Source: Chthoniobacteraceae bacterium
Lineage (GTDB): Bacteria > Verrucomicrobiota > Verrucomicrobiia > Chthoniobacterales > Chthoniobacteraceae
Direction of reading: 5' to 3'
Assembly (NCBI GenBank): GCA_947476255.1
Contig: CANJPY010000016.1
Location: 1-62,262 of the forward strand
Length of the DNA stretch: 62,262 bases
Position numbers and translations under genes: made by a program
In this document: positions 1 through 62,262 of the stretch, in pieces
Position numbering within the stretch: the first letter of the stretch is position 1
How the letters are laid out: every line of letters begins with the position of its first letter
The notes under the pieces: generated by a model
What the model was told of the DNA's origin: nothing
What the model saw: the letters and a program-made list of their open reading frames with translations, nothing else
Database searches by the model: none

Positions 1-33
1 CACACTGACCAGCCCCCGACGAACTTCGCGCAA

Positions 34-101
34 GCCCCTTCCGGGGCCGGCTGCGCTCAGCTCGCTGTGCTCGCTATCGCTCCGCCGCCCCCGGAAGGGG
101 C
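34..101. repeat. 13-bp perfect inverted repeat upstream of the toxin-antitoxin locus
   Basis: The arms at 34-46 and 89-101 are exact reverse complements (GCCCCTTCCGGGG and its complement) around a 42-nt GC-rich spacer. The hairpin lies upstream of the antitoxin gene and has no T-run, so it is not a classical terminator. It may be a REP-like element or the decayed end of something outside the window. I see no gene between 1 and 267. Confidence 0.5.
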
Positions 102-232
102 AGCCAGTTCGCAAAGAACCCAATTACAGAACAAACTTTACACCGGCGAAAGGACGAAGGCGCTCCCAAGAAGAAGAATGTATTCCGAGCGTCCCTCAGA
201 TCATGTCCAGGCTTCTGCTGAAAAAACGCTCC

Positions 233-268
233 TCGACAAAAGGTCATACTTCTGGTAATACCGCAGAA
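233..268 (+). promoter_or_regulatory. Candidate promoter and operator of the toxin-antitoxin pair
   Basis: TCGACA at 233-238 matches five of six bases of a sigma70 -35 box. After a 17-nt spacer comes TAATAC at 256-261, preceded by TGG like an extended -10. An imperfect palindrome, TTCTGGTAATACCGCAGAA (250-268), overlaps this -10 and runs into the antitoxin ATG at 268. That position would suit autorepression by a ribbon-helix-helix antitoxin. The predicted start of transcription falls on or next to the ATG, and there is no Shine-Dalgarno sequence, so the mRNA may be leaderless. This is inference from sequence only. Confidence 0.4.
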
Positions 269-510
269 TGAACGTCGCTAAAGTAGCCATCTCGCTCGAT
301 CAGCGCCTACTCCAGAAACTCGATTCTCTGGTCGCCAACCGCATCTTTCGATCCAGAAGCGAAGCCATTCAAACTGCGGTAAAAGAGAAGATTATACGCC
401 TTGAGCACTCTCGTCTCGCTCAAGAATGTGCCAAACTTGACCCCGTTCAAGAGCAACAATTGGCTGACGAAGGCCTCCTAAACGAACTCTCCGAATGGCC
501 AGAATATTAA
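268..510 (+). CDS. Antitoxin, ribbon-helix-helix (CopG/MetJ-like) family
   Basis: An 80-residue protein. Its first 45 residues fit a ribbon-helix-helix DNA-binding fold: a short beta strand (KVAISLDQRLLQKLD), then the SRSEAIQTAV helix typical of this family. The C-terminal part is acidic and probably wraps the toxin. Its last codons overlap the start of the MazF-like gene by 16 nt, the usual translationally coupled antitoxin-first order. It should neutralise the toxin and, as a dimer, repress its own promoter; a palindrome abuts the start codon. Family-level assignment is confident, exact subfamily is not. Confidence 0.85.
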   Translation: MNVAKVAISLDQRLLQKLDSLVANRIFRSRSEAIQTAVKEKIIRLEHSRLAQECAKLDPVQEQQLADEGLLNELSEWPEY

Positions 511-833
511 GAGGAGATATCTTCTGGGCGGAACTGGATCCGACGCAAGGCCGCGAACAATCAGGAAGACGCCCGGTACTGATTCTCAGTCATGAAGTTT
601 TTAATGAAAGATCCGGAACCATCATCGCCGTCGTACTCACAAGCCAGGAACCGAAAGCAGGCTTCCCGCTTACTTTAGAGCTTAACTCAACTTCCCTACC
701 GAAACGCTCATGGGCAAAGATGAGTCAGATCCGCACTCTTTCAGTATTACGTTTAAGCACCAAGATTGGCCGAGTATCGCCAGAAGAACTGAATCAAATA
801 ATCGAAGGGCTTCATGAAATCATAGGAGCCTAA
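495..833 (+). CDS. mazF: MazF/PemK-family endoribonuclease toxin
   Basis: A 112-residue protein with the family signature: RGDIFWAELDP near the N terminus, then a QSGRRPVLILS core strand and loop around residues 22-32. A PLTLELN strand follows, then a WAKMSQIRTLS segment, the usual position of the conserved strand that contributes the active-site Ser/Thr region. Length matches MazF (about 110). Such proteins are ribosome-independent mRNA interferases held inactive by the partner antitoxin. The start at 495 lies inside the antitoxin gene and leaves only a short leader before the conserved RGDI. Which RNA motif it cuts cannot be read from sequence. Confidence 0.9.
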   Translation: MARILRGDIFWAELDPTQGREQSGRRPVLILSHEVFNERSGTIIAVVLTSQEPKAGFPLTLELNSTSLPKRSWAKMSQIRTLSVLRLSTKIGRVSPEELNQIIEGLHEIIGA

Positions 834-973
834 AAAGCTGAGTTGTACCGAAATTCAATCCCCCCCACGCCCAAGCCGTCTCATAAGTCGCGGAGCAACA
901 CGCCTTACATACAGACTTGCGAGCGAGATGTAATCTGAGGGCCCGCGCCCGCTCTCCCGATAGTACCCCCGGG

Positions 974-1603
974 TTAACGCACCTGCTTTAATCCCTTCTC
1001 CAGAACCTTCCAGACGTTCTCGGCAATGCGCTTCTGCCCCTCCGCGTTCGGATGAATTTGATCTTCCTGATTCATCTCCAAGATACCGCCGACGCCTTCC
1101 AGCAGGAAGGGCACGAAAAACGCAGCGCAGCGTTCCGCAACCCTCGGGAAAACAGCGGCAAAGGCCTCCCGGAATTCAGCCCCCAGATTCAGGGGCATTT
1201 GCATCCCTGCGAGGATGACGATGGTGTCCGGATTCTTCATCCGCACGGCGCGTATGATCGCCTCCAAATTGGCCTCCGTTTGCGCCACCGGGACTCCGCG
1301 CAACCCATCGTTGCCGCCCAAGGCAATCACACACACCGCGGCCCCCGTGCCCAAAACCCACTGGATCCGGCGCAAACCGCCAGCCGTGGTGTCGCCGCTG
1401 ACACCGGCATTCACCACCTCAAACGGCAAACCACTCTCACGCACCCTCTGTTGCAACAAGGCGGGATAGGCTTGAGAGCGCTCCAACCCGTACCCTGCAG
1501 TGATGGAATCCCCCAAAACAACCACCCGTTTCACCGCGGATTGCGCATAACACGCCCCTGCGTGCACAAACAGGAGCCCAAGCATTTTTCGGCGCGTGAT
1601 CAT
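974..1603 (-). CDS. tesA: SGNH/GDSL-type arylesterase (TesA-like), exported
   Basis: SGNH hydrolase: the catalytic Ser lies in VVLGDSITAGYG (residues 28-39 from the chosen start), a Gly block is in NAGVSGDTTAGG, the Asn in GGNDGLRG, and the Asp/His pair in DQIHPNAEGQ near the C terminus. A short signal peptide (LGLLFVHAGACYA) precedes the domain. The open frame runs upstream to 1657, but the Met at 1603 fits better: it gives a normal signal peptide and avoids overlap with the divergent ABC gene. TesA enzymes hydrolyse acyl esters and thioesters in the periplasm. Placement back-to-back with an ABC ATPase/permease pair matches enterobacterial tesA-ybbA-ybbP. Confidence 0.85.
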   Translation of the reverse strand: MITRRKMLGLLFVHAGACYAQSAVKRVVVLGDSITAGYGLERSQAYPALLQQRVRESGLPFEVVNAGVSGDTTAGGLRRIQWVLGTGAAVCVIALGGNDGLRGVPVAQTEANLEAIIRAVRMKNPDTIVILAGMQMPLNLGAEFREAFAAVFPRVAERCAAFFVPFLLEGVGGILEMNQEDQIHPNAEGQKRIAENVWKVLEKGLKQVR

Positions 1604-1639
1604 TAGTATTTTGCGTGAACCTACAACGTAGAGCAACGT

Positions 1640-2464
1640 ATGGCCATGGCTGATCACGCCTCCCTGCTCTTCATCTCCCCCGTTTTAGACGTCCGCAACC
1701 TCACCAAGGTCTACACAGATGGAGACCGCTCCCTCACCGTGCTCGACAATGTCTCCCTCGCGCTGGCCCCCGGTGAAACCTGTGCCATCGTCGGTCCCTC
1801 AGGCAGTGGAAAAACCACCCTTCTCGGCTTATGTGCGGGCCTCGACGACGTCACCTCCGGTTCGGTTTTACTCGCGGGAAACCCATTGGACCATCTCTCC
1901 CAAAACCAGCGGGCTGCCGTTCGCAGCGAGCACGTCGGGTTCGTCTTCCAAAACTTCCAACTCATTCCCTCCCTCACTGCTCTGGAAAATGTGCAGGTGC
2001 CGATGGAATTACGCGGGGAACCTGGCGCCCGACAGGCCGCCGAGCTGTTACTCCACAAAGTCGGCCTGGGCGGCCGTTTGAGCCATTATCCAAACCAACT
2101 CTCCGGTGGCGAACAACAGCGCGTCGCTCTCGCCCGCGCCTTCGTGCGTCCACCGCGCATCCTCTTTGCCGACGAGCCCACAGGGAACCTCGACACCCAT
2201 ACCAGCGAACTACTCGTGAACATGCTCTTTTCCCTCAACCGAGAAAGCGGTACCACGCTTGTCCTTGTCACGCACGACCTCGGCCTCGCCGCGCGCGCCT
2301 CCCGTGTCGTGCGCATGCGCGCGGGCCGCATTGTCGAAGACACCCGGTCCGCCCCGCAACCTGACACGAACCCGCAACCGAACCCGCAACCGAACCCAGC
2401 CGAGCCCCGGCACACGGCCCCGCTGCCCAACTCGCACGGCAGCAATTCCACGCACTCCGCGTAG
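1640..2464 (+). CDS. ybbA: ABC transporter ATP-binding protein (YbbA/LolD-like)
   Basis: Complete ATPase of the MacB/LolD class: Walker A GPSGSGKTT at residues 52-60, Q-loop VFQNFQLIP, signature LSGGEQQRVALARA, Walker B FADEPTGNLD, and a switch His in VLVTHDL. It ends with an unusual tail of about 35 residues rich in Pro, Asn and Gln, made from three near-copies of a 12-base unit (2367-2400), beyond the normal end of the fold near residue 235. It should energise the FtsX-like permease encoded 32 bp downstream. The YbbA-YbbP system has no firmly established substrate; lipid or lipoprotein extraction is a reasonable guess. Confidence 0.9.
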   Translation: MAMADHASLLFISPVLDVRNLTKVYTDGDRSLTVLDNVSLALAPGETCAIVGPSGSGKTTLLGLCAGLDDVTSGSVLLAGNPLDHLSQNQRAAVRSEHVGFVFQNFQLIPSLTALENVQVPMELRGEPGARQAAELLLHKVGLGGRLSHYPNQLSGGEQQRVALARAFVRPPRILFADEPTGNLDTHTSELLVNMLFSLNRESGTTLVLVTHDLGLAARASRVVRMRAGRIVEDTRSAPQPDTNPQPNPQPNPAEPRHTAPLPNSHGSNSTHSA

Positions 2465-2496
2465 AGGGCACAAAAACAGCCTCTTTTTTTACAGGT

Positions 2497-5091
2497 ATGT
2501 TTTCATTTGCGTACGCCGTTTTCACCGCTTTGTGCCGCCCTTGGGCGTGGCGCATGGCTTGGCGCGACAGCCGTAGTCAACGCGGCCGGCTTGCCCTGTA
2601 CGCGCTTTCCATTGCAGCAGGCATCTGCTCCCTGAGCGCCATTCACGCTTTAAAGCGCAGCGTCCAGGAAGGTATCAATAGCCAGACGAAAAACCTTCTT
2701 GGGACCGACGTTTTAGTCTCCTCGAGACGCCCGATTTCCAAAGAGCGCCTCGAGAGCGTGTCCCACCTTCTCAAAGAAACCGCCCGTGAAACCGCTTTTT
2801 CCTCCATGCTGCGCGCTCCCGCAAGCGATCGCACGCGCATGGTCCAAGTCCGGGCCCTTGAAGGTGGATATCCCTTTGGCAACAGCGTCCAAACCGTCCC
2901 TCCCGACGCTTGGGCCCACCTCCAGAGCCAGCCGGGAATTCTCCTCGAACCCTCTCTTCTGATGGAACTCGGCGTGCACGAGGGTGACAAAATCAAGCTC
3001 GGCGCCCTCGAACTCCCGGTCCTCGGCTCCGTCCTCAAAGGCGTCCCTCGCAGCAACCGCTTTAGCGGCTTCGCTCCCGAGGTCTTTGTGCGCCACGCCG
3101 ACCTCGCAGCCACAGGCCTGGTCGGGTTGCAGAGTCTCGTCTACCACCACTCGGCCCTCGAACTCTCCGCCTCCACGGAAAGCAACCGCCAGGCTGCCGT
3201 GTCTGAAATCCGCAAGGTTTTCTCCGAAAATGGCGTCCAAGTACAAACGCCTCAGGAACGCCGCGAACTTGTCGGAGAGAGCCTCGAAAAAGCGAAAGAG
3301 TTTCTGGGAATCACGGCGTTGACGGCCCTTGTGCTCGGAGGCATCGGCGTCGCGGGAGCCATCCATGCACACATCCGCAAACGACTCCCCACCGTCGCGC
3401 TCCTCCTGTGCCTCGGGTGCCCCACTCCGCTCGCGAGCGCCATTTACCTGATCCAAGCCGCAGTTCTCGGGCTCTTCGGCGCCTGCCTCGGTGTGCTCGC
3501 GGGCGCCCTCGCGCATGCGGGCGCGGTGCATCTCGCCGCAGCCAGCCTGCCCGTGAGTGTCAACGCCATCCCCGACCCGCTCACTCTTGTGCAAAGCGGG
3601 GCCGCGGGCTTTGTGCTTTGCTGCGGCTTCGCCCTTCTCCCACTGCTCGGAATCCAGGATGTGCCGCCGTCCGCCACCCTTTCTGGACGCTCTGAAAGCC
3701 GGCAAGGATCCCACCTGCGCAAACTCATCGTCTACGCCTTGATCCTCCTGCTCGTCTGGAGCGTTGCGCGCCTCAACGGCTCAAGCACGAGCCGCGCTTT
3801 GGGTTTGAGTGGCGCACTGTTGGGGGCGTTTAGCTTGCTCGCCGGGATTTCGTGGGGGCTTATGTTTTTTGCCCGAAAAATACTCCGGCCAAGCTGGCCC
3901 TACGTTTTGAGGCAGGGAGTTTCCAACCTGTTCCGGCCCCAAAACCAAACCCTTCTTTTTCTCCTGTCGCTTGGTCTGGGAGTCTTCCTTCTGCTGTCCA
4001 CGTGGCTCACGAAGGGTCTCGTGCTGGGACAACTCCAAATCGACCCCAACGGCGGCAGCCCCAATCTCTACATTATTGACGTTCAACCAGATCAGACTTC
4101 CCTTCTGGCTGGAATCTTGTCGAACCAGAACCTGCCCCTTCTCGAAGACTCCCCGATGGTCACCATGCGCATCGAATCCGTGAGAGGACTGGCCCTTTCT
4201 GCGCTTGAAGACCGCGCCAAACCCAAGGCCGAGGCCCCTACCAAGACGCCGACTCAACGCGTCCCCCGCTGGGTCATGGAACGCGAATACCGTTCCAGCT
4301 ATCGCTCCACACTGAACGCGACAGAAACGGTTGTGGCCGGAACGTGGCCTCCCCCAGCTTTCCAAGCGCAGGACCCGGTTCCGATCTCTCTTGAGCAACA
4401 GCTTGCGAGAGACCTTCAGGTGGGATTGGGAGATGAAATCGTCATGGATGTGCAAGGCGTCCCCATGAAAACGCGGGTGGCCTGTCTGCGAAAAGTGGAC
4501 TGGAGCAAGTTCAACCTGAACTTCTTCATGATCTTCCCCCCCGGAGTCCTCGAGGGCGCGCCCCAGTTTCACCTGCTCACCACGCGTGTTCCCAATGCAG
4601 AACGCTCTGGCGCCCTTCAACGTGCGCTTCTCAAAGACGCCCCCAATGTCAGTGCCGTTGATCTTACCTCCGTGCTCGCAACCGTCGGGGAACAACTGCA
4701 GAAAGTGTCCCGGATCATCGAACTCATCGCGCTTTTCACCCTCCTCACTGGCGTGCCCATTCTCGCAGGCGCACTGCTCCATGGGCGCGAGCAGCGCATC
4801 AAGGAAACCGTTTTACTGCGCACTTTGGGCGCCTCGGAACGGCAGGTTCGTATCATCATCATTATCGAGTACTCGACCCTTGGGTTGCTCGCTGGCTTGG
4901 CGGGTTGTATTCTGGCTGTGGGCGCCCAATGGGCCGAATCCCGCTGGATTTTTAAAACGGGAGTATCCTTGGAATGGCTTCCCCTGTTGGGCACCCTGCT
5001 TCTGGCTCTTGCAGGCGCCGTGGCTGCGGGTTCTGCCCTCACCCGTGGCATCTGCAGCCATTCTCCTCTGAGCGTCCTCAGACAGAGCTGA
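2497..5091 (+). CDS. ybbP: FtsX/MacB-type ABC transporter permease (YbbP-like)
   Basis: An 864-residue membrane protein with a membrane segment near residues 30-50, a large periplasmic part, a central block of membrane segments (about 270-470), a second periplasmic part and three C-terminal membrane helices (about 740-855). This is the duplicated FtsX layout of YbbP, whose usual length is about 800. The last block contains the FtsX-type cytoplasmic loop HGREQRIKETVLLRTLGAS. It follows the ATPase gene by 32 bp in the same direction, so the two almost certainly form one transporter. Substrate unknown. Confidence 0.88.
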   Translation: MFSFAYAVFTALCRPWAWRMAWRDSRSQRGRLALYALSIAAGICSLSAIHALKRSVQEGINSQTKNLLGTDVLVSSRRPISKERLESVSHLLKETARETAFSSMLRAPASDRTRMVQVRALEGGYPFGNSVQTVPPDAWAHLQSQPGILLEPSLLMELGVHEGDKIKLGALELPVLGSVLKGVPRSNRFSGFAPEVFVRHADLAATGLVGLQSLVYHHSALELSASTESNRQAAVSEIRKVFSENGVQVQTPQERRELVGESLEKAKEFLGITALTALVLGGIGVAGAIHAHIRKRLPTVALLLCLGCPTPLASAIYLIQAAVLGLFGACLGVLAGALAHAGAVHLAAASLPVSVNAIPDPLTLVQSGAAGFVLCCGFALLPLLGIQDVPPSATLSGRSESRQGSHLRKLIVYALILLLVWSVARLNGSSTSRALGLSGALLGAFSLLAGISWGLMFFARKILRPSWPYVLRQGVSNLFRPQNQTLLFLLSLGLGVFLLLSTWLTKGLVLGQLQIDPNGGSPNLYIIDVQPDQTSLLAGILSNQNLPLLEDSPMVTMRIESVRGLALSALEDRAKPKAEAPTKTPTQRVPRWVMEREYRSSYRSTLNATETVVAGTWPPPAFQAQDPVPISLEQQLARDLQVGLGDEIVMDVQGVPMKTRVACLRKVDWSKFNLNFFMIFPPGVLEGAPQFHLLTTRVPNAERSGALQRALLKDAPNVSAVDLTSVLATVGEQLQKVSRIIELIALFTLLTGVPILAGALLHGREQRIKETVLLRTLGASERQVRIIIIIEYSTLGLLAGLAGCILAVGAQWAESRWIFKTGVSLEWLPLLGTLLLALAGAVAAGSALTRGICSHSPLSVLRQS

Positions 5092-5146
5092 GAGGGGGAG
5101 CGCTCAGCGACGGCGGCACAAAAGCTTGAGAAAATCAGATTTTAGA

Positions 5147-5175
5147 TTGGCACCCCCCAGCTTAGGCATTAGTTT
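5147..5175 (+). promoter_or_regulatory. Candidate tRNA promoter
   Basis: TTGGCA at 5147-5152 and TAGTTT at 5170-5175 are separated by 17 nt, ending 16 nt before the mature tRNA. The -35 is close to consensus; the -10 is weak. Confidence 0.35.
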
Positions 5176-5191
5176 TGGCACGTTAGTCAAC

Positions 5192-5283
5192 GGAAGGGTG
5201 GCTGAGCCCGGTTTAAAGCACTCGACTCGAAATCGAACGTTGGAGAAATCTGACCGGGGGTTCGAATCCCCCCCCTTCCGCCA
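5192..5283 (+). tRNA. tRNA-Ser (anticodon CGA)
   Basis: The cloverleaf can be read by eye. The acceptor GGAAGGG (5192-5198) pairs with CCCTTCC (5273-5279), followed by discriminator G and an encoded CCA (5281-5283). The T arm is GGGGG-TTCGAAT-CCCCC (5256-5272). The anticodon loop CTCGAAA carries CGA, reading UCG. The long variable arm between anticodon and T stems identifies a class II tRNA and supports serine. Confidence 0.95.
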
Positions 5284-5693
5284 TTTTTCTAGACAGAGAG
5301 AGGAAACACAGCCTCCTCGGAGAGACTTTCATCTATCAGTTGACGAGGTCTTTTGCGTTTGCTGAAGTTCCGACATGGCGCGAGGCACGGAGCTACGATG
5401 CAAGCCCTGAATTGAAGGCTCATGGTGAGCAAAAAGGGCTGCCCCTGCTGGAGGCGGGGTGCGGGTGGCAAACCTCGCTAGGCAAGAGTTGCTTGGGTAC
5501 GGCTGGACTGAGCCGAGAAAGGTGCGGCTTGGAGGGTTGCTATGGAAAAAGGCATCGGTCTCCTGAGCATGGAGCGAGGAGCATCTGGGCATGAAAAATA
5601 CAGCCAATGGGAACTGGGCCAGCCAACGCATCGATTTATCGCAGATTCATTAGAAGGTTTCAGGGAATTTGAGGCGGTTTGTCTCTGAAGAAA
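5284..5693. other. Gene-free stretch after the tRNA, probably the body of a repeat element
   Basis: No convincing gene on either strand. A segment at about 5356-5386 (TGCTGAAGTTCCGACATGG in the + direction) recurs as its reverse complement at about 12345-12372. Together with the terminal repeat at 5694-5722, this suggests that 5350-5722 is a longer relative of the 139-bp element at 12284-12422. The longest minus-strand frame (5329-5631) resembles nothing I recognise. Confidence 0.45.
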
Positions 5694-5722
5694 GGAATGA
5701 AAATGAACACTGACCCCCAGTT
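5694..5722 (-). repeat. Terminal repeat copy, GGGGGTCAGTGTTCATTTTC family
   Basis: The minus strand reads AACTGGGGGTCAGTGTTCAT followed by TTTCATTCC. This matches both inverted ends of the small element at 12284-12422 with few differences. It sits 130 bp downstream of the stop codon of the giant secreted-protein gene. Confidence 0.6.
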
Positions 5723-5851
5723 CCCTAGTTCCCTACTAGTTCCTGCTTTCCTAAAAGCGCTCACAGCGCTCCCAACTCTCTCAGCGGCACTCCAACACAG
5801 CTCCCTCCCAAGCACAAGCGGACGGACGGCGCGCCGCCATGTCGCCAAGCG

Positions 5852-8800
5852 TTATTCCCCCGCGGGCACGACCGTGAGCACCGCCTGGGCGCTCTCCACC
5901 GTGTTGCCGAAATCATCTGAGGCCACTACAAAATAACGCCCCGCGTTGGTCTTCGACACGTTCGACACACTCAAAAACGGCGACGAACCCGAACTCAACA
6001 GCAACCGCTGCCCCGACGCTCCCACCTTGTACCACGAATACGCCGAGGCACTGCCAGAAAGCTTCACCCCGAAATTCGCCACACCCCCCGCACTCACCGT
6101 GATCGACGAGGGCGGGACCAAGACCGTCAACGGATTCACCACCCCTGCCGTCACTCCCGTCGCCGCACCCCATGACGTCACCAAAAACCTGATCGACCGC
6201 GTCGATTTCGAAGTTTTAACCGTGAACATAAACTGGCCGGGTTTCTTGCTTAACCCGGGCGTCGAAAAATCAATACTCGTCCCGGTCTGGCCGGCAATCG
6301 GAGTGTAGGTCCCCAAACCAAGCGGCCCCCACGACCACCAATAACTCGCACCCGAACCCGCCCGCATCGCCATCTGCAACACGTCATTGGCAGGCACCTT
6401 CCCCTGCAGATCCACATACCCGTTGTTAGGCACCTTGCGCAAATCAAACGACCGCCCCGCACGAAGCAGACGCGCATCATAAAACGCCACGTCCAACTGC
6501 ACGATCGCAGGCGTGCTTTCCACGCTCCCAAGAGCGTTGTACGCCACCACCGTATACAACCCCTCCGCTTCCGTCGTCGGATCATAGATCGTGTACGTCA
6601 ACGTAATCGGCGTCCCTCCCCCCACCAAACGAACCGGCGCTCCTATCAATACCCCGTTCTTCTTCCATTGATACCAGAACGAGGAAATACACAGCGCCTT
6701 CGCAGACAACGTCGCATTGACTCCGGCAGCGACCGTCTGCGAGGCCGGGTGCGCGTAAATCACGGGCGGTCCCGCGATCACAATCTGTGCCTTCGCACTC
6801 GTCACCGTCCCCAGGAAGTTGCTCACCTCCACCGTGTAACTCCCCCAAGATTTCGAAGACAACGCCTTGATCTGATACGTCGCACTCGTCGCCCCGCTCA
6901 AGAGCACCCCGTCCCTGTACCACTGGTAGCTCAAACTCCCGGACCCCGTCGCACTCACACTCAACGTCACCGGCGAGCCTTCCGCCACCTCCGCAGACGC
7001 CGGTTGGGTCACAATGCTCACTGGCAGGTTCACCGACAACGCCGCCGCTCCGCTCGTCACACTCCCCGCAGCATTCGTAATCACCACGTCATAACTCCCC
7101 GCATTCGCCGCCTTCGCGTTCGCGATCGCGTAACTCGCGCCCGTCGCCCCGGCAATCGCCACTCCGTCCTTGCGCCACTGATACGTAAACGGCCCCGAGC
7201 CACTCACCTTGATGCTCAAGGTCGCAGGAGCCCCCAAAGTCACCGTCACCGGTGCGGGCGCAGTCACCACAGACGCCGGCAAAATCACCGAAAGCGTCGC
7301 CGCAGAAGACGTCACGCTCCCCACTGGATTGGTGACCACCACATCGTACGCTCCGGCATCTCCAACCTGCACACTGGCAACCGTATAACTCGCAGCCGTG
7401 CCTCCCGAAATCGCGACACCCGCCCTGCGCCACTGATAAGTCATGGGCGCCGTGCCAGTGGCCGTCACGCTAAAGTTCGCGGTCTGACTGAGCACCACCG
7501 CTGCCGAAACAGGCTGCGTGGTGATACTGATCGCAGTGTTCACACTCACCGTCGCCCCAAGGCTCGTCACACTGCCCACCATGTTGCCCACCACCACATC
7601 ATAGACGCCTGCGCTCGCACTTTTCGCGTTCGTAAGCGCATACGTCGCATTCGTCGCTCCGGCGATGTTTGCGCCGTTCTTGCGCCATTGATACGTCAAA
7701 GGCCCCGTCCCCGTCGCCTCCACACTGAATGTCGTGCTGCCGCCCGGATTAAGCGCACCGCCGGCAGGCTGCGTCGTGATGACAACGGGCGTATTCAGCC
7801 CCAACGACACAAGATTGCTACTTACGGAACCGGCGGGATTTGTCACCACCACGTCGTACCCGCCCGCGTCCCCTGCGCCCGCTCCCGCAAGGGTGTAGGA
7901 ACTGGAGGTTGCGCCCGCAATGGCCACCCCGTTTTTACGCCACTGATAGCTCAAGGGCGCCGTCCCCGTCGCCGTCACGGAGAAGGTCGCATTGGCTCCG
8001 GGATTCAACACCGCACTTACGGGTTGTTGCGTAATGACCGCCGAAGAATTCACCGTGAGCAGCGCCGCATCACTCGTCACACTGCTGCTAGGATTGGACA
8101 CCAGCACGCTGTAGGAACCCGCGTTCACCGTTTGCGCATTGGCAAGTGTATACGCGGCAGAGGTCGCACCTGAAATCGCCACGCCTCCCTTGCGCCACTG
8201 GTAGGAAAACGGAGCCGCTCCCGCTGCCACCACGGAAAAAGTCGCACTCGAACCAGCCGTGACCGTTACTCCCGTGGGCTGTGCCGCGATGCTCACCGGC
8301 GCGCCCACCGTCACAGCAAATGTCCCGCTCGATACATTGCCAAAGGTGTCCGTCGCCGTGGCCGTCACCGTCGTCGTCCCTACCGCAAATAGACTCCCGC
8401 TCGCCGGGGAATAGACAAGCGTCGAAGACCCCGTATTGTCCACCGCACTCACCGTACTCAGCGCCACCACCATGCCACTCCCGGAGGACGCAAAAGTACT
8501 CGTCCCTGCCAGGCTCAGTACCGGCGGCAACGTGTCCACCACGCCGCTCGCAGAGAGCGTTCCTCCACCCAAACCCGTCGGGCGTCCGCGCGCCAACCGG
8601 AAGCCATAAAAGTAAGTCGTGTCGGTCGGAAAATTGTAAGCCCTCGCCGCACTCCGGGCATCGTCCGCAAAGGCTCCCCACGCAGTCCCCCGCTGAATCC
8701 GGCAGTTCCCGGTGGACGCTCCCCGCGGATTACTCCCCCCGCTATACGACGCCCCATACCAGTCCCAGCACCACTGCGCCACGTTCCCCGCCATGTCGTA

Positions 8801-11800
8801 CAAACCGTACCCATTTGCCGCAAAACTCTCCACCGGACTCGTATACGGGTTTCCGCCCGTGGCATAGACCGGATGGTAATTGTTCACCGAACCGCTCGCG
8901 TCATAGGTATAAGTGGCGCTCGCCTTGTAGTTCGCCTGACTCTGCGAAAGCGTATTCCCCCACGGAAACCGTTTCCCGCTCAAGCCCCCGCGCGCGGCCA
9001 CCTCCCACTCCGCCTCCGTGGGCAACCGATAGCCGTTGGCGCTCCAATCGCAGGTGACGGCATCATTCTGCGTCGTTCGATACACCGCTCCGCCCACCTT
9101 GTAACAAGGCGTCAACCCGTCTTTCTCACTCGCCGCGTTCGCCCATTTCACGGCGTCGTACCACGTCAACGTCTGCACCGGATGGTTCGCCGCCTTCCCC
9201 CCTCCTGCGGGCAGGTCTGTGTACCCGTTGCTCGCCCCCCACGTCCGCACCACATCCCACTGCGCCTTGGTGGTGTCGTTCACGGAAAGGTAGTACGGAC
9301 TCAGCGTTACAGACACCGTCCCTGCGTTGGTGATGTCCCCGTCCCCGACCAGATTCCCCATGGAGTAAGCACCTCCCGGGATCGGCGCGAAACTCCCGCC
9401 GGCGCCATCCAGGAGCGGGGTAATGCGCATCTTCGCCCGCGACGTTCCGGAATTCGGGTAGTCCGTTCCCGCGTCCCAGACGATGTGTTTGCCGGTGCCC
9501 GCCGTGATGGCAGCGCCGACGTCGCCCGTAAGGGTCGCCATCGAAGTGAACGTCGTTCCCCCATCCATGGAAACGCCCAGTGCCATACTCGTAGTGCCAC
9601 CCGTCAGCGTATAATAGATGTCCACAAGCTTGGAGCCGTCGGTACGCTGCGCGAAGGTGACGGCGCTGGGGGCTGGGAGATTGACAGTGAGTGAGGCGGC
9701 CGCGCTGGTGACAGTCCCCGCGGGATTGGTGATGAGCACGTCGTAGGAGGCTTCGTCGCCCGCGCTCACGCTTGCCAGCGCGTACGAGGCGGAGGTGGCG
9801 CCGGAGATGTTCATGCCATTCTTGCGCCACTGGTAGGTGATGGGCGCGGTGCCGGAAGCCGTTACCGAAAGCGTGGCGCTATTTCCGCTAGTGACCGATA
9901 AAGATAAAGGCTGAGCAGAAATGGTCGGCGCCACTAGAGGAATTCCAATTCGAATGACATTTTCGGTCGCGTCAGCGACGTAAACAGATCCGGCACTATT
10001 AACGGCAACTCCATATGGGAGGCAGAAAACCGCAGCGCTTCCAACGCCGTCAACGTTGGACTTCAAGCCGGGCGTACCTGCAATGGTCGTAACTGCGCCT
10101 GCGGGATCGATTCTTCGGATCACACTGTTGCCAGAGTCCGCGACCAGAATATTTCCTGAGCTATCCACTGCCACTCCCACAGGAGTGTTGAAGCGTGCCG
10201 CACTCCTCGTTCCGTCGACGCTCCCGGTAGTGAGTGCGGTGCCAGCCAAGGTCGACACGACACCTGCACTGGTGATCTTGCGAATCACGTGATTAGAAGA
10301 GTCTGCCACGAAAACATTTCCACTGCCATCTGTGCCAATCCCAACAGGGGCGTTGAACCTCGCGGCACTAACATCCCCGTCGATACTGCCAGGGCTAAGT
10401 GCGGCGCCGGCAAACGTCGAAACAGAGCCTGCGCTGGTTATTTTCCGAATCACGTGATTGGAAGAGTCCGCCACGAAAAGGTTTCCCAAACTATCGATGG
10501 CAATACCGCGAGGGCCGTTAAATCGAGCTGCGCTTCCCATTCCATTGGTGTTGCCGCTGATTAGGGCCGCACCGGCAAAGGTTGATACCACCCCCGCACT
10601 GGTGATCTTGCGAACCACATGATTGGAAGAGTCCGCAACAAAGAGATTGCCCGAACCGTCGATTGCAAGGCCGTAAGGGGAATTGAACCGCGCGGCACTA
10701 CCCACTCCGTCGCTACTCCCACTGCTGAGTGCGGTGCCCGCAAATGTAGATACAACGCCTGCGCTGGATATTTTGCGGATTACATGGTTGGAAGAATCCG
10801 CCACAAAGACGTTTCCCGATCCATCAATCGCAATGCCGCGCGGTATACTGAACCTCGCCGCACTCCCCACTCCATTAGTGCTGCCGCTGCTAGGTGGCGC
10901 GCCCGCAAAAGTGGACACAATGCCCGCGCTGGTGATACGGCGTATTAAATGGTTTGAAAAATCTGCGACGAAAATGTCTCCCGATCCGTTGACAACAACA
11001 CCACGAGGCGAATTAAAACGAGCGGCGCTCCCTGTTCCGTTGGTGTTGCCGCTGATACCCGCAGTGCCGGCAATTACTGAGACAACGCCTGCTCTGGTGA
11101 TTCTCCGGATTAAATGGTTCGAAGAGTCCGCCACGATGACGTCCCCCGACGCATCCACGGCAACATCATTGGGAAGGTTAAACCGCGCTGCACTCCCCGT
11201 TCCATTGTTGCTCCCAGTCAGACCTGCAGCTCCTGCCAAGGTTGATACGGAGCCACCGCTTGTGATTGCTCGGATAAGATGGTTGTTGTAATCAGCCACA
11301 AAAACATTGCCCGAACCATCCACGGCGACCCCAGTCGGATTTTTAAACCGAGCGGCACTTCCCACCCCATCAGCAATACCACTCAGACCAGCCGAACCAG
11401 CAAAGGTAGACACGATACCAGCGCTCGTGATCTTGCGAATAATGTGGTTCGAATAATCTGCAACAAAGACATTGCCAGACCCGTCTACGGCAACCCGCAA
11501 CGGTCCTGAAAATCGCGCGGCACTTCCCATTCCGTCGGTGGTGCCGCTGATACCCGCCGCCCCGGCAAAGACTGAAACAACTCCCGCGCTCGTGATCTTT
11601 CGGACGAGTTGGTTACCATAGTCCGCCACGAAAGCATTCCCAGACGCATCAAAGGCAACGCCGTAAGGGTTAAGAAACCGAGCGGCACTTCCTGTCCCAT
11701 TGGCGCTGCCGCTAAGACCTGGAGAGCCAGCAAAGGTTGAGACGCCGCCCTCGGCAGTGATCTTTCGGATGACATGATTAGAAGAGTCCGTGACAAAGAT

Positions 11801-12154
11801 ATTGCCAAAGCCATCCATAGAAATTCCATGGGGGAAATTAAACCTTCCGCCACTCCCTGTTCCATCTGCACTTCCTATCGCCCCGGGAGTTCCCGCCAAA
11901 GTAGCCCATGAATAAGTCTGCGCGCGGAGTGTCTGCAAGCAGCACACTAACATCAAAAACAGCATCACCCAGGCACCAGCGTTGCTAAGGGCGCGAGCAC
12001 CTAAAACGCCGCGCTTTCCTGCCGCCTTCGACTGCGACGGGGCGATCTGGTTGAGAATTGATACTTTTTGGTGAAAAACCATGCCCTTTTCAAAATTAAA
12101 GTGAGATACATGTGCCGCAATATTAAATTGATGTCGAATGCTACTTATTTTCAC
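5852..12154 (-). CDS. Giant secreted protein: 12 NHL-like repeats, Ig-like domains and a SUMF1-type domain
   Basis: A 2,100-residue exported protein. A signal peptide (hydrophobic core about 62-73, cleavage after RAQ near 79) is followed by 12 tandem repeats of 55 residues (about 83-738) with the NHL beta-propeller motif FVADSSNHVIRKIT. Next come an Ig-like domain, a beta-sandwich, a SUMF1/formylglycine-enzyme-like domain (EAEWEVAARGG, GLYDMAGNVAQW), an HYR-like domain and about eight more Ig-like domains with the YQWRKNGVAI signature. The SUMF1 domain lacks the cysteine pair needed for formylglycine synthesis, so it is more likely a binding module. No sorting signal is evident at the C terminus. 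The start is a GTG; Met25 (12082) is an alternative. Probable role: surface adhesion or ligand binding (inference). Confidence 0.85.
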   Translation of the reverse strand: MKISSIRHQFNIAAHVSHFNFEKGMVFHQKVSILNQIAPSQSKAAGKRGVLGARALSNAGAWVMLFLMLVCCLQTLRAQTYSWATLAGTPGAIGSADGTGSGGRFNFPHGISMDGFGNIFVTDSSNHVIRKITAEGGVSTFAGSPGLSGSANGTGSAARFLNPYGVAFDASGNAFVADYGNQLVRKITSAGVVSVFAGAAGISGTTDGMGSAARFSGPLRVAVDGSGNVFVADYSNHIIRKITSAGIVSTFAGSAGLSGIADGVGSAARFKNPTGVAVDGSGNVFVADYNNHLIRAITSGGSVSTLAGAAGLTGSNNGTGSAARFNLPNDVAVDASGDVIVADSSNHLIRRITRAGVVSVIAGTAGISGNTNGTGSAARFNSPRGVVVNGSGDIFVADFSNHLIRRITSAGIVSTFAGAPPSSGSTNGVGSAARFSIPRGIAIDGSGNVFVADSSNHVIRKISSAGVVSTFAGTALSSGSSDGVGSAARFNSPYGLAIDGSGNLFVADSSNHVVRKITSAGVVSTFAGAALISGNTNGMGSAARFNGPRGIAIDSLGNLFVADSSNHVIRKITSAGSVSTFAGAALSPGSIDGDVSAARFNAPVGIGTDGSGNVFVADSSNHVIRKITSAGVVSTLAGTALTTGSVDGTRSAARFNTPVGVAVDSSGNILVADSGNSVIRRIDPAGAVTTIAGTPGLKSNVDGVGSAAVFCLPYGVAVNSAGSVYVADATENVIRIGIPLVAPTISAQPLSLSVTSGNSATLSVTASGTAPITYQWRKNGMNISGATSASYALASVSAGDEASYDVLITNPAGTVTSAAASLTVNLPAPSAVTFAQRTDGSKLVDIYYTLTGGTTSMALGVSMDGGTTFTSMATLTGDVGAAITAGTGKHIVWDAGTDYPNSGTSRAKMRITPLLDGAGGSFAPIPGGAYSMGNLVGDGDITNAGTVSVTLSPYYLSVNDTTKAQWDVVRTWGASNGYTDLPAGGGKAANHPVQTLTWYDAVKWANAASEKDGLTPCYKVGGAVYRTTQNDAVTCDWSANGYRLPTEAEWEVAARGGLSGKRFPWGNTLSQSQANYKASATYTYDASGSVNNYHPVYATGGNPYTSPVESFAANGYGLYDMAGNVAQWCWDWYGASYSGGSNPRGASTGNCRIQRGTAWGAFADDARSAARAYNFPTDTTYFYGFRLARGRPTGLGGGTLSASGVVDTLPPVLSLAGTSTFASSGSGMVVALSTVSAVDNTGSSTLVYSPASGSLFAVGTTTVTATATDTFGNVSSGTFAVTVGAPVSIAAQPTGVTVTAGSSATFSVVAAGAAPFSYQWRKGGVAISGATSAAYTLANAQTVNAGSYSVLVSNPSSSVTSDAALLTVNSSAVITQQPVSAVLNPGANATFSVTATGTAPLSYQWRKNGVAIAGATSSSYTLAGAGAGDAGGYDVVVTNPAGSVSSNLVSLGLNTPVVITTQPAGGALNPGGSTTFSVEATGTGPLTYQWRKNGANIAGATNATYALTNAKSASAGVYDVVVGNMVGSVTSLGATVSVNTAISITTQPVSAAVVLSQTANFSVTATGTAPMTYQWRRAGVAISGGTAASYTVASVQVGDAGAYDVVVTNPVGSVTSSAATLSVILPASVVTAPAPVTVTLGAPATLSIKVSGSGPFTYQWRKDGVAIAGATGASYAIANAKAANAGSYDVVITNAAGSVTSGAAALSVNLPVSIVTQPASAEVAEGSPVTLSVSATGSGSLSYQWYRDGVLLSGATSATYQIKALSSKSWGSYTVEVSNFLGTVTSAKAQIVIAGPPVIYAHPASQTVAAGVNATLSAKALCISSFWYQWKKNGVLIGAPVRLVGGGTPITLTYTIYDPTTEAEGLYTVVAYNALGSVESTPAIVQLDVAFYDARLLRAGRSFDLRKVPNNGYVDLQGKVPANDVLQMAMRAGSGASYWWSWGPLGLGTYTPIAGQTGTSIDFSTPGLSKKPGQFMFTVKTSKSTRSIRFLVTSWGAATGVTAGVVNPLTVLVPPSSITVSAGGVANFGVKLSGSASAYSWYKVGASGQRLLLSSGSSPFLSVSNVSKTNAGRYFVVASDDFGNTVESAQAVLTVVPAGE
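6490..8310 (-). repeat. Tandem Ig-domain-encoding repeats (about 255 bp period)
   Basis: Seven consecutive Ig-like modules of about 85 residues, each with an I-TQP start, a TYQWRKNGVAI core and a D-G-YDVVVTNPAGSVTS strand, are encoded by diverged direct repeats inside the giant secreted-protein gene. This is a likely place for copy-number change by recombination. Confidence 0.75.
9941..11908 (-). repeat. Twelve 165-bp NHL-encoding tandem repeats
   Basis: Twelve near-regular units of 55 codons encode VST-AG...GSAARFN-P-G-A-D-SGN-FVADSSNH-IRKITSAG. For example, the segment around AATCACGTGATT at 10285 recurs 165 bp on at about 10450. Twelve repeats of one to two propeller blades each could close one or two beta-propellers. 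Confidence 0.85.
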
Positions 12155-12283
12155 CTACCAAATGTTCCCACTGGCTTTGCGCTAGATTTCCTTCCCTCCC
12201 AAATTCGCAAAAAAAGCCCGCCGGTGAAGCGCACGAAACATCCACAAGCCCCCGTGCAAACGAGAATACAGAAGAGGGAGCGC

Positions 12284-12422
12284 AGCTGGGGGTCAGTGTT
12301 CATGGTCTTTCATTATCTCAGCAAGGAACCAAGGACCACTCCTCGCCATGTCGGAACTTCAGCAGACGCACATGACATCTGTTCCGTATGGCTGAAAGAA
12401 AATGAACACTGCCCCCTAGTTT
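12284..12422. mobile_element. MITE-like 139-bp element with about 30-bp inverted ends
   Basis: The left end AGCTGGGGGTCAGTGTTCAT (12284-12303) and the right end, read as reverse complement AACTAGGGGGCAGTGTTCAT (12422-12403), form imperfect inverted repeats that extend inward through CTTTCA. The inside holds no gene but shares a segment with 5356-5386. The element sits exactly where a SUMF1-protein-like reading frame loses similarity, so it probably inserted there. I cannot define target-site duplications. Confidence 0.55.
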
Positions 12423-12665
12423 CCCGGACAGATCGTAGGAGATGTCCACCAAACGCGTGCCATTCTGCTGGCTGAAGGCGACGTTGGACACGGTCGGCGC
12501 GGCAAAGGCAGACAGCACACCGGCCCACAGAAGCAGGAAACCCACAAGGCACCCGAACCAAGACCTGGCACCGGCTCGAGAAAGCGCGCGGACAAGCGTC
12601 TCCAGAGCCGCAGGGACAGGCTCGGGAGCCATTCGATCCGGGATTATTTGGCAGAGAGTCATCAT
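12318..12665 (-). pseudogene. Truncated N terminus of a SUMF1-type secreted protein
   Basis: From 12665 the frame encodes a signal peptide (hydrophobic GCLVGFLLLWAGVLSAFAA) followed by PTVSNVAFSQQNGTRLVDISYDLSG. This matches the beta-sandwich that precedes the SUMF1 domain in the neighbouring giant protein (VTFAQRTDGSKLVDIYYTLTG). Similarity stops near 12423, where the small inverted-repeat element begins; the remaining codons to 12318 are element sequence. Expected SUMF1 and downstream domains are absent, so I read it as a gene remnant broken by the insertion. A short secreted peptide could still be produced. Confidence 0.6.
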
Positions 12666-12850
12666 GCTTTCTATGCTCGCAAAGTACTACATAGTAAATC
12701 CGCCGTCCCGTTGCAATTACAAACAATATGTCAGCGGCAAGCTAAGTTCAGCCATGCGGTTTCAGGACCACGAAAGCGCTTGAGATCCGTCAGGCAGGGT
12801 TGATTAAGGCATCCATGCACCTCGGCACAGACGAGGGTAAGGAGGGAGGA

Positions 12851-14119
12851 ATGAAGCGCCGTTTGGAGAACGGCCTCTGCGAAGCCATGGACCCCGAGTC
12901 AATACACCAGCCGCACGACAAACTTTTCAAGGCGACCTTCAGCAACCCGGAAAATGCGGCGGCGTTTTTGCGCCACCACCTGCCGCCTTCCGTGGCCAAC
13001 TCAATCCAGTGGACGGCGCTCGAGTATCACCCCGGCAGTTTCATCGACGAACAGCTGCGCGGCTCGGAGGCGGACCTCCTGTTTCGGGTCAAAGCACAGG
13101 ATGCCGAGGTGTTCCTCTACCTGCTTTGGGAACACCGCAGCAGTCCCTCGCCGCTGATGGCGCTGCGTCTTCTGTCCTACATGGTGCGGATCTGGACGCA
13201 GCAGGCACAGGAACAGAGCGGGACGGTGAGGCTGGCGCCGATTTTGCCGGTGGTGCTGGCGCAGGACAAACGGCGCTGGAAGGTGTCGGAGCGGTTCAAG
13301 GATATGTTCGGGTTGACGCCGGAGCGTTGGGCTGAGGTGGGGGCGTTTACGCCGGACTTTGCGTTCCGGTTGCTGCAGTTGGTGGACATGCCGTATGAAG
13401 CGATCGCAGGCACGGCCGAGGGCATCCTGACATTGCGCGCGCTCAAGGCGGAGGCGGTGGACGAGTTGCTCCACGAGGTGGTTTGGGAGGCGGGTTTGCT
13501 GCGAACGTTGCCTTTGGAGAGGGCGGAGCGGTTTTTCCGGTACATGCTCAACGCGGGCATTGACAAGCGCACGTTTGAGAGGAGAGTGCAACAGATCAAC
13601 AGCGGTGCACTCATCCGACACGCCATGACACTCGCCGACCAATACCGACAAGAAGGCCTCGAACAGGGCTTGGAACGAAGCCGCTCTCTCGCCGACCAAT
13701 ACCGGCAAGAAGGACTCGAACAGGGCTTGGAACGAAGCCGCTCTCTCGCCGACCAATACCGGCAAGAGGGCCTCGAACAAGGCTTGGAACGAAGCCGCTC
13801 TCTCGCCGACCAATACCGGCAAGAGGGCCTCGAACAGGGCTTGGAACGAAGCCGCTCTCTCGCCGACCAATACCGGCAAGAAGGACTCGAACAAGGACTC
13901 GAACAAGGACTCGAACAAGGACTCGAACAAGGACTCGAGCGTGGCGAGACCCAGGCGCAACGCCGAATGCTCTTGGACGTTTTGGAAATGCGTTTTGACG
14001 CCGTTCCAGCAGGCCTCCGCGAGCATCTCGAGGGACTGGCGGACAGGAATCGGTTAGCCAACCTCCTCAAGCTGGCAGTGTGTTGCACGGATTTGGAGGC
14101 ATTTGCAAAAAAACTCTGA
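12851..14119 (+). CDS. Rpn-family recombination-promoting nuclease / PD-(D/E)XK putative transposase
   Basis: A 422-residue protein beginning with the Rpn/YhgA hallmark HDKLFKATFSNPENAAAFL, followed by the nuclease core SEADLLFRV...VFLYLLWEHRSSP (about 75-105), where the Asp and Glu fit a PD-(D/E)XK metal site. The C-terminal third contains a 19-residue repeat (LADQYRQEGLEQGLERSRS) five times, the last partial, then four GLEQ units, typical of the repetitive tails of this family. The start at 12851 is preferred over the upstream Met at 12800 because a strong AAGGAGG (12839-12845) lies 5 nt before it. Rpn proteins are DNA endonucleases linked to RecA-independent recombination; some act in phage defence. 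Confidence 0.85.
   Translation: MKRRLENGLCEAMDPESIHQPHDKLFKATFSNPENAAAFLRHHLPPSVANSIQWTALEYHPGSFIDEQLRGSEADLLFRVKAQDAEVFLYLLWEHRSSPSPLMALRLLSYMVRIWTQQAQEQSGTVRLAPILPVVLAQDKRRWKVSERFKDMFGLTPERWAEVGAFTPDFAFRLLQLVDMPYEAIAGTAEGILTLRALKAEAVDELLHEVVWEAGLLRTLPLERAERFFRYMLNAGIDKRTFERRVQQINSGALIRHAMTLADQYRQEGLEQGLERSRSLADQYRQEGLEQGLERSRSLADQYRQEGLEQGLERSRSLADQYRQEGLEQGLERSRSLADQYRQEGLEQGLEQGLEQGLEQGLERGETQAQRRMLLDVLEMRFDAVPAGLREHLEGLADRNRLANLLKLAVCCTDLEAFAKKL
13631..13940 (+). repeat. In-frame 57-bp tandem repeats followed by 12-bp repeats
   Basis: Units begin at 13631, 13688, 13745, 13802 and 13859 (57 bp each; the last is partial), with few base differences between copies. The 12-bp unit GGACTCGAACAA then repeats about four times. 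Near identity means recent slippage or unequal recombination; both periods are multiples of three, so length changes keep the frame. Confidence 0.95.
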
Positions 14120-14248
14120 CTCTTTCATCCCCAGCTTGTTAGCGGGCTTTTGAGTGCACAGAACCAAAGCACGGCGGCCTACAGAAAAACGGCAGAAACA
14201 CAAGGAGCCTTCTCGACGGAGTCCGTGCCCCCGCAAAACAACGCTGCC

Positions 14249-15178
14249 CTATTGTGCACTGATCCCGCTCAGCGGGTGCTCGGTCACAGCCTGCCACGCA
14301 AGCTGCTGAAGCATTTTCACCAGCGCCACGTCCGCTTTCTCGCCCCCAAGCTGGCTGGGTGCCTTCAACCCAACCGGACTGGTCCGATACGTCACGGCGT
14401 AATGGCAATACGACGCCAGCACTTGGATCACGGGTTTCGGATGCCCGATCGCATCCGTAAAAAGATCGTTTTGGTCGCGCACCCCCGGCGCCTCTCCCCT
14501 GATCACTTTTTCCCTCAGCGCTAAAACAGCCTGGCCCACAGGAACCACAAAACACACGTTCGCTCCCAGCTTTGCGTTCAACTCTTTGACGTGCTCGTCC
14601 ATCGCCCGGAAGTAGGCGTTGTGCCGTTCACGCAATTCCGCGACTGTCACGGAATTGTGGTCCCCGCCTTTCGGGTTGGCCTGCATGTTTGGGGGTTCAT
14701 ACCAGTCATGAGGAAGCCAGAACTCCTGCACAGTCACGCGAATCGCCGGATTTTTTTCATGGGCGAGTTTCGCAAAGTTTTCGATCCCCTCATCCGGCAG
14801 GAAAATGGGCGCCAGTGTCAAAACGTCCACCTGTCCCGCGGTTAAGACCTCCTTTGCCTTCGATTTACCCTCGGCCACATTCCAGTGCTGGATCACGCGC
14901 GACGCGCCAATGGAAGACAGTCCCGCCTGCACATGCCCTTGAATCCCAGCCGCCGCCGCCATTTCCCGCAGGATATTTGGCATGAACACATGAAAGCTAT
15001 GCCCCACCGAAACCATTTTGACCCCCGCCCCCGGCGCTGCAGCGACCGCCACACTGGGAACCGCATTCGGGACGGCGTTCGAACTCGCGGGCGCTTGGGA
15101 ACGAACGGGCTCACTGCCGAGCAGCCAGACAGCCACGCAAACAAAAAGGCGGATGGTTTTATCAAGGGGGGCGGACAT
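14249..15178 (-). CDS. Secreted SGNH-hydrolase-like protein, function unknown
   Basis: A 309-residue protein with an N-terminal signal sequence (FVCVAVWLLGSEPVRSQA) and an Ala/Pro/Val linker. The core starts KMVSVGHSFHVFM, where GHSF replaces the usual GNS/GDS block, and ends with DAIGHPKPVIQ, which could supply the Asp-x-x-His of an SGNH esterase. This pattern resembles the DUF4886/SGNH group, but the match is only by eye. It lies 132 bp downstream of the DUF59-fusion gene on the same strand and may belong to that operon. Substrate unknown. Confidence 0.6.
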   Translation of the reverse strand: MSAPLDKTIRLFVCVAVWLLGSEPVRSQAPASSNAVPNAVPSVAVAAAPGAGVKMVSVGHSFHVFMPNILREMAAAAGIQGHVQAGLSSIGASRVIQHWNVAEGKSKAKEVLTAGQVDVLTLAPIFLPDEGIENFAKLAHEKNPAIRVTVQEFWLPHDWYEPPNMQANPKGGDHNSVTVAELRERHNAYFRAMDEHVKELNAKLGANVCFVVPVGQAVLALREKVIRGEAPGVRDQNDLFTDAIGHPKPVIQVLASYCHYAVTYRTSPVGLKAPSQLGGEKADVALVKMLQQLAWQAVTEHPLSGISAQ

Positions 15179-15310
15179 TCAGCAATAATGCTTCATGCCA
15201 TAAAAGAGGCAACAACGATGACCAGCACCAAAAACCAAATCGACTGCCAGCTTCAGACTTCCACCCTGCGCGGAGTCTGAGGGGTAAACTCGGCTTGCTT
15301 TCTCAACGCC

Positions 15311-17263
15311 TCAATACCCTAGCTTTCTGCGTCCTTCCACGGTGATGCGATTGGCCGTCCACGCGGGATCCCAGACTTGTTCCACCACCACGTCTCGGAC
15401 TCCCGGCACCCTAAGCAACACCTCACGCACTGGAGCTTTGTTTCCGCCGCCACCGTCGGAAAGATAATCAAGCCGGGGACGCCCATGGTGCGGCATTGCC
15501 ATCAGCACATGCACCACATCCGCGCGGATGCGTATGTCATAAATCAGCCCCAACTCCACCACACTGGGTCTTGTCGTGTAAAGCTGCTCGTCCCGACACT
15601 CCTCCAGAGCCTTCCATAGCAGCGCCTTCGCAACCTGGCTGTCGCCGGCCTCCCCCGCCCTCGCGAGCCTGCCCCTGCGTTCCGTGAACCCCTGCAAGGC
15701 CGTTTCCGGCAGCGGCGCGCAGCTCACTTTGAGCGGGCTCAGGAGCTTGCGCCGGATCGACTCAAACTCCCGACCGCCCTCCTTCTCGGGAAAAGGGAGG
15801 GTCAGATACGCATTTTTTTGATGCAGGGATGCACCTGCCTTCAACGTTGTGTTTCTGTAAAGCGCCCTGCTCCAAAGCTGTCCATGTCCTTTATAAAAAA
15901 GACTCGGCGAACCGGGATTTTTGAGCGGGGGCGCATTCGTGGCGGTGTGCTCCAGGAAAAGCCCGAGAAACGCGTCTCGTGTGGACTTGTGGAAAAAACC
16001 AACAGCCTGCAACTCCTCGTTCAAGGCCGCCTCCACAGGGCCCGTCCGCAAGCGGCCATCGTTTGGAATCCACATTGTGTCCGTGAAAGACATTCCCGAA
16101 AACACCCACTCGTCATCCCTCAAATAGCTGATCTCAAGGTCTTGCAGCACGTCCATCGTCCCCGTCTTCAGAAACCACGGTGTGCCGGAATAAAAGGTGT
16201 ATTCCGTACTCACGTGTATCCGGCTCGGGGTGAACACGGGATGCAGGGGGGAACTTGGAAACCCCCAGCGCCGAATTTTCAAGGATAAGGGCCCGCGAAT
16301 GACTTCATAACTGGGCGTCTCGGGCCAGTTGTTGATGCGCATCTTTTGAAAGCCGCCAGCCGTCACATAGTCATAGGCCCAGTCGATCCCGGGAGCCTCT
16401 CCGTGGCCCACTCCCCCTGCAAACAGCTCCAGTCCATGCTCCCTTTTGTAACCCAGACGGGTCAACTGCCCGATGCTCTTTGAGAGCGAGGCGCGGAAAA
16501 ACTCATTTTCAATTTCCAACCCCAGTCCTTCACCCTGCACCTTCAAGTCGGTGCTGTATGCGGGCCGTTCGGCTTCGGGATTCCCATGAAAAACCAGCCA
16601 GTGTGTCTTCTGCTGCTTTTTCTGATCTGCCAGCAACGTAATCCGGCACAACCGCTCCCCCCCTCGCAAAATCTCCTCGCTCACCTGGCTGCGCACCTCG
16701 CGCAAACTTCCATTTTCAATCCGCGCCACGCGGAGCTCGCGCCCCAGATCCACGGTATGCTCGGCCTGAAACGCCGCCACAAACTCCACCGGTTCCTGAA
16801 GGCGATCCTCCCCCGCAGTCTCCTCAAGCGTGAGAGGTGTTACATACGACCAGCCTGCCGCCCACTCCCGCCACACCGCAGGCAGCGTTGTCACGGGCAC
16901 CGATGCGGAGGCCGGCAACAAGGGTTCACCGATAGAGGCCCCCTGTTGCTCCTCGAACTGCAGCGTTTGCTTCATCGACGCCAAAATCGACTGCGCCAGA
17001 CGGAAGTTTTTCTGCGCGTACGCTCTCTCCAAATGTCTGCCTTTTTGCGCCACCGAATCCGTACGATCCGCATAAGTTTTTTCCCCGAGCCCTGCCGCTT
17101 TTGCCTCGGCTCCCTGATTTTGCGAGGGAGCTCCTGTCACTTTGTCCTGCGCCGCACAATTTCCCACGGACCAAACGGCGGCCCAAAAAGCCATGAGCCA
17201 AACGCCACGTCTTTGCCCCTTCTGTTTGCGCTGGTGGGATTCAAGGGCACGCCGTCCTGTCAT
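15311..17263 (-). CDS. Exported protein with a large beta-rich domain and a C-terminal DUF59/MIP18-like domain
   Basis: About 650 residues from the chosen Met at 17263, which places a signal peptide (LMAFWAAVWSVGNCAAQ) near the N terminus; the frame stays open to 17455. The central 450 residues (EFFRASLSKSIGQLTRLGY, HVSTEYTFYSGTPWFLKTG) look like a carbohydrate-active beta-sandwich or mutarotase/lyase fold, but I cannot name the family. The last 105 residues match DUF59/SufT-like metal-sulfur assembly proteins (VVELGLIYDIRI, then LLRVPGVRDVVVEQVWDPAW). The conserved Cys region is replaced by a His/Gly-rich loop (AMPHHGRPRLDY) with no Cys. An exported DUF59 domain is odd, since the family normally acts in the cytoplasm. 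It follows the CotH-VTC-DUF4956 genes. Confidence 0.65.
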   Translation of the reverse strand: MTGRRALESHQRKQKGQRRGVWLMAFWAAVWSVGNCAAQDKVTGAPSQNQGAEAKAAGLGEKTYADRTDSVAQKGRHLERAYAQKNFRLAQSILASMKQTLQFEEQQGASIGEPLLPASASVPVTTLPAVWREWAAGWSYVTPLTLEETAGEDRLQEPVEFVAAFQAEHTVDLGRELRVARIENGSLREVRSQVSEEILRGGERLCRITLLADQKKQQKTHWLVFHGNPEAERPAYSTDLKVQGEGLGLEIENEFFRASLSKSIGQLTRLGYKREHGLELFAGGVGHGEAPGIDWAYDYVTAGGFQKMRINNWPETPSYEVIRGPLSLKIRRWGFPSSPLHPVFTPSRIHVSTEYTFYSGTPWFLKTGTMDVLQDLEISYLRDDEWVFSGMSFTDTMWIPNDGRLRTGPVEAALNEELQAVGFFHKSTRDAFLGLFLEHTATNAPPLKNPGSPSLFYKGHGQLWSRALYRNTTLKAGASLHQKNAYLTLPFPEKEGGREFESIRRKLLSPLKVSCAPLPETALQGFTERRGRLARAGEAGDSQVAKALLWKALEECRDEQLYTTRPSVVELGLIYDIRIRADVVHVLMAMPHHGRPRLDYLSDGGGGNKAPVREVLLRVPGVRDVVVEQVWDPAWTANRITVEGRRKLGY

Positions 17264-17496
17264 CACCCACGCTTTAACCAAGATTGAAGAAACACGCTTC
17301 CCAGGTTTGCTCAAACTGGCGCTTCCACCGCGCCGAAGCGGTTCCAAAAACATCAATTGTTTGATCATAGATACGCATTCAGAGGTGCCCCAACAAGGAC
17401 ACGAGCCATCCCACGAATTCTCACGCCGGTCTTGAACACATCTCCGCGGCTCCACCCTCGGACCACCACCGTTTTTAATGCCTGCTTCATGACCTC

Positions 17497-18216
17497 CTAG
17501 TCCGAGAGGAGATTGTTTCCAGCTGGCGTCAAAAGAATGCGGTTGTTGGCGTTGAGCGTCTGGAGCTTTTGCAGGAAACCACTGATCTGTTGAGAGTCGC
17601 GAAGGATGATCGCGAACCGCAGTTCGGTCATCAGGCCGGCTTGAACCGTTTCAACGGAATCAAGCTGGTGGAAGGTCAGGAACTCTTTAAACGCCTCGTT
17701 AAAGACGCTGGCGTAATCGATGTGATTGTTCACGCGCACACGCAACACGTGCGAGACGCGCCTTGGAGCAAAAGCATCCATCTTCGAAAGCAGGCCAACG
17801 AGAGCGCAAAGGATCGGGGTGGTGAGAGACGCCAGAGCATAAGCGCCCGCCCCCACGGCAAGACCGGTGGCCATGGCCATGAAGATAAAGCCGATGTCAC
17901 GCGCCTGTCCCACGGAACTTCGGAAGCGGATGATGGAAAAAGCGGCGAACATTCCGAAGGCCGTGGACTGACTTCCCCGGACAACCATGATGACAACGGT
18001 CACAACCGTGCCCAAGAGAAGGAGGGTGTGGACATAGTCCTGAGAGTATTTGGTGCCGCGATAGGTGCGCTTATAGACGTAAGCGATGAGGCAGTTGAGG
18101 ACAAAGCTCAGTGCCAGCGCGAACAGCACTTCGGAAGCGGAGGCGTGCTCCGTGCCAGACGGGTTGATTGAATGGAACAGGTTTTGAAAGAAATCGGTTG
18201 GGGCTTGGTTGTCCAT
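17497..18216 (-). CDS. DUF4956 family membrane protein
   Basis: A 239-residue protein with hydrophobic segments around 30-48, 61-80, 85-115 and 120-140, then a soluble C-terminal domain. The segment FGMFAAFSIIRFRSSVGQARDIGFIFMA is characteristic of DUF4956. It lies 23 bp downstream of the VTC gene. The VTC-DUF4956 pairing recurs in bacteria, which suggests the membrane protein anchors or forms a channel for the polymer made by the VTC domain, by analogy with the fused membrane part of yeast VTC. That role is inference. Confidence 0.88.
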   Translation of the reverse strand: MDNQAPTDFFQNLFHSINPSGTEHASASEVLFALALSFVLNCLIAYVYKRTYRGTKYSQDYVHTLLLLGTVVTVVIMVVRGSQSTAFGMFAAFSIIRFRSSVGQARDIGFIFMAMATGLAVGAGAYALASLTTPILCALVGLLSKMDAFAPRRVSHVLRVRVNNHIDYASVFNEAFKEFLTFHQLDSVETVQAGLMTELRFAIILRDSQQISGFLQKLQTLNANNRILLTPAGNNLLSD

Positions 18217-18239
18217 GAAAGGGGAGGAGAAAGGTAAAC

Positions 18240-18995
18240 TCAGGAGAGGGTGGCTGCAATTTCAGGAAGAGAGCCCAAGGCGTGGCAGTATTTACTGAAA
18301 CTCGTGGGCTGAATTTGCTGCCTGCCAAGAAAAGTAGAGAGCGAGTACGGCATGGCTCCATGCCCCTTGATCTCGAGAATCCGCTGCCCTTCAGCAAGCA
18401 GAGAAGTCGAAAAGCGGGAGTCATCGGGCTCTGGCACCAGCAGCTCAAAGCGGTGCTGGACGGCGTCATCGAAAGTGATGCGCAGCGGTTCCTCCAAGGG
18501 TGCGCGCTCGTCGGGGAGAGAAGCCATCGCGAAAGCCGTACGCCTGTAGCGCACGACACAACGCGGCTCAAAACGTTCAATGTGCACCATGCGCCGCACT
18601 TGTTCGACGACCTGCACGGCCTCGCGGGGCACTGGCGTCGCAGAAGCTTGTCCGGAAGCCAGTCCAAGGGCGTTTGAAAGATCGGTCTGAAACCGGTGCT
18701 TGACGCCTTTTCCGTCGATCTTGCATTTGATCTCAAGGAACGCGGAGGGCGAAATCGTGCCGTCTTTGGAACCATACACCCGCACCCTCAGTTTACGCCT
18801 GCTGGGCAACCGCCGCCATGCCTCCCAATAACAGTCCATGTCCGGGGTGTCGTAGTACAGACTGACCACGGGATAGACGCCGGAGGGCCCGCCCTGCGTG
18901 TCGGGGCGCAAACAGGAACCGAACGCCCTGAGAAAAGCCTCGCTCTGGTCCTGGCCGAGGACAAACTTAAATTCAAAGCGTTCAGAGATTTCCAT
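18240..18995 (-). CDS. VTC-domain polyphosphate polymerase-like protein
   Basis: A 251-residue protein that is essentially one VTC domain. The N-terminal RFEFKFVL motif, YPVVSLYYDTPD (41-52), the basic strand RKLRVRVYG (67-75), FLEIKCKIDGKGVKHR (87-102) and the late LEIKGHGAMPYSL strand line the tunnel that in VTC4 makes polyphosphate from ATP. Key Lys, Arg and Glu positions appear intact. The start lies 3 bp after the CotH stop codon, so translation is probably coupled. The true polymer or substrate in bacteria with CotH neighbours is not established. Confidence 0.88.
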   Translation of the reverse strand: MEISERFEFKFVLGQDQSEAFLRAFGSCLRPDTQGGPSGVYPVVSLYYDTPDMDCYWEAWRRLPSRRKLRVRVYGSKDGTISPSAFLEIKCKIDGKGVKHRFQTDLSNALGLASGQASATPVPREAVQVVEQVRRMVHIERFEPRCVVRYRRTAFAMASLPDERAPLEEPLRITFDDAVQHRFELLVPEPDDSRFSTSLLAEGQRILEIKGHGAMPYSLSTFLGRQQIQPTSFSKYCHALGSLPEIAATLS

Positions 18996-18998
18996 ATC

Positions 18999-20852
18999 CT
19001 ATTGAATCCGGGTAAGACGCAGGGTTTTGCGGTCGATCCACAGCTCGCCAGCCTTGGCCCGAATCTCGGCGACCAAAATGTGTTCGCTCCCTGCCGATTC
19101 AAATTCGTAGGCAACCTTGGTCCAAGGCAGGTTTCCCTCGAACGCATTCTTTCCCTGCCGGCTCCCTCCAGAAATCCGCAGCCCGACCCCCTCGCCCGAG
19201 GGATCGGAAATTTTTTCAACGGCGTTTGCGCGGATCTCCGCCTCGAAGCGGAAAACCCCCTTGGGCAAAAAGATTGGAAGGCGCCAAGACCCCTTGGCCT
19301 CGCCTTTGGCTTTCACGTGCAGGCACTGGCGGTTTTCAAAGGTGGGTTGGTCACCTTCAGAGTTCTCGTTCTGGGAAACCCATTCCAGAGGCGCTAGGTC
19401 CACGACAGGAGATTTCTCAAACTTTTTGGCCGGATTCTCCGCTTTAAGCTGGGTGCGTATCGCTTCAATGCGTGCACGGATACGGTCCCTCGACTGGGGA
19501 ATGAGAGGTTCGTAGGAGGTCGCCGCTTGGGGATTTACAACGGCCAGCGCCTTCTTCAGGCGCTGCCCGGTTTGCTCGGCCTTCTCGGGCCATTCCCCTT
19601 TAAAGAGCACATTCTCGCACACCTCACGGAGAACAACGTCATAGCGCGCGCGCACCTCGGGCTTACGCCAGAGAATGGCTCCCACGGAAGCTTGGGGCGC
19701 CTTCCAAAGGTTCCAATTCGTTTCTCCAAACATCTGATCCATGCCGTGAAGGAAAAAATGGAACCGGCCAGTGTCTGGATTCTCATAGACTCTATAGTTG
19801 TTCCGGTTGAAGGAATAACCGTCCCGGTGGCAAAGGATGTTTTCGAGTGCCACGTAGCGAATATACGCTTCTACATCCACACTTTGTGCCAACAGCGCGA
19901 TTTGACGTGCCGGATCAGGCTCCGCAATGGCTTTAAGAAGCTCTCCCAGACGTTCCTGGTGCTCCTCGTCGCCGCGATCCAACTCCATCTCCTTCCTGAG
20001 GTCGGCACAAAAGCCTCCATCATAAAGATTCCCATCGGTACGCACGAAAAACGCACCGATCAGCTCGTCTCGAAAACCTTCCTTGAGCACGTAGGTGCCA
20101 AGATACTTTCCATTCAAAGAAACGATCGCATGGGTGCAGCGGGAAGCGGGCACCCCCGCTTTTCTGGCAATGCGTCCGCTGATGAGTTCGTTCAGAGCCG
20201 TGCCGTCCTGATTGCAGTTGTTGAGCTGAAATTTGGAAAGACCGTGAAAGCGCTCCTTCCCCTTGAACTTGGCGGTGTTGATGGAAAAGCCGGGGCGGTC
20301 GTCGATGGGTTTAAAACTGCCCACGGAGCCCTTGAGTTTGATACCCACATTCGAAACAGTTGCACCGCCCTGCTCTTCAATGGTGGCTTTGACATACTCG
20401 CGGGGTTGTTTACGCAGCTTTTCGATCCCCTCGTCGGTGATCCGGATCTTCACCACGGGAATCAGTCCCGCAAACAATGCGTCCTCATTTTCAATGTCCT
20501 TGGGGGTGGCCGCCTTCTTCTGTATGGCCACCGCATCCATGGGAACCCAAACCGCAATCAGACGCCCCCCCTGCTCGACACCGACAAAGACTTGTTTTGA
20601 GGCGGCGCGCACCTCCAAGACCCGGAATGCCTCCCCTTCCTCGCCGGTGCGAAGAGTTTTATCGAGAAACCGTAACGGTTCGTTTCGAGTGAGTTCCACG
20701 GTCATCCCGGGCGCAATCGCAGTGGTTGGGGATGCGGCCGTTTTGGAAACCGTCTCGGCCGCTATACCGTGGGGATAAGACGAAAAAAGAAGACTCCACG
20801 CGATGAGCAGTCTCAGTACGCAAGATTGAGGTAACCAGCATGGCAGCGGCAT
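18999..20852 (-). CDS. CotH-family secreted kinase with a C-terminal jelly-roll-like domain
   Basis: A 617-residue protein with a signal peptide (LLIAWSLLFSSYPHGIAA), a short SH3-like part (about 50-110) and a CotH kinase fold: IKLKGSVGS (171-179), LNNCNQDGTALNELI (210-224), the Lys/Glu segment YLGTYVLKEGF (250-260) and the metal-binding HGMDQMFGE (369-377). CotH proteins phosphorylate secreted proteins, such as spore coat proteins in Bacillus. The last 120 residues resemble a carbohydrate-binding beta-sandwich. It is first in a minus-strand operon with VTC and DUF4956 genes, so a kinase, a nucleotide-dependent polymerase and a membrane partner are made together. Confidence 0.88.
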   Translation of the reverse strand: MPLPCWLPQSCVLRLLIAWSLLFSSYPHGIAAETVSKTAASPTTAIAPGMTVELTRNEPLRFLDKTLRTGEEGEAFRVLEVRAASKQVFVGVEQGGRLIAVWVPMDAVAIQKKAATPKDIENEDALFAGLIPVVKIRITDEGIEKLRKQPREYVKATIEEQGGATVSNVGIKLKGSVGSFKPIDDRPGFSINTAKFKGKERFHGLSKFQLNNCNQDGTALNELISGRIARKAGVPASRCTHAIVSLNGKYLGTYVLKEGFRDELIGAFFVRTDGNLYDGGFCADLRKEMELDRGDEEHQERLGELLKAIAEPDPARQIALLAQSVDVEAYIRYVALENILCHRDGYSFNRNNYRVYENPDTGRFHFFLHGMDQMFGETNWNLWKAPQASVGAILWRKPEVRARYDVVLREVCENVLFKGEWPEKAEQTGQRLKKALAVVNPQAATSYEPLIPQSRDRIRARIEAIRTQLKAENPAKKFEKSPVVDLAPLEWVSQNENSEGDQPTFENRQCLHVKAKGEAKGSWRLPIFLPKGVFRFEAEIRANAVEKISDPSGEGVGLRISGGSRQGKNAFEGNLPWTKVAYEFESAGSEHILVAEIRAKAGELWIDRKTLRLTRIQ

Positions 20853-21277
20853 CAGAAAGGAGTAGGGTCAGGACATCGTTTCCCTACTCCGAAAAGCTCG
20901 CAGGCGCGGATGTCCACGATGTAAGCAGGACACCTCCAGGCGCGTTCACCGGAAAATGGCTTTCCAGCAGAGGGGAATACACTTCGGGATACACTAGTCA
21001 TTCAGTCTACTCAATAAAATCCTGAGTTTATCCCCCTTCTCCCGTGAGGTGAATCAGCCAGCCCTTGCCCCTGTCGCGAGTACGAACAAAAGCGTTCCCC
21101 ACCCCACCTCCGCTCCGTCCCATAAAATGCTTCGCTACGCCTGAATAGGATGGAATTGACTCTGTCACAGCCCTTAGGATCACGACTCTCCCAGAGCCAG
21201 ACCTCCCCGCGCCGTCCATGCCAGGTTCGCCAGACCCTTGTTTGCCGCCGCGAGGGTCTCTCCCGAATCACTTTCCC
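20853..21277. other. Intergenic region between divergent CotH and DUF885 genes
   Basis: 425 bp with no supported gene. A 9-bp inverted repeat, GGAGTAGGG at 20859-20867 and CCCTACTCC at 20882-20890, lies directly upstream of the CotH start and could be an operator or part of a 5' hairpin. Promoters for both divergent genes must be here but none is clear by eye. Confidence 0.5.
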
Positions 21278-23125
21278 ATGACACACTCTCGTTTCGCCTG
21301 CCTTGCCTCGCTACTCCTCGTCGCTCTCGCGCCCATGCCGGCACGCGCAGAGGTGCCATCGCTTCCATCGCTCATTGCCCAATTCGAAGCCGACCAGCGT
21401 CTGCTCGGAATTCACCTCGCGCTCGCAGCCGAATCCGAGGCGTCACTCGTGCAGCAGCGTGAACTCCTCCAACACTGGAGTCGCCGCATCGCGGACGTTC
21501 CTTTTACTCGGCTCCCCCACGACCAGCAGGTCGACGCCCTCCTCCTCCAAAACGAACTCAAGGCCACCCTCCTCCAACTCGACACCCGCACCGAACGCCG
21601 CGCGGAACTCGCCCCCTGGCTGCCCTTCCAAGCCGCCATCAACAGTCTCACGGAAGCCCGCGTGCGCGGGGAACCCCTCGACCCGGAAAAAGCCGCTTCC
21701 CTGCTGGCTCCAGTCCCAAAAGCCATCAAGTCCGCGCGCGAAGCCCTCAAAGCGACCAAACAAAAAAAGGACGAAAAGAAAGAACCCGCTCCCAAACCGT
21801 CGGCCGAAACGCCCACCACTACAGAGGCCCTTCCTCCCCTCGCCCTGCCCACACCGTATCAGGCCCTCCTCGCCGCCGAGGCCACCGACGCGCTTGCTTC
21901 CAGCCTCAAACTTTGGTTCGACAATTATCAGGGCTTTCTCCCCGACTTCGCGTGGTGGGTCCGACAACCCCAGGAACAAACCGCAAAAGCCCTCACTGAA
22001 TACTCCAAGTACCTCCGCGAAGAGATCGCCGGGTTCAAGCCAGCCGCCAAGGACGCGGACGGGGCAGCGCAAAAATCTTCCGCCGCCGATGAAGAGGCCT
22101 CGGAGGAGCCACTCCTGGGCAAACCCATCGGTGAGGAAAGCCTCCAGCGCCAATTGGCCCTTGAGTTTATTCCCTACTCACCCGCAGAGCTCATCACGAT
22201 CGCGGAACGCGAGTTCGCCTGGTGTGAGGACCAAATGCGTGCCGCCTCCCGCGAACTCAAGCAGGGCGACGACTGGAAAAAGGCCCTCAAACAGGTCAAA
22301 CTCGAGCACGTCAAACCCGGCGAACAAGAGACTTTCGTGCGCGCCGAAGCCCGCCGTGCCACCGACTTTGTCAAAGAGCGCCAACTCGTCACCGTTCCCC
22401 CTCAGTGTGAACAATGGTGGGGCACCCGGATGCTCCTGCTTGCCGAACAACGCAGCATCCCTTACGCGGCGTATACAGGCCACGACATGCTCGTGGCCTT
22501 CGCCAGCGAAGCCATGAAACACGAGGACAAACTCATGTCCATGCGCGGCAACAACCGTGCCTTCACCCGCAACGTGGTCCCCCACGAAATCATCCCCGGG
22601 CACCATCTTCAGTGCTACATGGCGGCGCGCGAAAGGCCCTACCGCAGCCTCTTCAGCACCCCCTTCTTCGTCGAGGGCTGGTCTCTGTATTGGGAAATGC
22701 GCCTCTATTCCCTCCAGTACCAGGCCACTCCTGAAGACCGCATCGGCGCCCTTTTCTGGCGCATGCACCGCTGCGCGCGCATCATCGTCACTCTCAAGTA
22801 TCATCTCGGCCAAATGGAACCCGCGCAGATGGTGGATTTCCTCATTGAGCGTGTCGTCCACGAACGCTTCGGCGCCACCAGCGAAGTGCGCAGGTATATC
22901 CGCGGCAACTACAGCCCCCTCTACCAGTGCGGGTACATGCTCGGGGGCCTCCAGATCCTCGCCCTCCACCGCGAACTCGTGGCGTCCGGCAAATTCACCG
23001 AACAACAATTTCACGACGCGCTCCTCAAACTCGGCCCCATCCCCATCGAACTCGTCCGCGCCAGCCTCCTCCAGCAACCCCTCTCCCCAGACTTCAAGAC
23101 CCAGTGGCGCTTTGATACGCCCTAG
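21278..23125 (+). CDS. DUF885 family zinc metallopeptidase, exported
   Basis: A 615-residue protein of the DUF885 family. The HEIIPGHH motif starts near residue 436 and supplies zinc-binding His and a catalytic Glu; FVEGWSLYWEMRL follows with the likely third ligand. A signal peptide (CLASLLLVALAPMPARA) directly follows Met 21278, so I prefer this start to the open frame from 21218. Residues 165-195 form a Lys/Pro/Glu/Thr-rich linker that seems to be an insertion. The family contains periplasmic or extracellular peptidases of poorly known specificity. It is monocistronic as far as can be seen. Confidence 0.88.
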   Translation: MTHSRFACLASLLLVALAPMPARAEVPSLPSLIAQFEADQRLLGIHLALAAESEASLVQQRELLQHWSRRIADVPFTRLPHDQQVDALLLQNELKATLLQLDTRTERRAELAPWLPFQAAINSLTEARVRGEPLDPEKAASLLAPVPKAIKSAREALKATKQKKDEKKEPAPKPSAETPTTTEALPPLALPTPYQALLAAEATDALASSLKLWFDNYQGFLPDFAWWVRQPQEQTAKALTEYSKYLREEIAGFKPAAKDADGAAQKSSAADEEASEEPLLGKPIGEESLQRQLALEFIPYSPAELITIAEREFAWCEDQMRAASRELKQGDDWKKALKQVKLEHVKPGEQETFVRAEARRATDFVKERQLVTVPPQCEQWWGTRMLLLAEQRSIPYAAYTGHDMLVAFASEAMKHEDKLMSMRGNNRAFTRNVVPHEIIPGHHLQCYMAARERPYRSLFSTPFFVEGWSLYWEMRLYSLQYQATPEDRIGALFWRMHRCARIIVTLKYHLGQMEPAQMVDFLIERVVHERFGATSEVRRYIRGNYSPLYQCGYMLGGLQILALHRELVASGKFTEQQFHDALLKLGPIPIELVRASLLQQPLSPDFKTQWRFDTP

Positions 23126-23289
23126 GTCGCCTTCAAAGCTCTTTTGAAAGGGCAGGCTTCCGCAGCACGGTGATCCGCTGCGGGATAAATCACGACTTCT
23201 TGCGAACTGGGAACGATTCAGCTTCGGTGTAACGCATAAAGGCCGGGGGCAGAAGCGGGGGAACACCTCCTTTTTGCGAGTCCACACCA

Positions 23290-23724
23290 GTGTCAAGTGT
23301 GAGCTCTACCATTCATCAGTTGGTCACCCGGATTGTGGATTACGAGTCACGGCAATTGCCTGCACCTCTTACCCCCGCCGATTCTGCCATGCGCATCTGC
23401 GAAAAACTGCGCCTCCAACTCACCCCGCTGATCGGCACCGCCGGGTACCACGCTCTGATTACGCGCTCACTCGCACTTCTCACAAAGGACGAACCGTGGA
23501 ACGAGCATGTCCGCATACAACCCGATGGAGCAATCACGCTGACGCCACGCGTAGAAACACCGGCGCGGAACAATCTTCTTTTAAAGGATGCCGTTCCGAT
23601 CCCCGCTCAAATACTCACCCTCCTCGCCACGTTTATTGGGGAAGCCCTCGCTGTAAACCTAGCCCTCGAAATTTGGCCGCTTCCACCCACGGACGAGCCG
23701 AGCCCAACAAGACAGGCGAAATGA
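23290..23724 (+). CDS. Small protein of unknown function, first gene of the KaiC operon
   Basis: A 144-residue protein starting with GTG; a second GTG three codons later is possible. I do not recognise a family. It is probably soluble and mostly helical; the middle (DSAMRICEKLRLQLTPLIGTAGYHALITRSLALL) resembles a four-helix regulatory protein, and the C-terminal half has a hydrophobic stretch ILTLLATFIGEALAVNLALEIW. Its TGA overlaps the ATG of the KaiC-like gene, so the two are translationally coupled and probably work together. Confidence 0.75.
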   Translation: MSSVSSTIHQLVTRIVDYESRQLPAPLTPADSAMRICEKLRLQLTPLIGTAGYHALITRSLALLTKDEPWNEHVRIQPDGAITLTPRVETPARNNLLLKDAVPIPAQILTLLATFIGEALAVNLALEIWPLPPTDEPSPTRQAK

Positions 23725-25280
23725 AAAAAGAACCCTCCGCCATGGACACCACCGCTCCAAACCAGCACACCTCCAAACCCGTCAAAGTTCCCATTCGGAC
23801 CATTCCCAGCGGCGTCGAGGGCTTGGACGAAATCCTCGGAGGCGGGATTCCTGAGTTTTCCTTTAACCTCATCGCGGGCCTTCCGGGCTGCGGCAAAACC
23901 ACCCTTGCTCACCAGATCGCGTTCGCAAACGCCACCGACGACAACCCTGCCCTTTACTTCACCGTCTTAGGAGAACCGCCGTTAAAAATGCTGCGCCACC
24001 AGCAGCAATATTCCTTTTACGACCCGCTCAAAGTCGGGAAGGCCATCCGGTTCATCAATCTGTCCGATCTGGTGATCAAGCAGGATCTGGACGCCTTGTA
24101 CGCTGAAATCACGGCCCAGGTCGCCAAAATCGCTCCAAAAATAATCATCGTGGATTCTTTCCGCACCCTCATCCGCGGGGGCGAGAATTCCGCTGATTCG
24201 CTGGGCATGCATTTTTTCGTCCAGCGTCTCGGCCACTTCCTCACGACTTGGGAAGCTACTACCTTTATGATTGGCGAGTACTGCGTAGAAGATATTAATA
24301 ACAGCCCAATCTTCACTATAGCCGACGGGATCATCTGGTTGTGGCAGGTACCAGAGAGAAACTCCGTCGTGCGAAAACTCCAAGTCATCAAACTGCGGGG
24401 CCAGGGCTCCGTCCCCGGTCTGCACACGATGCGCATCAATGACGACGGCATTCAGGCATTCTCACGCACGCTTGGTTTGGCGCGGCAAAAAACGCACAAA
24501 AAAGAGTATTCCAAACTCTCGATGGGCATCCCCGAACTCGACAAAATGCTCGGCGGTGGCATCCGCGAGGGCGACAGCGTTCTGATTGCCGGCCCCTCTG
24601 GAACAGGAAAGTCTGCCCTAGCCACCCAATTTATCGCCGAGGGCCTGCGGATCGGCGAACCCGGCATCATGGCCATCTTTGAAGAACGCCCCGAAGGCTA
24701 CATGCAACGCGCCGGCACCTTCGGCCTCAATCTGGAAGACGCCATTGACACAGGAAAACTTGAAACGCTCTACCTCCGCCCGCTGGACCTTTCGGTCGAC
24801 GAAACAATGCGTGAAATCCTCGACGCCATCAAACGCGTGGGCGCGAAGCGACTAGTCATCGACTCCCTGGTGGGTTTCGAAATGGCACTCGCTCCCGGCT
24901 TCCGCGCGGACTTCCAAGAATCCCTCTACCGCATGATCGGCGCACTCACAGGCGCGGGAATCACGATTGTAAGCACTGTGGAGGTCGAAGACACTTTCAC
25001 TGGGCTGCCATTCAGTAATTACGCCATTTCCTTCCTGACCGATGACATCATCCGCATGCGGTACGTTGAAATCGGAGGCCAATTAAGAAAGGTATTGGTG
25101 GTGATAAAGATGCGAGGCGGAAACCACAGCAAGGACATCCGCGAATACATCATCACCGATAAAGGACTTGTGCTCATCCAGCCAAGGCAGACCGATTACA
25201 GCGAACTAAGCACGGGCCTCCCGCACCTCATCGGGCAAAACCGCGAAATACCGCCGGAGACCAAAGAATCCAGGTTGTAA
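23721..25280 (+). CDS. KaiC-like double-domain RecA-fold ATPase
   Basis: 519 residues with two KaiC domains. Domain 1 has Walker A GLPGCGKTT (53-61) and Walker B IIIVDSFRTL; domain 2 (from about 260) has IPELDKMLGGG, Walker A GPSGTGKSA and Walker B RLVIDSLVGFEMAL. In cyanobacterial KaiC each domain has a catalytic Glu pair after strand 2. Domain 2 keeps it (IFEERPEG), but domain 1 reads VLGEPPLK, leaving one Glu. No kaiA or kaiB is present, so a circadian role is not implied; such proteins are usually signalling ATPases coupled to histidine kinases. The ATG overlaps the upstream gene's stop; earlier in-frame codons to 23274 are unlikely to be used. Confidence 0.9.
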   Translation: MKKEPSAMDTTAPNQHTSKPVKVPIRTIPSGVEGLDEILGGGIPEFSFNLIAGLPGCGKTTLAHQIAFANATDDNPALYFTVLGEPPLKMLRHQQQYSFYDPLKVGKAIRFINLSDLVIKQDLDALYAEITAQVAKIAPKIIIVDSFRTLIRGGENSADSLGMHFFVQRLGHFLTTWEATTFMIGEYCVEDINNSPIFTIADGIIWLWQVPERNSVVRKLQVIKLRGQGSVPGLHTMRINDDGIQAFSRTLGLARQKTHKKEYSKLSMGIPELDKMLGGGIREGDSVLIAGPSGTGKSALATQFIAEGLRIGEPGIMAIFEERPEGYMQRAGTFGLNLEDAIDTGKLETLYLRPLDLSVDETMREILDAIKRVGAKRLVIDSLVGFEMALAPGFRADFQESLYRMIGALTGAGITIVSTVEVEDTFTGLPFSNYAISFLTDDIIRMRYVEIGGQLRKVLVVIKMRGGNHSKDIREYIITDKGLVLIQPRQTDYSELSTGLPHLIGQNREIPPETKESRL

Positions 25281-25432
25281 GCAAACCCACCCACACGGGG
25301 TTCCATGCAATATTCGTCAGGGTTTTAACCAGCATCACGCCTCCTCACCCCCAACAGAACTCGCGATTTTATTCCCCTCGTCAGCCCTCTTCTATCCAAG
25401 CCTGTCACCTTCGATAAGACATTCTTCCCACC

Positions 25433-26710
25433 ATGGACATTCCAACTCTGTGCGGTGCCTTGTTCGAAACGTCGCCTTTTCCCACGGCCCTTATCGGGAG
25501 TGCAGCTCATACTTTTCTCTATGGCAACAGCGCTTTCCTCGAAGTCTTCGAACGCTCCGCCGGAGACCTCCTTGGTAAACCGTTCTCCGAAGTCCTCACC
25601 CATAAGGAGGCAGGATTGCTCGTTCTTAAAGAAATATTAGCAAACGGCCGACCAAAACTTTATCGGGAGCAAAGACTTCACAAAGACACCCCTGTTTTCT
25701 GCGCCTACGCGATGTGGCCGGTGCCCTCCAATGCCGTGCCCTCGGGCGTAATGATCCAAATCAGCACCTCCGAAATTGACGAAAAAACACAGGCGATGAG
25801 CGAGGCGTTATTACTGGGCGCAATCCGACAACAAAAACTGACGGAGGCCGCGGAAGATTCCAACAGACTGCTGGAAAGTGAAATACTCAAGCGCACTCAA
25901 ACGGCCGCACGCTTGCACGTGGTACAGTCGGAACTGCAAGACAAGGCGGGACAGTTGGAGTCTCTTGTGAAACAACGCACAACGGAGCTCACAGAAACCA
26001 ACAAGCAGTTGCAGTCGTTTGTTTACGCGATCGCGCACGACCTGCGCGCACCGCTGCGTGCCATGCAGGGCTTCTCCGCCATTCTTGCGTTCGAAGCTCA
26101 GGCCACCATGTCTGAAAAAGCCAAAGACTGTACCCTGCGGATCAACAAGGCTTCCCAATTTATGGACGCCCTTCTGATCGACCTGCTGACCTTCAGCCAG
26201 ATCAGTCAGCAACGCCTCCAGTTGTCCGAGATAAAACTCGAGGCGGTGCTCGAGTCCGTCCTCGCTCGCATCCGGGCGGAGCACCATGATAAAACGATAG
26301 ACGAGGAAAGAGTCGGGCCATCTCCGCAGGTATTGGCGCACGAAACAACCTTGCATCAGGTTGTTTATAATCTCGCGAGCAATGCTCTAAAATTTGTGCG
26401 ACCCAACACAACACCGCTGCTGCGCCTCAGAACGGAGTTGCGCCCTGGAGTCGTACGGTTGTGGGTGGAAGACCATGGCATAGGCATCGCGCCATCGCAC
26501 CAGTCCCAGCTTTTTCAGCCATTTACTCGTTTAAACGGGGAGCGTTATCCGGGAACGGGCATCGGCCTCGCCATCGTCCAAAAAGGCGTCGAACGCATGG
26601 GCGGAAGCGTGGGGCTTGAATCGGTTTTGGGAGAGGGCAGCCGCTTCTGGATCGAACTGAAAAAGGCGCCCGACACAGGTGCTGTACCGGTTGAATTAAA
26701 GAAATCTTGA
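25433..26710 (+). CDS. PAS-domain sensor histidine kinase
   Basis: A 425-residue cytoplasmic kinase without membrane segments. A PAS-like sensor (about 5-115, FLYGNSAFLEVFER...FCAYAMWPVPS) is followed by a coiled coil (about 120-192) and a HisKA domain with phospho-accepting His202 in FVYAIAHDLRAPLRAM, the phytochrome-like type. The ATPase domain has N-box VVYNLASNALKFV, G1 DHGIGIAP, F-box LFQPFTR and G2 GTGIGLAIV. It lies 152 bp after the KaiC-like gene and 22 bp before a stand-alone receiver gene. The PAS ligand is unknown. Confidence 0.92.
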   Translation: MDIPTLCGALFETSPFPTALIGSAAHTFLYGNSAFLEVFERSAGDLLGKPFSEVLTHKEAGLLVLKEILANGRPKLYREQRLHKDTPVFCAYAMWPVPSNAVPSGVMIQISTSEIDEKTQAMSEALLLGAIRQQKLTEAAEDSNRLLESEILKRTQTAARLHVVQSELQDKAGQLESLVKQRTTELTETNKQLQSFVYAIAHDLRAPLRAMQGFSAILAFEAQATMSEKAKDCTLRINKASQFMDALLIDLLTFSQISQQRLQLSEIKLEAVLESVLARIRAEHHDKTIDEERVGPSPQVLAHETTLHQVVYNLASNALKFVRPNTTPLLRLRTELRPGVVRLWVEDHGIGIAPSHQSQLFQPFTRLNGERYPGTGIGLAIVQKGVERMGGSVGLESVLGEGSRFWIELKKAPDTGAVPVELKKS

Positions 26711-26732
26711 ACTCTAAACCCAGCGCCAAATC

Positions 26733-27188
26733 ATGAACACCATCGGCACCATCTTGCTCGTCGATGACAGCGAAAACGACACGTTCCTCTTCCGCGTCGC
26801 CAGCGAAAAAGCGGCGCTGCGCAATCCCCTGCAAGAAGTCCACGACGGCGAACAAGCCGTTGCGTACCTCAGCGGAACGCCACCGTTCCATGACCGTGCA
26901 CAGTATCCGCTCCCTATTTTGATGTTGCTGGACTTGAAAATGCCGAAAAAAAGCGGCTTTGAAGTCCTGGCCTGGCTGCGCTCCGAGAGCGCACTTCGCC
27001 GCCTGCCTGTGTTCATTTTTAGCGCCTCTCTTAGAAAGGAAGACGTTGACCGTGCTTTTGACCTCGGTGCAAGCGCCTTTCTCGTCAAACCCAGCACCCT
27101 GGACGACCTCGTCCAGATGATTCAAACACTCACCTCGTGGCTCAAATACAATCATTTCCCGGAAATCAACCCGGTCCAGAACTCCTAA
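26733..27188 (+). CDS. Single-domain response regulator (Rcp1-like)
   Basis: A 151-residue receiver with no output domain. Acidic pair Asp11/Asp12 (LLVDDSEND), phospho-acceptor Asp67 (LLDLKMPKKSG), Ser98 (FIFSAS) and Lys119 (FLVKPS) are all present. The 15-residue loop before the Asp strand is typical of Rcp1 partners of phytochrome-like kinases. It should take phosphate from the upstream kinase and pass the signal through protein contact, perhaps with the KaiC-like ATPase. Confidence 0.93.
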   Translation: MNTIGTILLVDDSENDTFLFRVASEKAALRNPLQEVHDGEQAVAYLSGTPPFHDRAQYPLPILMLLDLKMPKKSGFEVLAWLRSESALRRLPVFIFSASLRKEDVDRAFDLGASAFLVKPSTLDDLVQMIQTLTSWLKYNHFPEINPVQNS

Positions 27189-27189
27189 A

Positions 27190-27855
27190 ATGCCCTCCCT
27201 CACCCGAGTTTTTCGCAACCGTCAAGAAGCCGGACTAGCCCTTGCTGAAGTGCTGCGCCCTCTCCTTGGCACTCCGGACCTTCTGGTTCTTGGAATCCCA
27301 CGCGGAGGCGTTCCTGTGGCTTTCGAAGTGGCAACGGTCCTGCACGCTCCGCTTGATGTTTTTGTCGTGCGCAAACTCGGCGTCCCCTCCGACCCGGAAT
27401 TCGCGATGGGCGCCATCGCCTCGGGCGGCGTCCGCGTCCTCCATAACGACACGATTGCAACACTGCACATTCAAGCAGACGTCCTTGATACCGTTGCCAG
27501 CCGGGAACTCGCAGAACTCGAGCGTCGCGAGGCACTGTACCGAGGTACAAACGAAACACCAAACTTCCGCGATAAAACCTTGCTCGTCGTCGACGATGGC
27601 ATCGCCACCGGAGCCACTACAAAGGCGGCCATTCAAGCCCTCAGAAACCACCACCCGGCGCGACTCCTTCTCGCCGTCCCTACTGCGCCTGCCTCCGCGT
27701 TTGATGAGATACAACCCTTGGTCGACGGGTTTGTGGTTCTCTCCACTCCAGACCCTTTCCATGCCGTCGCACAGTCTTATGCCGAGTTTCCCCAGACAAC
27801 GGACGCTGAGGTGACTCACCTGCTAAAGCTCGCACGAACTTGGAGCGAAAAATAA
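27190..27855 (+). CDS. Phosphoribosyltransferase-fold protein
   Basis: A 221-residue type I phosphoribosyltransferase. The PRPP loop is LLVVDDGIATGATTKAA (about 135-151), and an N-terminal region LVLGIPRGGVPVAFEVA provides the pyrophosphate loop. This lineage is often fused to dienelactone hydrolases, but here it stands alone. Its ATG lies 1 bp after the receiver's stop codon, so it is co-translated with the signalling genes. The base substrate is unknown; it may act in nucleotide salvage or be regulated by the upstream system. Confidence 0.85.
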   Translation: MPSLTRVFRNRQEAGLALAEVLRPLLGTPDLLVLGIPRGGVPVAFEVATVLHAPLDVFVVRKLGVPSDPEFAMGAIASGGVRVLHNDTIATLHIQADVLDTVASRELAELERREALYRGTNETPNFRDKTLLVVDDGIATGATTKAAIQALRNHHPARLLLAVPTAPASAFDEIQPLVDGFVVLSTPDPFHAVAQSYAEFPQTTDAEVTHLLKLARTWSEK

Positions 27856-27859
27856 ATGA

Positions 27860-27889
27860 GGCGCGCGCCCATTCAAACAGACGCGCGCC
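27860..27889 (-). terminator. Rho-independent terminator between convergent genes
   Basis: GGCGCGCG (27860-27867) pairs with CGCGCGCC (27882-27889) around a 14-nt loop. On the minus strand the stem is followed by TCATTTATTTTTC, so it best terminates the heme-binding protein gene ending at 27916. Confidence 0.55.
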
Positions 27890-27915
27890 CCATATTCAGT
27901 TGCAAACGACCAGGT

Positions 27916-30900
27916 TTACTTTCCGGTCAGAGGATACTCTTTCGTGAGCTCTTCCACCGTGCAAAAGTTGACACGACCGGGATATTTCGCCCGCACTTTC
28001 TGGACCTGCTCTGCGGTTACAGGATCGGCTTTGTTGCCAAAGCTGTTGCGCACAAACGTGAGGACGGAAGCCATTTCGTTGTCATTGAGCATCCCCCCAA
28101 AAGGCGTCATCGGCACCTGTCCGTCGTACTTCTTGCCATTGAGTTCGAGCGGACCCATCAAGCCATATAACGTCAGTTTGATCAACCGATCGACATCCCC
28201 CGTAACCCACTCGCTTTTCGCCAGCGAAGGGAACGCGGGATCGAGCCCCGTGCCGCTCACCTGATGGCACGTCACACAATGTCCGTCGCGGAAATACACC
28301 TTCTGCCCCGCCATATACTGTTTCTTAAGCTCCTCACTCAGATGCGCTGGCGCACTGATTTCCCGCGGGTCGGGTCCCTCCTTCTCAACGCCTCCGGAGA
28401 TGCGGGTAGAAGCTGTTTTAAAGGCATTCGTACTCCATTCATCCAGTGGCAGGGCTCCTGCAATGGCGACAATCTTCTGCGCCGCCGCATTATCGGGAAT
28501 CCAGGAGGCGGCGACAATCGCCTCCAAACGCACCCGGCCGTGCTCGTCGGCAGCGGCTTTCTTGAGAAGCTCGGCGTAGTCAGAAATCCGGTGCGTATTG
28601 TAGCGCAACACGCGTACTGCGGCCGCACGGGCGTGGTAGTCCTTGGCCTGTAACAACTGACGCAGCAGCGGTTCCTCCACTTGGTTGATGCCCCACGTGG
28701 TCCACAGTGCCTCAAGAGCGTAGTGCTCATAGTTGGCATCCTTTGGATCGAGCCCAGCAACCCATTGCCTCAAGGCTGGAAGCACCTCGGAGGCGCGCAA
28801 ACTCCGCAGATGCCGGCGCGTTCTGTACCGTGTGCGAAGTTCGGGCTCCTTTAAATTGTTCAACAGCGTGGCAAGGCTTGCGCCTTCGATTTGCGCGGGC
28901 TTCACCAAAGGCCGCGACGGATACGTGATCCGATAAATGCGCCCGTGTGTATGGTCACGGTACGGATCACGCGCATTGTGCTGCATATGCCCAATCAGCG
29001 GGTTCTGCCAATCAATGACATACAAGGAACCATCCGGAGCAAACTCAAGATCCACCGGCCTGAAATTGCCGTCGCTGCTCTTGAGCAAATCCTGCCTGAA
29101 AGTGGTTTTCCAGCCCGTGCCTGCATCTTCAATCTGGTGCTGTTTAATTCCAAGAAACCCAATGTTGTTGCAGAGAACCAGGTCACCCTGCACTTCGTCT
29201 GGAAAATGCCGGGACGAAACCACCTCGAGCCCTGAAGTCGGCCGTACTTTTTGTCCGTCCGGAATCAGATCCCGCGTGGAAGGCGTCTTGCTTCCGAAAG
29301 TAGGCTTCACCGAAACAGGCAGCATCCAATTCATGCTTGGACCCGAAGTGTGCAGAAAGAAATCCTGCCCCCATTTGTCAAAAACCACACCCCAAGGATT
29401 GGGAATCGCAAGCTGGGCGGTGCGCTCCAGATAACCACGCTGCGGACTGTAGCGGAAGAAGCCCCCATCCACGCAACGCACGGGTCCATAAGCTGTCTCC
29501 ACGTTCGAATGCAGAAACACGCCCTCGCACATCATGAATGCTCCGCTCGGATCAGCACTGTAAGCACTGATGGCGTGGTGCGTGTCGTGCGAATCGAAGC
29601 CTCCGAGCACGATCTCGCTCGTATCGGCTTTTCCGTCACCATCGGTATCCCGCAGAAGCATCAGATTCGGTTCCTGCGATACATAGACGCCTTCGGGAGC
29701 CAGTTCGAAGCCAATTGGCAAATGCAGGTGGTCAGCGAAGACCGTCTCCTTGTCGGCCTTTCCATCGCCGTCCGTGTCCTCGTAAATCAAAATCTTGTCG
29801 TTGGGCAAGGCATCGCCCGGGCGGTAATGCGGATAAATCGGCATGACAGCGACCCAAAGCCTGCCCTTGTCATCGAAGGACATCTGCATGGGGTTCGCAA
29901 GGTTCGGGAACTTTGTTTCACTTGCAAACAACTCCACTTTGTAGCCCTCGGGCACCGTCAAAGCCTTTACGGCATCGTCTTCCGAAAGAAACTTGTCACT
30001 CCCGTTCTTCACACTCGGCTGATAGTTCGTGGGCACCGGAGGCAAGGGATGCGTGCCGCTGTCATCGACGACGAGGTCCTTTTTCTTTCCGGCGGCAATG
30101 TCGAGGATGAGCCTGTCGCGAATGGCCGCGAGCTCGCGGGTCTTTTTCACTTCGTCTGGATAATTCTGCGGCCCGAAGGGGTTGTACCTCTGCCCGTGTG
30201 AATGGACGCCGTTGACGAGATGATAGTCATTACTCCAGAACCACTCCTTTTGAAGCACCGCCTCCCGAAGCAATTTGTAATCCGCTTTCGAGACATGCTT
30301 TTGCGGGCCATACAGCCCGTCTGCGAGGATTTCAGCAACCAGTTTGTACCCTTCTTCATTGGGGATAAATCCAGCTGTCGTCAAAGGCTGCTTGGCCTTC
30401 GCGTAAAGGGCCTTTGTGGTCGTGAAAAGGTCAATAAATGTCACCCCGTTCTTCTTCGCCACACGCTCCAACGCTGCAGAATAAAGCGCCAGATTTGCGT
30501 TCTCCTTTTCTCCGTTGGGAAGGTCGCGTTTGGCAGCCTGGTTTTCAAACGCAACAGGCGATACCAGCACCACACGAGGAGCCGTCTTCGCATTGTACGC
30601 CTTGCTGAGCGTGTGTTGCACCCACGCGTCCACCTCCGCCTCAAAATTCCCCACCCGTGATGGCCCGTCAAAAGATTCGTTGTACCCAAAAAAACCAACA
30701 ACCGTATCCGCCCTCAAAAATGCGAGCCATTCGTCGGGATTAGGAAAGAACCCCTTGCCGTGGTGCACGTTTAATTCGGGATGAAACTTCTCCGCCCCGG
30801 GGAAGGCCCATTGCGTGGCCCTAGAGGGATGCGGCCTGAAGCCTGCGGTATCCCCCACATGCCCCATGTTCCGTACAAACAGTTCCGCCTGCGGAAAGCG

Positions 30901-31143
30901 CAACTGCAGCTCGGTCTCCAGCCGGCCGTAATAAACATCACGCTCAGCCAGCCCGTTGCCGACAAACACCAGCCGCTCTCCCTTTGCGGGCGGAGCAACC
31001 GCTTGCGAGCGCTTCGCAGAGGCGGTGTCAGGAATCGGCATCGAAGCATGCGGCGCATTTTGGGGCGCGGTATTCATCGCTTCTGCGAAGGCGGAAACAG
31101 GGAGACCGGCGAACGCCGCGAGGGCAATGAGGTGTTTGTTCAT
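27916..31143 (-). CDS. PVC-type heme-binding protein: SGNH domain, sorbosone-dehydrogenase-like propeller, HEAT repeats and cytochrome c
   Basis: A 1,075-residue exported protein. A signal peptide (LIALAAFAGLPVSAFAEA) precedes an SGNH-like domain (about 50-290, VFVGNGLAERDVYYGRL). Next is the membrane-bound dehydrogenase/glucose-sorbosone type beta-propeller (about 385-740, KGRLWVAVMPIYPHYRPGD, DTDGDGKAD twice), HEAT-like helices (about 770-900) and a cytochrome c domain with CVTCH near residue 957 and a distal Met in MTPFGGML. This architecture is a hallmark of planctomycetes and verrucomicrobia and is linked to periplasmic sugar oxidation. It precedes, in the same direction, DUF1501, DUF1553 and DUF1080 genes. 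Confidence 0.9.
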   Translation of the reverse strand: MNKHLIALAAFAGLPVSAFAEAMNTAPQNAPHASMPIPDTASAKRSQAVAPPAKGERLVFVGNGLAERDVYYGRLETELQLRFPQAELFVRNMGHVGDTAGFRPHPSRATQWAFPGAEKFHPELNVHHGKGFFPNPDEWLAFLRADTVVGFFGYNESFDGPSRVGNFEAEVDAWVQHTLSKAYNAKTAPRVVLVSPVAFENQAAKRDLPNGEKENANLALYSAALERVAKKNGVTFIDLFTTTKALYAKAKQPLTTAGFIPNEEGYKLVAEILADGLYGPQKHVSKADYKLLREAVLQKEWFWSNDYHLVNGVHSHGQRYNPFGPQNYPDEVKKTRELAAIRDRLILDIAAGKKKDLVVDDSGTHPLPPVPTNYQPSVKNGSDKFLSEDDAVKALTVPEGYKVELFASETKFPNLANPMQMSFDDKGRLWVAVMPIYPHYRPGDALPNDKILIYEDTDGDGKADKETVFADHLHLPIGFELAPEGVYVSQEPNLMLLRDTDGDGKADTSEIVLGGFDSHDTHHAISAYSADPSGAFMMCEGVFLHSNVETAYGPVRCVDGGFFRYSPQRGYLERTAQLAIPNPWGVVFDKWGQDFFLHTSGPSMNWMLPVSVKPTFGSKTPSTRDLIPDGQKVRPTSGLEVVSSRHFPDEVQGDLVLCNNIGFLGIKQHQIEDAGTGWKTTFRQDLLKSSDGNFRPVDLEFAPDGSLYVIDWQNPLIGHMQHNARDPYRDHTHGRIYRITYPSRPLVKPAQIEGASLATLLNNLKEPELRTRYRTRRHLRSLRASEVLPALRQWVAGLDPKDANYEHYALEALWTTWGINQVEEPLLRQLLQAKDYHARAAAVRVLRYNTHRISDYAELLKKAAADEHGRVRLEAIVAASWIPDNAAAQKIVAIAGALPLDEWSTNAFKTASTRISGGVEKEGPDPREISAPAHLSEELKKQYMAGQKVYFRDGHCVTCHQVSGTGLDPAFPSLAKSEWVTGDVDRLIKLTLYGLMGPLELNGKKYDGQVPMTPFGGMLNDNEMASVLTFVRNSFGNKADPVTAEQVQKVRAKYPGRVNFCTVEELTKEYPLTGK

Positions 31144-31502
31144 AAAAGGAGAAACTCAATGGGGACGGACACTTTCCACAAAACGCAAAAGAATATCAAG
31201 ACCCCCTCTTTGTTTGCGTACATTAGCAAGTCTCTACTTTGCCTTTAGACGGGCGCCGGCCGACACACCCGCGTTCTTGGGCGAGACGTTCTCGTCCGCT
31301 GGAAGACAAACCCTCACCGACTCCACGGCGACCGCCTGCGGGTGAGGGGCCACGCGCACATTCCCGGAACTCCCTTCAAACTCGGCCGCCGTCGATCCGT
31401 ACTCAGCATCACTCCGAGTTTCTTCATACCCGCCACCCATTCGCGCAAATCATCCGTTCCGACACGATTCTGAAAGCGAACCCTTTTTCCGAACTTTCGC
31501 TT
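31144..31502. other. Intergenic region upstream of the heme-binding protein gene
   Basis: 359 bp without a confident gene. The minus strand has a 68-codon frame at 31234-31440 ending in ...VSPKNAGVSAGARLKAK, and an overlapping frame in another phase at 31314-31589. Joined, they could be a frameshifted remnant, but I recognise no family. The promoter of the heme-binding protein must be near 31150-31230. Confidence 0.35.
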
Positions 31503-31820
31503 ATGAAAAACAACATTGCCGGTTTTTTCTCCCGTGTCTGTCTTGGTGTTGTGGCGCTGCCAAGCGCCTGCCAAAGCCCCCCGACTCACGGGCCCGTCCT
31601 GAGCGCAATCACCTGCGACAAATGCAGAACCGTCTGGATCCAGCGTGCGGAACGAGCCTCCACCTTCCGAGGGAGTGCGGGGCCGTACGTCTTGAAATCC
31701 GACAGTCGCATGGTCTGTTCAGACTGCGAGTCCGGAGCGCAAACGTTCTTTACGACGGGCAAGCTTAAGCATCACTGCAACCATTGCGGCGGCACGATGT
31801 CTCATTGCACAGAGCACTGA
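31503..31820 (+). CDS. Small exported zinc-ribbon-like protein
   Basis: A 105-residue protein. The N terminus is a signal sequence with VCLGVVALPSACQSPP, which could be a lipobox-type cleavage before Cys, though it is imperfect. The mature part has three Cys pairs (CDKC, CSDC, CNHCGG) plus a late His/Cys, a pattern suited to zinc binding. I do not recognise the family. It stands alone between divergent and convergent neighbours. The upstream frame to 31239 is not part of it; Met 31503 directly starts the signal sequence. Confidence 0.65.
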   Translation: MKNNIAGFFSRVCLGVVALPSACQSPPTHGPVLSAITCDKCRTVWIQRAERASTFRGSAGPYVLKSDSRMVCSDCESGAQTFFTTGKLKHHCNHCGGTMSHCTEH

Positions 31821-31907
31821 AGGCGCACGCTCCAAAAACAAAGCGACGGCATCTGGTTGAACCAAGTGCCGTCGTATGTACGCCCAAAGGCGACGCAGAA
31901 TGCGAGG

Positions 31908-33380
31908 TCAGGCGAGAAGCGCCTGAATCACATTCGCCTTCTCCACTCCCGTAAGCCGAAAATCCAAGCCCTGCGAACGGAACGTGAAACGTTCGTGATC
32001 AATTCCCAGCAGATGCATGATCGTAGCGTGGAAATCGCGCACATGTACGGGATCGCGCGTGATGTTGTAGGAGAAATCATCCGTCTCACCGTACACCGTC
32101 CCCCCCTTGGCGCCTCCGCCCGCCATCCACATCGTAAAGCAGCGCGGATGATGATCGCGGCCGTAATTCTCGCGCGTCAGGCCGCCCTGCGAATACACCG
32201 TGCGCCCAAACTCGCCTCCCCAAATAATGAGAGTGTCTTCAAACATGCCGCGACTCTTGAGGTCGTTGATCAGACCAAACGTCGCCTGATCAATGTCCTT
32301 ACACTGCGAAGGCATCCGTTTTGCCAGATTACCGTGGTGATCCCAGTTGTTGAGGTACAACTGCACAAAACGCACCCCGCGCTCCACCAAACGCCGGGAC
32401 ATCAAGGCGCCGTTTGCAAACGTTCCGGGCGTACGCGCATCTTCCCCGTAAAGCTCGAACGTGCTTTGCGGCTCCTTCGAAAGGTCCGTGAGTTCGGGCA
32501 CGCTGCTCTGCATGCGATAGGCCATTTCGTACTGCTGAATACGCGTGCGTGTTTCCGGATCGCCAAGCGCGTCGAGATTCAGCGTGTTCAGTGCATTGAT
32601 ACTGTCCAGGCTCCTACGGCGCAGTGCCTGGGGCACGCCCGGCGGGTTGTTGATAAACAGGATGGGATCACCTTTGCTGCGGAACGAAACGCCGGCATGT
32701 TCCCCGGGCAAATAGCCGCTGCTCCATAATTTGGACGAAATCGCCTGCTCCTGCTCGCGGTTCGTCGGATTCGCCACAAGCACCACAAACGTGGGCAAAT
32801 TCTGGTTCACCGCGCCCAGTCCGTAACTCACCCACGAGCCCATGCAGGGACGCCCCCCGATCTGCGAGCCTGTTTGCATCTCGGTAATCGCTGGCTCGTG
32901 GTTGATTGCCTCCGTGTGCATGGAGCGGATGAACGCCATGTCATCCACGCACTTCGCCGTCTGCGGCAGAAGTTCGCTCACCCACATGCCGCTTTTTCCG
33001 TGCTGCGCGAATTGAAACTTGGACGGCGCCACAGGGAAGCGCGCCTGCCCGCTGGTCATGCCCGTCAGACGCTGCCCATTGCGGATGCTGTCTGGGAGAT
33101 CCTTGTCGTACATCTCGGCCAGACCCGGCTTGTAGTCGTACAAGTCGAGCTGGGAGGGGCCACCCACCATGTGCAGATAAATGACGTACTTGGCCTTTGG
33201 TACGAAATGCGGCACGGAACGCACGTCGCCGAGGGCCCCAATGGCACCGGTCTGGCCCAGCAGCGTTCCGAGCGCCGCGGTGCCCAGAACACTGGCCCCC
33301 TTGCCCACAAATTGCCGCCGAGTGAGGGCTGTCTTTGCTTCCGGAGAGAGGTTTCTGAACAAATAAGAATTGCAGTTCAT
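31908..33380 (-). CDS. DUF1501 domain-containing protein, Tat-exported
   Basis: A 490-residue DUF1501 (sulfatase-superfamily-like) protein. The Tat signal RRQFVGKG is at residues 21-28. Typical motifs follow: YVIYLHMVGGPSQLDLYDYKP, an AINHEPAITEMQTG segment, LVERGVRFVQLYLNNWDHHGN, and the metal-site-like IWGGEFGRT and GRDHHPRCFTMWMAGGG. The start at 33380 is 37 bp after the DUF1549/DUF1553 gene; the longer frame to 33734 is out-of-frame overlap with that gene. In PVC bacteria DUF1501 and DUF1553 genes travel as a pair, with a presumed but unproven role in periplasmic degradation of sulfated or complex glycans. Confidence 0.9.
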   Translation of the reverse strand: MNCNSYLFRNLSPEAKTALTRRQFVGKGASVLGTAALGTLLGQTGAIGALGDVRSVPHFVPKAKYVIYLHMVGGPSQLDLYDYKPGLAEMYDKDLPDSIRNGQRLTGMTSGQARFPVAPSKFQFAQHGKSGMWVSELLPQTAKCVDDMAFIRSMHTEAINHEPAITEMQTGSQIGGRPCMGSWVSYGLGAVNQNLPTFVVLVANPTNREQEQAISSKLWSSGYLPGEHAGVSFRSKGDPILFINNPPGVPQALRRRSLDSINALNTLNLDALGDPETRTRIQQYEMAYRMQSSVPELTDLSKEPQSTFELYGEDARTPGTFANGALMSRRLVERGVRFVQLYLNNWDHHGNLAKRMPSQCKDIDQATFGLINDLKSRGMFEDTLIIWGGEFGRTVYSQGGLTRENYGRDHHPRCFTMWMAGGGAKGGTVYGETDDFSYNITRDPVHVRDFHATIMHLLGIDHERFTFRSQGLDFRLTGVEKANVIQALLA

Positions 33381-33417
33381 AAAGCAGAATGAAGTCGGTG
33401 AAATGTTGTCCGATGAT

Positions 33418-36400
33418 CTATTTATTGAGCACTTCGTCCAAATTGAGCACCTGGTTACACACCATCGTCCAGGCCGCCAGCGAAGCCGGCGGGCACGTCG
33501 CCGCGGGTTTGGTTTCCCCCACGGAAAGAAGCGCGGTGGCGTCCTCGGGATGGGCCTTGTAATGGGCTGCAAAATCTTGACTGCTCTTGAGCAAGATCTC
33601 TTTTTCCTTCGCCGTGGGCGGCCGCCCCAGAGCGCGCACCATGATGTATTCCATCGCCTTGGCATCCTCGTTGCCCGCCGCCGCCAGTGCGCTCTCGGCA
33701 AGCCGACGAGCCGCCTCCACATACTGCGGGTCATTCAGGGTCGCCAGAGCCTGAAGCGGCGTATTGGTGCGCTCCCTGCGCACACAACTCACTTCGCGGC
33801 TCGGTGCGTTAAAAACATCCATCGACGCGGGAGGCGCCATGCGCTTCCAAAAAGTGTACATCGAGCGTCGGTAAAGCGACTCGCCCCTGTCTTGCACATA
33901 ATTGCGCGTATTGCCGCCCGGTAATCCCACCAACTCCCAGATCCCCTCCGGTTGGTAAGGGCGCACCGACGGACCGTACATTTTTCCAGACAACAAACCG
34001 CTGGCAGCAAGCGCGTAGTCACGCACCATCTCAGCGTCCATGCGGAAACGAGGCGCACGCGAGATCAAGGCATTGTCGCGGTCCTTTTCCAGTTTCGCGG
34101 GAGTGACAACCGCGGACTGCCGGTAGGCGGCACTGGTAAAGATCAGTTTAAACAACCGGCGCACGTCTCCTCCATTATCGCGGAAGTCTGCCGCCAGCCA
34201 GTCGAGGAGTTCCGCGTTCGAGGGTTTCATTCCCATGACTCCAAAATCATCCGTGGTTCGTACAATCCCCTGGCCGAAGACTTCCTGCCAAAAACGGTTC
34301 ACGGTGACCCGCGGCGTCAGAGGGTTGCGCTTGTCCATGAGCCACTGCGCGAGCCCAAGGCGATTTTTGGGGGCACCCTCCGGGAGCGCATGCAACGCTG
34401 CCGGTGGAAGCGCCTCCACTTCATCTCCCAATTTGTTGTACTGCCCGCGAATCATCACGTTAGCCATGGGCATCTTGTCGCCCACTTCCTTTTGAATATG
34501 CGTGATCAAGCTGCGCTCTTTGATCGACTCAGACTCGGCCTCCAACCCCGCAAGCTTTGCGCTCAGCGCTTGGTACTCTGCATCGTCCTGCGTTAGAAAA
34601 TGCTGCAGCAACGCTTCGGTTTGCGCCGCCGAACGTTTTGCAGGCTCCACCGCAAGCGCCGTCACCAGCGCTGGAAATCCAAGCAGCGCTTTCACCTCGT
34701 TCGCGGCAAGCCGACGCCCGTACACCCGCACATCCTGCACCGCCCCACCCTCAAAGGGAGCGCCCGAACTGCGCTGTCCAATCAACAACGGTGCGTCCGC
34801 ATGAATCACAGCATTGGGTTTGAGGGTATTGGTGGCGGCCTTGAGTTTCTCCTCCTTGCCATCGACATACACCTTCACGCCGGACTCCTTGCCCGAGCCG
34901 TCATAGGTCACGAACACATGCTGCCAGGTTCCAGGCTTCACCACATTTCCAGTCGTCAATTTCAAGGCGTTCTCGGACCACTTATCAATGAGGTGCACAG
35001 CAAAACTCCGGTCCGACTGATACAAGTCGTAACCGCGAAGCCCCTGCTTTGCGTCCATCCGAGAGAGAATCGCTCCTTCCACTCCCACCTTGCCCGCGTT
35101 CACCCACGCGCCGTAGCTGAAGCCTTTTTTGAGTTCAAAGTCCGCCACATCTCCCAAAGAAACGGAAACGCCCGCTTTGAAAACCGGCGCCGAGCCCAAT
35201 TTCCCCCCAGTCACCCAATTCAAATCCCCCGTCGTCTTCAACGTTTTGGCAGCACCCATGACCAGTTCCGGATTTCCGACTCCCTCGCTCAACGGGACAC
35301 TCACCACCAGATCCTTGCTAGGCAACTCCGCATTAACACTCTCGGCGGTTGCCGAGGCAACCCACTTGTTGAACAACGGTTTCGCTGCGACTTTGCGCTG
35401 CTTCAAGGCCTCCCCGGTTTCAGCAAGCAAGCCGGGAAGCGCCGTCCAACGGGAACGGTCCGCTTCCACCGGCACCACAAGCACGGGACCTCTGCCATCT
35501 TTGACATTCCCATCCATGGCACCTTGCGTGGTGTTTCGGAAAAACGCCGCCATCGAATAATAGTCGCGCTGCGTGATCGGATCGAACTTGTGGTCATGGC
35601 ACTGCCCGCAGTTCATGGTCAATCCAAGATAAACCCACCCCATGGTCTGCACGCGGTCCGAAGCGTAAATCGCGAGATTTTCTTCAGGGATCGTTCCTCC
35701 TTCGCTGGTGGTGATGTTGCACCGCTGAAATCCCGTCGCAATGAGTTGGTCCTCGCGCGGGGAGGGAAGAAGGTCGCCCGCAATCTGCTCCACCGTGAAC
35801 TCCGAAAAGAGTTTATTGGAGTTAAACGCCCGGATCACCCAGTCGCGGTACAACCACATTTCACGATAGTTATCAATGTGCAGTCCGTGCGTATCGCCAT
35901 AACGCGCGGCATCCAGCCAGTAACGGCCCCTGTGTTCGCCCCACGCGGTGGTGTGCATCAGACGGTCGATCCATTCCGACAAGGCCTGTTCCTTATGGGC
36001 GCCGTAGTCTGCGAGAAAAGCTTCCATCTCCTCGGGCTTGGGAGGCAGTCCCGTCGCATCCAAATGGAGCCGGCGAAAAAGGGTCCGGGCATCCGCTTCC
36101 GGAGCCGGTTCGAGCCCGACAGCTTCGAGCTTGGCGAGGATCATTTGATCCAGTTCGTTTTTGCTCCAGGCGTTGTTCTTCACTTTGGGAAGCGGCGCCT
36201 TCGCGGGAGGAATAAAAGCCCAGTGGTTCTGCCAAGACGCCCCTGCTTCAATCCAGCTTTTGAGCAACGCGATTTCTTCGGGCTTGAGCTTCTTGTGCGA
36301 GTCAGGCGGCGGCATGACCTCCTCCTTGTCCGTGCTCAACAGCCGCTTGTAGAGCTCGCTTTCAGCGGCGTTCCCGCGCAGCACGGGCGCGGGGTCGTCC

Positions 36401-36648
36401 TTGCGTTTCTCAAACAACCCCGCCTCCGTATCCAGACGCAACCCAGCCTTACGCGTCCCCGGATCCGGACCGTGGCAAAAAAAACAGTTCTCCGCCAAAA
36501 TTGGACGAATATCGCGGTTAAAGCTTATGGCCGGCCCCGCAGAGCTCCCGGAAGAGGCTCCCTGCGTGAGTGCGGCCCCCTCACCCACGGAGGTGAAACC
36601 GGCCAAGGTGGTCAAACACAAGACTGAGCGGAAGAATGAGTAGTGCAT
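33418..36648 (-). CDS. DUF1549/DUF1553 protein with N-terminal cytochrome and central LamG domain
   Basis: A 1,076-residue exported protein: signal peptide (FFRSVLCLTTLAGFTSVGEGA), planctomycete cytochrome domain with CFFCHG at residues 55-60, DUF1549 (VEQIAGDLLP, then NCGQCHDHKFDP, a second CxxCH), then a concanavalin-like LamG insert (about 465-660, HVFVTYDGSGKESGVKVYVDGK) and DUF1553 (RVTVNRFWQEVFGQGIV, RRSMYTFWKRMAPP). The Met at 36648 is preferred to 36696 because the signal peptide follows directly. LamG could bind glycans. Expected partner: the downstream DUF1501 protein. Confidence 0.9.
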   Translation of the reverse strand: MHYSFFRSVLCLTTLAGFTSVGEGAALTQGASSGSSAGPAISFNRDIRPILAENCFFCHGPDPGTRKAGLRLDTEAGLFEKRKDDPAPVLRGNAAESELYKRLLSTDKEEVMPPPDSHKKLKPEEIALLKSWIEAGASWQNHWAFIPPAKAPLPKVKNNAWSKNELDQMILAKLEAVGLEPAPEADARTLFRRLHLDATGLPPKPEEMEAFLADYGAHKEQALSEWIDRLMHTTAWGEHRGRYWLDAARYGDTHGLHIDNYREMWLYRDWVIRAFNSNKLFSEFTVEQIAGDLLPSPREDQLIATGFQRCNITTSEGGTIPEENLAIYASDRVQTMGWVYLGLTMNCGQCHDHKFDPITQRDYYSMAAFFRNTTQGAMDGNVKDGRGPVLVVPVEADRSRWTALPGLLAETGEALKQRKVAAKPLFNKWVASATAESVNAELPSKDLVVSVPLSEGVGNPELVMGAAKTLKTTGDLNWVTGGKLGSAPVFKAGVSVSLGDVADFELKKGFSYGAWVNAGKVGVEGAILSRMDAKQGLRGYDLYQSDRSFAVHLIDKWSENALKLTTGNVVKPGTWQHVFVTYDGSGKESGVKVYVDGKEEKLKAATNTLKPNAVIHADAPLLIGQRSSGAPFEGGAVQDVRVYGRRLAANEVKALLGFPALVTALAVEPAKRSAAQTEALLQHFLTQDDAEYQALSAKLAGLEAESESIKERSLITHIQKEVGDKMPMANVMIRGQYNKLGDEVEALPPAALHALPEGAPKNRLGLAQWLMDKRNPLTPRVTVNRFWQEVFGQGIVRTTDDFGVMGMKPSNAELLDWLAADFRDNGGDVRRLFKLIFTSAAYRQSAVVTPAKLEKDRDNALISRAPRFRMDAEMVRDYALAASGLLSGKMYGPSVRPYQPEGIWELVGLPGGNTRNYVQDRGESLYRRSMYTFWKRMAPPASMDVFNAPSREVSCVRRERTNTPLQALATLNDPQYVEAARRLAESALAAAGNEDAKAMEYIMVRALGRPPTAKEKEILLKSSQDFAAHYKAHPEDATALLSVGETKPAATCPPASLAAWTMVCNQVLNLDEVLNK

Positions 36649-36884
36649 GCGTTGGAGAAGAGGAAAACTGCAATCAAAGCACGAAGTCGTTTCCAATCAT
36701 AGGAACAACCACCCAGAGGCAAGAAACTTTGAGCCACGTGGAAGGGGTGCCACGGAAGCCATTGAGGCAGCCTTTTTAAAAGCGGCCTCAATTTTTGCCC
36801 GGTATGAAAAAAGGCCCGGACTGCCTCGATTACCCTCCGGTTCCGCACGCTAAGATCACGCGCGCGCTGGCGTCCTCGCGGACG
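36649..36884. other. Intergenic region with two weak hairpins
   Basis: 236 bp. A 7-bp stem (TTGAGGC/GCCTCAA, about 36762-36792) is followed by TTTTT on the plus strand. A second short stem (36811-36825) precedes six T on the minus strand and may terminate the DUF1080 gene weakly. No gene seen. Confidence 0.3.
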
Positions 36885-37853
36885 CTACTTGATCACAAGC
36901 CACACATTCCTGTAGTACACAGGATTGCCGTGTCCCTGCAATTGGATCGCACCTCCCGTGGCGTCCTCCTTCTTGCCGCCTCCCGTGGGACCATCAATCT
37001 CCGCCTGTTCGTGAATCAGAACTCCGTTGTGTTTGACCGTGATCACCGCATTTTTGGTCTTCATTCCGGAGCCATCAAATTTGGCCGCCGTAAAGTCGAT
37101 GTCGTACGTCTGCCAACGCAGAGGAGGAAAACACATGTTCACCGCAGGCGCCTTTTTTTGATAAAGCCCGCCGCATTCGTTGCTCACCCCCTTGAGGCCA
37201 AAACTGTCGAGCACCTGCACCTCATAGCGGTCCTGATTGTAGACGCCACTGTTTGCGCGGTCCTGCCCCCGGCCAAGCGGCTTAAAGGGCAACAGAAACT
37301 CCACATGCAGGGTGTAGTCCTGAAAATCTGCGCGCTGCGTCTTCGACCCGGAGGCAAGCAGATGCCGATTCAAGTCGTCAAAGTGCCCGCCCACAAAAGC
37401 GTCACAGTTGGTACCGTCAAAAAGCACAACCGCACCCTGTGGCGCTTTGGCTCCCACTGTGGGACTTTCGCGCTCCACCTTCTTCAGGGTCACCTTACCG
37501 CCAGGCCCTTCGAGATTCGCGCCATTCAAGCTCAACGCGACCTTCCAGGCGTCCCCTTTAAAATCAACCTTCTCACCCTCGAGTTTGGCCTCCATTTCCA
37601 CCTTCTCCGATTTGTCCCATCCGGCTCCCGGAAGCCCGCCCTGATGAATCACAGCGCGAAACGTCTGGTTGCCCAAGGCAATCACCTGTAAGCCGATTTT
37701 TTCAGCGGCGTATTCCCCCTGTAAACGAAAGTCAGGCCCCTCCGTCAGCGCCTCCTCCTCCGTCAGGTAGGTCTTCGGCTTCGGTTTGGCCTCTTGCGCC
37801 AAGAGTTGGGGGGCAAGGCTGAGACCTATGGCGATAAGGACAGGGATTTTCAT
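36885..37853 (-). CDS. DUF1080 family (3-keto-disaccharide hydrolase-like) exported protein
   Basis: A 322-residue protein. A signal peptide (IPVLIAIGLSLAPQLLAQ) starts at Met 37853; the open frame to 38078 is ignored because of this. An N-terminal unique part (about 20-130) is followed by the DUF1080 concanavalin-like domain: VVLFDGTNCDAF, DYTLHVEFLLPF, RANSGVYNQDRYEVQVLDS, the Cys-containing ECGGLYQKKAPAVNMC, WQTYDIDFTAAKF, and a C-terminal GAIQLQGHGNPVYYRNVWL. DUF1080 proteins cleave 3-keto-glycosides or bind glycans in the periplasm, which fits the dehydrogenase-rich neighbourhood. Confidence 0.9.
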   Translation of the reverse strand: MKIPVLIAIGLSLAPQLLAQEAKPKPKTYLTEEEALTEGPDFRLQGEYAAEKIGLQVIALGNQTFRAVIHQGGLPGAGWDKSEKVEMEAKLEGEKVDFKGDAWKVALSLNGANLEGPGGKVTLKKVERESPTVGAKAPQGAVVLFDGTNCDAFVGGHFDDLNRHLLASGSKTQRADFQDYTLHVEFLLPFKPLGRGQDRANSGVYNQDRYEVQVLDSFGLKGVSNECGGLYQKKAPAVNMCFPPLRWQTYDIDFTAAKFDGSGMKTKNAVITVKHNGVLIHEQAEIDGPTGGGKKEDATGGAIQLQGHGNPVYYRNVWLVIK

Positions 37854-37899
37854 GGTCAAATTTGAAATACGTTTTTCGATCTCGTTGTAAAATCCATTC

Positions 37900-38769
37900 T
37901 TAATTGGCGAATTTCTGCTGCTGCAGCCAGTACAAACACACGCCCGCCCAAGGATGATGCGGCCCCCCGTTGCGCCCGCCTCCGAGCCCCATGCCGTGGC
38001 CTCCTTTTTCGAAGATATGCAGTTCAAACGGCACCCCGTTCGTACGCAGCGCCGCGGCGAACTGAGTCGAGTTTTCAATCTTCACCCCCTTGTCCTCCCA
38101 AGTATGCCAGAGGAACGTCGGCGGCGTGTCCTTGGTCACCTGCTTTTCGTTGGAAAGCAGTTCGACAAGAGCAGCCTCAGGCTCCGACCCGAGGAGGTTC
38201 TTTTTGGAGCCGCCGTGGGTAAACTCCCCCATCGTTATCACCGCATAACAGAGAATTCCGAGATCAGGCCGAGAACTCAGGCGCTCCACCGGATCCTGTG
38301 CGTCTGGAGTTCCTGGGTCAAAGTGTGTCAACAAGGTGGAGGCGAGATGCCCGCCCGCACTCGAGCCCATGATCCCGACGCGCTTCACGTCGATCTTCCA
38401 TTCGTCCGCTTTGGCCCGAGTCAAGCGGACCGCCCGCGCGGCGTCGTTGAGCATCGCAGGATGACGGTAACCCTTGGAGCCCAGCCGGTATTTTAAAACA
38501 ATCCCGGCCACTCCGTTCTCCGCCAACCACTCCGCATACCCACGCCCCTCGTGGTCTGCCAAACCGCCATAGCCGCCCCCCGGACAAATCACCATCGCGG
38601 CGCCTGTGGCCTTGTCCGGAGCGGGTAAAAACGCCGTCAACGTTGGAACATCCCACTCATTGCTCCCGAGCGCTCCCGGAGCGCCTCCCGGCCACAAAGG
38701 AACGGGATCCAAAGGAGCACCTTGAAGAGTGAGGGAGACGCCAAGAAGCAAAAGAGTGAGAAAACGCAT
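37900..38769 (-). CDS. Exported alpha/beta hydrolase (BD-FAE/acetyl-esterase-like)
   Basis: A 289-residue protein with a signal peptide (RFLTLLLLGVSLTLQGA) at Met 38769. The oxyanion segment is VICPGGGYGGLADHEG, the nucleophile Ser is in IMGSSAGGHLAS, and a C-terminal His is in FEKGGHGMGLGG. These features match bacterial esterases that deacylate hemicellulose side chains, often found near xylan- or pectin-degrading genes. The stop lies 46 bp upstream of the DUF1080 gene, so the two are probably co-transcribed. Substrate is inferred from family only. Confidence 0.88.
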   Translation of the reverse strand: MRFLTLLLLGVSLTLQGAPLDPVPLWPGGAPGALGSNEWDVPTLTAFLPAPDKATGAAMVICPGGGYGGLADHEGRGYAEWLAENGVAGIVLKYRLGSKGYRHPAMLNDAARAVRLTRAKADEWKIDVKRVGIMGSSAGGHLASTLLTHFDPGTPDAQDPVERLSSRPDLGILCYAVITMGEFTHGGSKKNLLGSEPEAALVELLSNEKQVTKDTPPTFLWHTWEDKGVKIENSTQFAAALRTNGVPFELHIFEKGGHGMGLGGGRNGGPHHPWAGVCLYWLQQQKFAN

Positions 38770-38869
38770 AAGAGGGGTAGAGACGAAATTTGAGCAGCAC
38801 TCGCCGCCACACAATCAATGGAGTGAATCCCGAAGCGTCCTTTCACTTAGAGTCCGAAGAGCGCACACA

Positions 38870-38905
38870 AAAAACAGCCCTCGCGTGAATTCTCAAATCA
38901 AGGGC
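38870..38905 (-). terminator. Candidate terminator of the glutamine amidotransferase gene
   Basis: On the minus strand GCCCT (38905-38901) pairs with AGGGC (38881-38877), followed by TGTTTTTTG (38876-38868). The stem overlaps the stop codon of the upstream gene. Short stem, good T-run. Confidence 0.45.
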
Positions 38906-39636
38906 GCTGGACTAACCGCGTTCCAGGGACTTTGAGAGCTGTTTCTCCCGGCTTTCGCCAAAAATTTCAGCACCTCCACCAGAAGCTCGTTGGCGACTTG
39001 ATAATTCTTGGAGGGGGCGGCCAGCAGTTGCGCCGCCGACTGTACGTACTGGGAGGGGACCAACTCGTCGCCGCACGCTTCCACCAGTGCGCGCACCGCT
39101 CGTGGCGTCATTTCCAAATGAAACTGCATGCCAATCACCGAGTCTCCCACCTGAAACGCCTGGTTTTGACAGACCCCGCTTTTGGCAAGATGAAGCGCGC
39201 CTTCGGGCAGGTCAAAGGTCTCACCATGCCAGTGAAAAACCGGCGTTGACTTCGGAAACTCGAACGATGTCATCAACGCCGTTGGAGAGCCCAATACGGG
39301 AAACCAGCCGATTTCCTGCACCGCACTCCGATACACCTTGGCCCCAAGAGCGCTCGCAATCAGTTGCGCCCCCATACAAATACCCAGCGTGGGAACCCCG
39401 GCTTCAATGCACTTGCGGATAAAAGCCTTCTCCCGCACCAGCCAGGGATACTCCCGTTCGTCGTTCACACTCATCGGCCCCCCCAGAATGATGAGCAACT
39501 GGATGGAGTCAGGCTCAGGGAACTCTTCAGATTCAAAAAAACGTGTGAAAGAAAACACATAACCTACTTGCCCGAGCCAGTTCTCGATAAAACCAAGCCC
39601 CTCAAAGGGAACATGTTGAAGAGTGTGGGCACGCAT
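38893..39636 (-). CDS. Class I glutamine amidotransferase
   Basis: A 247-residue stand-alone class I amidotransferase (GuaA-type N-domain fold). The nucleophile elbow is LGICMGAQLIASALG, with the oxyanion strand LLIILGGPMSVND before it; the catalytic His-x-Glu is in GMQFHLEMT. VFHWHGETFDLPEGA is typical of stand-alone members annotated as GMP-synthase-like or gamma-glutamyl-hydrolase-like. The acceptor is unknown. Apparently monocistronic, with a terminator overlapping its end. Confidence 0.9.
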   Translation of the reverse strand: MRAHTLQHVPFEGLGFIENWLGQVGYVFSFTRFFESEEFPEPDSIQLLIILGGPMSVNDEREYPWLVREKAFIRKCIEAGVPTLGICMGAQLIASALGAKVYRSAVQEIGWFPVLGSPTALMTSFEFPKSTPVFHWHGETFDLPEGALHLAKSGVCQNQAFQVGDSVIGMQFHLEMTPRAVRALVEACGDELVPSQYVQSAAQLLAAPSKNYQVANELLVEVLKFLAKAGRNSSQSPWNAVSPAPLI

Positions 39637-39810
39637 GAATGGGAGGCAGGCGGAAAATAGGACGACTAATGGAAACTAATGGAAAAACAAAGCATGCCAA
39701 ATCTCCGCTTCATTTGCGAAGTAGATTACATCCTTAAAGAAACGTGGATGCTTCCCCTCCCATAGCCCACCCATGGGTACTCTCAGCCGGCTCCTCACTC
39801 GTCCCCGATT

Positions 39811-40869
39811 TTACGGAACACGCCGAGGCTCCCTGCCGCACACCCACTCAATGCCGCGACAAAACCGTTCGCTCATAAAATCAGCGTGCCCACCCCTCGG
39901 CTCAAAAAAAACGGAATGGGTATGCTTTGAAATGGCCTCCCAAAGGGCGAGGGCTCCCTTTTGGGCACCAAAGGAATCCTGGTCCGGACCGTCCAAATAC
40001 ACGTTTTGGGAAGCCCCAAATACCTTCGGGTTGCGCCGCGCCAGCACCACAGGATCCTGCTCGAGCCACCGTTTCCAGACCTCCTCGCGCCAAACCCCGG
40101 CGCCATCGTACAACCACTCAAAGTCCCCGGGCGCGTCGCTCCCCTTGGGCGCGTATGCGGCGGAAAGTCCGAGCGCAAGCTGGACCTCGGAACTGGAGGG
40201 CATGATGCACTTGTCCGGTGCGGCCTTGTAGGCTTCCAATTGTCTCTGGGAAACGTGCTTCGCCCAACGCGCCAACAACTCCCGATGGGTGACCTCAAAA
40301 TCCGTATCCGGCGAAAGCGCCACCACTCCCCCGAAAAGCTCCGGTCGCAGCATCGCCAGACGAAGCGCTCCAAAGCCGCCACTGGAATGTCCCGCAATCA
40401 GGCGTTTGTGCGCAGAGACGGGAGCGCCAAAGTGTTTCTCCACGCTTGGAATTACCTCGTCCAACACGTAGTCCGCATAGTTTCCCTGCGCGCTCGAATT
40501 CAAATACTGCGAACCGCCCCAGCGATTTCTGCAATCAACCACCACCATCCGGAGGGGAATGCGCACCTGCGCCAGTTCCCCCAAAGCCCTTGCAAACGAA
40601 CCGCCCCCGGCGCCCAAAAACGAGTCCGCCCCGCCGCCATAGCCCGGAAGATAATAGACGGTGAACAGGGCGGAGTCCGCGGGCACGTTTTCTGGAGTAA
40701 AGACCGCCACACGCCTCTCAGCGGGATCTCCGAGCGGATTTCCCCGAAGCGTCACGCCGGGCACCGTAAAAGCCTCAAACCGAGACTCTGCATACCCGGA
40801 AAAACTCGCAGCAAGAGAAAGTAACGCAACCAGCAGCAGCCGGCAGAAACAGAAAGACGGGAAGTGCAT
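39811..40869 (-). CDS. Exported esterase, alpha/beta hydrolase (esterase D-like)
   Basis: About 352 residues from Met 40869, which directly precedes the signal peptide (LLLVALLSLAASFSGYA). An upstream Met at 40887 is also in frame. The nucleophile Ser is in IAGHSSGGFGALRLA, the His near the C terminus in PRGGHADFM, and an Asp probably in the DQDSFGAQ region. An N-terminal strand FTVYYLPGYGGGADSF fits the tributyrin-esterase/antigen-85-like group. It probably deacylates a sugar or small ester in the periplasm. No operon partner is evident. Confidence 0.82.
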   Translation of the reverse strand: MHFPSFCFCRLLLVALLSLAASFSGYAESRFEAFTVPGVTLRGNPLGDPAERRVAVFTPENVPADSALFTVYYLPGYGGGADSFLGAGGGSFARALGELAQVRIPLRMVVVDCRNRWGGSQYLNSSAQGNYADYVLDEVIPSVEKHFGAPVSAHKRLIAGHSSGGFGALRLAMLRPELFGGVVALSPDTDFEVTHRELLARWAKHVSQRQLEAYKAAPDKCIMPSSSEVQLALGLSAAYAPKGSDAPGDFEWLYDGAGVWREEVWKRWLEQDPVVLARRNPKVFGASQNVYLDGPDQDSFGAQKGALALWEAISKHTHSVFFEPRGGHADFMSERFCRGIEWVCGREPRRVP

Positions 40870-40930
40870 CCCGTGATTTTGGCCCAAAACAAACCTCTGG
40901 GCAACGCCACGCTCTCCACACCCAACCAGA

Positions 40931-40971
40931 AAGAAAAATCCCGCCTTTTATCCTTCCGGAAAAAGGCGGGA
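40931..40971 (-). terminator. Strong rho-independent terminator of the aldolase gene
   Basis: On the minus strand TCCCGCCTTTT (40971-40961) pairs with AAAAGGCGGGA (40949-40939), an 11-bp stem, followed by TTTTTCTTTCT. It lies 34 bp after the aldolase stop codon. Confidence 0.9.
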
Positions 40972-41004
40972 CAAATCTGTTGGAGCAAGTCCTTGCCGTC
41001 TGTG

Positions 41005-42081
41005 TTAGGCGTTGCGGTTCACGCAGTTGAGATCTTCAAAAGCCAGCACAAGACGCTTGGCTGCGGCATCTTCTGCGGCGCCCAACCAGACGCGGGGATC
41101 GTAGAACTTCTTGTTGGGAGCATCCGGCCCCTTGGGGTTGCCAATCTGGCCCTGCAAATAGTCGCGGTTCTTGAGTTCGTAAGCCCGCACTCCGTCCCAG
41201 AAAGCCCACTGAATATCCGTATCCAGGTTCATCTTGATGGCGCCATAACTGATGGCTTCCCGAATTTCCTCGCGGGAGGATCCAGAGCCTCCGTGAAACA
41301 CAAAGTTCACGGGCTTGGCTTCCGTTCCGAGGGTCCTGGCGATGTAGTCTTGAGACTGTTTCAAGATCAACGGCTTGAGCTTCACATTTCCCGGCTTGTA
41401 CACGCCGTGCACGTTTCCAAAAGCCGCCGCGATGGTGAAATTCGGGCTGATTGCACCCAGCGTCTTGTACGCGAGCGCAACTTCTTCGGGTTGAGTGTAA
41501 AGCTTGGACTCTTCCACCCCGGAGTTATCCACCCCGTCTTCCTCTCCCCCGGTCACACCCAGCTCGATTTCCAGCGTCATCCCCATCCTGGCCATCCGCT
41601 CGAAATACTTTGCGCAAATCTCCAGGTTTTCATGGAGCGGCTCTTCGGAAAGGTCGAGCATGTGGGAGCTGTACAGGGGCTTCCCCGTCTTGGCGAACAA
41701 CTCTTCGCTCGCCGCAAGCATGCCGTCCACCCACGGAAGCAGTTTCTTGGCGCAGTGATCCGTATTGAGCACCACAGGAACCCCGTACGCCTTGGCCGCG
41801 ATATCCACGTACTGCGCGCCTGCGATCCCGCCCTGAATCGGGCCAAACTGGCCTTCCTTGCTCACACCCTTCCCAATGAAAAACTGGGCCCCGCCATTGG
41901 AAAACTGGATCATCGTGGGGGAATTCACCTCCCGAGCCGCCGCCAGAGCCGCGTTCACCGAGTCTGTCCCGATGCAGTTGATCGCCGGCAAAGCGAACTC
42001 ACTGGCTTTCGCATAATCAAGAAGCTCTTTGACCTCGTCTCCGAAGAGCACGCCAGACCGAAACCGTTTGTTGGATGTCAT
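41005..42081 (-). CDS. fba: Class II fructose-bisphosphate aldolase
   Basis: 358 residues, the size of FbaA of the class IIA type. Zn-ligand and substrate motifs are seen: LNTDHCAKKLLPW, the ELGVTGGEEDGVDN metal/phosphate loop, AAAFGNVHGVYKPGNVKL and FHGGSGSSREEI. It cleaves fructose 1,6-bisphosphate to two triose phosphates in glycolysis and gluconeogenesis. The start at 42081 is chosen because MTSNKRFRSGVLFGDE is the usual N terminus of the type; the frame extends to 42162 without support. A strong terminator follows. Confidence 0.95.
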   Translation of the reverse strand: MTSNKRFRSGVLFGDEVKELLDYAKASEFALPAINCIGTDSVNAALAAAREVNSPTMIQFSNGGAQFFIGKGVSKEGQFGPIQGGIAGAQYVDIAAKAYGVPVVLNTDHCAKKLLPWVDGMLAASEELFAKTGKPLYSSHMLDLSEEPLHENLEICAKYFERMARMGMTLEIELGVTGGEEDGVDNSGVEESKLYTQPEEVALAYKTLGAISPNFTIAAAFGNVHGVYKPGNVKLKPLILKQSQDYIARTLGTEAKPVNFVFHGGSGSSREEIREAISYGAIKMNLDTDIQWAFWDGVRAYELKNRDYLQGQIGNPKGPDAPNKKFYDPRVWLGAAEDAAAKRLVLAFEDLNCVNRNA

Positions 42082-42227
42082 GCACTCGCTTTTACCACAC
42101 GAAATCCCTTCGACAACCGGTAAACGCCCTATTCCAGAGTATTCTCGAACCCCATTACGCAAACTCCAGAGGCAAGCGCCTCTCGATTAGCCGGCACAAA
42201 AAAGATCGAACCTCTTCATCGAACCTC

Positions 42228-44774
42228 CTAAAACAGCGTCATCTGGGGCCGGTCCGCCTCGGCGGCCATTACCGAACGCCGGCGCGTCTGCCGCACCTTT
42301 TGTGCCGTCCCCTCCACTCCAAGCGCCGCGTCCCCAGCTCCTTCGCTTGGGCCAGCACCGTCGGCACTCAATTCCGAGCGCTCCAGATTCGCCAGAATCT
42401 CCCGCGCCCTGTCCAGCACGGCCTTGGGCAAGCCTGCAAGGCGAGCCACCTGAATGCCGTAACTCTTGTCCGCTCCACCGGGCACGATTTTGCGCAGGAA
42501 AATGATCTGCTCGTTCCACTCGCGTACTGCCACGTTGAAGTTCTTCACGCCCGCACGCGTGCGCGCAAGCTCTGTGAGTTCATGGTAATGAGTCGCAAAC
42601 AAGGTGCGCGCCTTCAGAATGTCGTGCAGATACTCGGCCACGCTCCACGCAATGGACAGGCCGTCAAATGTCGACGTGCCGCGCCCAATCTCGTCCAAAA
42701 TCACCAGTGACCGCGGCGTTGCATTGTTGGTGATGTTTGCCGTCTCGTGCATTTCGACCATAAAAGTCGATTGCCCCCGCGAAAGATCGTCGTTTGCACC
42801 GACCCGGGTGAAAATACGGTCGGCGAGCCCCACAACAGCGCGTTTGGCAGGAACCCACGACCCTGTTTGCGCCATCAGCGTCAGAAGCGCCACCTGCCGA
42901 ATATAGGTCGATTTGCCCGCCATATTCGGCCCCGTCAGAACCAAAAGTGCATTGTCTCCGCCATTCAAGAGGACATCGTTGGGCACAAACTTCTCCTCCA
43001 CCAGCGCCTGATCCAGAACTGGGTGACGTCCTTCCACAAACTCAAGTTCCAAGCCTTCGTGGAGTTCGGGCCTGCAATACCCGTACAAGCGCGCCGTCTC
43101 CGCAAGCGAAGCGATCACATCCAAGTTCCCCACCGACGCCGCCGTCTCCTGCAACGCCTTGAGCTCTGCCAAAACCTCCTCCCGAAGCTGCCCGAACAAT
43201 TCCACCTCCAGCGCCTTCGCACGCTCATCCGCCCCCAGAATCTTGGACTCCACCTCCTTTAATTCCGCCGTCACAAACCGCTCCCCATTCGCCACCGTCT
43301 GTTTCCGGATCCAGTCCGCGGGCACCAGATTCAAATTCGAGCGGGTGACTTCAATAAAATAACCAAACACCCCCGTGTAACGGATTTTAAGCGAACGGAT
43401 TCCCGTTTCCTCCCCAAGCCGGTGCTGGAGATCTGCAATCCAACGTTTGCCCTCGTTTCCTGCAGAACGAAGCGTATCCAGCAATTCCGAATAACCTTCC
43501 CGGAAAACGCCGCCATCCCGAATCACCGCAGGCTGCTCGTCCACGAGGGCGCGCGTGAGAAGCTCCAGCACTGCGGGCAACGGATGAAGCCCCGCTCCAG
43601 CCTGCGCCAAAAACGGGTCCACTCCACCGACCCCTCTTGCCCCCACTCCCTCCACCAATGCCTTCAACTCGGGTATCCGCTCCAGCGCAGCGCGGAGCAC
43701 CAGCAAATCCCGCCCCGTGCCCCCCGTCTGGGTCAACCGCCCCACCGTACGCTCCATATCCCGGATCGCTCCGAGCGACTCCCGAATCTCCGCCAAGGGC
43801 CCCGGATGCAGCAACAACACCCCAATGGCCGCCTGCCTTGCGTGCAGTGTTTCCAACTGGCACAAGGGATGCAAAATCCACTCCCGCAACTTCCTCGCAC
43901 CCATGGGAGTGCGCGTCCGGTCAAGCGCCCCCACAAGGCTCGTATCCCTGCCCGCCCCCCGGGATTCCACCAGTTCCAGATTCGCCTGCGTCGCGGCGTC
44001 CAAAACCATGAATTCCGCGCGTCGATAGGCTGACATTTTGGTCACGTGCGAAAGGGAACGCCGCAATTCATGCCTCAGGTAATGCACAATCGCTCCCGCC
44101 GCACAAACCGCCGCGGGCAGTTCCTCGCACCCGAACCCATCCAAGGCCTGCACATGAAACTGCTCCTTCAACGTATGATATGCCTGATCGTGCAAAAAAC
44201 AGTACCCATCCCGCACCACAAGCCCCTTGAGGTCCCCGAGTTTTTCCGCCCCCGCCTCCGCCACCAAAATTTCCGAAGGACGCACCCTGGCCAGTTCATC
44301 GTCAAGCTCCCGCGCGTCCGCAAGTTCCGTAAGCCGAAACTCGCCCGTCATCAGGTCGATGTACGCAAACCCAAAACCCCGCTTTGCATCGGGATGCACC
44401 GCCGCCAGAAAATTGTTCCGCGCCGCGTCCAGCATCTGCAGGTCGGAGACCGTTCCGGGCGAAATCACCTGCGTCACCTCCCTCTTGACGATTTTGCCGG
44501 GCTGCGGCTCTGAAACTTGGTCGCAGACGGCCACGCGCATCCCCGCGCCCACCAGCTTCCTGAGGTACCCCTCCGCAGCGTGAAACGGAATCCCACACAT
44601 GGGGACGTCGTTGCGTTTGGTCAGCGCAAGGTTCAGCACGGCAGCGGCCCTCTTGGCGTCCTCGAAAAACATTTCGTAAAAATCCCCCAGCCTGAAAAGG
44701 AGGATCGTGTCGGGGGTCAGGGTTCTCCGAATGCCCTGGTACTGCTGCATCATCGGAGTGAGGGTGGCGGACAT
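42228..44774 (-). CDS. mutS: DNA mismatch repair protein MutS
   Basis: 848 residues, full length. The mismatch-recognition FYE is at residues 32-34 (LGDFYEMFFEDA), Walker A is GPNMAGKSTYIRQV, Walker B VILDEIGRGTSTFDGLS, and the helix-turn-helix dimer region ends the ATPase part (GIQVARLAGLP). MutS binds mismatches and recruits MutL; no mutL is in the window. The Met at 44774 is preferred over 44798 because TAGGAGG (44787-44781) lies 6 nt before it. The C-terminal tail after residue 800 is short and acidic then basic, as usual. Confidence 0.97.
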   Translation of the reverse strand: MSATLTPMMQQYQGIRRTLTPDTILLFRLGDFYEMFFEDAKRAAAVLNLALTKRNDVPMCGIPFHAAEGYLRKLVGAGMRVAVCDQVSEPQPGKIVKREVTQVISPGTVSDLQMLDAARNNFLAAVHPDAKRGFGFAYIDLMTGEFRLTELADARELDDELARVRPSEILVAEAGAEKLGDLKGLVVRDGYCFLHDQAYHTLKEQFHVQALDGFGCEELPAAVCAAGAIVHYLRHELRRSLSHVTKMSAYRRAEFMVLDAATQANLELVESRGAGRDTSLVGALDRTRTPMGARKLREWILHPLCQLETLHARQAAIGVLLLHPGPLAEIRESLGAIRDMERTVGRLTQTGGTGRDLLVLRAALERIPELKALVEGVGARGVGGVDPFLAQAGAGLHPLPAVLELLTRALVDEQPAVIRDGGVFREGYSELLDTLRSAGNEGKRWIADLQHRLGEETGIRSLKIRYTGVFGYFIEVTRSNLNLVPADWIRKQTVANGERFVTAELKEVESKILGADERAKALEVELFGQLREEVLAELKALQETAASVGNLDVIASLAETARLYGYCRPELHEGLELEFVEGRHPVLDQALVEEKFVPNDVLLNGGDNALLVLTGPNMAGKSTYIRQVALLTLMAQTGSWVPAKRAVVGLADRIFTRVGANDDLSRGQSTFMVEMHETANITNNATPRSLVILDEIGRGTSTFDGLSIAWSVAEYLHDILKARTLFATHYHELTELARTRAGVKNFNVAVREWNEQIIFLRKIVPGGADKSYGIQVARLAGLPKAVLDRAREILANLERSELSADGAGPSEGAGDAALGVEGTAQKVRQTRRRSVMAAEADRPQMTLF

Positions 44775-45302
44775 AGGTAGCCTCCTAGCAAAAAGCATGC
44801 ACGGCCAAGCGCAACGTAAAATAAAGGCCCCACCCCGGAACTCTCCTTGAAACTCCCCAAGGAACGCCCCACAGCCTTTTGAAATTACACCGCAAGCAAT
44901 TGAACAAAAACAATTTAATCACGCCAAACATTCCAAGTCCATTTACCCGATTCCATTGGCATCCGCATGCAAAACAAAAAGCCCTGCGGACCATCCCTCA
45001 GAACCTTGCCCCGCAAACCAAGGCCGCTTCCTCCTCAAAATAACCTCCCAATTCCGCACGCCCCCGTTAAAAAAGGGCCTTCGCCGCCGGTTTCCAAAGA
45101 TTGAAAACACGACCAAGACGCAGGCGCCCGCACCCCAGACGAGATTTCCGGAATTCAATCAGCTGCAAAATATTTCCCCGCTCCCTTTTCCTCGCTCCGA
45201 ATCCCTGCCCCGTCTCCGCTCCTCTGCTTGCTCGTTAGCCCCCCCTTTCACTCTTCCTTTTTTGCGCTCGCCAGCATTTGATTGAAGCTTCTTTCCCTAT
45301 CC
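44775..45302. other. Intergenic region between divergent mutS and mpl
   Basis: 528 bp, lower in GC than its surroundings in the middle (about 44880-44950). The frames on both strands (44943-45158 minus; 44956-45285 plus) look compositionally random and are rejected as genes. It should hold both promoters; I could not pick either with confidence. Confidence 0.5.
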
Positions 45303-46703
45303 ATGCAGACACCCCTCCGTCATCTCCACTTCATCGGCATCTGCGGCACCGCCATGGGCGCAGTGGCCGCAGCCCTCCGCGAACAGGGCTTCATCGTGAC
45401 AGGCTCCGACGCGGGCGTATACCCGCCCATGAGCACCTTTCTGGAAGAACGCGGCATCACGATCGCCTCCCCCTTCCGTCCCGAAAACATCCCCGCCGAG
45501 GCCGACCTCATCGTCGTCGGCAACGCCATCTCCCGCGGCAACCCCGAACTGGAGGCCGTCCTCAACCGCCGCCTCCGCTACATCTCCCTCCCCGAAGCGC
45601 TCCGCCAGTTCTTCCTCAGCGGCCGCCACAACGCCGTGGTGTCCGGCACCCACGGCAAAACCACCACCTCCTCCCTGCTCACCTGGATCCTCCAGTGCGC
45701 AGGCCTCGCCCCCGCCTACCTCATCGGCGGCATCGCCCACAACCTCGGCCAGGGCTGCTCCCTCCACACCTCCTCCCACGTTGTGCTCGAGGGCGACGAA
45801 TACGACACCGCTTTTTTCGACAAACGCTCCAAGTTTCTCCACTACCTCCCCGAACTCGTCATCATCAACAACCTCGAATTCGACCACGCCGACATCTTCC
45901 GCGACCTCGAGGACATCCAGACCAGCTTCCGCCGCCTCGTGCTCCTCGTCCCCCAAAACGGAGCCGTCTTTGTCAACGCCGACGAACCAAACGCCCTCGC
46001 CGTCACAACTCTCTCCCGCGCCCCCGTCTTCACCGTAGGCTTTGGTGAAAATGCCTCGCATCGGATCCTCCACCCTCGCTACGGAAAAGGCGCCCAGTTC
46101 AGTTTCATGAATCTGGAGTTTGAACTCCAAATTCCAGGCGAATTCAACGTCCGCAACGCCGCCATGGCCATCGCCGCCGCCCTCTTCTACGGCGTCGCCC
46201 CCGCCGACATCCAAAAAGCCGTCGCCTCCTTCGAAGGCGTTCGCCGCCGCCAGGAAGTCCGCGGCACCGTGCGCGGCATCACCATTATCGACGACTTCGG
46301 CCACCATCCCACCGCCCTCCAACAAACCCTCCGCGCCCTCCGCCACCAATACCCGGGCCGGCGCCTCTGGGCGGTCTTCGAACCACGCTCCAACACCACC
46401 CGCAGGGCCGTCTTTCAAAAATCACTCCCCGAAGCCCTTGCAGAAGCCGATGGCGTCCTCCTCTCCCAGGTCGCACGCCTCGAGCAACTCCCCGAAGACA
46501 ACCGCCTCGACCCCCAGCAGGTCGTCGCCGACATCGCCGCCCTTGGCAAACCCGCCTTTTATGAAGCCGGCGTGCCCGAAATTTTAACCCGGCTGGGCGA
46601 CCTCGCCAAAGAGGGCGACGTCATCGCCATCTTCTCCAATGGCGGCTTCGACAATATCCACAAACGCCTGCTCGAAACCCTGTCCCAACCCGCCCCTCAC
46701 TGA
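45303..46703 (+). CDS. mpl: UDP-N-acetylmuramate:L-alanyl-gamma-D-glutamyl-meso-diaminopimelate ligase
   Basis: 466 residues from ATG 45303; the TTG at 45282 is less likely. N-terminal LHFIGICGTAMGAVA and GSDAGVYPP are the Mur-ligase UDP-binding part, the ATP loop is SGTHGKTTTSS (about 114-124), and EFDHADIF, VRNAAMAIAAAL and EPRSNTTRRAVF mark the middle and C domains. Mpl rejoins recycled murein tripeptide to UDP-MurNAc. Its presence implies diaminopimelate-type peptidoglycan and recycling in a Gram-negative type cell. Confidence 0.95.
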   Translation: MQTPLRHLHFIGICGTAMGAVAAALREQGFIVTGSDAGVYPPMSTFLEERGITIASPFRPENIPAEADLIVVGNAISRGNPELEAVLNRRLRYISLPEALRQFFLSGRHNAVVSGTHGKTTTSSLLTWILQCAGLAPAYLIGGIAHNLGQGCSLHTSSHVVLEGDEYDTAFFDKRSKFLHYLPELVIINNLEFDHADIFRDLEDIQTSFRRLVLLVPQNGAVFVNADEPNALAVTTLSRAPVFTVGFGENASHRILHPRYGKGAQFSFMNLEFELQIPGEFNVRNAAMAIAAALFYGVAPADIQKAVASFEGVRRRQEVRGTVRGITIIDDFGHHPTALQQTLRALRHQYPGRRLWAVFEPRSNTTRRAVFQKSLPEALAEADGVLLSQVARLEQLPEDNRLDPQQVVADIAALGKPAFYEAGVPEILTRLGDLAKEGDVIAIFSNGGFDNIHKRLLETLSQPAPH

Positions 46704-46891
46704 TTCATTCCACAAACACGCCTCATCAAAAGCGTCTTACACACCTCACTTTCACCCCGGACTCGCCCAAAATCAACCGCCCCTGACCCAGCCCGCTGGC
46801 TCTCAATGAGGCTTCCGAGCAAGCGCGCTTGCGCTCACGGCTCAAAATGGGTTTCCTGCTCCCCTTACCGCTCCTAAATTTTATTCCTCCC

Positions 46892-48844
46892 ATGAGTTCT
46901 AAAAAAACTTCCTCGCACCTCGTCGAAAACCGCGTCTTCAAACCTTCCAAAGAATTCTCCAAAAAAGCCCGGATCGGCAGCCTCGCCGAATACAAGGCCC
47001 TTTGGGAAGAGTCCGTGAAAAAGCCCGAGAAATTCTGGGCGCGCGAGGCCTCCGAACTCGTATGGCAGCAGAAGTGGACCAAAGTGCTGGAGTGGAACGA
47101 ACCGTTCGCGAAATGGTTTGTCGGTGGCAAGCTCAACGTTTCAGAAAACTGCCTGGACCGCCACCTCGGCACACCCCGCCAAAACAAGGCGGCGATTTTG
47201 TGGGAGGGGGAACCGGGTGAAAAACGTGCCCTCACCTACCAGCAACTGCACCGCGAAGTGTGCCGTTTCGCCAACGTCCTCAAGGCTCACAAGGTGCGCA
47301 AGGGCGAGCGCGTGATCATTTACATGCCGATGGTGCCCGAGGCGGCCATCGCGATGCTGGCCTGCGCGCGTATCGGCGCCACGCACTCTGTCATCTTCGG
47401 CGGCTTTAGCGCCGAGGCCATCCGTGACAGAATCTCCGACTCCCAGGCCGTCCTCGTGATCACCGCCGATGGCGGCTACCGGCGCGGAAGCGTCGTCGGA
47501 CTCAAGCGCAACGTGGACGACGCCCTCAAAGGCGACGCTCAAACCGTGCGCGGCGTCATCGTTTTCAAGCGCACCGGTCAGGAAGTCTCGATGACCCTCG
47601 GCAGGGACACGTGGTGGCACGAGGAAATGGAGCGTGTGGACTCCAATTGCCCTGCTGTTCCCTTCGACAGCGAGCACCCGCTTTTCATCCTGTACACCTC
47701 AGGTTCGACTGGCAAGCCCAAGGGCATTCTTCATACCACAGGTGGCTACCTTTTGGGATCTTACGTCACTTCGAAATACGTCTTCGACATCCGCGACGAA
47801 GACGTTTACTGGTGCACCGCTGATATCGGCTGGGTCACAGGCCACAGCTACATCGTCTACGGCCCCCTCGCAAACGGAGCCACCACCCTCATGTACGAAG
47901 GCGCCCCGAACTGGCCCGAAAACGACCGGTTCTGGAAAATCATCGAAGACTACCGGGTCACGATTTTCTACACCGCTCCGACGGCCATCCGCGCGTTTAT
48001 CCGCTGGGGCGACCAGTGGGTGAAGAAGCATGATCTCTCGAGCTTGCGACTGCTGGGCTCGGTGGGCGAACCCATCAATCCCGAAGCCTGGATGTGGTAC
48101 CACGAAACCATCGGTGGCGGCCGCTGCCCGATTGTGGACACCTGGTGGCAGACGGAGACAGGGGCGATCATGATCACGCCCCTTCCGGGCGCGATTCCAA
48201 CCAAGCCCGGCTCGGCCACCCTGCCCTTCTTTGGCGTGGACGCCGCCGTGGTCGACGACGCAGGCAACGAAGTGGGGCCAAACGAAAGCGGGAAGCTGGT
48301 CATCAGAAAACCCTGGCCCTCGATGCTCCGCAACATTCACGGCGACAAGGCTCGCTACAAAAAGACGTATTGGAGCGAGATCAAAGGCACTTACTTTGCC
48401 GGCGACGGAGCGCGCCGGGACAAAGACGGTTATTTCTGGATTGTAGGCCGCATCGACGACGTGCTCAACGTTGCCGGACACCGCATCGGCACCAGCGAAC
48501 TAGAAGGCGCCCTCGTGTCCCATCCTGTTGTGGCCGAAGCTGCTGTTGTGGGCCGCCCCGACGAACTCAAGGGACAGGCCGTGGTCTGTTTTGTGACCCT
48601 CAAACAGGACGTCACTCCCACAGACCAAATCCGCGACGACCTCAAAAAGCATGTGCGCCACGTCATCGGCCCGGTGGCAACCCCGGACGAGATCCGTTTT
48701 GCGGACGCACTGCCAAAGACGCGTTCGGGCAAGATCATGCGCCGCCTCCTCAAGCAGGTTGCCGCCGGCGCGGTGGTGACAGGGGACACCACGACGCTGG
48801 AGGATTTGTCGATTCTCGCAAAACTCTCCGCCAAAGAGGACTAA
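46892..48844 (+). CDS. acs: Acetyl-CoA synthetase (AMP-forming)
   Basis: 650 residues, standard length. It begins with the ACAS N domain ([20 protein letters not shown]), then P-loop [15 protein letters not shown], acetyl pocket [16 protein letters not shown], hinge [18 protein letters not shown] and the C-terminal Lys in [10 protein letters not shown], which is the usual acetylation-controlled residue. It activates acetate to acetyl-CoA through acetyl-AMP. ATG 46892 is chosen over 46829, which would add a non-conserved 21-residue leader. Confidence 0.97.
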
Positions 48845-48867
48845 AGGTCTTCCAACCACACGCGCCC

Positions 48868-49308
48868 ATGGATTCCAATCCCACAGCCACCTCGTCCCAG
48901 GCTTCCCCTCCTCCCGAGGGTGAAGTCGATCTTTCGAGGGCGGCAGTGGGCTGGACCATTGCGCTTGTCGTTGGCATTGCCATCGCCACATTTTCCGCAG
49001 CCTCAGACCGCGCACAACTCAACACCCTGGAGCGGGCGGCCGAGAACACAGCCGTAGGTGACAGTCGTTTCTACGCGCCTACGCCAACGGACGCTCCAAA
49101 ACTCCTGTTTGAAGGCTCGCCCTTGGTCCCCGCTGAAAAGACACAGGAATCCCTGCCCGAAGCACGCATGCGCCTTGCGGGTTACACAGACGACGCCTCC
49201 TTCCGCCTGTACGTGCCTCAGGAGCGCGAAAACTCCAATGGCGCCACCGGCGGCCCTTCCTGGTACCTCAAGACGGGACCGGGCCTGTTTCTACGCATGG
49301 GCAGGTAA
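48868..49308 (+). CDS. Small single-pass membrane protein of unknown function
   Basis: A 146-residue protein with one hydrophobic segment (AVGWTIALVVGIAIATFSA, about 26-44) after a short acidic cytoplasmic N terminus, and a periplasmic C-terminal part ending SWYLKTGPGLFLRMGR. No recognised family. It begins 23 bp after acs, so it is probably co-transcribed. The longer frame to 48094 overlaps acs in another phase and is not used. Confidence 0.7.
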   Translation: MDSNPTATSSQASPPPEGEVDLSRAAVGWTIALVVGIAIATFSAASDRAQLNTLERAAENTAVGDSRFYAPTPTDAPKLLFEGSPLVPAEKTQESLPEARMRLAGYTDDASFRLYVPQERENSNGATGGPSWYLKTGPGLFLRMGR

Positions 49309-49446
49309 TCCCCTGCACCCGAGTCCCTCCGCCCGAGTTCTTTCAACCAGGGGATTCGCTCTGCGCGGCACGGTGCAGCGTTCAGATTGATTCCCCAAAA
49401 AAGAGGCATTACCACCCCGCTTCAATCTTGGTGCGTCTCAGAGTTT

Positions 49447-50742
49447 ATGAAAACGGTTCACCTCGCATACGGCAAAGAGGGTGTTGTTGTTCCCTTGGAT
49501 ATGCCCGGAATGGAGCCGGAACTGCTTCTTCCCAAGGATCCTCCAGCGCTTGCAAACCCGCATGCCGCCTTTCTTGAGGCCGTCCGGAACCCCCATGGGA
49601 GCGAGGCCCTCAAGAGCGTCGTCAAAAACGCGCTGACCGCCGCCCGCGCACGCGGCCGGCTCCCGCTCGTCACCGTTGTCGTAGCCGACCACACGCGGCC
49701 CGTGCCCGATCATTTGCTGCTCCCGTGGCTGGCACAAGAAATCGGCGTCCCGGACCACTGCATCACGGTTCTCATTGGAACGGGTACCCATCGCGGCTCC
49801 ACCCCGGAGGAACTCGTGCGCATGCTGGGTACGGCGGCCACACGTTTTCGCGTCCTCAACCACCAGTGCGAAACCCAAGAGGACCTTGTCTTCTTGGGCA
49901 AATCCAGTTGCGGGGGTGAATGCTGGATGAACCGGCACTGGGTGGAGGCGGACCTGCGTATCGCCACGGGCTTTATCGAGCCTCACTTTTACGCAGGTTT
50001 CTCTGGCGGCTCAAAAGCGGTAATCCCGGGCATCGCGGGCCTCGAAACAGTCCGTCATTTTCACCGGGCCACGCTCATTGCCCAGCCCTCCGCCACGTGG
50101 GCAAAAACAAGCGGCAATCCCCTCCAACGCCTCACACGGGAGATGACCGCATTCTGTCCCCCGCACTTCATCGTAAACGTCACCCTCAACCGGGCGAAAG
50201 AAATCACAGGGGTCTATGCGGGAGCTGTTACCGCCGCCCATGACGCGGGCTGCGCGGCGGCGTTTGCTGAAACCACCATCTCCGTCCCTCGCCGCTATCC
50301 GGTGGTTGTCACCACCAATTCCGGGTTCCCTTTGGATCAAAACTTTTATCAAACGGTCAAAGGCATTTCCTCCGCCACGCGGATCGTGGAACCCGGCGGT
50401 GTGATCTTGATTCTAAGCCGTTGCAATCTCGGCCTGCCCGAAGAGGGCGAATTCGCAAAGATCTTGAGCACGCCGGTGAGCGACGCCGATTTACACGTCA
50501 AAATCCAGTGCACCAAGGTGACACGACACGATCAATGGCAGGTGCAAACGCTGCTGCAATGCCTCGAAAAAGCCAGCGTCATCCTCTATTCCGAGCTCTC
50601 CCCTCTGGACCGGTTGCGCACCCGTACCGGGCATACGGAAAGTCCTGAGAAAACCCTGCGCGAACTTGTACGCAACGCTGGGAACCCGCTGCCCGTCGCC
50701 TTTTTACCCATGGGCCCTCTCTGCGTGCCAACCCTTGTTTAA
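49447..50742 (+). CDS. larA: LarA-family nickel-dependent racemase/epimerase
   Basis: 431 residues, normal for LarA. The motifs are present: GTGTHRGSTPEE with the catalytic His, FIEPHFYAGFSGGSKAVIPGIAG with the second His and the Lys that carries the nickel pincer cofactor, and TTNSGFPLDQNFYQTVKG. Members racemise lactate or other 2-hydroxy acids. The cofactor-making genes larB, larC and larE are not in the window. Start ATG 49447 is chosen because MKTVHLAYGKEG is the normal N terminus. Actual substrate not determinable, since the family is broad. Confidence 0.88.
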   Translation: MKTVHLAYGKEGVVVPLDMPGMEPELLLPKDPPALANPHAAFLEAVRNPHGSEALKSVVKNALTAARARGRLPLVTVVVADHTRPVPDHLLLPWLAQEIGVPDHCITVLIGTGTHRGSTPEELVRMLGTAATRFRVLNHQCETQEDLVFLGKSSCGGECWMNRHWVEADLRIATGFIEPHFYAGFSGGSKAVIPGIAGLETVRHFHRATLIAQPSATWAKTSGNPLQRLTREMTAFCPPHFIVNVTLNRAKEITGVYAGAVTAAHDAGCAAAFAETTISVPRRYPVVVTTNSGFPLDQNFYQTVKGISSATRIVEPGGVILILSRCNLGLPEEGEFAKILSTPVSDADLHVKIQCTKVTRHDQWQVQTLLQCLEKASVILYSELSPLDRLRTRTGHTESPEKTLRELVRNAGNPLPVAFLPMGPLCVPTLV

Positions 50743-50766
50743 GGGGAACGCACGCGGCTTCGAGCA

Positions 50767-50790
50767 GGCGCCGCCTCGCCTCACGGCGCC
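50767..50790. repeat. 7-bp GC-rich hairpin between convergent genes
   Basis: GGCGCCG (50767-50773) and CGGCGCC (50784-50790) flank a 10-nt loop between the larA-like gene and the dipeptidase gene. There is no T-run on either side, so terminator function is doubtful. Confidence 0.35.
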
Positions 50791-50799
50791 GTCCCCCCT

Positions 50800-52152
50800 T
50801 CAAGGCACCGTCACTTTCGCGAGCTCTTCAAGCAACGTTTGATTCAGCCGGATTCCCGCCTCAAAATTGGCCACTGGGAAGTTTTCGTTCGGAGCGTGCG
50901 CGCGGCAGTCTGGCAGCGCGAGCCCGAGCAACAGTGTTTCAACCCCGAGCACCCGCTGGAACGTATTGACGATGGGAATACTCCCCCCCTCGCGCGTCAA
51001 CGCTACCGACCGACCGGGGAACACCCGCGCCAGCGCCTGTTGCGCGGCCTTGCCATGCGCCGAATGCGGGTCGCTCACATAGGGTTCCCCGCTGTGGCCG
51101 GGCACCACTTCCAGCGTGACCCCAGGAGGGCAGACCGCCCTCAAATGGCGTTCCGCTGCTGCTAAAATCACCTCCGGCGCCTGGTCCGGTACCAACCGGA
51201 AAGTCAATTTCGCAAAAGCCTCCTTGGGAATGATCGTCTTGGTTCCCTCTCCTTGGAACCCGCCGCCAATGCCGTTCACCTCCGCCGTAGGCCGCCCCCA
51301 AATGCGCTCCAACGCCGTATACTCTGCTTCCCCTCCCACGGCCGCCGCTCCCGTGATCGCTTCAATCTCCTTCTCCCCAAACGGCACCTGCGCCCACGCT
51401 TCGCGCTCCCACACCTCCAGCGGAAGCACCTTTTCATAAAATCCATCCACCAAAACCCGCCCATCCTTCCCATGCAAGGACCCAAGCAATTGCGCCAACA
51501 CCACCGCTGGATTACGCACAGCCCCCCCGTAAATGCCAGAATGCAGGTCCATCGTCGGCCCCTTGACCCGCACCTCCATCGCCGCAATCCCCCGCAAACC
51601 ATACGTCAGAGTGGGCACCCCCGGCGCCACCATGCTGGTGTCCGAAACCGCGATAATGTCGCACCTGAGCGCCTCCCGATGGGCCTGCAGGAACGATTCC
51701 AAGTTAGGGCTGCCAATCTCCTCCTCGCCTTCAATGAGAAAAATCAGATTTACCGGAAGCGTCCCCTGCGCCGCAAGCGTCTGGGCGACTCCCTGAATAT
51801 GAGCGAAAATCTGCCCCTTGTTGTCGGCCGAACCCCGAGCGAAAAGAATTCCATCCCGGATTTGGGGCTCAAAAGGAGGGGACTGCCAGAGACCAACCGG
51901 ATCCTCCGGCTGCACATCATAATGACCATATATTAATACCGTGGGACGTCCGGCGACGTGGGCGTTGCGTCCGACCACCACAGGATGGCCGGGCGTCGGG
52001 TGCACCTCGCTGCTCAAGCCGATGGATTGAAGGTGCGCGGCCAGCCAATGGGCGCAGGCAGCCACTTGGGACGCTCGGGACGGGTCGGTGGAAACGCTCG
52101 GAAAGCGGATAAAATCACACAATAAACCTAAGGCTTGGGAAGGATTTGCCAT
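50800..52152 (-). CDS. M20 family dipeptidase
   Basis: 450 residues. Zn motifs: LIYGHYDVQPEDP (first His and Asp), GSADNKGQIFAH, the catalytic EGEEEIGSPNLESF, and AVSDTSM with a second-site Asp. A dimerisation lid (MDLHSGIYGGAVRNP) and C-terminal metal His (CRAHAPNENF) complete the set. It matches cytosolic M20/M25/M40 dipeptidases that hydrolyse short peptides. No signal peptide. Convergent with the larA-like gene and divergent from the DUF1501 operon. Confidence 0.93.
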   Translation of the reverse strand: MANPSQALGLLCDFIRFPSVSTDPSRASQVAACAHWLAAHLQSIGLSSEVHPTPGHPVVVGRNAHVAGRPTVLIYGHYDVQPEDPVGLWQSPPFEPQIRDGILFARGSADNKGQIFAHIQGVAQTLAAQGTLPVNLIFLIEGEEEIGSPNLESFLQAHREALRCDIIAVSDTSMVAPGVPTLTYGLRGIAAMEVRVKGPTMDLHSGIYGGAVRNPAVVLAQLLGSLHGKDGRVLVDGFYEKVLPLEVWEREAWAQVPFGEKEIEAITGAAAVGGEAEYTALERIWGRPTAEVNGIGGGFQGEGTKTIIPKEAFAKLTFRLVPDQAPEVILAAAERHLRAVCPPGVTLEVVPGHSGEPYVSDPHSAHGKAAQQALARVFPGRSVALTREGGSIPIVNTFQRVLGVETLLLGLALPDCRAHAPNENFPVANFEAGIRLNQTLLEELAKVTVP

Positions 52153-52326
52153 CCGCTACGCATAACCCTTTTGGGAGATGGGAGGCAACACGTCCGTGCC
52201 TCCAGAAGGAGTCTAGTGAAAAAAATTTACTTATTTCTGACTAATCTACTAATAATCTAGTGCCGTAATCGCTTTCCTTCCAAGAGAAGCCACTTCAATT
52301 CCCAGCAATACAAATCAAATACTACT
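52153..52326 (+). promoter_or_regulatory. AT-rich leader of the DUF1501 operon
   Basis: The stretch 52217-52260 is strikingly AT-rich (AAAAAAATTTACTTATTTC, then two CTAAT-type repeats ending TAATCTAG) in an otherwise GC-rich region, as expected of a promoter. TAATCT at 52253-52258 could be a -10, but I find no well-spaced -35. No Shine-Dalgarno sequence precedes the ATG. Confidence 0.35.
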
Positions 52327-53649
52327 ATGGACTCGAACCCGTCACCCCATTCGATGCCTTTCGCAAAACCCTCCCGCCGCGAGTTCCTGTACGCAGGTCT
52401 TGCTGGTGGACTTGGTTTGACGATGGGAGATTTGCTCAAACTGCGCGCTGCTGAAGCAGCCTCAGAGAACCCCTTGATCGCCAAGGCCGATTCCCTGATC
52501 CACATCTATCTGCCGGGCGGCGCCGCTGCGCAGGAACTCTGGGACCCCAAACCCCTCGCTCCTTCCGAGTACCGTGGGCCACTTTCCACCGTGGACACCA
52601 ACATCCCCGGGATCAAATTTTCGCAGTACCTCAAGAACACCGCCAAAATCGCGGACAAACTCACGGTCGTGCGCTCCATGACCCACGGGGAAGCCGCCCA
52701 TGAGCGTGGCACCCATAACATGTTCACCGGGTACCGCCCCTCTCCGGCGCTTGCCTATCCTTCCTTCGGCTCTGTGGTTTCCCACGAACTGGGCTCACGG
52801 AACCAGTTGCCCGCCTACGTGTGCGTCCCCAACATGCCTAACGAATTCGCAGGCACGGGCTACCTCTCCACCGCCTTCGGCCCCTTCGCCCTCGGCAGTG
52901 AACCCTCCTCCGAAGCCTTCAAAGTGCGCGATCTTTCGCTGCCCGCCTCGGTTTCCACCGAGCGCTTTGACCGCCGCCGCTCTATCCTGGATACGGTTGA
53001 CTCCCATTTCCGCTACCTCGAGCAGTCTGATTCCCTCAAGGCCATGGACTCGTTCTACGAAGCCGCCTACGCAATGATCAGCTCGCCCACGGCGCGCGAA
53101 GCCTTCAACCTCGCCGCAGAACCCGCCAAGGTCCGCGACAACTACGGCCGCAATACCGCAGGCCAGCGTATGCTCATGGCCCGCCGGCTCGTGGAGAGCG
53201 GCGTTCGCATGGTCTCCGTCACCTTCGGCGGCTGGGATCATCACACCGGCATTGCTCGCGCCATGGAAACCAATGCCGTTCCTTTCGATCAGGCCTATGC
53301 GGCCCTGATCTCGGATCTGGCAGAGCGCGGGATGCTTGACCGCACCTTGGTCATGGTGAGCTCCGAATTCGGACGCACCCCCAAGATCAACAAGGACGGC
53401 GGCCGTGACCACTGGCCCCGCGTCTTCTCTGTCGCCTTTGCAGGCGGCGGCTTCAAGCGCGGCCTCATTTACGGAGCCTCTGACGCCACCGGCGCAGAAC
53501 CGGACAACAACCCGCTCACGGTCGAAAACATGTCGGCCACGGTCTACAACCAGCTGGGCATCAAGCCGGAAAAGCAGCTCGTTGCCCCCGGTGGACGCCC
53601 TGTCGCGATCGTCAAAGACGGTCAGGTTGTTTCCGATCTCATCTCTTAA
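52327..53649 (+). CDS. DUF1501 domain-containing protein (operon copy)
   Basis: 440 residues with a Tat-type signal (SRREFLYAGLAGGLGL, about 16-31). Core motifs: LIHIYLPGGAAAQELWDPKP, RSMTHGEAAHERGTHNMFTGY, LVESGVRMVSVTFGGWDHHTGI, SSEFGRTPKIN and GRDHWPRVFSVAFAGGG. These are the DUF1501 blocks and imply a sulfatase/phosphatase-superfamily-like fold. It is the first gene of a four-gene operon with a PPC-domain protein, DUF1549/DUF1553 and a cytochrome-WD40 protein. The role of this set in PVC bacteria is not established. Confidence 0.92.
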   Translation: MDSNPSPHSMPFAKPSRREFLYAGLAGGLGLTMGDLLKLRAAEAASENPLIAKADSLIHIYLPGGAAAQELWDPKPLAPSEYRGPLSTVDTNIPGIKFSQYLKNTAKIADKLTVVRSMTHGEAAHERGTHNMFTGYRPSPALAYPSFGSVVSHELGSRNQLPAYVCVPNMPNEFAGTGYLSTAFGPFALGSEPSSEAFKVRDLSLPASVSTERFDRRRSILDTVDSHFRYLEQSDSLKAMDSFYEAAYAMISSPTAREAFNLAAEPAKVRDNYGRNTAGQRMLMARRLVESGVRMVSVTFGGWDHHTGIARAMETNAVPFDQAYAALISDLAERGMLDRTLVMVSSEFGRTPKINKDGGRDHWPRVFSVAFAGGGFKRGLIYGASDATGAEPDNNPLTVENMSATVYNQLGIKPEKQLVAPGGRPVAIVKDGQVVSDLIS

Positions 53650-53675
53650 TTAGGCCTCAACCGCCTCATACCCCT

Positions 53676-56567
53676 ATGGCTTCGATTCGTCTCCCCAACG
53701 GATTCTCCAAAGCATTCTGCGGCATCCGCGGTGCCACTTTGCTGGGAGCCCTCTGTCTCACGAGCCTTCCCGCTTTTGCGGGAACGCCACGCGTCAGCTC
53801 GGCTTTCCCGGCAGTAGCGCAACGTGGTACAGAACAAGATGTTGTATTCACCGGATCGAATCTGGGCGATGCACGCACCGTCCTGTTCGACGCCCCGGGC
53901 TTTGAAGTCACATCCGTCAAGGCGGAGGCGAATCGGTTTGCCGTCAAAATCCGCGTCCCAGCCGACGCCGACCTCGGTGAGCACCACTGCCGCGTCGTGA
54001 CCGAATCTGGGGTCGCCGATCTCAGGGTGTTCTTTGTCAGTCCCTTCCCCGTGATCGAGGAAGCCGCGCCTAAGACCCCGGCGCGGATTCTCGCGGTAAA
54101 ACTCGCGCGTGAGGCGCGCGAAGCAAAGATCGCCGCCGCGAAAGCTGCTGCCGAAGCGGCGGCGGCAGGCGCTCCAAAACCGGGTGCAACCCCTGCACCA
54201 ACAGCATCAACAGCACCAACAGCGCCAACGGCACCCGCAGCTCCGGTGGCTGCAGCCGCTCCCGCTCCCAAGCCCGCCGCCCCCAAGCCCGCCGCTCCCG
54301 CAGCGGCCCCTGTTCCAGCGGGTCCGCAACTCATCACGCTAAACACCACGATTTTCGGCCAAACACAGGGAGAAGATCAGGATGAATACGCGGTGGAGCT
54401 CCAAAAAGGACAGCGCCTGACCATTGAAGTGGTGGGCATGCAGCTTCAAGCGCAGAGCCCGTACGATCCGGAAATCATCCTCAGAAAACCGGATGAAAGC
54501 ATCCTCAAAACCGTCTCTGGAACCACGTTTGGCCGGGGCAACCCCGCCTTCTCCATTGAGGCGCCAGAAGCTGGCACCTACAAGTTTTCCATCCGTGATT
54601 CAACCCGCAACGGGGTGGGCGAGTGCCAATACGTCATGCACGTGGGGGACTACCCTCGGCCCCTCGCCTCGATGCCCTTGGGCGCACCCGCGGGCAAACA
54701 AACCGCTTTCACTCTGTTAGGCGACCCGAAAGGGCCCATCGCCATCAAGGCGTCTCCAGGCACTCAAAACGACACCATTGGCGGGCTTTACCCCACTGGT
54801 GCCCCAGTTCCACTCCCAGTTCCCACGCGTGTCAGTGATTTGGCGAACGTCATCGAGGGAACCACACAGCCAGCGGCGCCCTTGGAAGCGCCCAGTCCCG
54901 CGACCCCGCTGCCTGCAGCCTTCAACGGAATTCTCAAAACCAGCAAGGAAAAGGACTTCCACCGTTTCTCTGCCAAGAAAGGCCAGGTTTTTGAATTTAC
55001 GGCCTTCGCCCGCGCCCTGCGCTCTCCCATCGACAGCGTTATTTTTATCTATAACGACAAAGGGGTACAGCTCGCCACCAATGATGACAATGGAACCCCT
55101 GACAGCTACGTGCGCTGGACGGCACCGGCCGACGGGGAATTTATCCTCGGTATCGGTGATCAGCTTGGCCGCGGCGGCCCCCTCTACACCTACCGCGTAG
55201 AGGCTTCCCTCGCATCTCCCCGAGTCAAGACATGGCTGCCGGAAATGACGATCAACTCCTCCCAAGACCGTCGCGCCATCGTGGTTCCGCAAGGAAACCG
55301 CTTCGCCACCCTTGTGCGCGTCAAACGCGAGGACTGGGCTGGACCGCTCCACCTCGAACCCCTCAACCTTCCCGCGAACGTGCACGCGGCGGCGGGGACC
55401 ATGGACAAAACCATCGACACCTTGGTGATGGTTTTTGAGGCGACTCAGGACGCACCCCTCACCCAGAAACTGATCTCCATGACAGGCTCCCCTGCGGAGC
55501 CTGTGGAAGGGGTGCAGCCGACCTTCCGCGTCGAACACATCATCAGCCCCTGCGAGAACGGAAATAACAAGCCGTACTACACTGTAAAACAGCAGTATCT
55601 CCCTCTGGCGGTGACAGCGCCCATCCCGGCCCGTATCGACGTTGAGGAACCCAGCACCCCTGCGATGCGCTCGGGACAGTTCCCTTTGAAGGTCAAAATC
55701 CAGCGCACTGACGACTTCAAAGGTCCAGTGGATGTGGTCCTCCTGCATGCCCCTACTGGTCTTGCCACGTCCGGGGCGGTGAAGATCCCAGCCGACGCCT
55801 CCGAAGGGATTATCAACGTGAGTGTTGGAGCAGAAGCCCCGCTCAAAAAATGGTCCCTCGCTGTAGCTGCAAGCGCCGACTTCGGGAAGGGGGCCACCTG
55901 GTTTAGTTCAGGGATCTTTAATTTTGAAGTGGTGGAAACGCCTTTCACGGGAAGCCTCGCGAGAAGCTCCGTACCGCAGGGCGGCACCTCCCAGATGAAG
56001 CTCAAGCTCGAGCAGAAAAATCCCTTTGAAGGCAAAGCGAAAATTGAGCTTCTCGGCCTCCCAAACGGCGTGAGCGCCGAGCCTCAGGAAATTACCGCCG
56101 AAGCCACGGAAGTCGTCTTCTCTCTAACCGCCAAGCCCGACGCCAGCCTTGGAATTCAAAAGCAAGTCACCGCACAATTCTCGATCCATAAAAACGGCAT
56201 CCCCCTTACCGCCAACTGCGCTGCGGGTGGTGTTCTGCGCGTCGACCGTCCGGATCCCTCTGCAAAGCCTGCTCCAATCGCCGTAGCGAATGCAGCTTCC
56301 GCTGCACCAGCTCCAGCAACGCCTCCAGCGAACGCAGGAGCGACTGCCGCTCCCGCCACCGCTGCGAAACCAGCTCAAGCGCCAACCGCTCCCGCCGCAC
56401 CAGCAGCCGCTGCCACCACTCCAGCGCCTGCACCCGTGGCCCCAGCCGCCGCGGCGAAACCCCCAACTCCTGCACCAGCTCCAGCAAGCGCACCCAGCGC
56501 ACCTGCACCAGCCGCTCCCTCCACCCCAGCTCCAGCCGCTCCAGCACCCCCACAAACCGCAAAATGA
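53676..56567 (+). CDS. Secreted PPC-domain protein with Ala/Pro-rich linkers
   Basis: A 963-residue exported protein (signal peptide ATLLGALCLTSLPAFAG). An IPT-like beta-sandwich (about 40-125, RGTEQDVVFTGSNLGDARTVLF) is followed by an Ala/Pro linker (about 140-215), one PPC-type domain (about 220-325, DQDEYAVELQKGQRLTIEV), a second PPC domain (about 415-510, KDFHRFSAKKGQVFEFTAFARAL) and further beta-sandwiches to about 860. The last 100 residues are almost only Ala, Pro and Thr. PPC domains usually sit beside secreted hydrolases and bind surfaces. It lies 26 bp after DUF1501 and overlaps the next gene by 4 bp. Confidence 0.85.
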   Translation: MASIRLPNGFSKAFCGIRGATLLGALCLTSLPAFAGTPRVSSAFPAVAQRGTEQDVVFTGSNLGDARTVLFDAPGFEVTSVKAEANRFAVKIRVPADADLGEHHCRVVTESGVADLRVFFVSPFPVIEEAAPKTPARILAVKLAREAREAKIAAAKAAAEAAAAGAPKPGATPAPTASTAPTAPTAPAAPVAAAAPAPKPAAPKPAAPAAAPVPAGPQLITLNTTIFGQTQGEDQDEYAVELQKGQRLTIEVVGMQLQAQSPYDPEIILRKPDESILKTVSGTTFGRGNPAFSIEAPEAGTYKFSIRDSTRNGVGECQYVMHVGDYPRPLASMPLGAPAGKQTAFTLLGDPKGPIAIKASPGTQNDTIGGLYPTGAPVPLPVPTRVSDLANVIEGTTQPAAPLEAPSPATPLPAAFNGILKTSKEKDFHRFSAKKGQVFEFTAFARALRSPIDSVIFIYNDKGVQLATNDDNGTPDSYVRWTAPADGEFILGIGDQLGRGGPLYTYRVEASLASPRVKTWLPEMTINSSQDRRAIVVPQGNRFATLVRVKREDWAGPLHLEPLNLPANVHAAAGTMDKTIDTLVMVFEATQDAPLTQKLISMTGSPAEPVEGVQPTFRVEHIISPCENGNNKPYYTVKQQYLPLAVTAPIPARIDVEEPSTPAMRSGQFPLKVKIQRTDDFKGPVDVVLLHAPTGLATSGAVKIPADASEGIINVSVGAEAPLKKWSLAVAASADFGKGATWFSSGIFNFEVVETPFTGSLARSSVPQGGTSQMKLKLEQKNPFEGKAKIELLGLPNGVSAEPQEITAEATEVVFSLTAKPDASLGIQKQVTAQFSIHKNGIPLTANCAAGGVLRVDRPDPSAKPAPIAVANAASAAPAPATPPANAGATAAPATAAKPAQAPTAPAAPAAAATTPAPAPVAPAAAAKPPTPAPAPASAPSAPAPAAPSTPAPAAPAPPQTAK

Positions 56568-58984
56568 ACCGCAGCCATCTCCTCTTCACAGGTCTGTCCG
56601 CCGGTCTTCTCCTTTCCTCCGCGAGCCTCCTGACCGCCGCGCCGGTTTTGGATATTTTTCCGGGAGACGCCCACCTGCGCCACAAACTGGACTCCCAGTC
56701 CTTCGTGGTACGGGTGATTCAGGACAATGGCATTCATGTCGATGTGACCAACGAGGCAAAGATCAGCCTCGGCGATCCTTCCAAAGCCGGTCTCCAGAAA
56801 AACGTGCTCACCCCCAAGGCTGCCGGATCCACAAACCTCAAGGTGGAATGGAAGGGCATCACCAAATCAATCCCCATCACCGTCGAGAATCCCGAAGTGG
56901 AGCCTCCTGTCTCCTTCCGACTCGACGTGATGCCGGTCTTTATGAAGGCGGAGTGTAACCGCTGCCATGGAGCCGCCCGCGGTCAAGACGGGTTCAAACT
57001 TTCGCTCTGGGGATTTGATCCAGACACCGATTATTTCCGCATCACCCGGGAGTTCCCCGGACGCCGGGTTAATCTGGCTGTGCCCGAGGACTCCCTCCTG
57101 ATTACCAAGGCTGACGGAGAAGCCGCACACACAGGGGGAAAGAAATTCGAAAAAGGCAGTCCCCTCTACAATACCATGCTTCGCTGGCTGAAAGCGGGCG
57201 CGCCGGATGATCCGAAGGAGATTGCACAAGTTAAAAGCGTGGAACTGCTTCCAGGTTCGCTCGTGATGGAAGGCCCCGGACAGAACTTCCGGATGAACGT
57301 ACGCGCCACCTTCTCCGATGGTTCGACCCGCGACGTCACCTCGACCGCCCTGTTCCTTTCCAACAACGAAGGCACCGCCAAAGTGGACCATGACGGGACA
57401 CTGACCACGGGGGCCCGCGGCGAAGCGTTTGTGATGGCCCGCTACGGTGCATTCACGGTTGGCAGCCAGGTCATCGTCCTTCCCAAGGACCTCAAATTCC
57501 AGTGGCCCAAAGTCGATGAACGCAACGAAATCGACAAGCTCGTCAACGTCAAGCTGCGCAATCTCCGCATGCTTCCGAGCGACCTCTGCGACGACCTGAC
57601 CTTCCTGCGCCGCGCCTACATTGACCTGACAGGCAGCCTTCCCCCGCTCGAGCGCGTCCAAACGTTCCGTGACGACAAGGATCCCGCCAAGCGCGAGAAA
57701 CTCGTGGATGACCTGCTGAAACAGCCCGGGTTCGTTGATTTGTGGACACTCAAGTGGGCGGACCTTCTGCAGATCCGTACAATCAACAACCAGTCATCCA
57801 CCAAGACCGTTCAGTTGTATCACAACTGGCTTCGCGATCAGATACTTGCCGGCGTGCCTCTCAACGAACTCGCGTCCAAGCTCCTCACTGCCACGGGTTC
57901 CAACATCGAAAATCCCTCGGCCACCTTCTACTCTTTGGAAATCGATCCGATCCGCGTCACCGAAGATGCCGCCCAGGCAATGCTCGGCATCCGCATCCAG
58001 TGCGCCCAATGCCACAACCATCCGTTTGACCGCTGGACCATGGGCGATTACCGGGGTTTCATGGCCTTCTTCATGCAGATCGGCCGCAAGCCCGGCGAAG
58101 ATCCCCGTGAAAAAATCATCTTTAATGCGGGGGCCGGTGAAGCCAAACACCCCGTTGGCGACAAGGTTGTCCCTCCAAGATTCCCAGGAGGCGAAGAACC
58201 CGACGTCAAAGGCAAGGACCGCCGCGAAGTTCTCGCAACCTGGCTCGCGGATCCCGAGAACCCATGGTTTGCAAGGCACATGGCCAACCTTGTGTGGGCA
58301 CAGCTCATGGGCGTGGGCATTGTCAACCCCGTGGATGACATCCGCATCTCCAATCCCGCGTCGAACCCGGTCCTGCTGGACCACCTTGCAAAGCGGCTCG
58401 TCGAACATAAGTTCGACATCCGAAAACTGGCCCGCGAAATCTGTCTCTCCGCCACCTACCAGCGCTCAACCCGCTCGAACGAGTCCAATGAACTGGATAC
58501 CAAAAACTTCGCTAAGGCGACGATCCGCCGCATGCGCGCCGAAGTCCTTCTGGACGCCATCGCGGACGCTTCGGGCAATTCCGCCAAACACACTGGAATG
58601 TCCCAGGGAATGCGCGCCGTGGAAATCGCAGACGCCAAGAAGACGAACTACTTCCTGAGCACCTTTGGACGCTCCACCCGCGAAAACGTGTGTGCCCGCG
58701 AGGAAGTCAGCCCCACGCTCTCGCAGGCGCTGCACCTTCTCACCGGCGATACGGTCGAGGGCAACATGAAGGCAGGGAATCTGGTCGCCAAGCTGACAAC
58801 GAGCGGCAAAAAACCGTCTGAGATCATGATCGAACTCTATCTCCGCGTGATTGGACGTCCTCCGACTCCCGAAGAAACCTCCTCCTTGGAAGCGCTCTTC
58901 AGCGACCCGGAACAGACCAAGGCCACTTTGGAAGACATCCAGTGGGCCCTCCTTAATTCCAAAGAGTTCCTCTTTAACCACTAG
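56564..58984 (+). CDS. DUF1549/DUF1553 protein with Ig-like and cytochrome-like modules
   Basis: An 806-residue exported protein: signal peptide (LLFTGLSAGLLLSSASLLTA), a Big2-like domain (about 30-110), a cytochrome-like region with CNRCHG, a second Big2-like domain (about 235-310, RATFSDGSTRDVTSTALF), DUF1549 (LPSDLCDDLTFLRRAYIDLTG, then CAQCHNHPFDRW) and DUF1553 (WLADPENPWFARHMANLVW, FLSTFGRSTRENVC). Start and preceding stop overlap (ATGA), so translation is coupled. Compared with the copy at 33.4-36.6 kb it lacks the LamG insert and has Big2 domains instead. Confidence 0.92.
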   Translation: MNRSHLLFTGLSAGLLLSSASLLTAAPVLDIFPGDAHLRHKLDSQSFVVRVIQDNGIHVDVTNEAKISLGDPSKAGLQKNVLTPKAAGSTNLKVEWKGITKSIPITVENPEVEPPVSFRLDVMPVFMKAECNRCHGAARGQDGFKLSLWGFDPDTDYFRITREFPGRRVNLAVPEDSLLITKADGEAAHTGGKKFEKGSPLYNTMLRWLKAGAPDDPKEIAQVKSVELLPGSLVMEGPGQNFRMNVRATFSDGSTRDVTSTALFLSNNEGTAKVDHDGTLTTGARGEAFVMARYGAFTVGSQVIVLPKDLKFQWPKVDERNEIDKLVNVKLRNLRMLPSDLCDDLTFLRRAYIDLTGSLPPLERVQTFRDDKDPAKREKLVDDLLKQPGFVDLWTLKWADLLQIRTINNQSSTKTVQLYHNWLRDQILAGVPLNELASKLLTATGSNIENPSATFYSLEIDPIRVTEDAAQAMLGIRIQCAQCHNHPFDRWTMGDYRGFMAFFMQIGRKPGEDPREKIIFNAGAGEAKHPVGDKVVPPRFPGGEEPDVKGKDRREVLATWLADPENPWFARHMANLVWAQLMGVGIVNPVDDIRISNPASNPVLLDHLAKRLVEHKFDIRKLAREICLSATYQRSTRSNESNELDTKNFAKATIRRMRAEVLLDAIADASGNSAKHTGMSQGMRAVEIADAKKTNYFLSTFGRSTRENVCAREEVSPTLSQALHLLTGDTVEGNMKAGNLVAKLTTSGKKPSEIMIELYLRVIGRPPTPEETSSLEALFSDPEQTKATLEDIQWALLNSKEFLFNH

Positions 58985-58999
58985 CCTCTTAGCCACTAT

Positions 59000-60391
59000 A
59001 TGCGCTCGCGCCTTGTTCTCCTCGGCTCCGTCCTGAGTGCCCTGCCCTCTGTGGCTGCAGTCCCTGAAAAAGTCACCTTCGACGATCACGTCCTGCCGAT
59101 CCTTCAGAACGCCTGCAATAACTGTCATAACCCGGACAAAAAAAAGGCCGGCTTGGATCTCACCAGTTACGGAACCTCCATTCTAGGTTCCGATGGAGGC
59201 AAGGTCGTCCTTCCAGGGGATGCCGCGGGCAGCCTCTTGCTGAAGTGCATCAAAGGCACCGAGGAACCTGTCATGCCGCCCAAAGGGGACAGGCTCAACG
59301 CCAATGACATCGCAATTATTGAAAAATGGATCGCCCTGCGCGCTCCAGAATCCCTCACGAGCAAGGGCGCGCCCGTAGCCAATAACGTCACAGCCGCCGC
59401 TGTCAGTCTGACCCGTCCTTCCGGGCCCCCTCCGATGCCGGGAAACAACCTGCCAAAGTCCCCGGTGCTTCAGGCAGACCGCTCGAATGCTCTCATCGCC
59501 CTCGCCGCAAGCCCCTGGGCTCCTGTGACCGCGTTGGGTGGCCAAAAACAGGTTCTTCTCTACCACTCCGATACGCTGGAGCTATTGGGCATCCTCCCCT
59601 TCCCCGAAGGCCTACCTACCATCGTGCGTTTTTCCCGCAATGGGGAACTCGTGATGGCAGGCGGTGGCGTCGGCGCCAAATCGGGAAAAGTGGCCCTCTG
59701 GAAAATCGCCACAGGCGAACGGATTGCCACCGTAGGGAACGAAGTGGACCAAGTGCTGGCCGCAGACCTGAGCCCGGATCAAACCACCGTGGCTCTCGGT
59801 GGCCCCAACCGTCTGCTGAAATTTTACAGCACCAAGGACGGCAAAATGATCCGGTCCAACAAAAAACACACGGACTGGGTGACAGCCGTGGCGTATTCCC
59901 CGGATGGCGCCTACGTGGCAAGCGCCGACCGCGCCGGAGGCGTTGTCGTCTGGGAGGCTGCGACGGGTGCCGAATCAATTACATTGCCGGGACACAAAAC
60001 GGCGGTCAACGCGCTCGCGTTCCTGCCGGGCTTGCTGGCTTCCGCCGGACAGGACGGCACTGTTGTCCTTTGGGATGTCGCCGAGGGCAAGGAGCGCAAG
60101 AAATGGACAGCCCACGCGGGAGGCTGTGAATTCGTGGATTTCACGCCTGATGGGAAAATCATTTCGTGCGGCCGCGACAAGGTGGCCAAAATTTGGGATC
60201 AGACGGGGAAAGCGCTCCTGACCACCCAACCCCTTGGCGAAATCGCCCTGCGTGCCGTACTATCCGGAGAGACGGTGATGGCGGGCGATTGGAACGGAAA
60301 TGTCCAGGCCTTCCTCATCGCCGATGGAGGGAAACCCTTTGGTGCCGTCGCAACGGTTAGCACGACCCCTCCAAAGCCTCCGGCGAAGTAG
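59000..60391 (+). CDS. Planctomycete-type cytochrome c fused to WD40 propeller
   Basis: A 463-residue exported protein with a signal peptide (LVLLGSVLSALPSVAA), a planctomycete cytochrome domain with CNNCHNPDKKKAG (about 35-47) ending VMPPKGDRL, and a WD40 propeller from about 145 to 450 (AVAYSPDGAYVASADRAGGVVVWEA, ALAFLPGLLASAGQDGTVVLWDV). It closes the operon, 15 bp after the DUF1553 gene. Presumably it passes electrons or acts as a scaffold for the DUF1501/DUF1553 partners; this is inference. Confidence 0.92.
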   Translation: MRSRLVLLGSVLSALPSVAAVPEKVTFDDHVLPILQNACNNCHNPDKKKAGLDLTSYGTSILGSDGGKVVLPGDAAGSLLLKCIKGTEEPVMPPKGDRLNANDIAIIEKWIALRAPESLTSKGAPVANNVTAAAVSLTRPSGPPPMPGNNLPKSPVLQADRSNALIALAASPWAPVTALGGQKQVLLYHSDTLELLGILPFPEGLPTIVRFSRNGELVMAGGGVGAKSGKVALWKIATGERIATVGNEVDQVLAADLSPDQTTVALGGPNRLLKFYSTKDGKMIRSNKKHTDWVTAVAYSPDGAYVASADRAGGVVVWEAATGAESITLPGHKTAVNALAFLPGLLASAGQDGTVVLWDVAEGKERKKWTAHAGGCEFVDFTPDGKIISCGRDKVAKIWDQTGKALLTTQPLGEIALRAVLSGETVMAGDWNGNVQAFLIADGGKPFGAVATVSTTPPKPPAK

Positions 60392-60525
60392 TTCGTCTGC
60401 GTCTCAAAACGGAGTTTCTCCGTAGACGGATGTGCACGCACGCTCAGAGACCGAGATTTGGTGTTCCAGCCAGCCAGCCAGAATATCCCTCTCCCGCTTA
60501 GACTTTCCCGGAAAAGAGGGTAAAG

Positions 60526-61872
60526 ATGGGGCACAAACGCATGTCTCTGAGTGTCTCAATGATCGTGAAGAACGAGGAAAAGCACCTCCCCCGGTGCCTC
60601 GCTTCACTGCAAGGTTTGGCGGACGAAATTGTCCTCGTGGACACAGGCTCCACCGATAGTACCGTTGCCATTGCCACGGAGTTCGGTGCCAAAGTGTTTC
60701 ACCATGTCTGGGCTGACGATTTTGCGAAGGCCCGCAACGCCAGCCTCGCCCACTGCACCGGCGACTGGATTCTCGTTGTCGACGCCGACGAGGCCATCGA
60801 TCCCGTGGACCACACAGGCCTCCGCTCTCTTCTAGCAGACCACGGCCCTGCAGCCTTTCGCATGCGCTGCCGCAACTACGTCACCAGCGCCACCCAAACC
60901 ATCCTCGACGCTACGCCCGTCCGCAACACTTCCCCTTACGCCACGGGCCGCGAATTCGCCTACTACGTCGACTACGTGATCCATACACGGCTCTTCCGCA
61001 GGCTCCCCGATGTGCAGTTTTCGGGCCGCATCCATGAAGTCGTTGATCCTTATTTTGAAAGCCGCGGCCTCCCCATCGGAATCAGTCCCGCGATTCTTCA
61101 TCACTTTGGGAAACTGGACCTTGAGAGGGAGTCCTCCAAGAAGGACTTCTACCTGGGCCTTTGTGAAAAAGAGGCCCGTTTGCATCCAAACAACCACCTG
61201 AACCTCTTAAATTTAATCATCCAAAGCAAGACGGCCCAAAAGTGGTCTCTGTGCCTGCGTTCGGTAGAAAAATTCGTCAGTATTCGCGAAAACGTCCCCC
61301 CGCTTGTATTTATGGCGGCCGCCACCTCGCAGTTCCATTTGGGGGACACACCTGCAGCCGCATCCTGGCTCGAGAAAGCACTTTCCGTCGATGCCTCGCA
61401 TACGGAGGCCCTTACGCTTAAAGCCCGCTGCCTCGCAGCCGAGCGCAGGCTGGAGGAGGCGTGTTTCTGCCTCGAACGCGCCATCGCAATCCAGCCCAGT
61501 TACGTGGTTCCGCACATCAACCTTGCCGAGATCAAAGTGATGGAGGGAAAGCCGCAGGAAGCCCGGGAAGCACTGCTGCGCGGCATCGGCGAAAACCCAA
61601 AGGAAGAAATCCTCTATACAAAGCTGGTCCTTCTCGACTGCCACCAAGGCCACCGGTATCAGGCCGCCTCCTCCGCGGCACGTGCGCTCTCTGCCCTTCC
61701 CTCGGGAGGGGACGGCCTCTGGCACCGGCTGGTGGTGGCGCATTTGCTCGAGTCGGGTGATTTTGAGGGCGCCAGCGCAATCGTGGAGTTGGGAACACAA
61801 GCCTTCCCAAAAAATCCGACTCTCGTGCGGCTCAAAGCGATCTGTGCCGCCCAGACATCGCCCGCGCGATAA
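60526..61872 (+). CDS. Family 2 glycosyltransferase with C-terminal TPR-like repeats
   Basis: 448 residues. The GT2 A-fold is at the N terminus: SLSVSMIVKNEEKHLPRCL, EIVLVDTGSTDSTV, WILVVDADEAID (the DXD metal motif). The middle has the TRLFRRLPDVQFSGRIHE motif typical of the SunS/WaaE-like group. From about residue 245 helical TPR-like repeats follow (PAAASWLEKALSVDASHTEAL, LEEACFCLERAIAIQPSYVVPHINLAEI). No membrane segment, so it acts in the cytoplasm, perhaps on a lipid-linked sugar or a protein. Met 60541 is an alternative start. Confidence 0.9.
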   Translation: MGHKRMSLSVSMIVKNEEKHLPRCLASLQGLADEIVLVDTGSTDSTVAIATEFGAKVFHHVWADDFAKARNASLAHCTGDWILVVDADEAIDPVDHTGLRSLLADHGPAAFRMRCRNYVTSATQTILDATPVRNTSPYATGREFAYYVDYVIHTRLFRRLPDVQFSGRIHEVVDPYFESRGLPIGISPAILHHFGKLDLERESSKKDFYLGLCEKEARLHPNNHLNLLNLIIQSKTAQKWSLCLRSVEKFVSIRENVPPLVFMAAATSQFHLGDTPAAASWLEKALSVDASHTEALTLKARCLAAERRLEEACFCLERAIAIQPSYVVPHINLAEIKVMEGKPQEAREALLRGIGENPKEEILYTKLVLLDCHQGHRYQAASSAARALSALPSGGDGLWHRLVVAHLLESGDFEGASAIVELGTQAFPKNPTLVRLKAICAAQTSPAR

Positions 61873-61979
61873 TCCTGGTTTGTCCGTCAAGTGGGGCAAG
61901 GAACAGCCCTTTGCGGCTCGCAGACGGGACTTATCGCAAATCTTGAAGAAAACTGGTCTTTCTCTCCCGGGACCGCGGA

Positions 61980-62262
61980 ATAGAGCGGGGAGACGAGGAT
62001 GGTTTGCGGCCACACCCACTCCGTGTCCTCATCTCCCCCTCATCGAACCGGACAGGCGGATTTCCCACATCCGGCTCTCGGAGGCTGTTCGCCGGTTTGC
62101 TTCATGATTTCCCGTAGGCAGCATAGTGTGGCCTCCGGTACAGGCCGTATCTTTCCCTCAGTTGCTCACGGGTATGTTCGGGGGCGTATCGGCCTCGGAT
62201 TTTGGCGTGTTTCCGCCACAGCCATCCTCCGACTCTCGCCTCCACCTACCATTGCAGTTTGG
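61980..62262 (-). mobile_element. 3' end of a group II intron (domains IV-VI), continuing beyond the window
   Basis: Read on the minus strand: the end of a maturase frame (stop at 62104-62102), then domain V at 62077-62045, whose GAGCCGGAT pairs with GTCCGGTTC. Next comes domain VI, with stem GGGGAGATGAGGA pairing to TCCTCGTCTCCCC, ending ...GCTCTAT near 61980. Introns of this type usually end ACTCTAY with the branch-point A at position -7; here -7 (61986) is G. The 5' end lies outside the window. It sits about 108 bp downstream of the glycosyltransferase stop codon. Confidence 0.75.
62102..62262 (-). pseudogene. Group II intron reverse transcriptase/maturase, C-terminal fragment with in-frame stop
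   Basis: The minus-strand frame ending at 62102 encodes VEARVGGWLWRKHAKIRG, then YAPEHTREQLRERYGLY and a short tail. This is the characteristic C-terminal domain of group II intron maturases (W-RKHxKxRGRY ... LxxxYGLY). Immediately upstream in the same frame is TAG (62248-62246), preceded by codons for KLQW. A TGG-to-TAG change would explain it (KLQWW-VEARVGG). The protein would lose about 50 C-terminal residues, so this copy is probably not active. The rest lies beyond the window. Confidence 0.65.

Follow-up and report, generated by a model that had tools for sequence, protein, structure and literature searches.

The CotH-VTC-DUF4956 gene trio of the Chthoniobacteraceae bacterium examined here is, in our opinion, best explained as a real operon and unit of function, with the two genes behind it being independent neighbours, and we assign this explanation as a whole a probability of about one-half. 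The window, that is, the whole stretch of 62,262 nucleotides that was analyzed, contains five minus-strand genes in a row, and the ORF listing placed all of them at the same coordinates as the initial annotation. The trio consists of a CotH-family protein (617 aa; 18999..20852, minus strand; PF08757, E 2.4e-26, 93.5 bits against a cut-off of 23.8), a VTC (triphosphate-tunnel) polymerase domain (251 aa; 18240..18995, minus strand; PF09359, E 2.1e-31) and a DUF4956 membrane protein (239 aa; 17497..18216, minus strand; PF16316, E 3.6e-18), and the Pfam scores of all three were far over the cut-off. The gaps of 3 bp (CotH-VTC) and 23 bp (VTC-DUF4956) noted initially were both found in the sequence. 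An intergenic gap of 233 bp (17264..17496) separates the trio from the gene for a fusion protein with an N-terminal part of no credible family match and a C-terminal PaaD/MIP18-like domain (650 aa; 15311..17263, minus strand), which is followed after 132 bp by the gene for a probably exported protein of a paralogous family (309 aa; 14249..15178, minus strand). Both were judged to lie outside the trio.

The three genes also adjoin on one strand and in the same order in two related genomes, G001 and G028, in which the CotH-VTC gaps are 3 and 5 bp and the flanks differ. DNA alignment with G001 (L067; 3,229 bp, 72% identity) spanned the trio and stopped exactly at the DUF4956 stop codon (17497). 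In the initial annotation, the five-gene set was proposed to make and export a polymer and to modify surface proteins, and it could be read as a single operon that also attaches the polymer to such proteins. In favor of this reading, the five genes are consecutive and share one strand, and terminator-like matches in the region did not exceed the chance level (10 versus 10.8 in shuffles; promoter-like matches, 0 versus 1.9, were likewise not above chance). However, neither downstream gene accompanied the trio, or was found anywhere, in G001 or G028 (82% and 86% complete, respectively), and the neighborhood comparison revealed no co-occurrence of these genes with the trio elsewhere in the genomes examined. 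The 524-aa N-terminal part of the fusion protein matched nothing but itself in 288 genomes of the phylum, and VTC, CotH and DUF4956 were absent from all the loci at which its five relatives are encoded. VTC was not found in four of these five genomes, whose completeness is not given, and the fifth has VTC on two contigs (C123 and C401), not at the fusion locus. The 309-aa family was present in 11 of 197 related genomes, own included, and VTC in 4 of these 11 (G000, G013, G032 and G039). The five-gene operon is largely refuted by such comparison and appears very unlikely. What can be retained of the original proposal is the combination of a polymer enzyme, a membrane partner and an exported kinase-like protein, which is supported by the conserved VTC residues, the DUF4956 pairing and the CotH co-occurrence described below. 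The five-gene combination, which the initial annotation took to be undescribed, joins a trio described in the available text of PMC7112168 to two genes that were not its companions in the genomes examined.

Pairing of VTC with DUF4956 was regular in the related genomes. Each family was detected in 21 of the 197 genomes (22 VTC loci and 22 DUF4956 places), and comparison of coordinates showed that 20 of the 22 VTC loci had DUF4956 as a neighbor on the same contig; VTC in G010:C8 and G013:C15 and DUF4956 in G013:C73 and G014:C452 were unpaired. CotH adjoined VTC in a minority of the loci: the gene immediately upstream of VTC is CotH in three of the 22 (G000, G001 and G028). At least five more have a giant LTD-CotH protein (lamin-tail and CotH domains) within a few kb of VTC, a lower bound since the scan covered part of the neighboring genes and several of the contigs are short. 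The giant gene lies behind VTC-DUF4956 in the same orientation in G021, G033, G034 and G035 and is divergent in G024. Other genes were also observed next to the pair. In L051 and L055, the next gene encodes a protein with the N-terminal methylation (pilin-like, N_methyl) motif, which was below the cut-off in L050, and VTC of G015 (L055) has a class A penicillin-binding protein in front of it; two other followers had no match and one was HlyD-like.

The arrangement could also be examined outside these relatives. Among five DUF4956 places in the plasmid collection, three were fetched (Nonomuraea, Paenibacillus and Acetoanaerobium). VTC and DUF4956 adjoin in Paenibacillus and Acetoanaerobium, with phospholipase D adjoining the pair in the latter; in Nonomuraea, DUF4956 is followed by CotH and VTC was not detected in 14.6 kb. 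The Paenibacillus pair (L098:6231-9655) is followed by a Cthe_2159 carbohydrate-binding protein in place of CotH. In 14 named control genomes, VTC and DUF4956 were found in the same three organisms (Bacteroides ihuae, Corynebacterium glutamicum and Methanosarcina acetivorans), and CotH was found in two of those three and in Bacillus subtilis, with all three families being present in C. glutamicum.

The link between VTC and CotH was also examined at the level of whole genomes. Two family searches (VTC and CotH) were performed in a phylum sample of 387 genomes, which we take to be the same sample in both because the counts agree and the non-matching genomes listed are identical, and identified VTC in 76 and CotH in 99 of them. 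CotH was present in 73 of the 76 VTC genomes versus 26 of the 311 genomes without VTC; 3 genomes had VTC only (G208, G237 and G288), 26 CotH only and 285 neither. The Fisher p value (~2e-52) overstates the association because the genomes are related. At higher levels, 33 of 35 families and 51 of 54 genera with VTC had a genome with CotH. Similarly, among the 197 relatives 18 genomes had both, 3 VTC only (G010, G039 and G041) and 9 CotH only, and in the own family (40 genomes) CotH was found in 17 of 19 VTC genomes. When 97 relatives of known genome size were divided into four size classes, the association was observed in three of them (p 0.0014, 0.0093 and 0.0007) and was not seen in genomes below 3 Mb (p 0.24). 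The data did not support the idea that genome size alone accounts for the co-occurrence (Mantel-Haenszel odds ratio 41 over the size classes, in counts that treat related genomes as independent). Physical linkage was less frequent: among the CotH matches listed, with at most approximately five candidates scored per genome, CotH lay within 6 kb in at least 24 of 90 VTC loci of the phylum sample. The VTC-CotH co-occurrence across the phylum is new here and, as a pattern in genome content, hints that the two proteins may work jointly.

With regard to the polymerase, a profile of 21 VTC sequences matched yeast VTC4 (3g3q, E 2.4e-15), and the invariant columns of the alignment included R70, R72, E88, K90, R152, R172, D176, E208, K210 and K235. 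In our own mapping based on the HMM alignment, R70, R72 and E208 fall on R264, R266 and E426 of VTC4; a complex with VTC4 R264A/R266A/E426N is reported as catalytically impaired in the available text of PMC9911596. Both the VTC/tunnel fold and its catalytic basic and acidic residues are thus recovered by the sequence profile. Hydropathy analysis flagged no transmembrane segment in VTC; DUF4956 showed four hydrophobic segments, its C-terminal part being soluble. The profile search of PDB found no credible match of DUF4956 to solved structures, including the membrane subunits of yeast VTC, and a channel role of DUF4956 is conjecture for this reason. It should be noted that 34 of the 39 family genomes, among them the own genome, have PPK1, as do 16 of the 18 that carry VTC, and the idea that VTC is a mere replacement of PPK1 was rejected on this basis. 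The presence of PPK1, together with the varied activities of the triphosphate-tunnel superfamily (PMC4641920, available text), would fit another explanation, in which VTC-DUF4956 makes no polyphosphate, the tunnel domain hydrolyzing or binding triphosphate or polyphosphate and DUF4956 acting as a sensor or regulator. We consider this explanation unlikely, as the catalytic residues of VTC4 are conserved and the family is VTC itself.

The kinase-fold domain of the window CotH (approximately residues 189-466) matched the structure of the Bacillus spore-coat kinase CotH (5jd9, profile E 1.3e-7). It is followed by a C-terminal tail (approximately 19002..19400, minus strand), which is kept in the three trio CotH proteins and whose initial description as carbohydrate-binding-like is supported by a weak match of the three-protein profile to an endoglucanase chain (8ag9, E 7e-4). 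According to the available text of PMC12189002, CotH has residues matching D166, N171 and D184 of PKA, and adenine is sandwiched by Tyr142 and Trp245. Compared with Bacillus CotH (5jd9/5jda), a member of the same family, the window protein keeps the first two PKA-equivalent catalytic residues (D344 and N352 in our own mapping). However, it has HGMD (residues 369-372) at the place of the Bacillus WDYD (WDxD) motif, so that in the same mapping the metal-binding Asp corresponds to G370, with Asp372 two residues further, and the adenine-stacking Trp to His; it also differs in having the additional C-terminal tail. Such changes are not restricted to the window, and HG(M/I)D was kept in all 12 fetched relatives of this CotH subfamily (chosen by profile coordinates, one protein per genome, from family genomes G013, G015, G020, G021, G022, G024, G029, G032, G033, G034, G035 and G038). 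In the Nonomuraea CotH behind DUF4956 and in four LTD-CotH proteins, the Trp and the first Asp were kept, and the LTD-CotH of L056 had HDFE at the motif. The altered site may reflect a shifted functional Asp, lost activity or another donor, all of which are possible. Examination of the loci of the 12 subfamily proteins (5.8-11 kb) found no VTC or DUF4956 match in any of them, so that all 12 genes are separate from VTC; in 11 of the 12 genomes VTC was present elsewhere, G038 being the one without VTC. A separate difference was observed at 19824-19826, where residue 343 of the window CotH, directly before the catalytic Asp, is Arg; this residue is Trp in G001, G028 and all 12 subfamily relatives. 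Export of CotH, the fusion protein and the last protein was judged from their N-termini by eye only, and scanning of the three for hydropathy with a 19-residue window and a threshold of 1.6 did not flag any segment.

On the basis of these sequence features, we suggest a coupled model with roughly even odds, in which VTC would make polyphosphate, DUF4956 would be its membrane partner and the exported CotH its user. The fold and conserved catalytic residues of VTC point to a cytosolic enzyme that would polymerize phosphate from ATP into polyphosphate. DUF4956, as judged from its pairing with VTC, would anchor the enzyme and probably pass the chain across the inner membrane, like the membrane parts of yeast VTC. 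The exported CotH with its carbohydrate-binding-like tail would act outside the cytoplasm and, considering the co-occurrence, may depend on the VTC product, which it could use as a phosphoryl donor or as a polymer to be attached to, or organized on, a surface glycan or protein. Points against the coupled model are that CotH adjoins VTC in a minority of loci, that the pair also has other neighbors, that DUF4956 precedes CotH in a Nonomuraea stretch with no VTC detected, that the CotH active site is altered, and that some genomes have one of the two families without the other. To our knowledge, the source of the phosphoryl donor for bacterial extracytoplasmic kinases is an open matter. A more far-reaching version of the coupled model, which we regard as having a small chance of being correct, is that VTC-DUF4956 powers CotH kinases outside the cytoplasm, with polyphosphate being threaded through the inner membrane and, in a compartment that lacks ATP, serving as donor or being transferred to glycans or proteins. 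If this is true, the replaced Trp and altered metal motif of the CotH subfamily would reflect a donor other than ATP. The near-obligate genomic tie of VTC and its membrane partner to CotH makes one answer to the donor question directly testable. No such proposal was recognized in the parts of the literature that were searchable, in which subscription journals are thinly covered.

The three-gene set itself is already known from other bacteria. As described in the available text of PMC7112168, genes for CotH, a poly-phosphate polymerase, DUF4956 and DUF4832 are contiguous with pelDEADAFG, such genes lie beside pel operons in Gram-positive streptococci, clostridia and bifidobacteria (with a diguanylate cyclase/phosphodiesterase gene in bifidobacteria), and CotH is suggested to regulate Pel via phosphorylation. 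The window resembles this accessory set in having the CotH, polymerase and DUF4956 genes together, and differs from it in the carbohydrate-binding-like tail and HGMD motif of CotH and in that DUF4832 was not among the scanned neighbors. The trio could accordingly be an accessory of polysaccharide secretion, in which VTC-DUF4956 serves a glycan machinery that is regulated or modified by CotH, an explanation in line with the pel neighborhoods, the CotH tail and the DUF5722 gene that precedes the trio in G001. On the other hand, PelG, the sole pel gene sought, was not found in any of six genomes, including the own genome (93% complete), and none of the seven proteins of the window that were scanned (12800-23125) was a glycan synthase, making this explanation possible but rather doubtful in the present organism. 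Another comparable locus is NELoc-2 of Clostridium perfringens, for which the available text of PMC2879425 reports VTC, tubulin-annotated membrane proteins and CotH. Like the trio, it has VTC-domain genes, each followed by a membrane-located gene, and then CotH, but its VTC gene is present twice, the copies being separated by a resolvase gene, and a putative glycosyl transferase is nearby (PMC2879425 and PMC11677781, available text); its membrane genes are annotated as tubulin/FtsZ, and we infer that they are DUF4956. Finally, the yeast VTC complex, which couples synthesis to translocation (PMC9911596, available text), shares with the window a catalytic tunnel domain with the same key residues that is coupled to a membrane part, although the catalytic and membrane parts are separate proteins here.

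The two genes behind the trio appear to have histories of their own. The fusion gene most likely starts with ATG at 17263, an alternative GTG start being located at 17455, and its relatives align only from approximately residue 57 on. Its N-terminal part had no credible match in family, PDB or tblastn searches. The C-terminal PaaD/MIP18 (DUF59)-like domain (approximately 15311..15643, minus strand) was recognized by the match of a six-member profile to 1uwd (E 1.3e-11); PF01883 was detected in all six members (best E 2e-9), the value for the window protein itself (0.0017) being below the cut-off. PaaD/MIP18 iron-sulfur assembly proteins are known for a Cys in a Cys-Pro motif; GRP stands at this place in the fusion protein, and GRP instead of the Cys motif was found in all six members aligned. 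In 97 relatives, only this end of the protein found matches besides itself. Five relatives of the fusion protein (47-53% identity) were identified in contigs of 84,980 species by a scan sensitive to close relatives only; all are from MAGs, four labeled Verrucomicrobia or Verrucomicrobiales and one Poribacteria. The protein is apparently exported here and apparently cytosolic (no signal peptide) in three relatives, as judged by eye. As for the neighbors of the relatives, L074 has a GH88-like gene (weak match, E 3e-4, below cut-off) and L075 a gene matching beta-helix and GH141; the neighbor in L071 lacks a Pfam match, and its product looks by eye like a glycoside-hydrolase propeller with a lectin-like tail. 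L073 has DUF1501 upstream and, on the opposite strand, OprB, a carbohydrate-selective porin. L072 begins inside the fusion gene and its scanned neighbor had no match. The fusion protein appears to represent a rare conserved family that adjoins carbohydrate-enzyme-like genes in up to three of the five relatives, and these neighbors weakly suggest that it is more likely tied to saccharide breakdown. A literature search for DUF59 fusions with polysaccharide lyase returned nothing relevant among the matches listed.

The 309-aa protein had no match in Pfam, NCBIfam or PDB. Its family is represented by 11 matches in G039, and the own genome has another copy besides the one in the window. The family alignment contains GHSFH and D-x3-H motifs, which resemble those of SGNH hydrolases; this resemblance suggests an SGNH-hydrolase-like fold, and the SGNH hydrolase family profile gave no match for the protein. 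Beyond this gene, an Rpn/YhgA-type nuclease gene was observed at 12800-14119, the 3' half of which contains two repeats, one in tandem with a unit of 57 bp (4.6 copies, 96% matches) and one of 12 bp, and a secreted-looking protein of 2100 aa with NHL-like and Ig-like repeats, as judged by eye, is encoded at 5852-12154.
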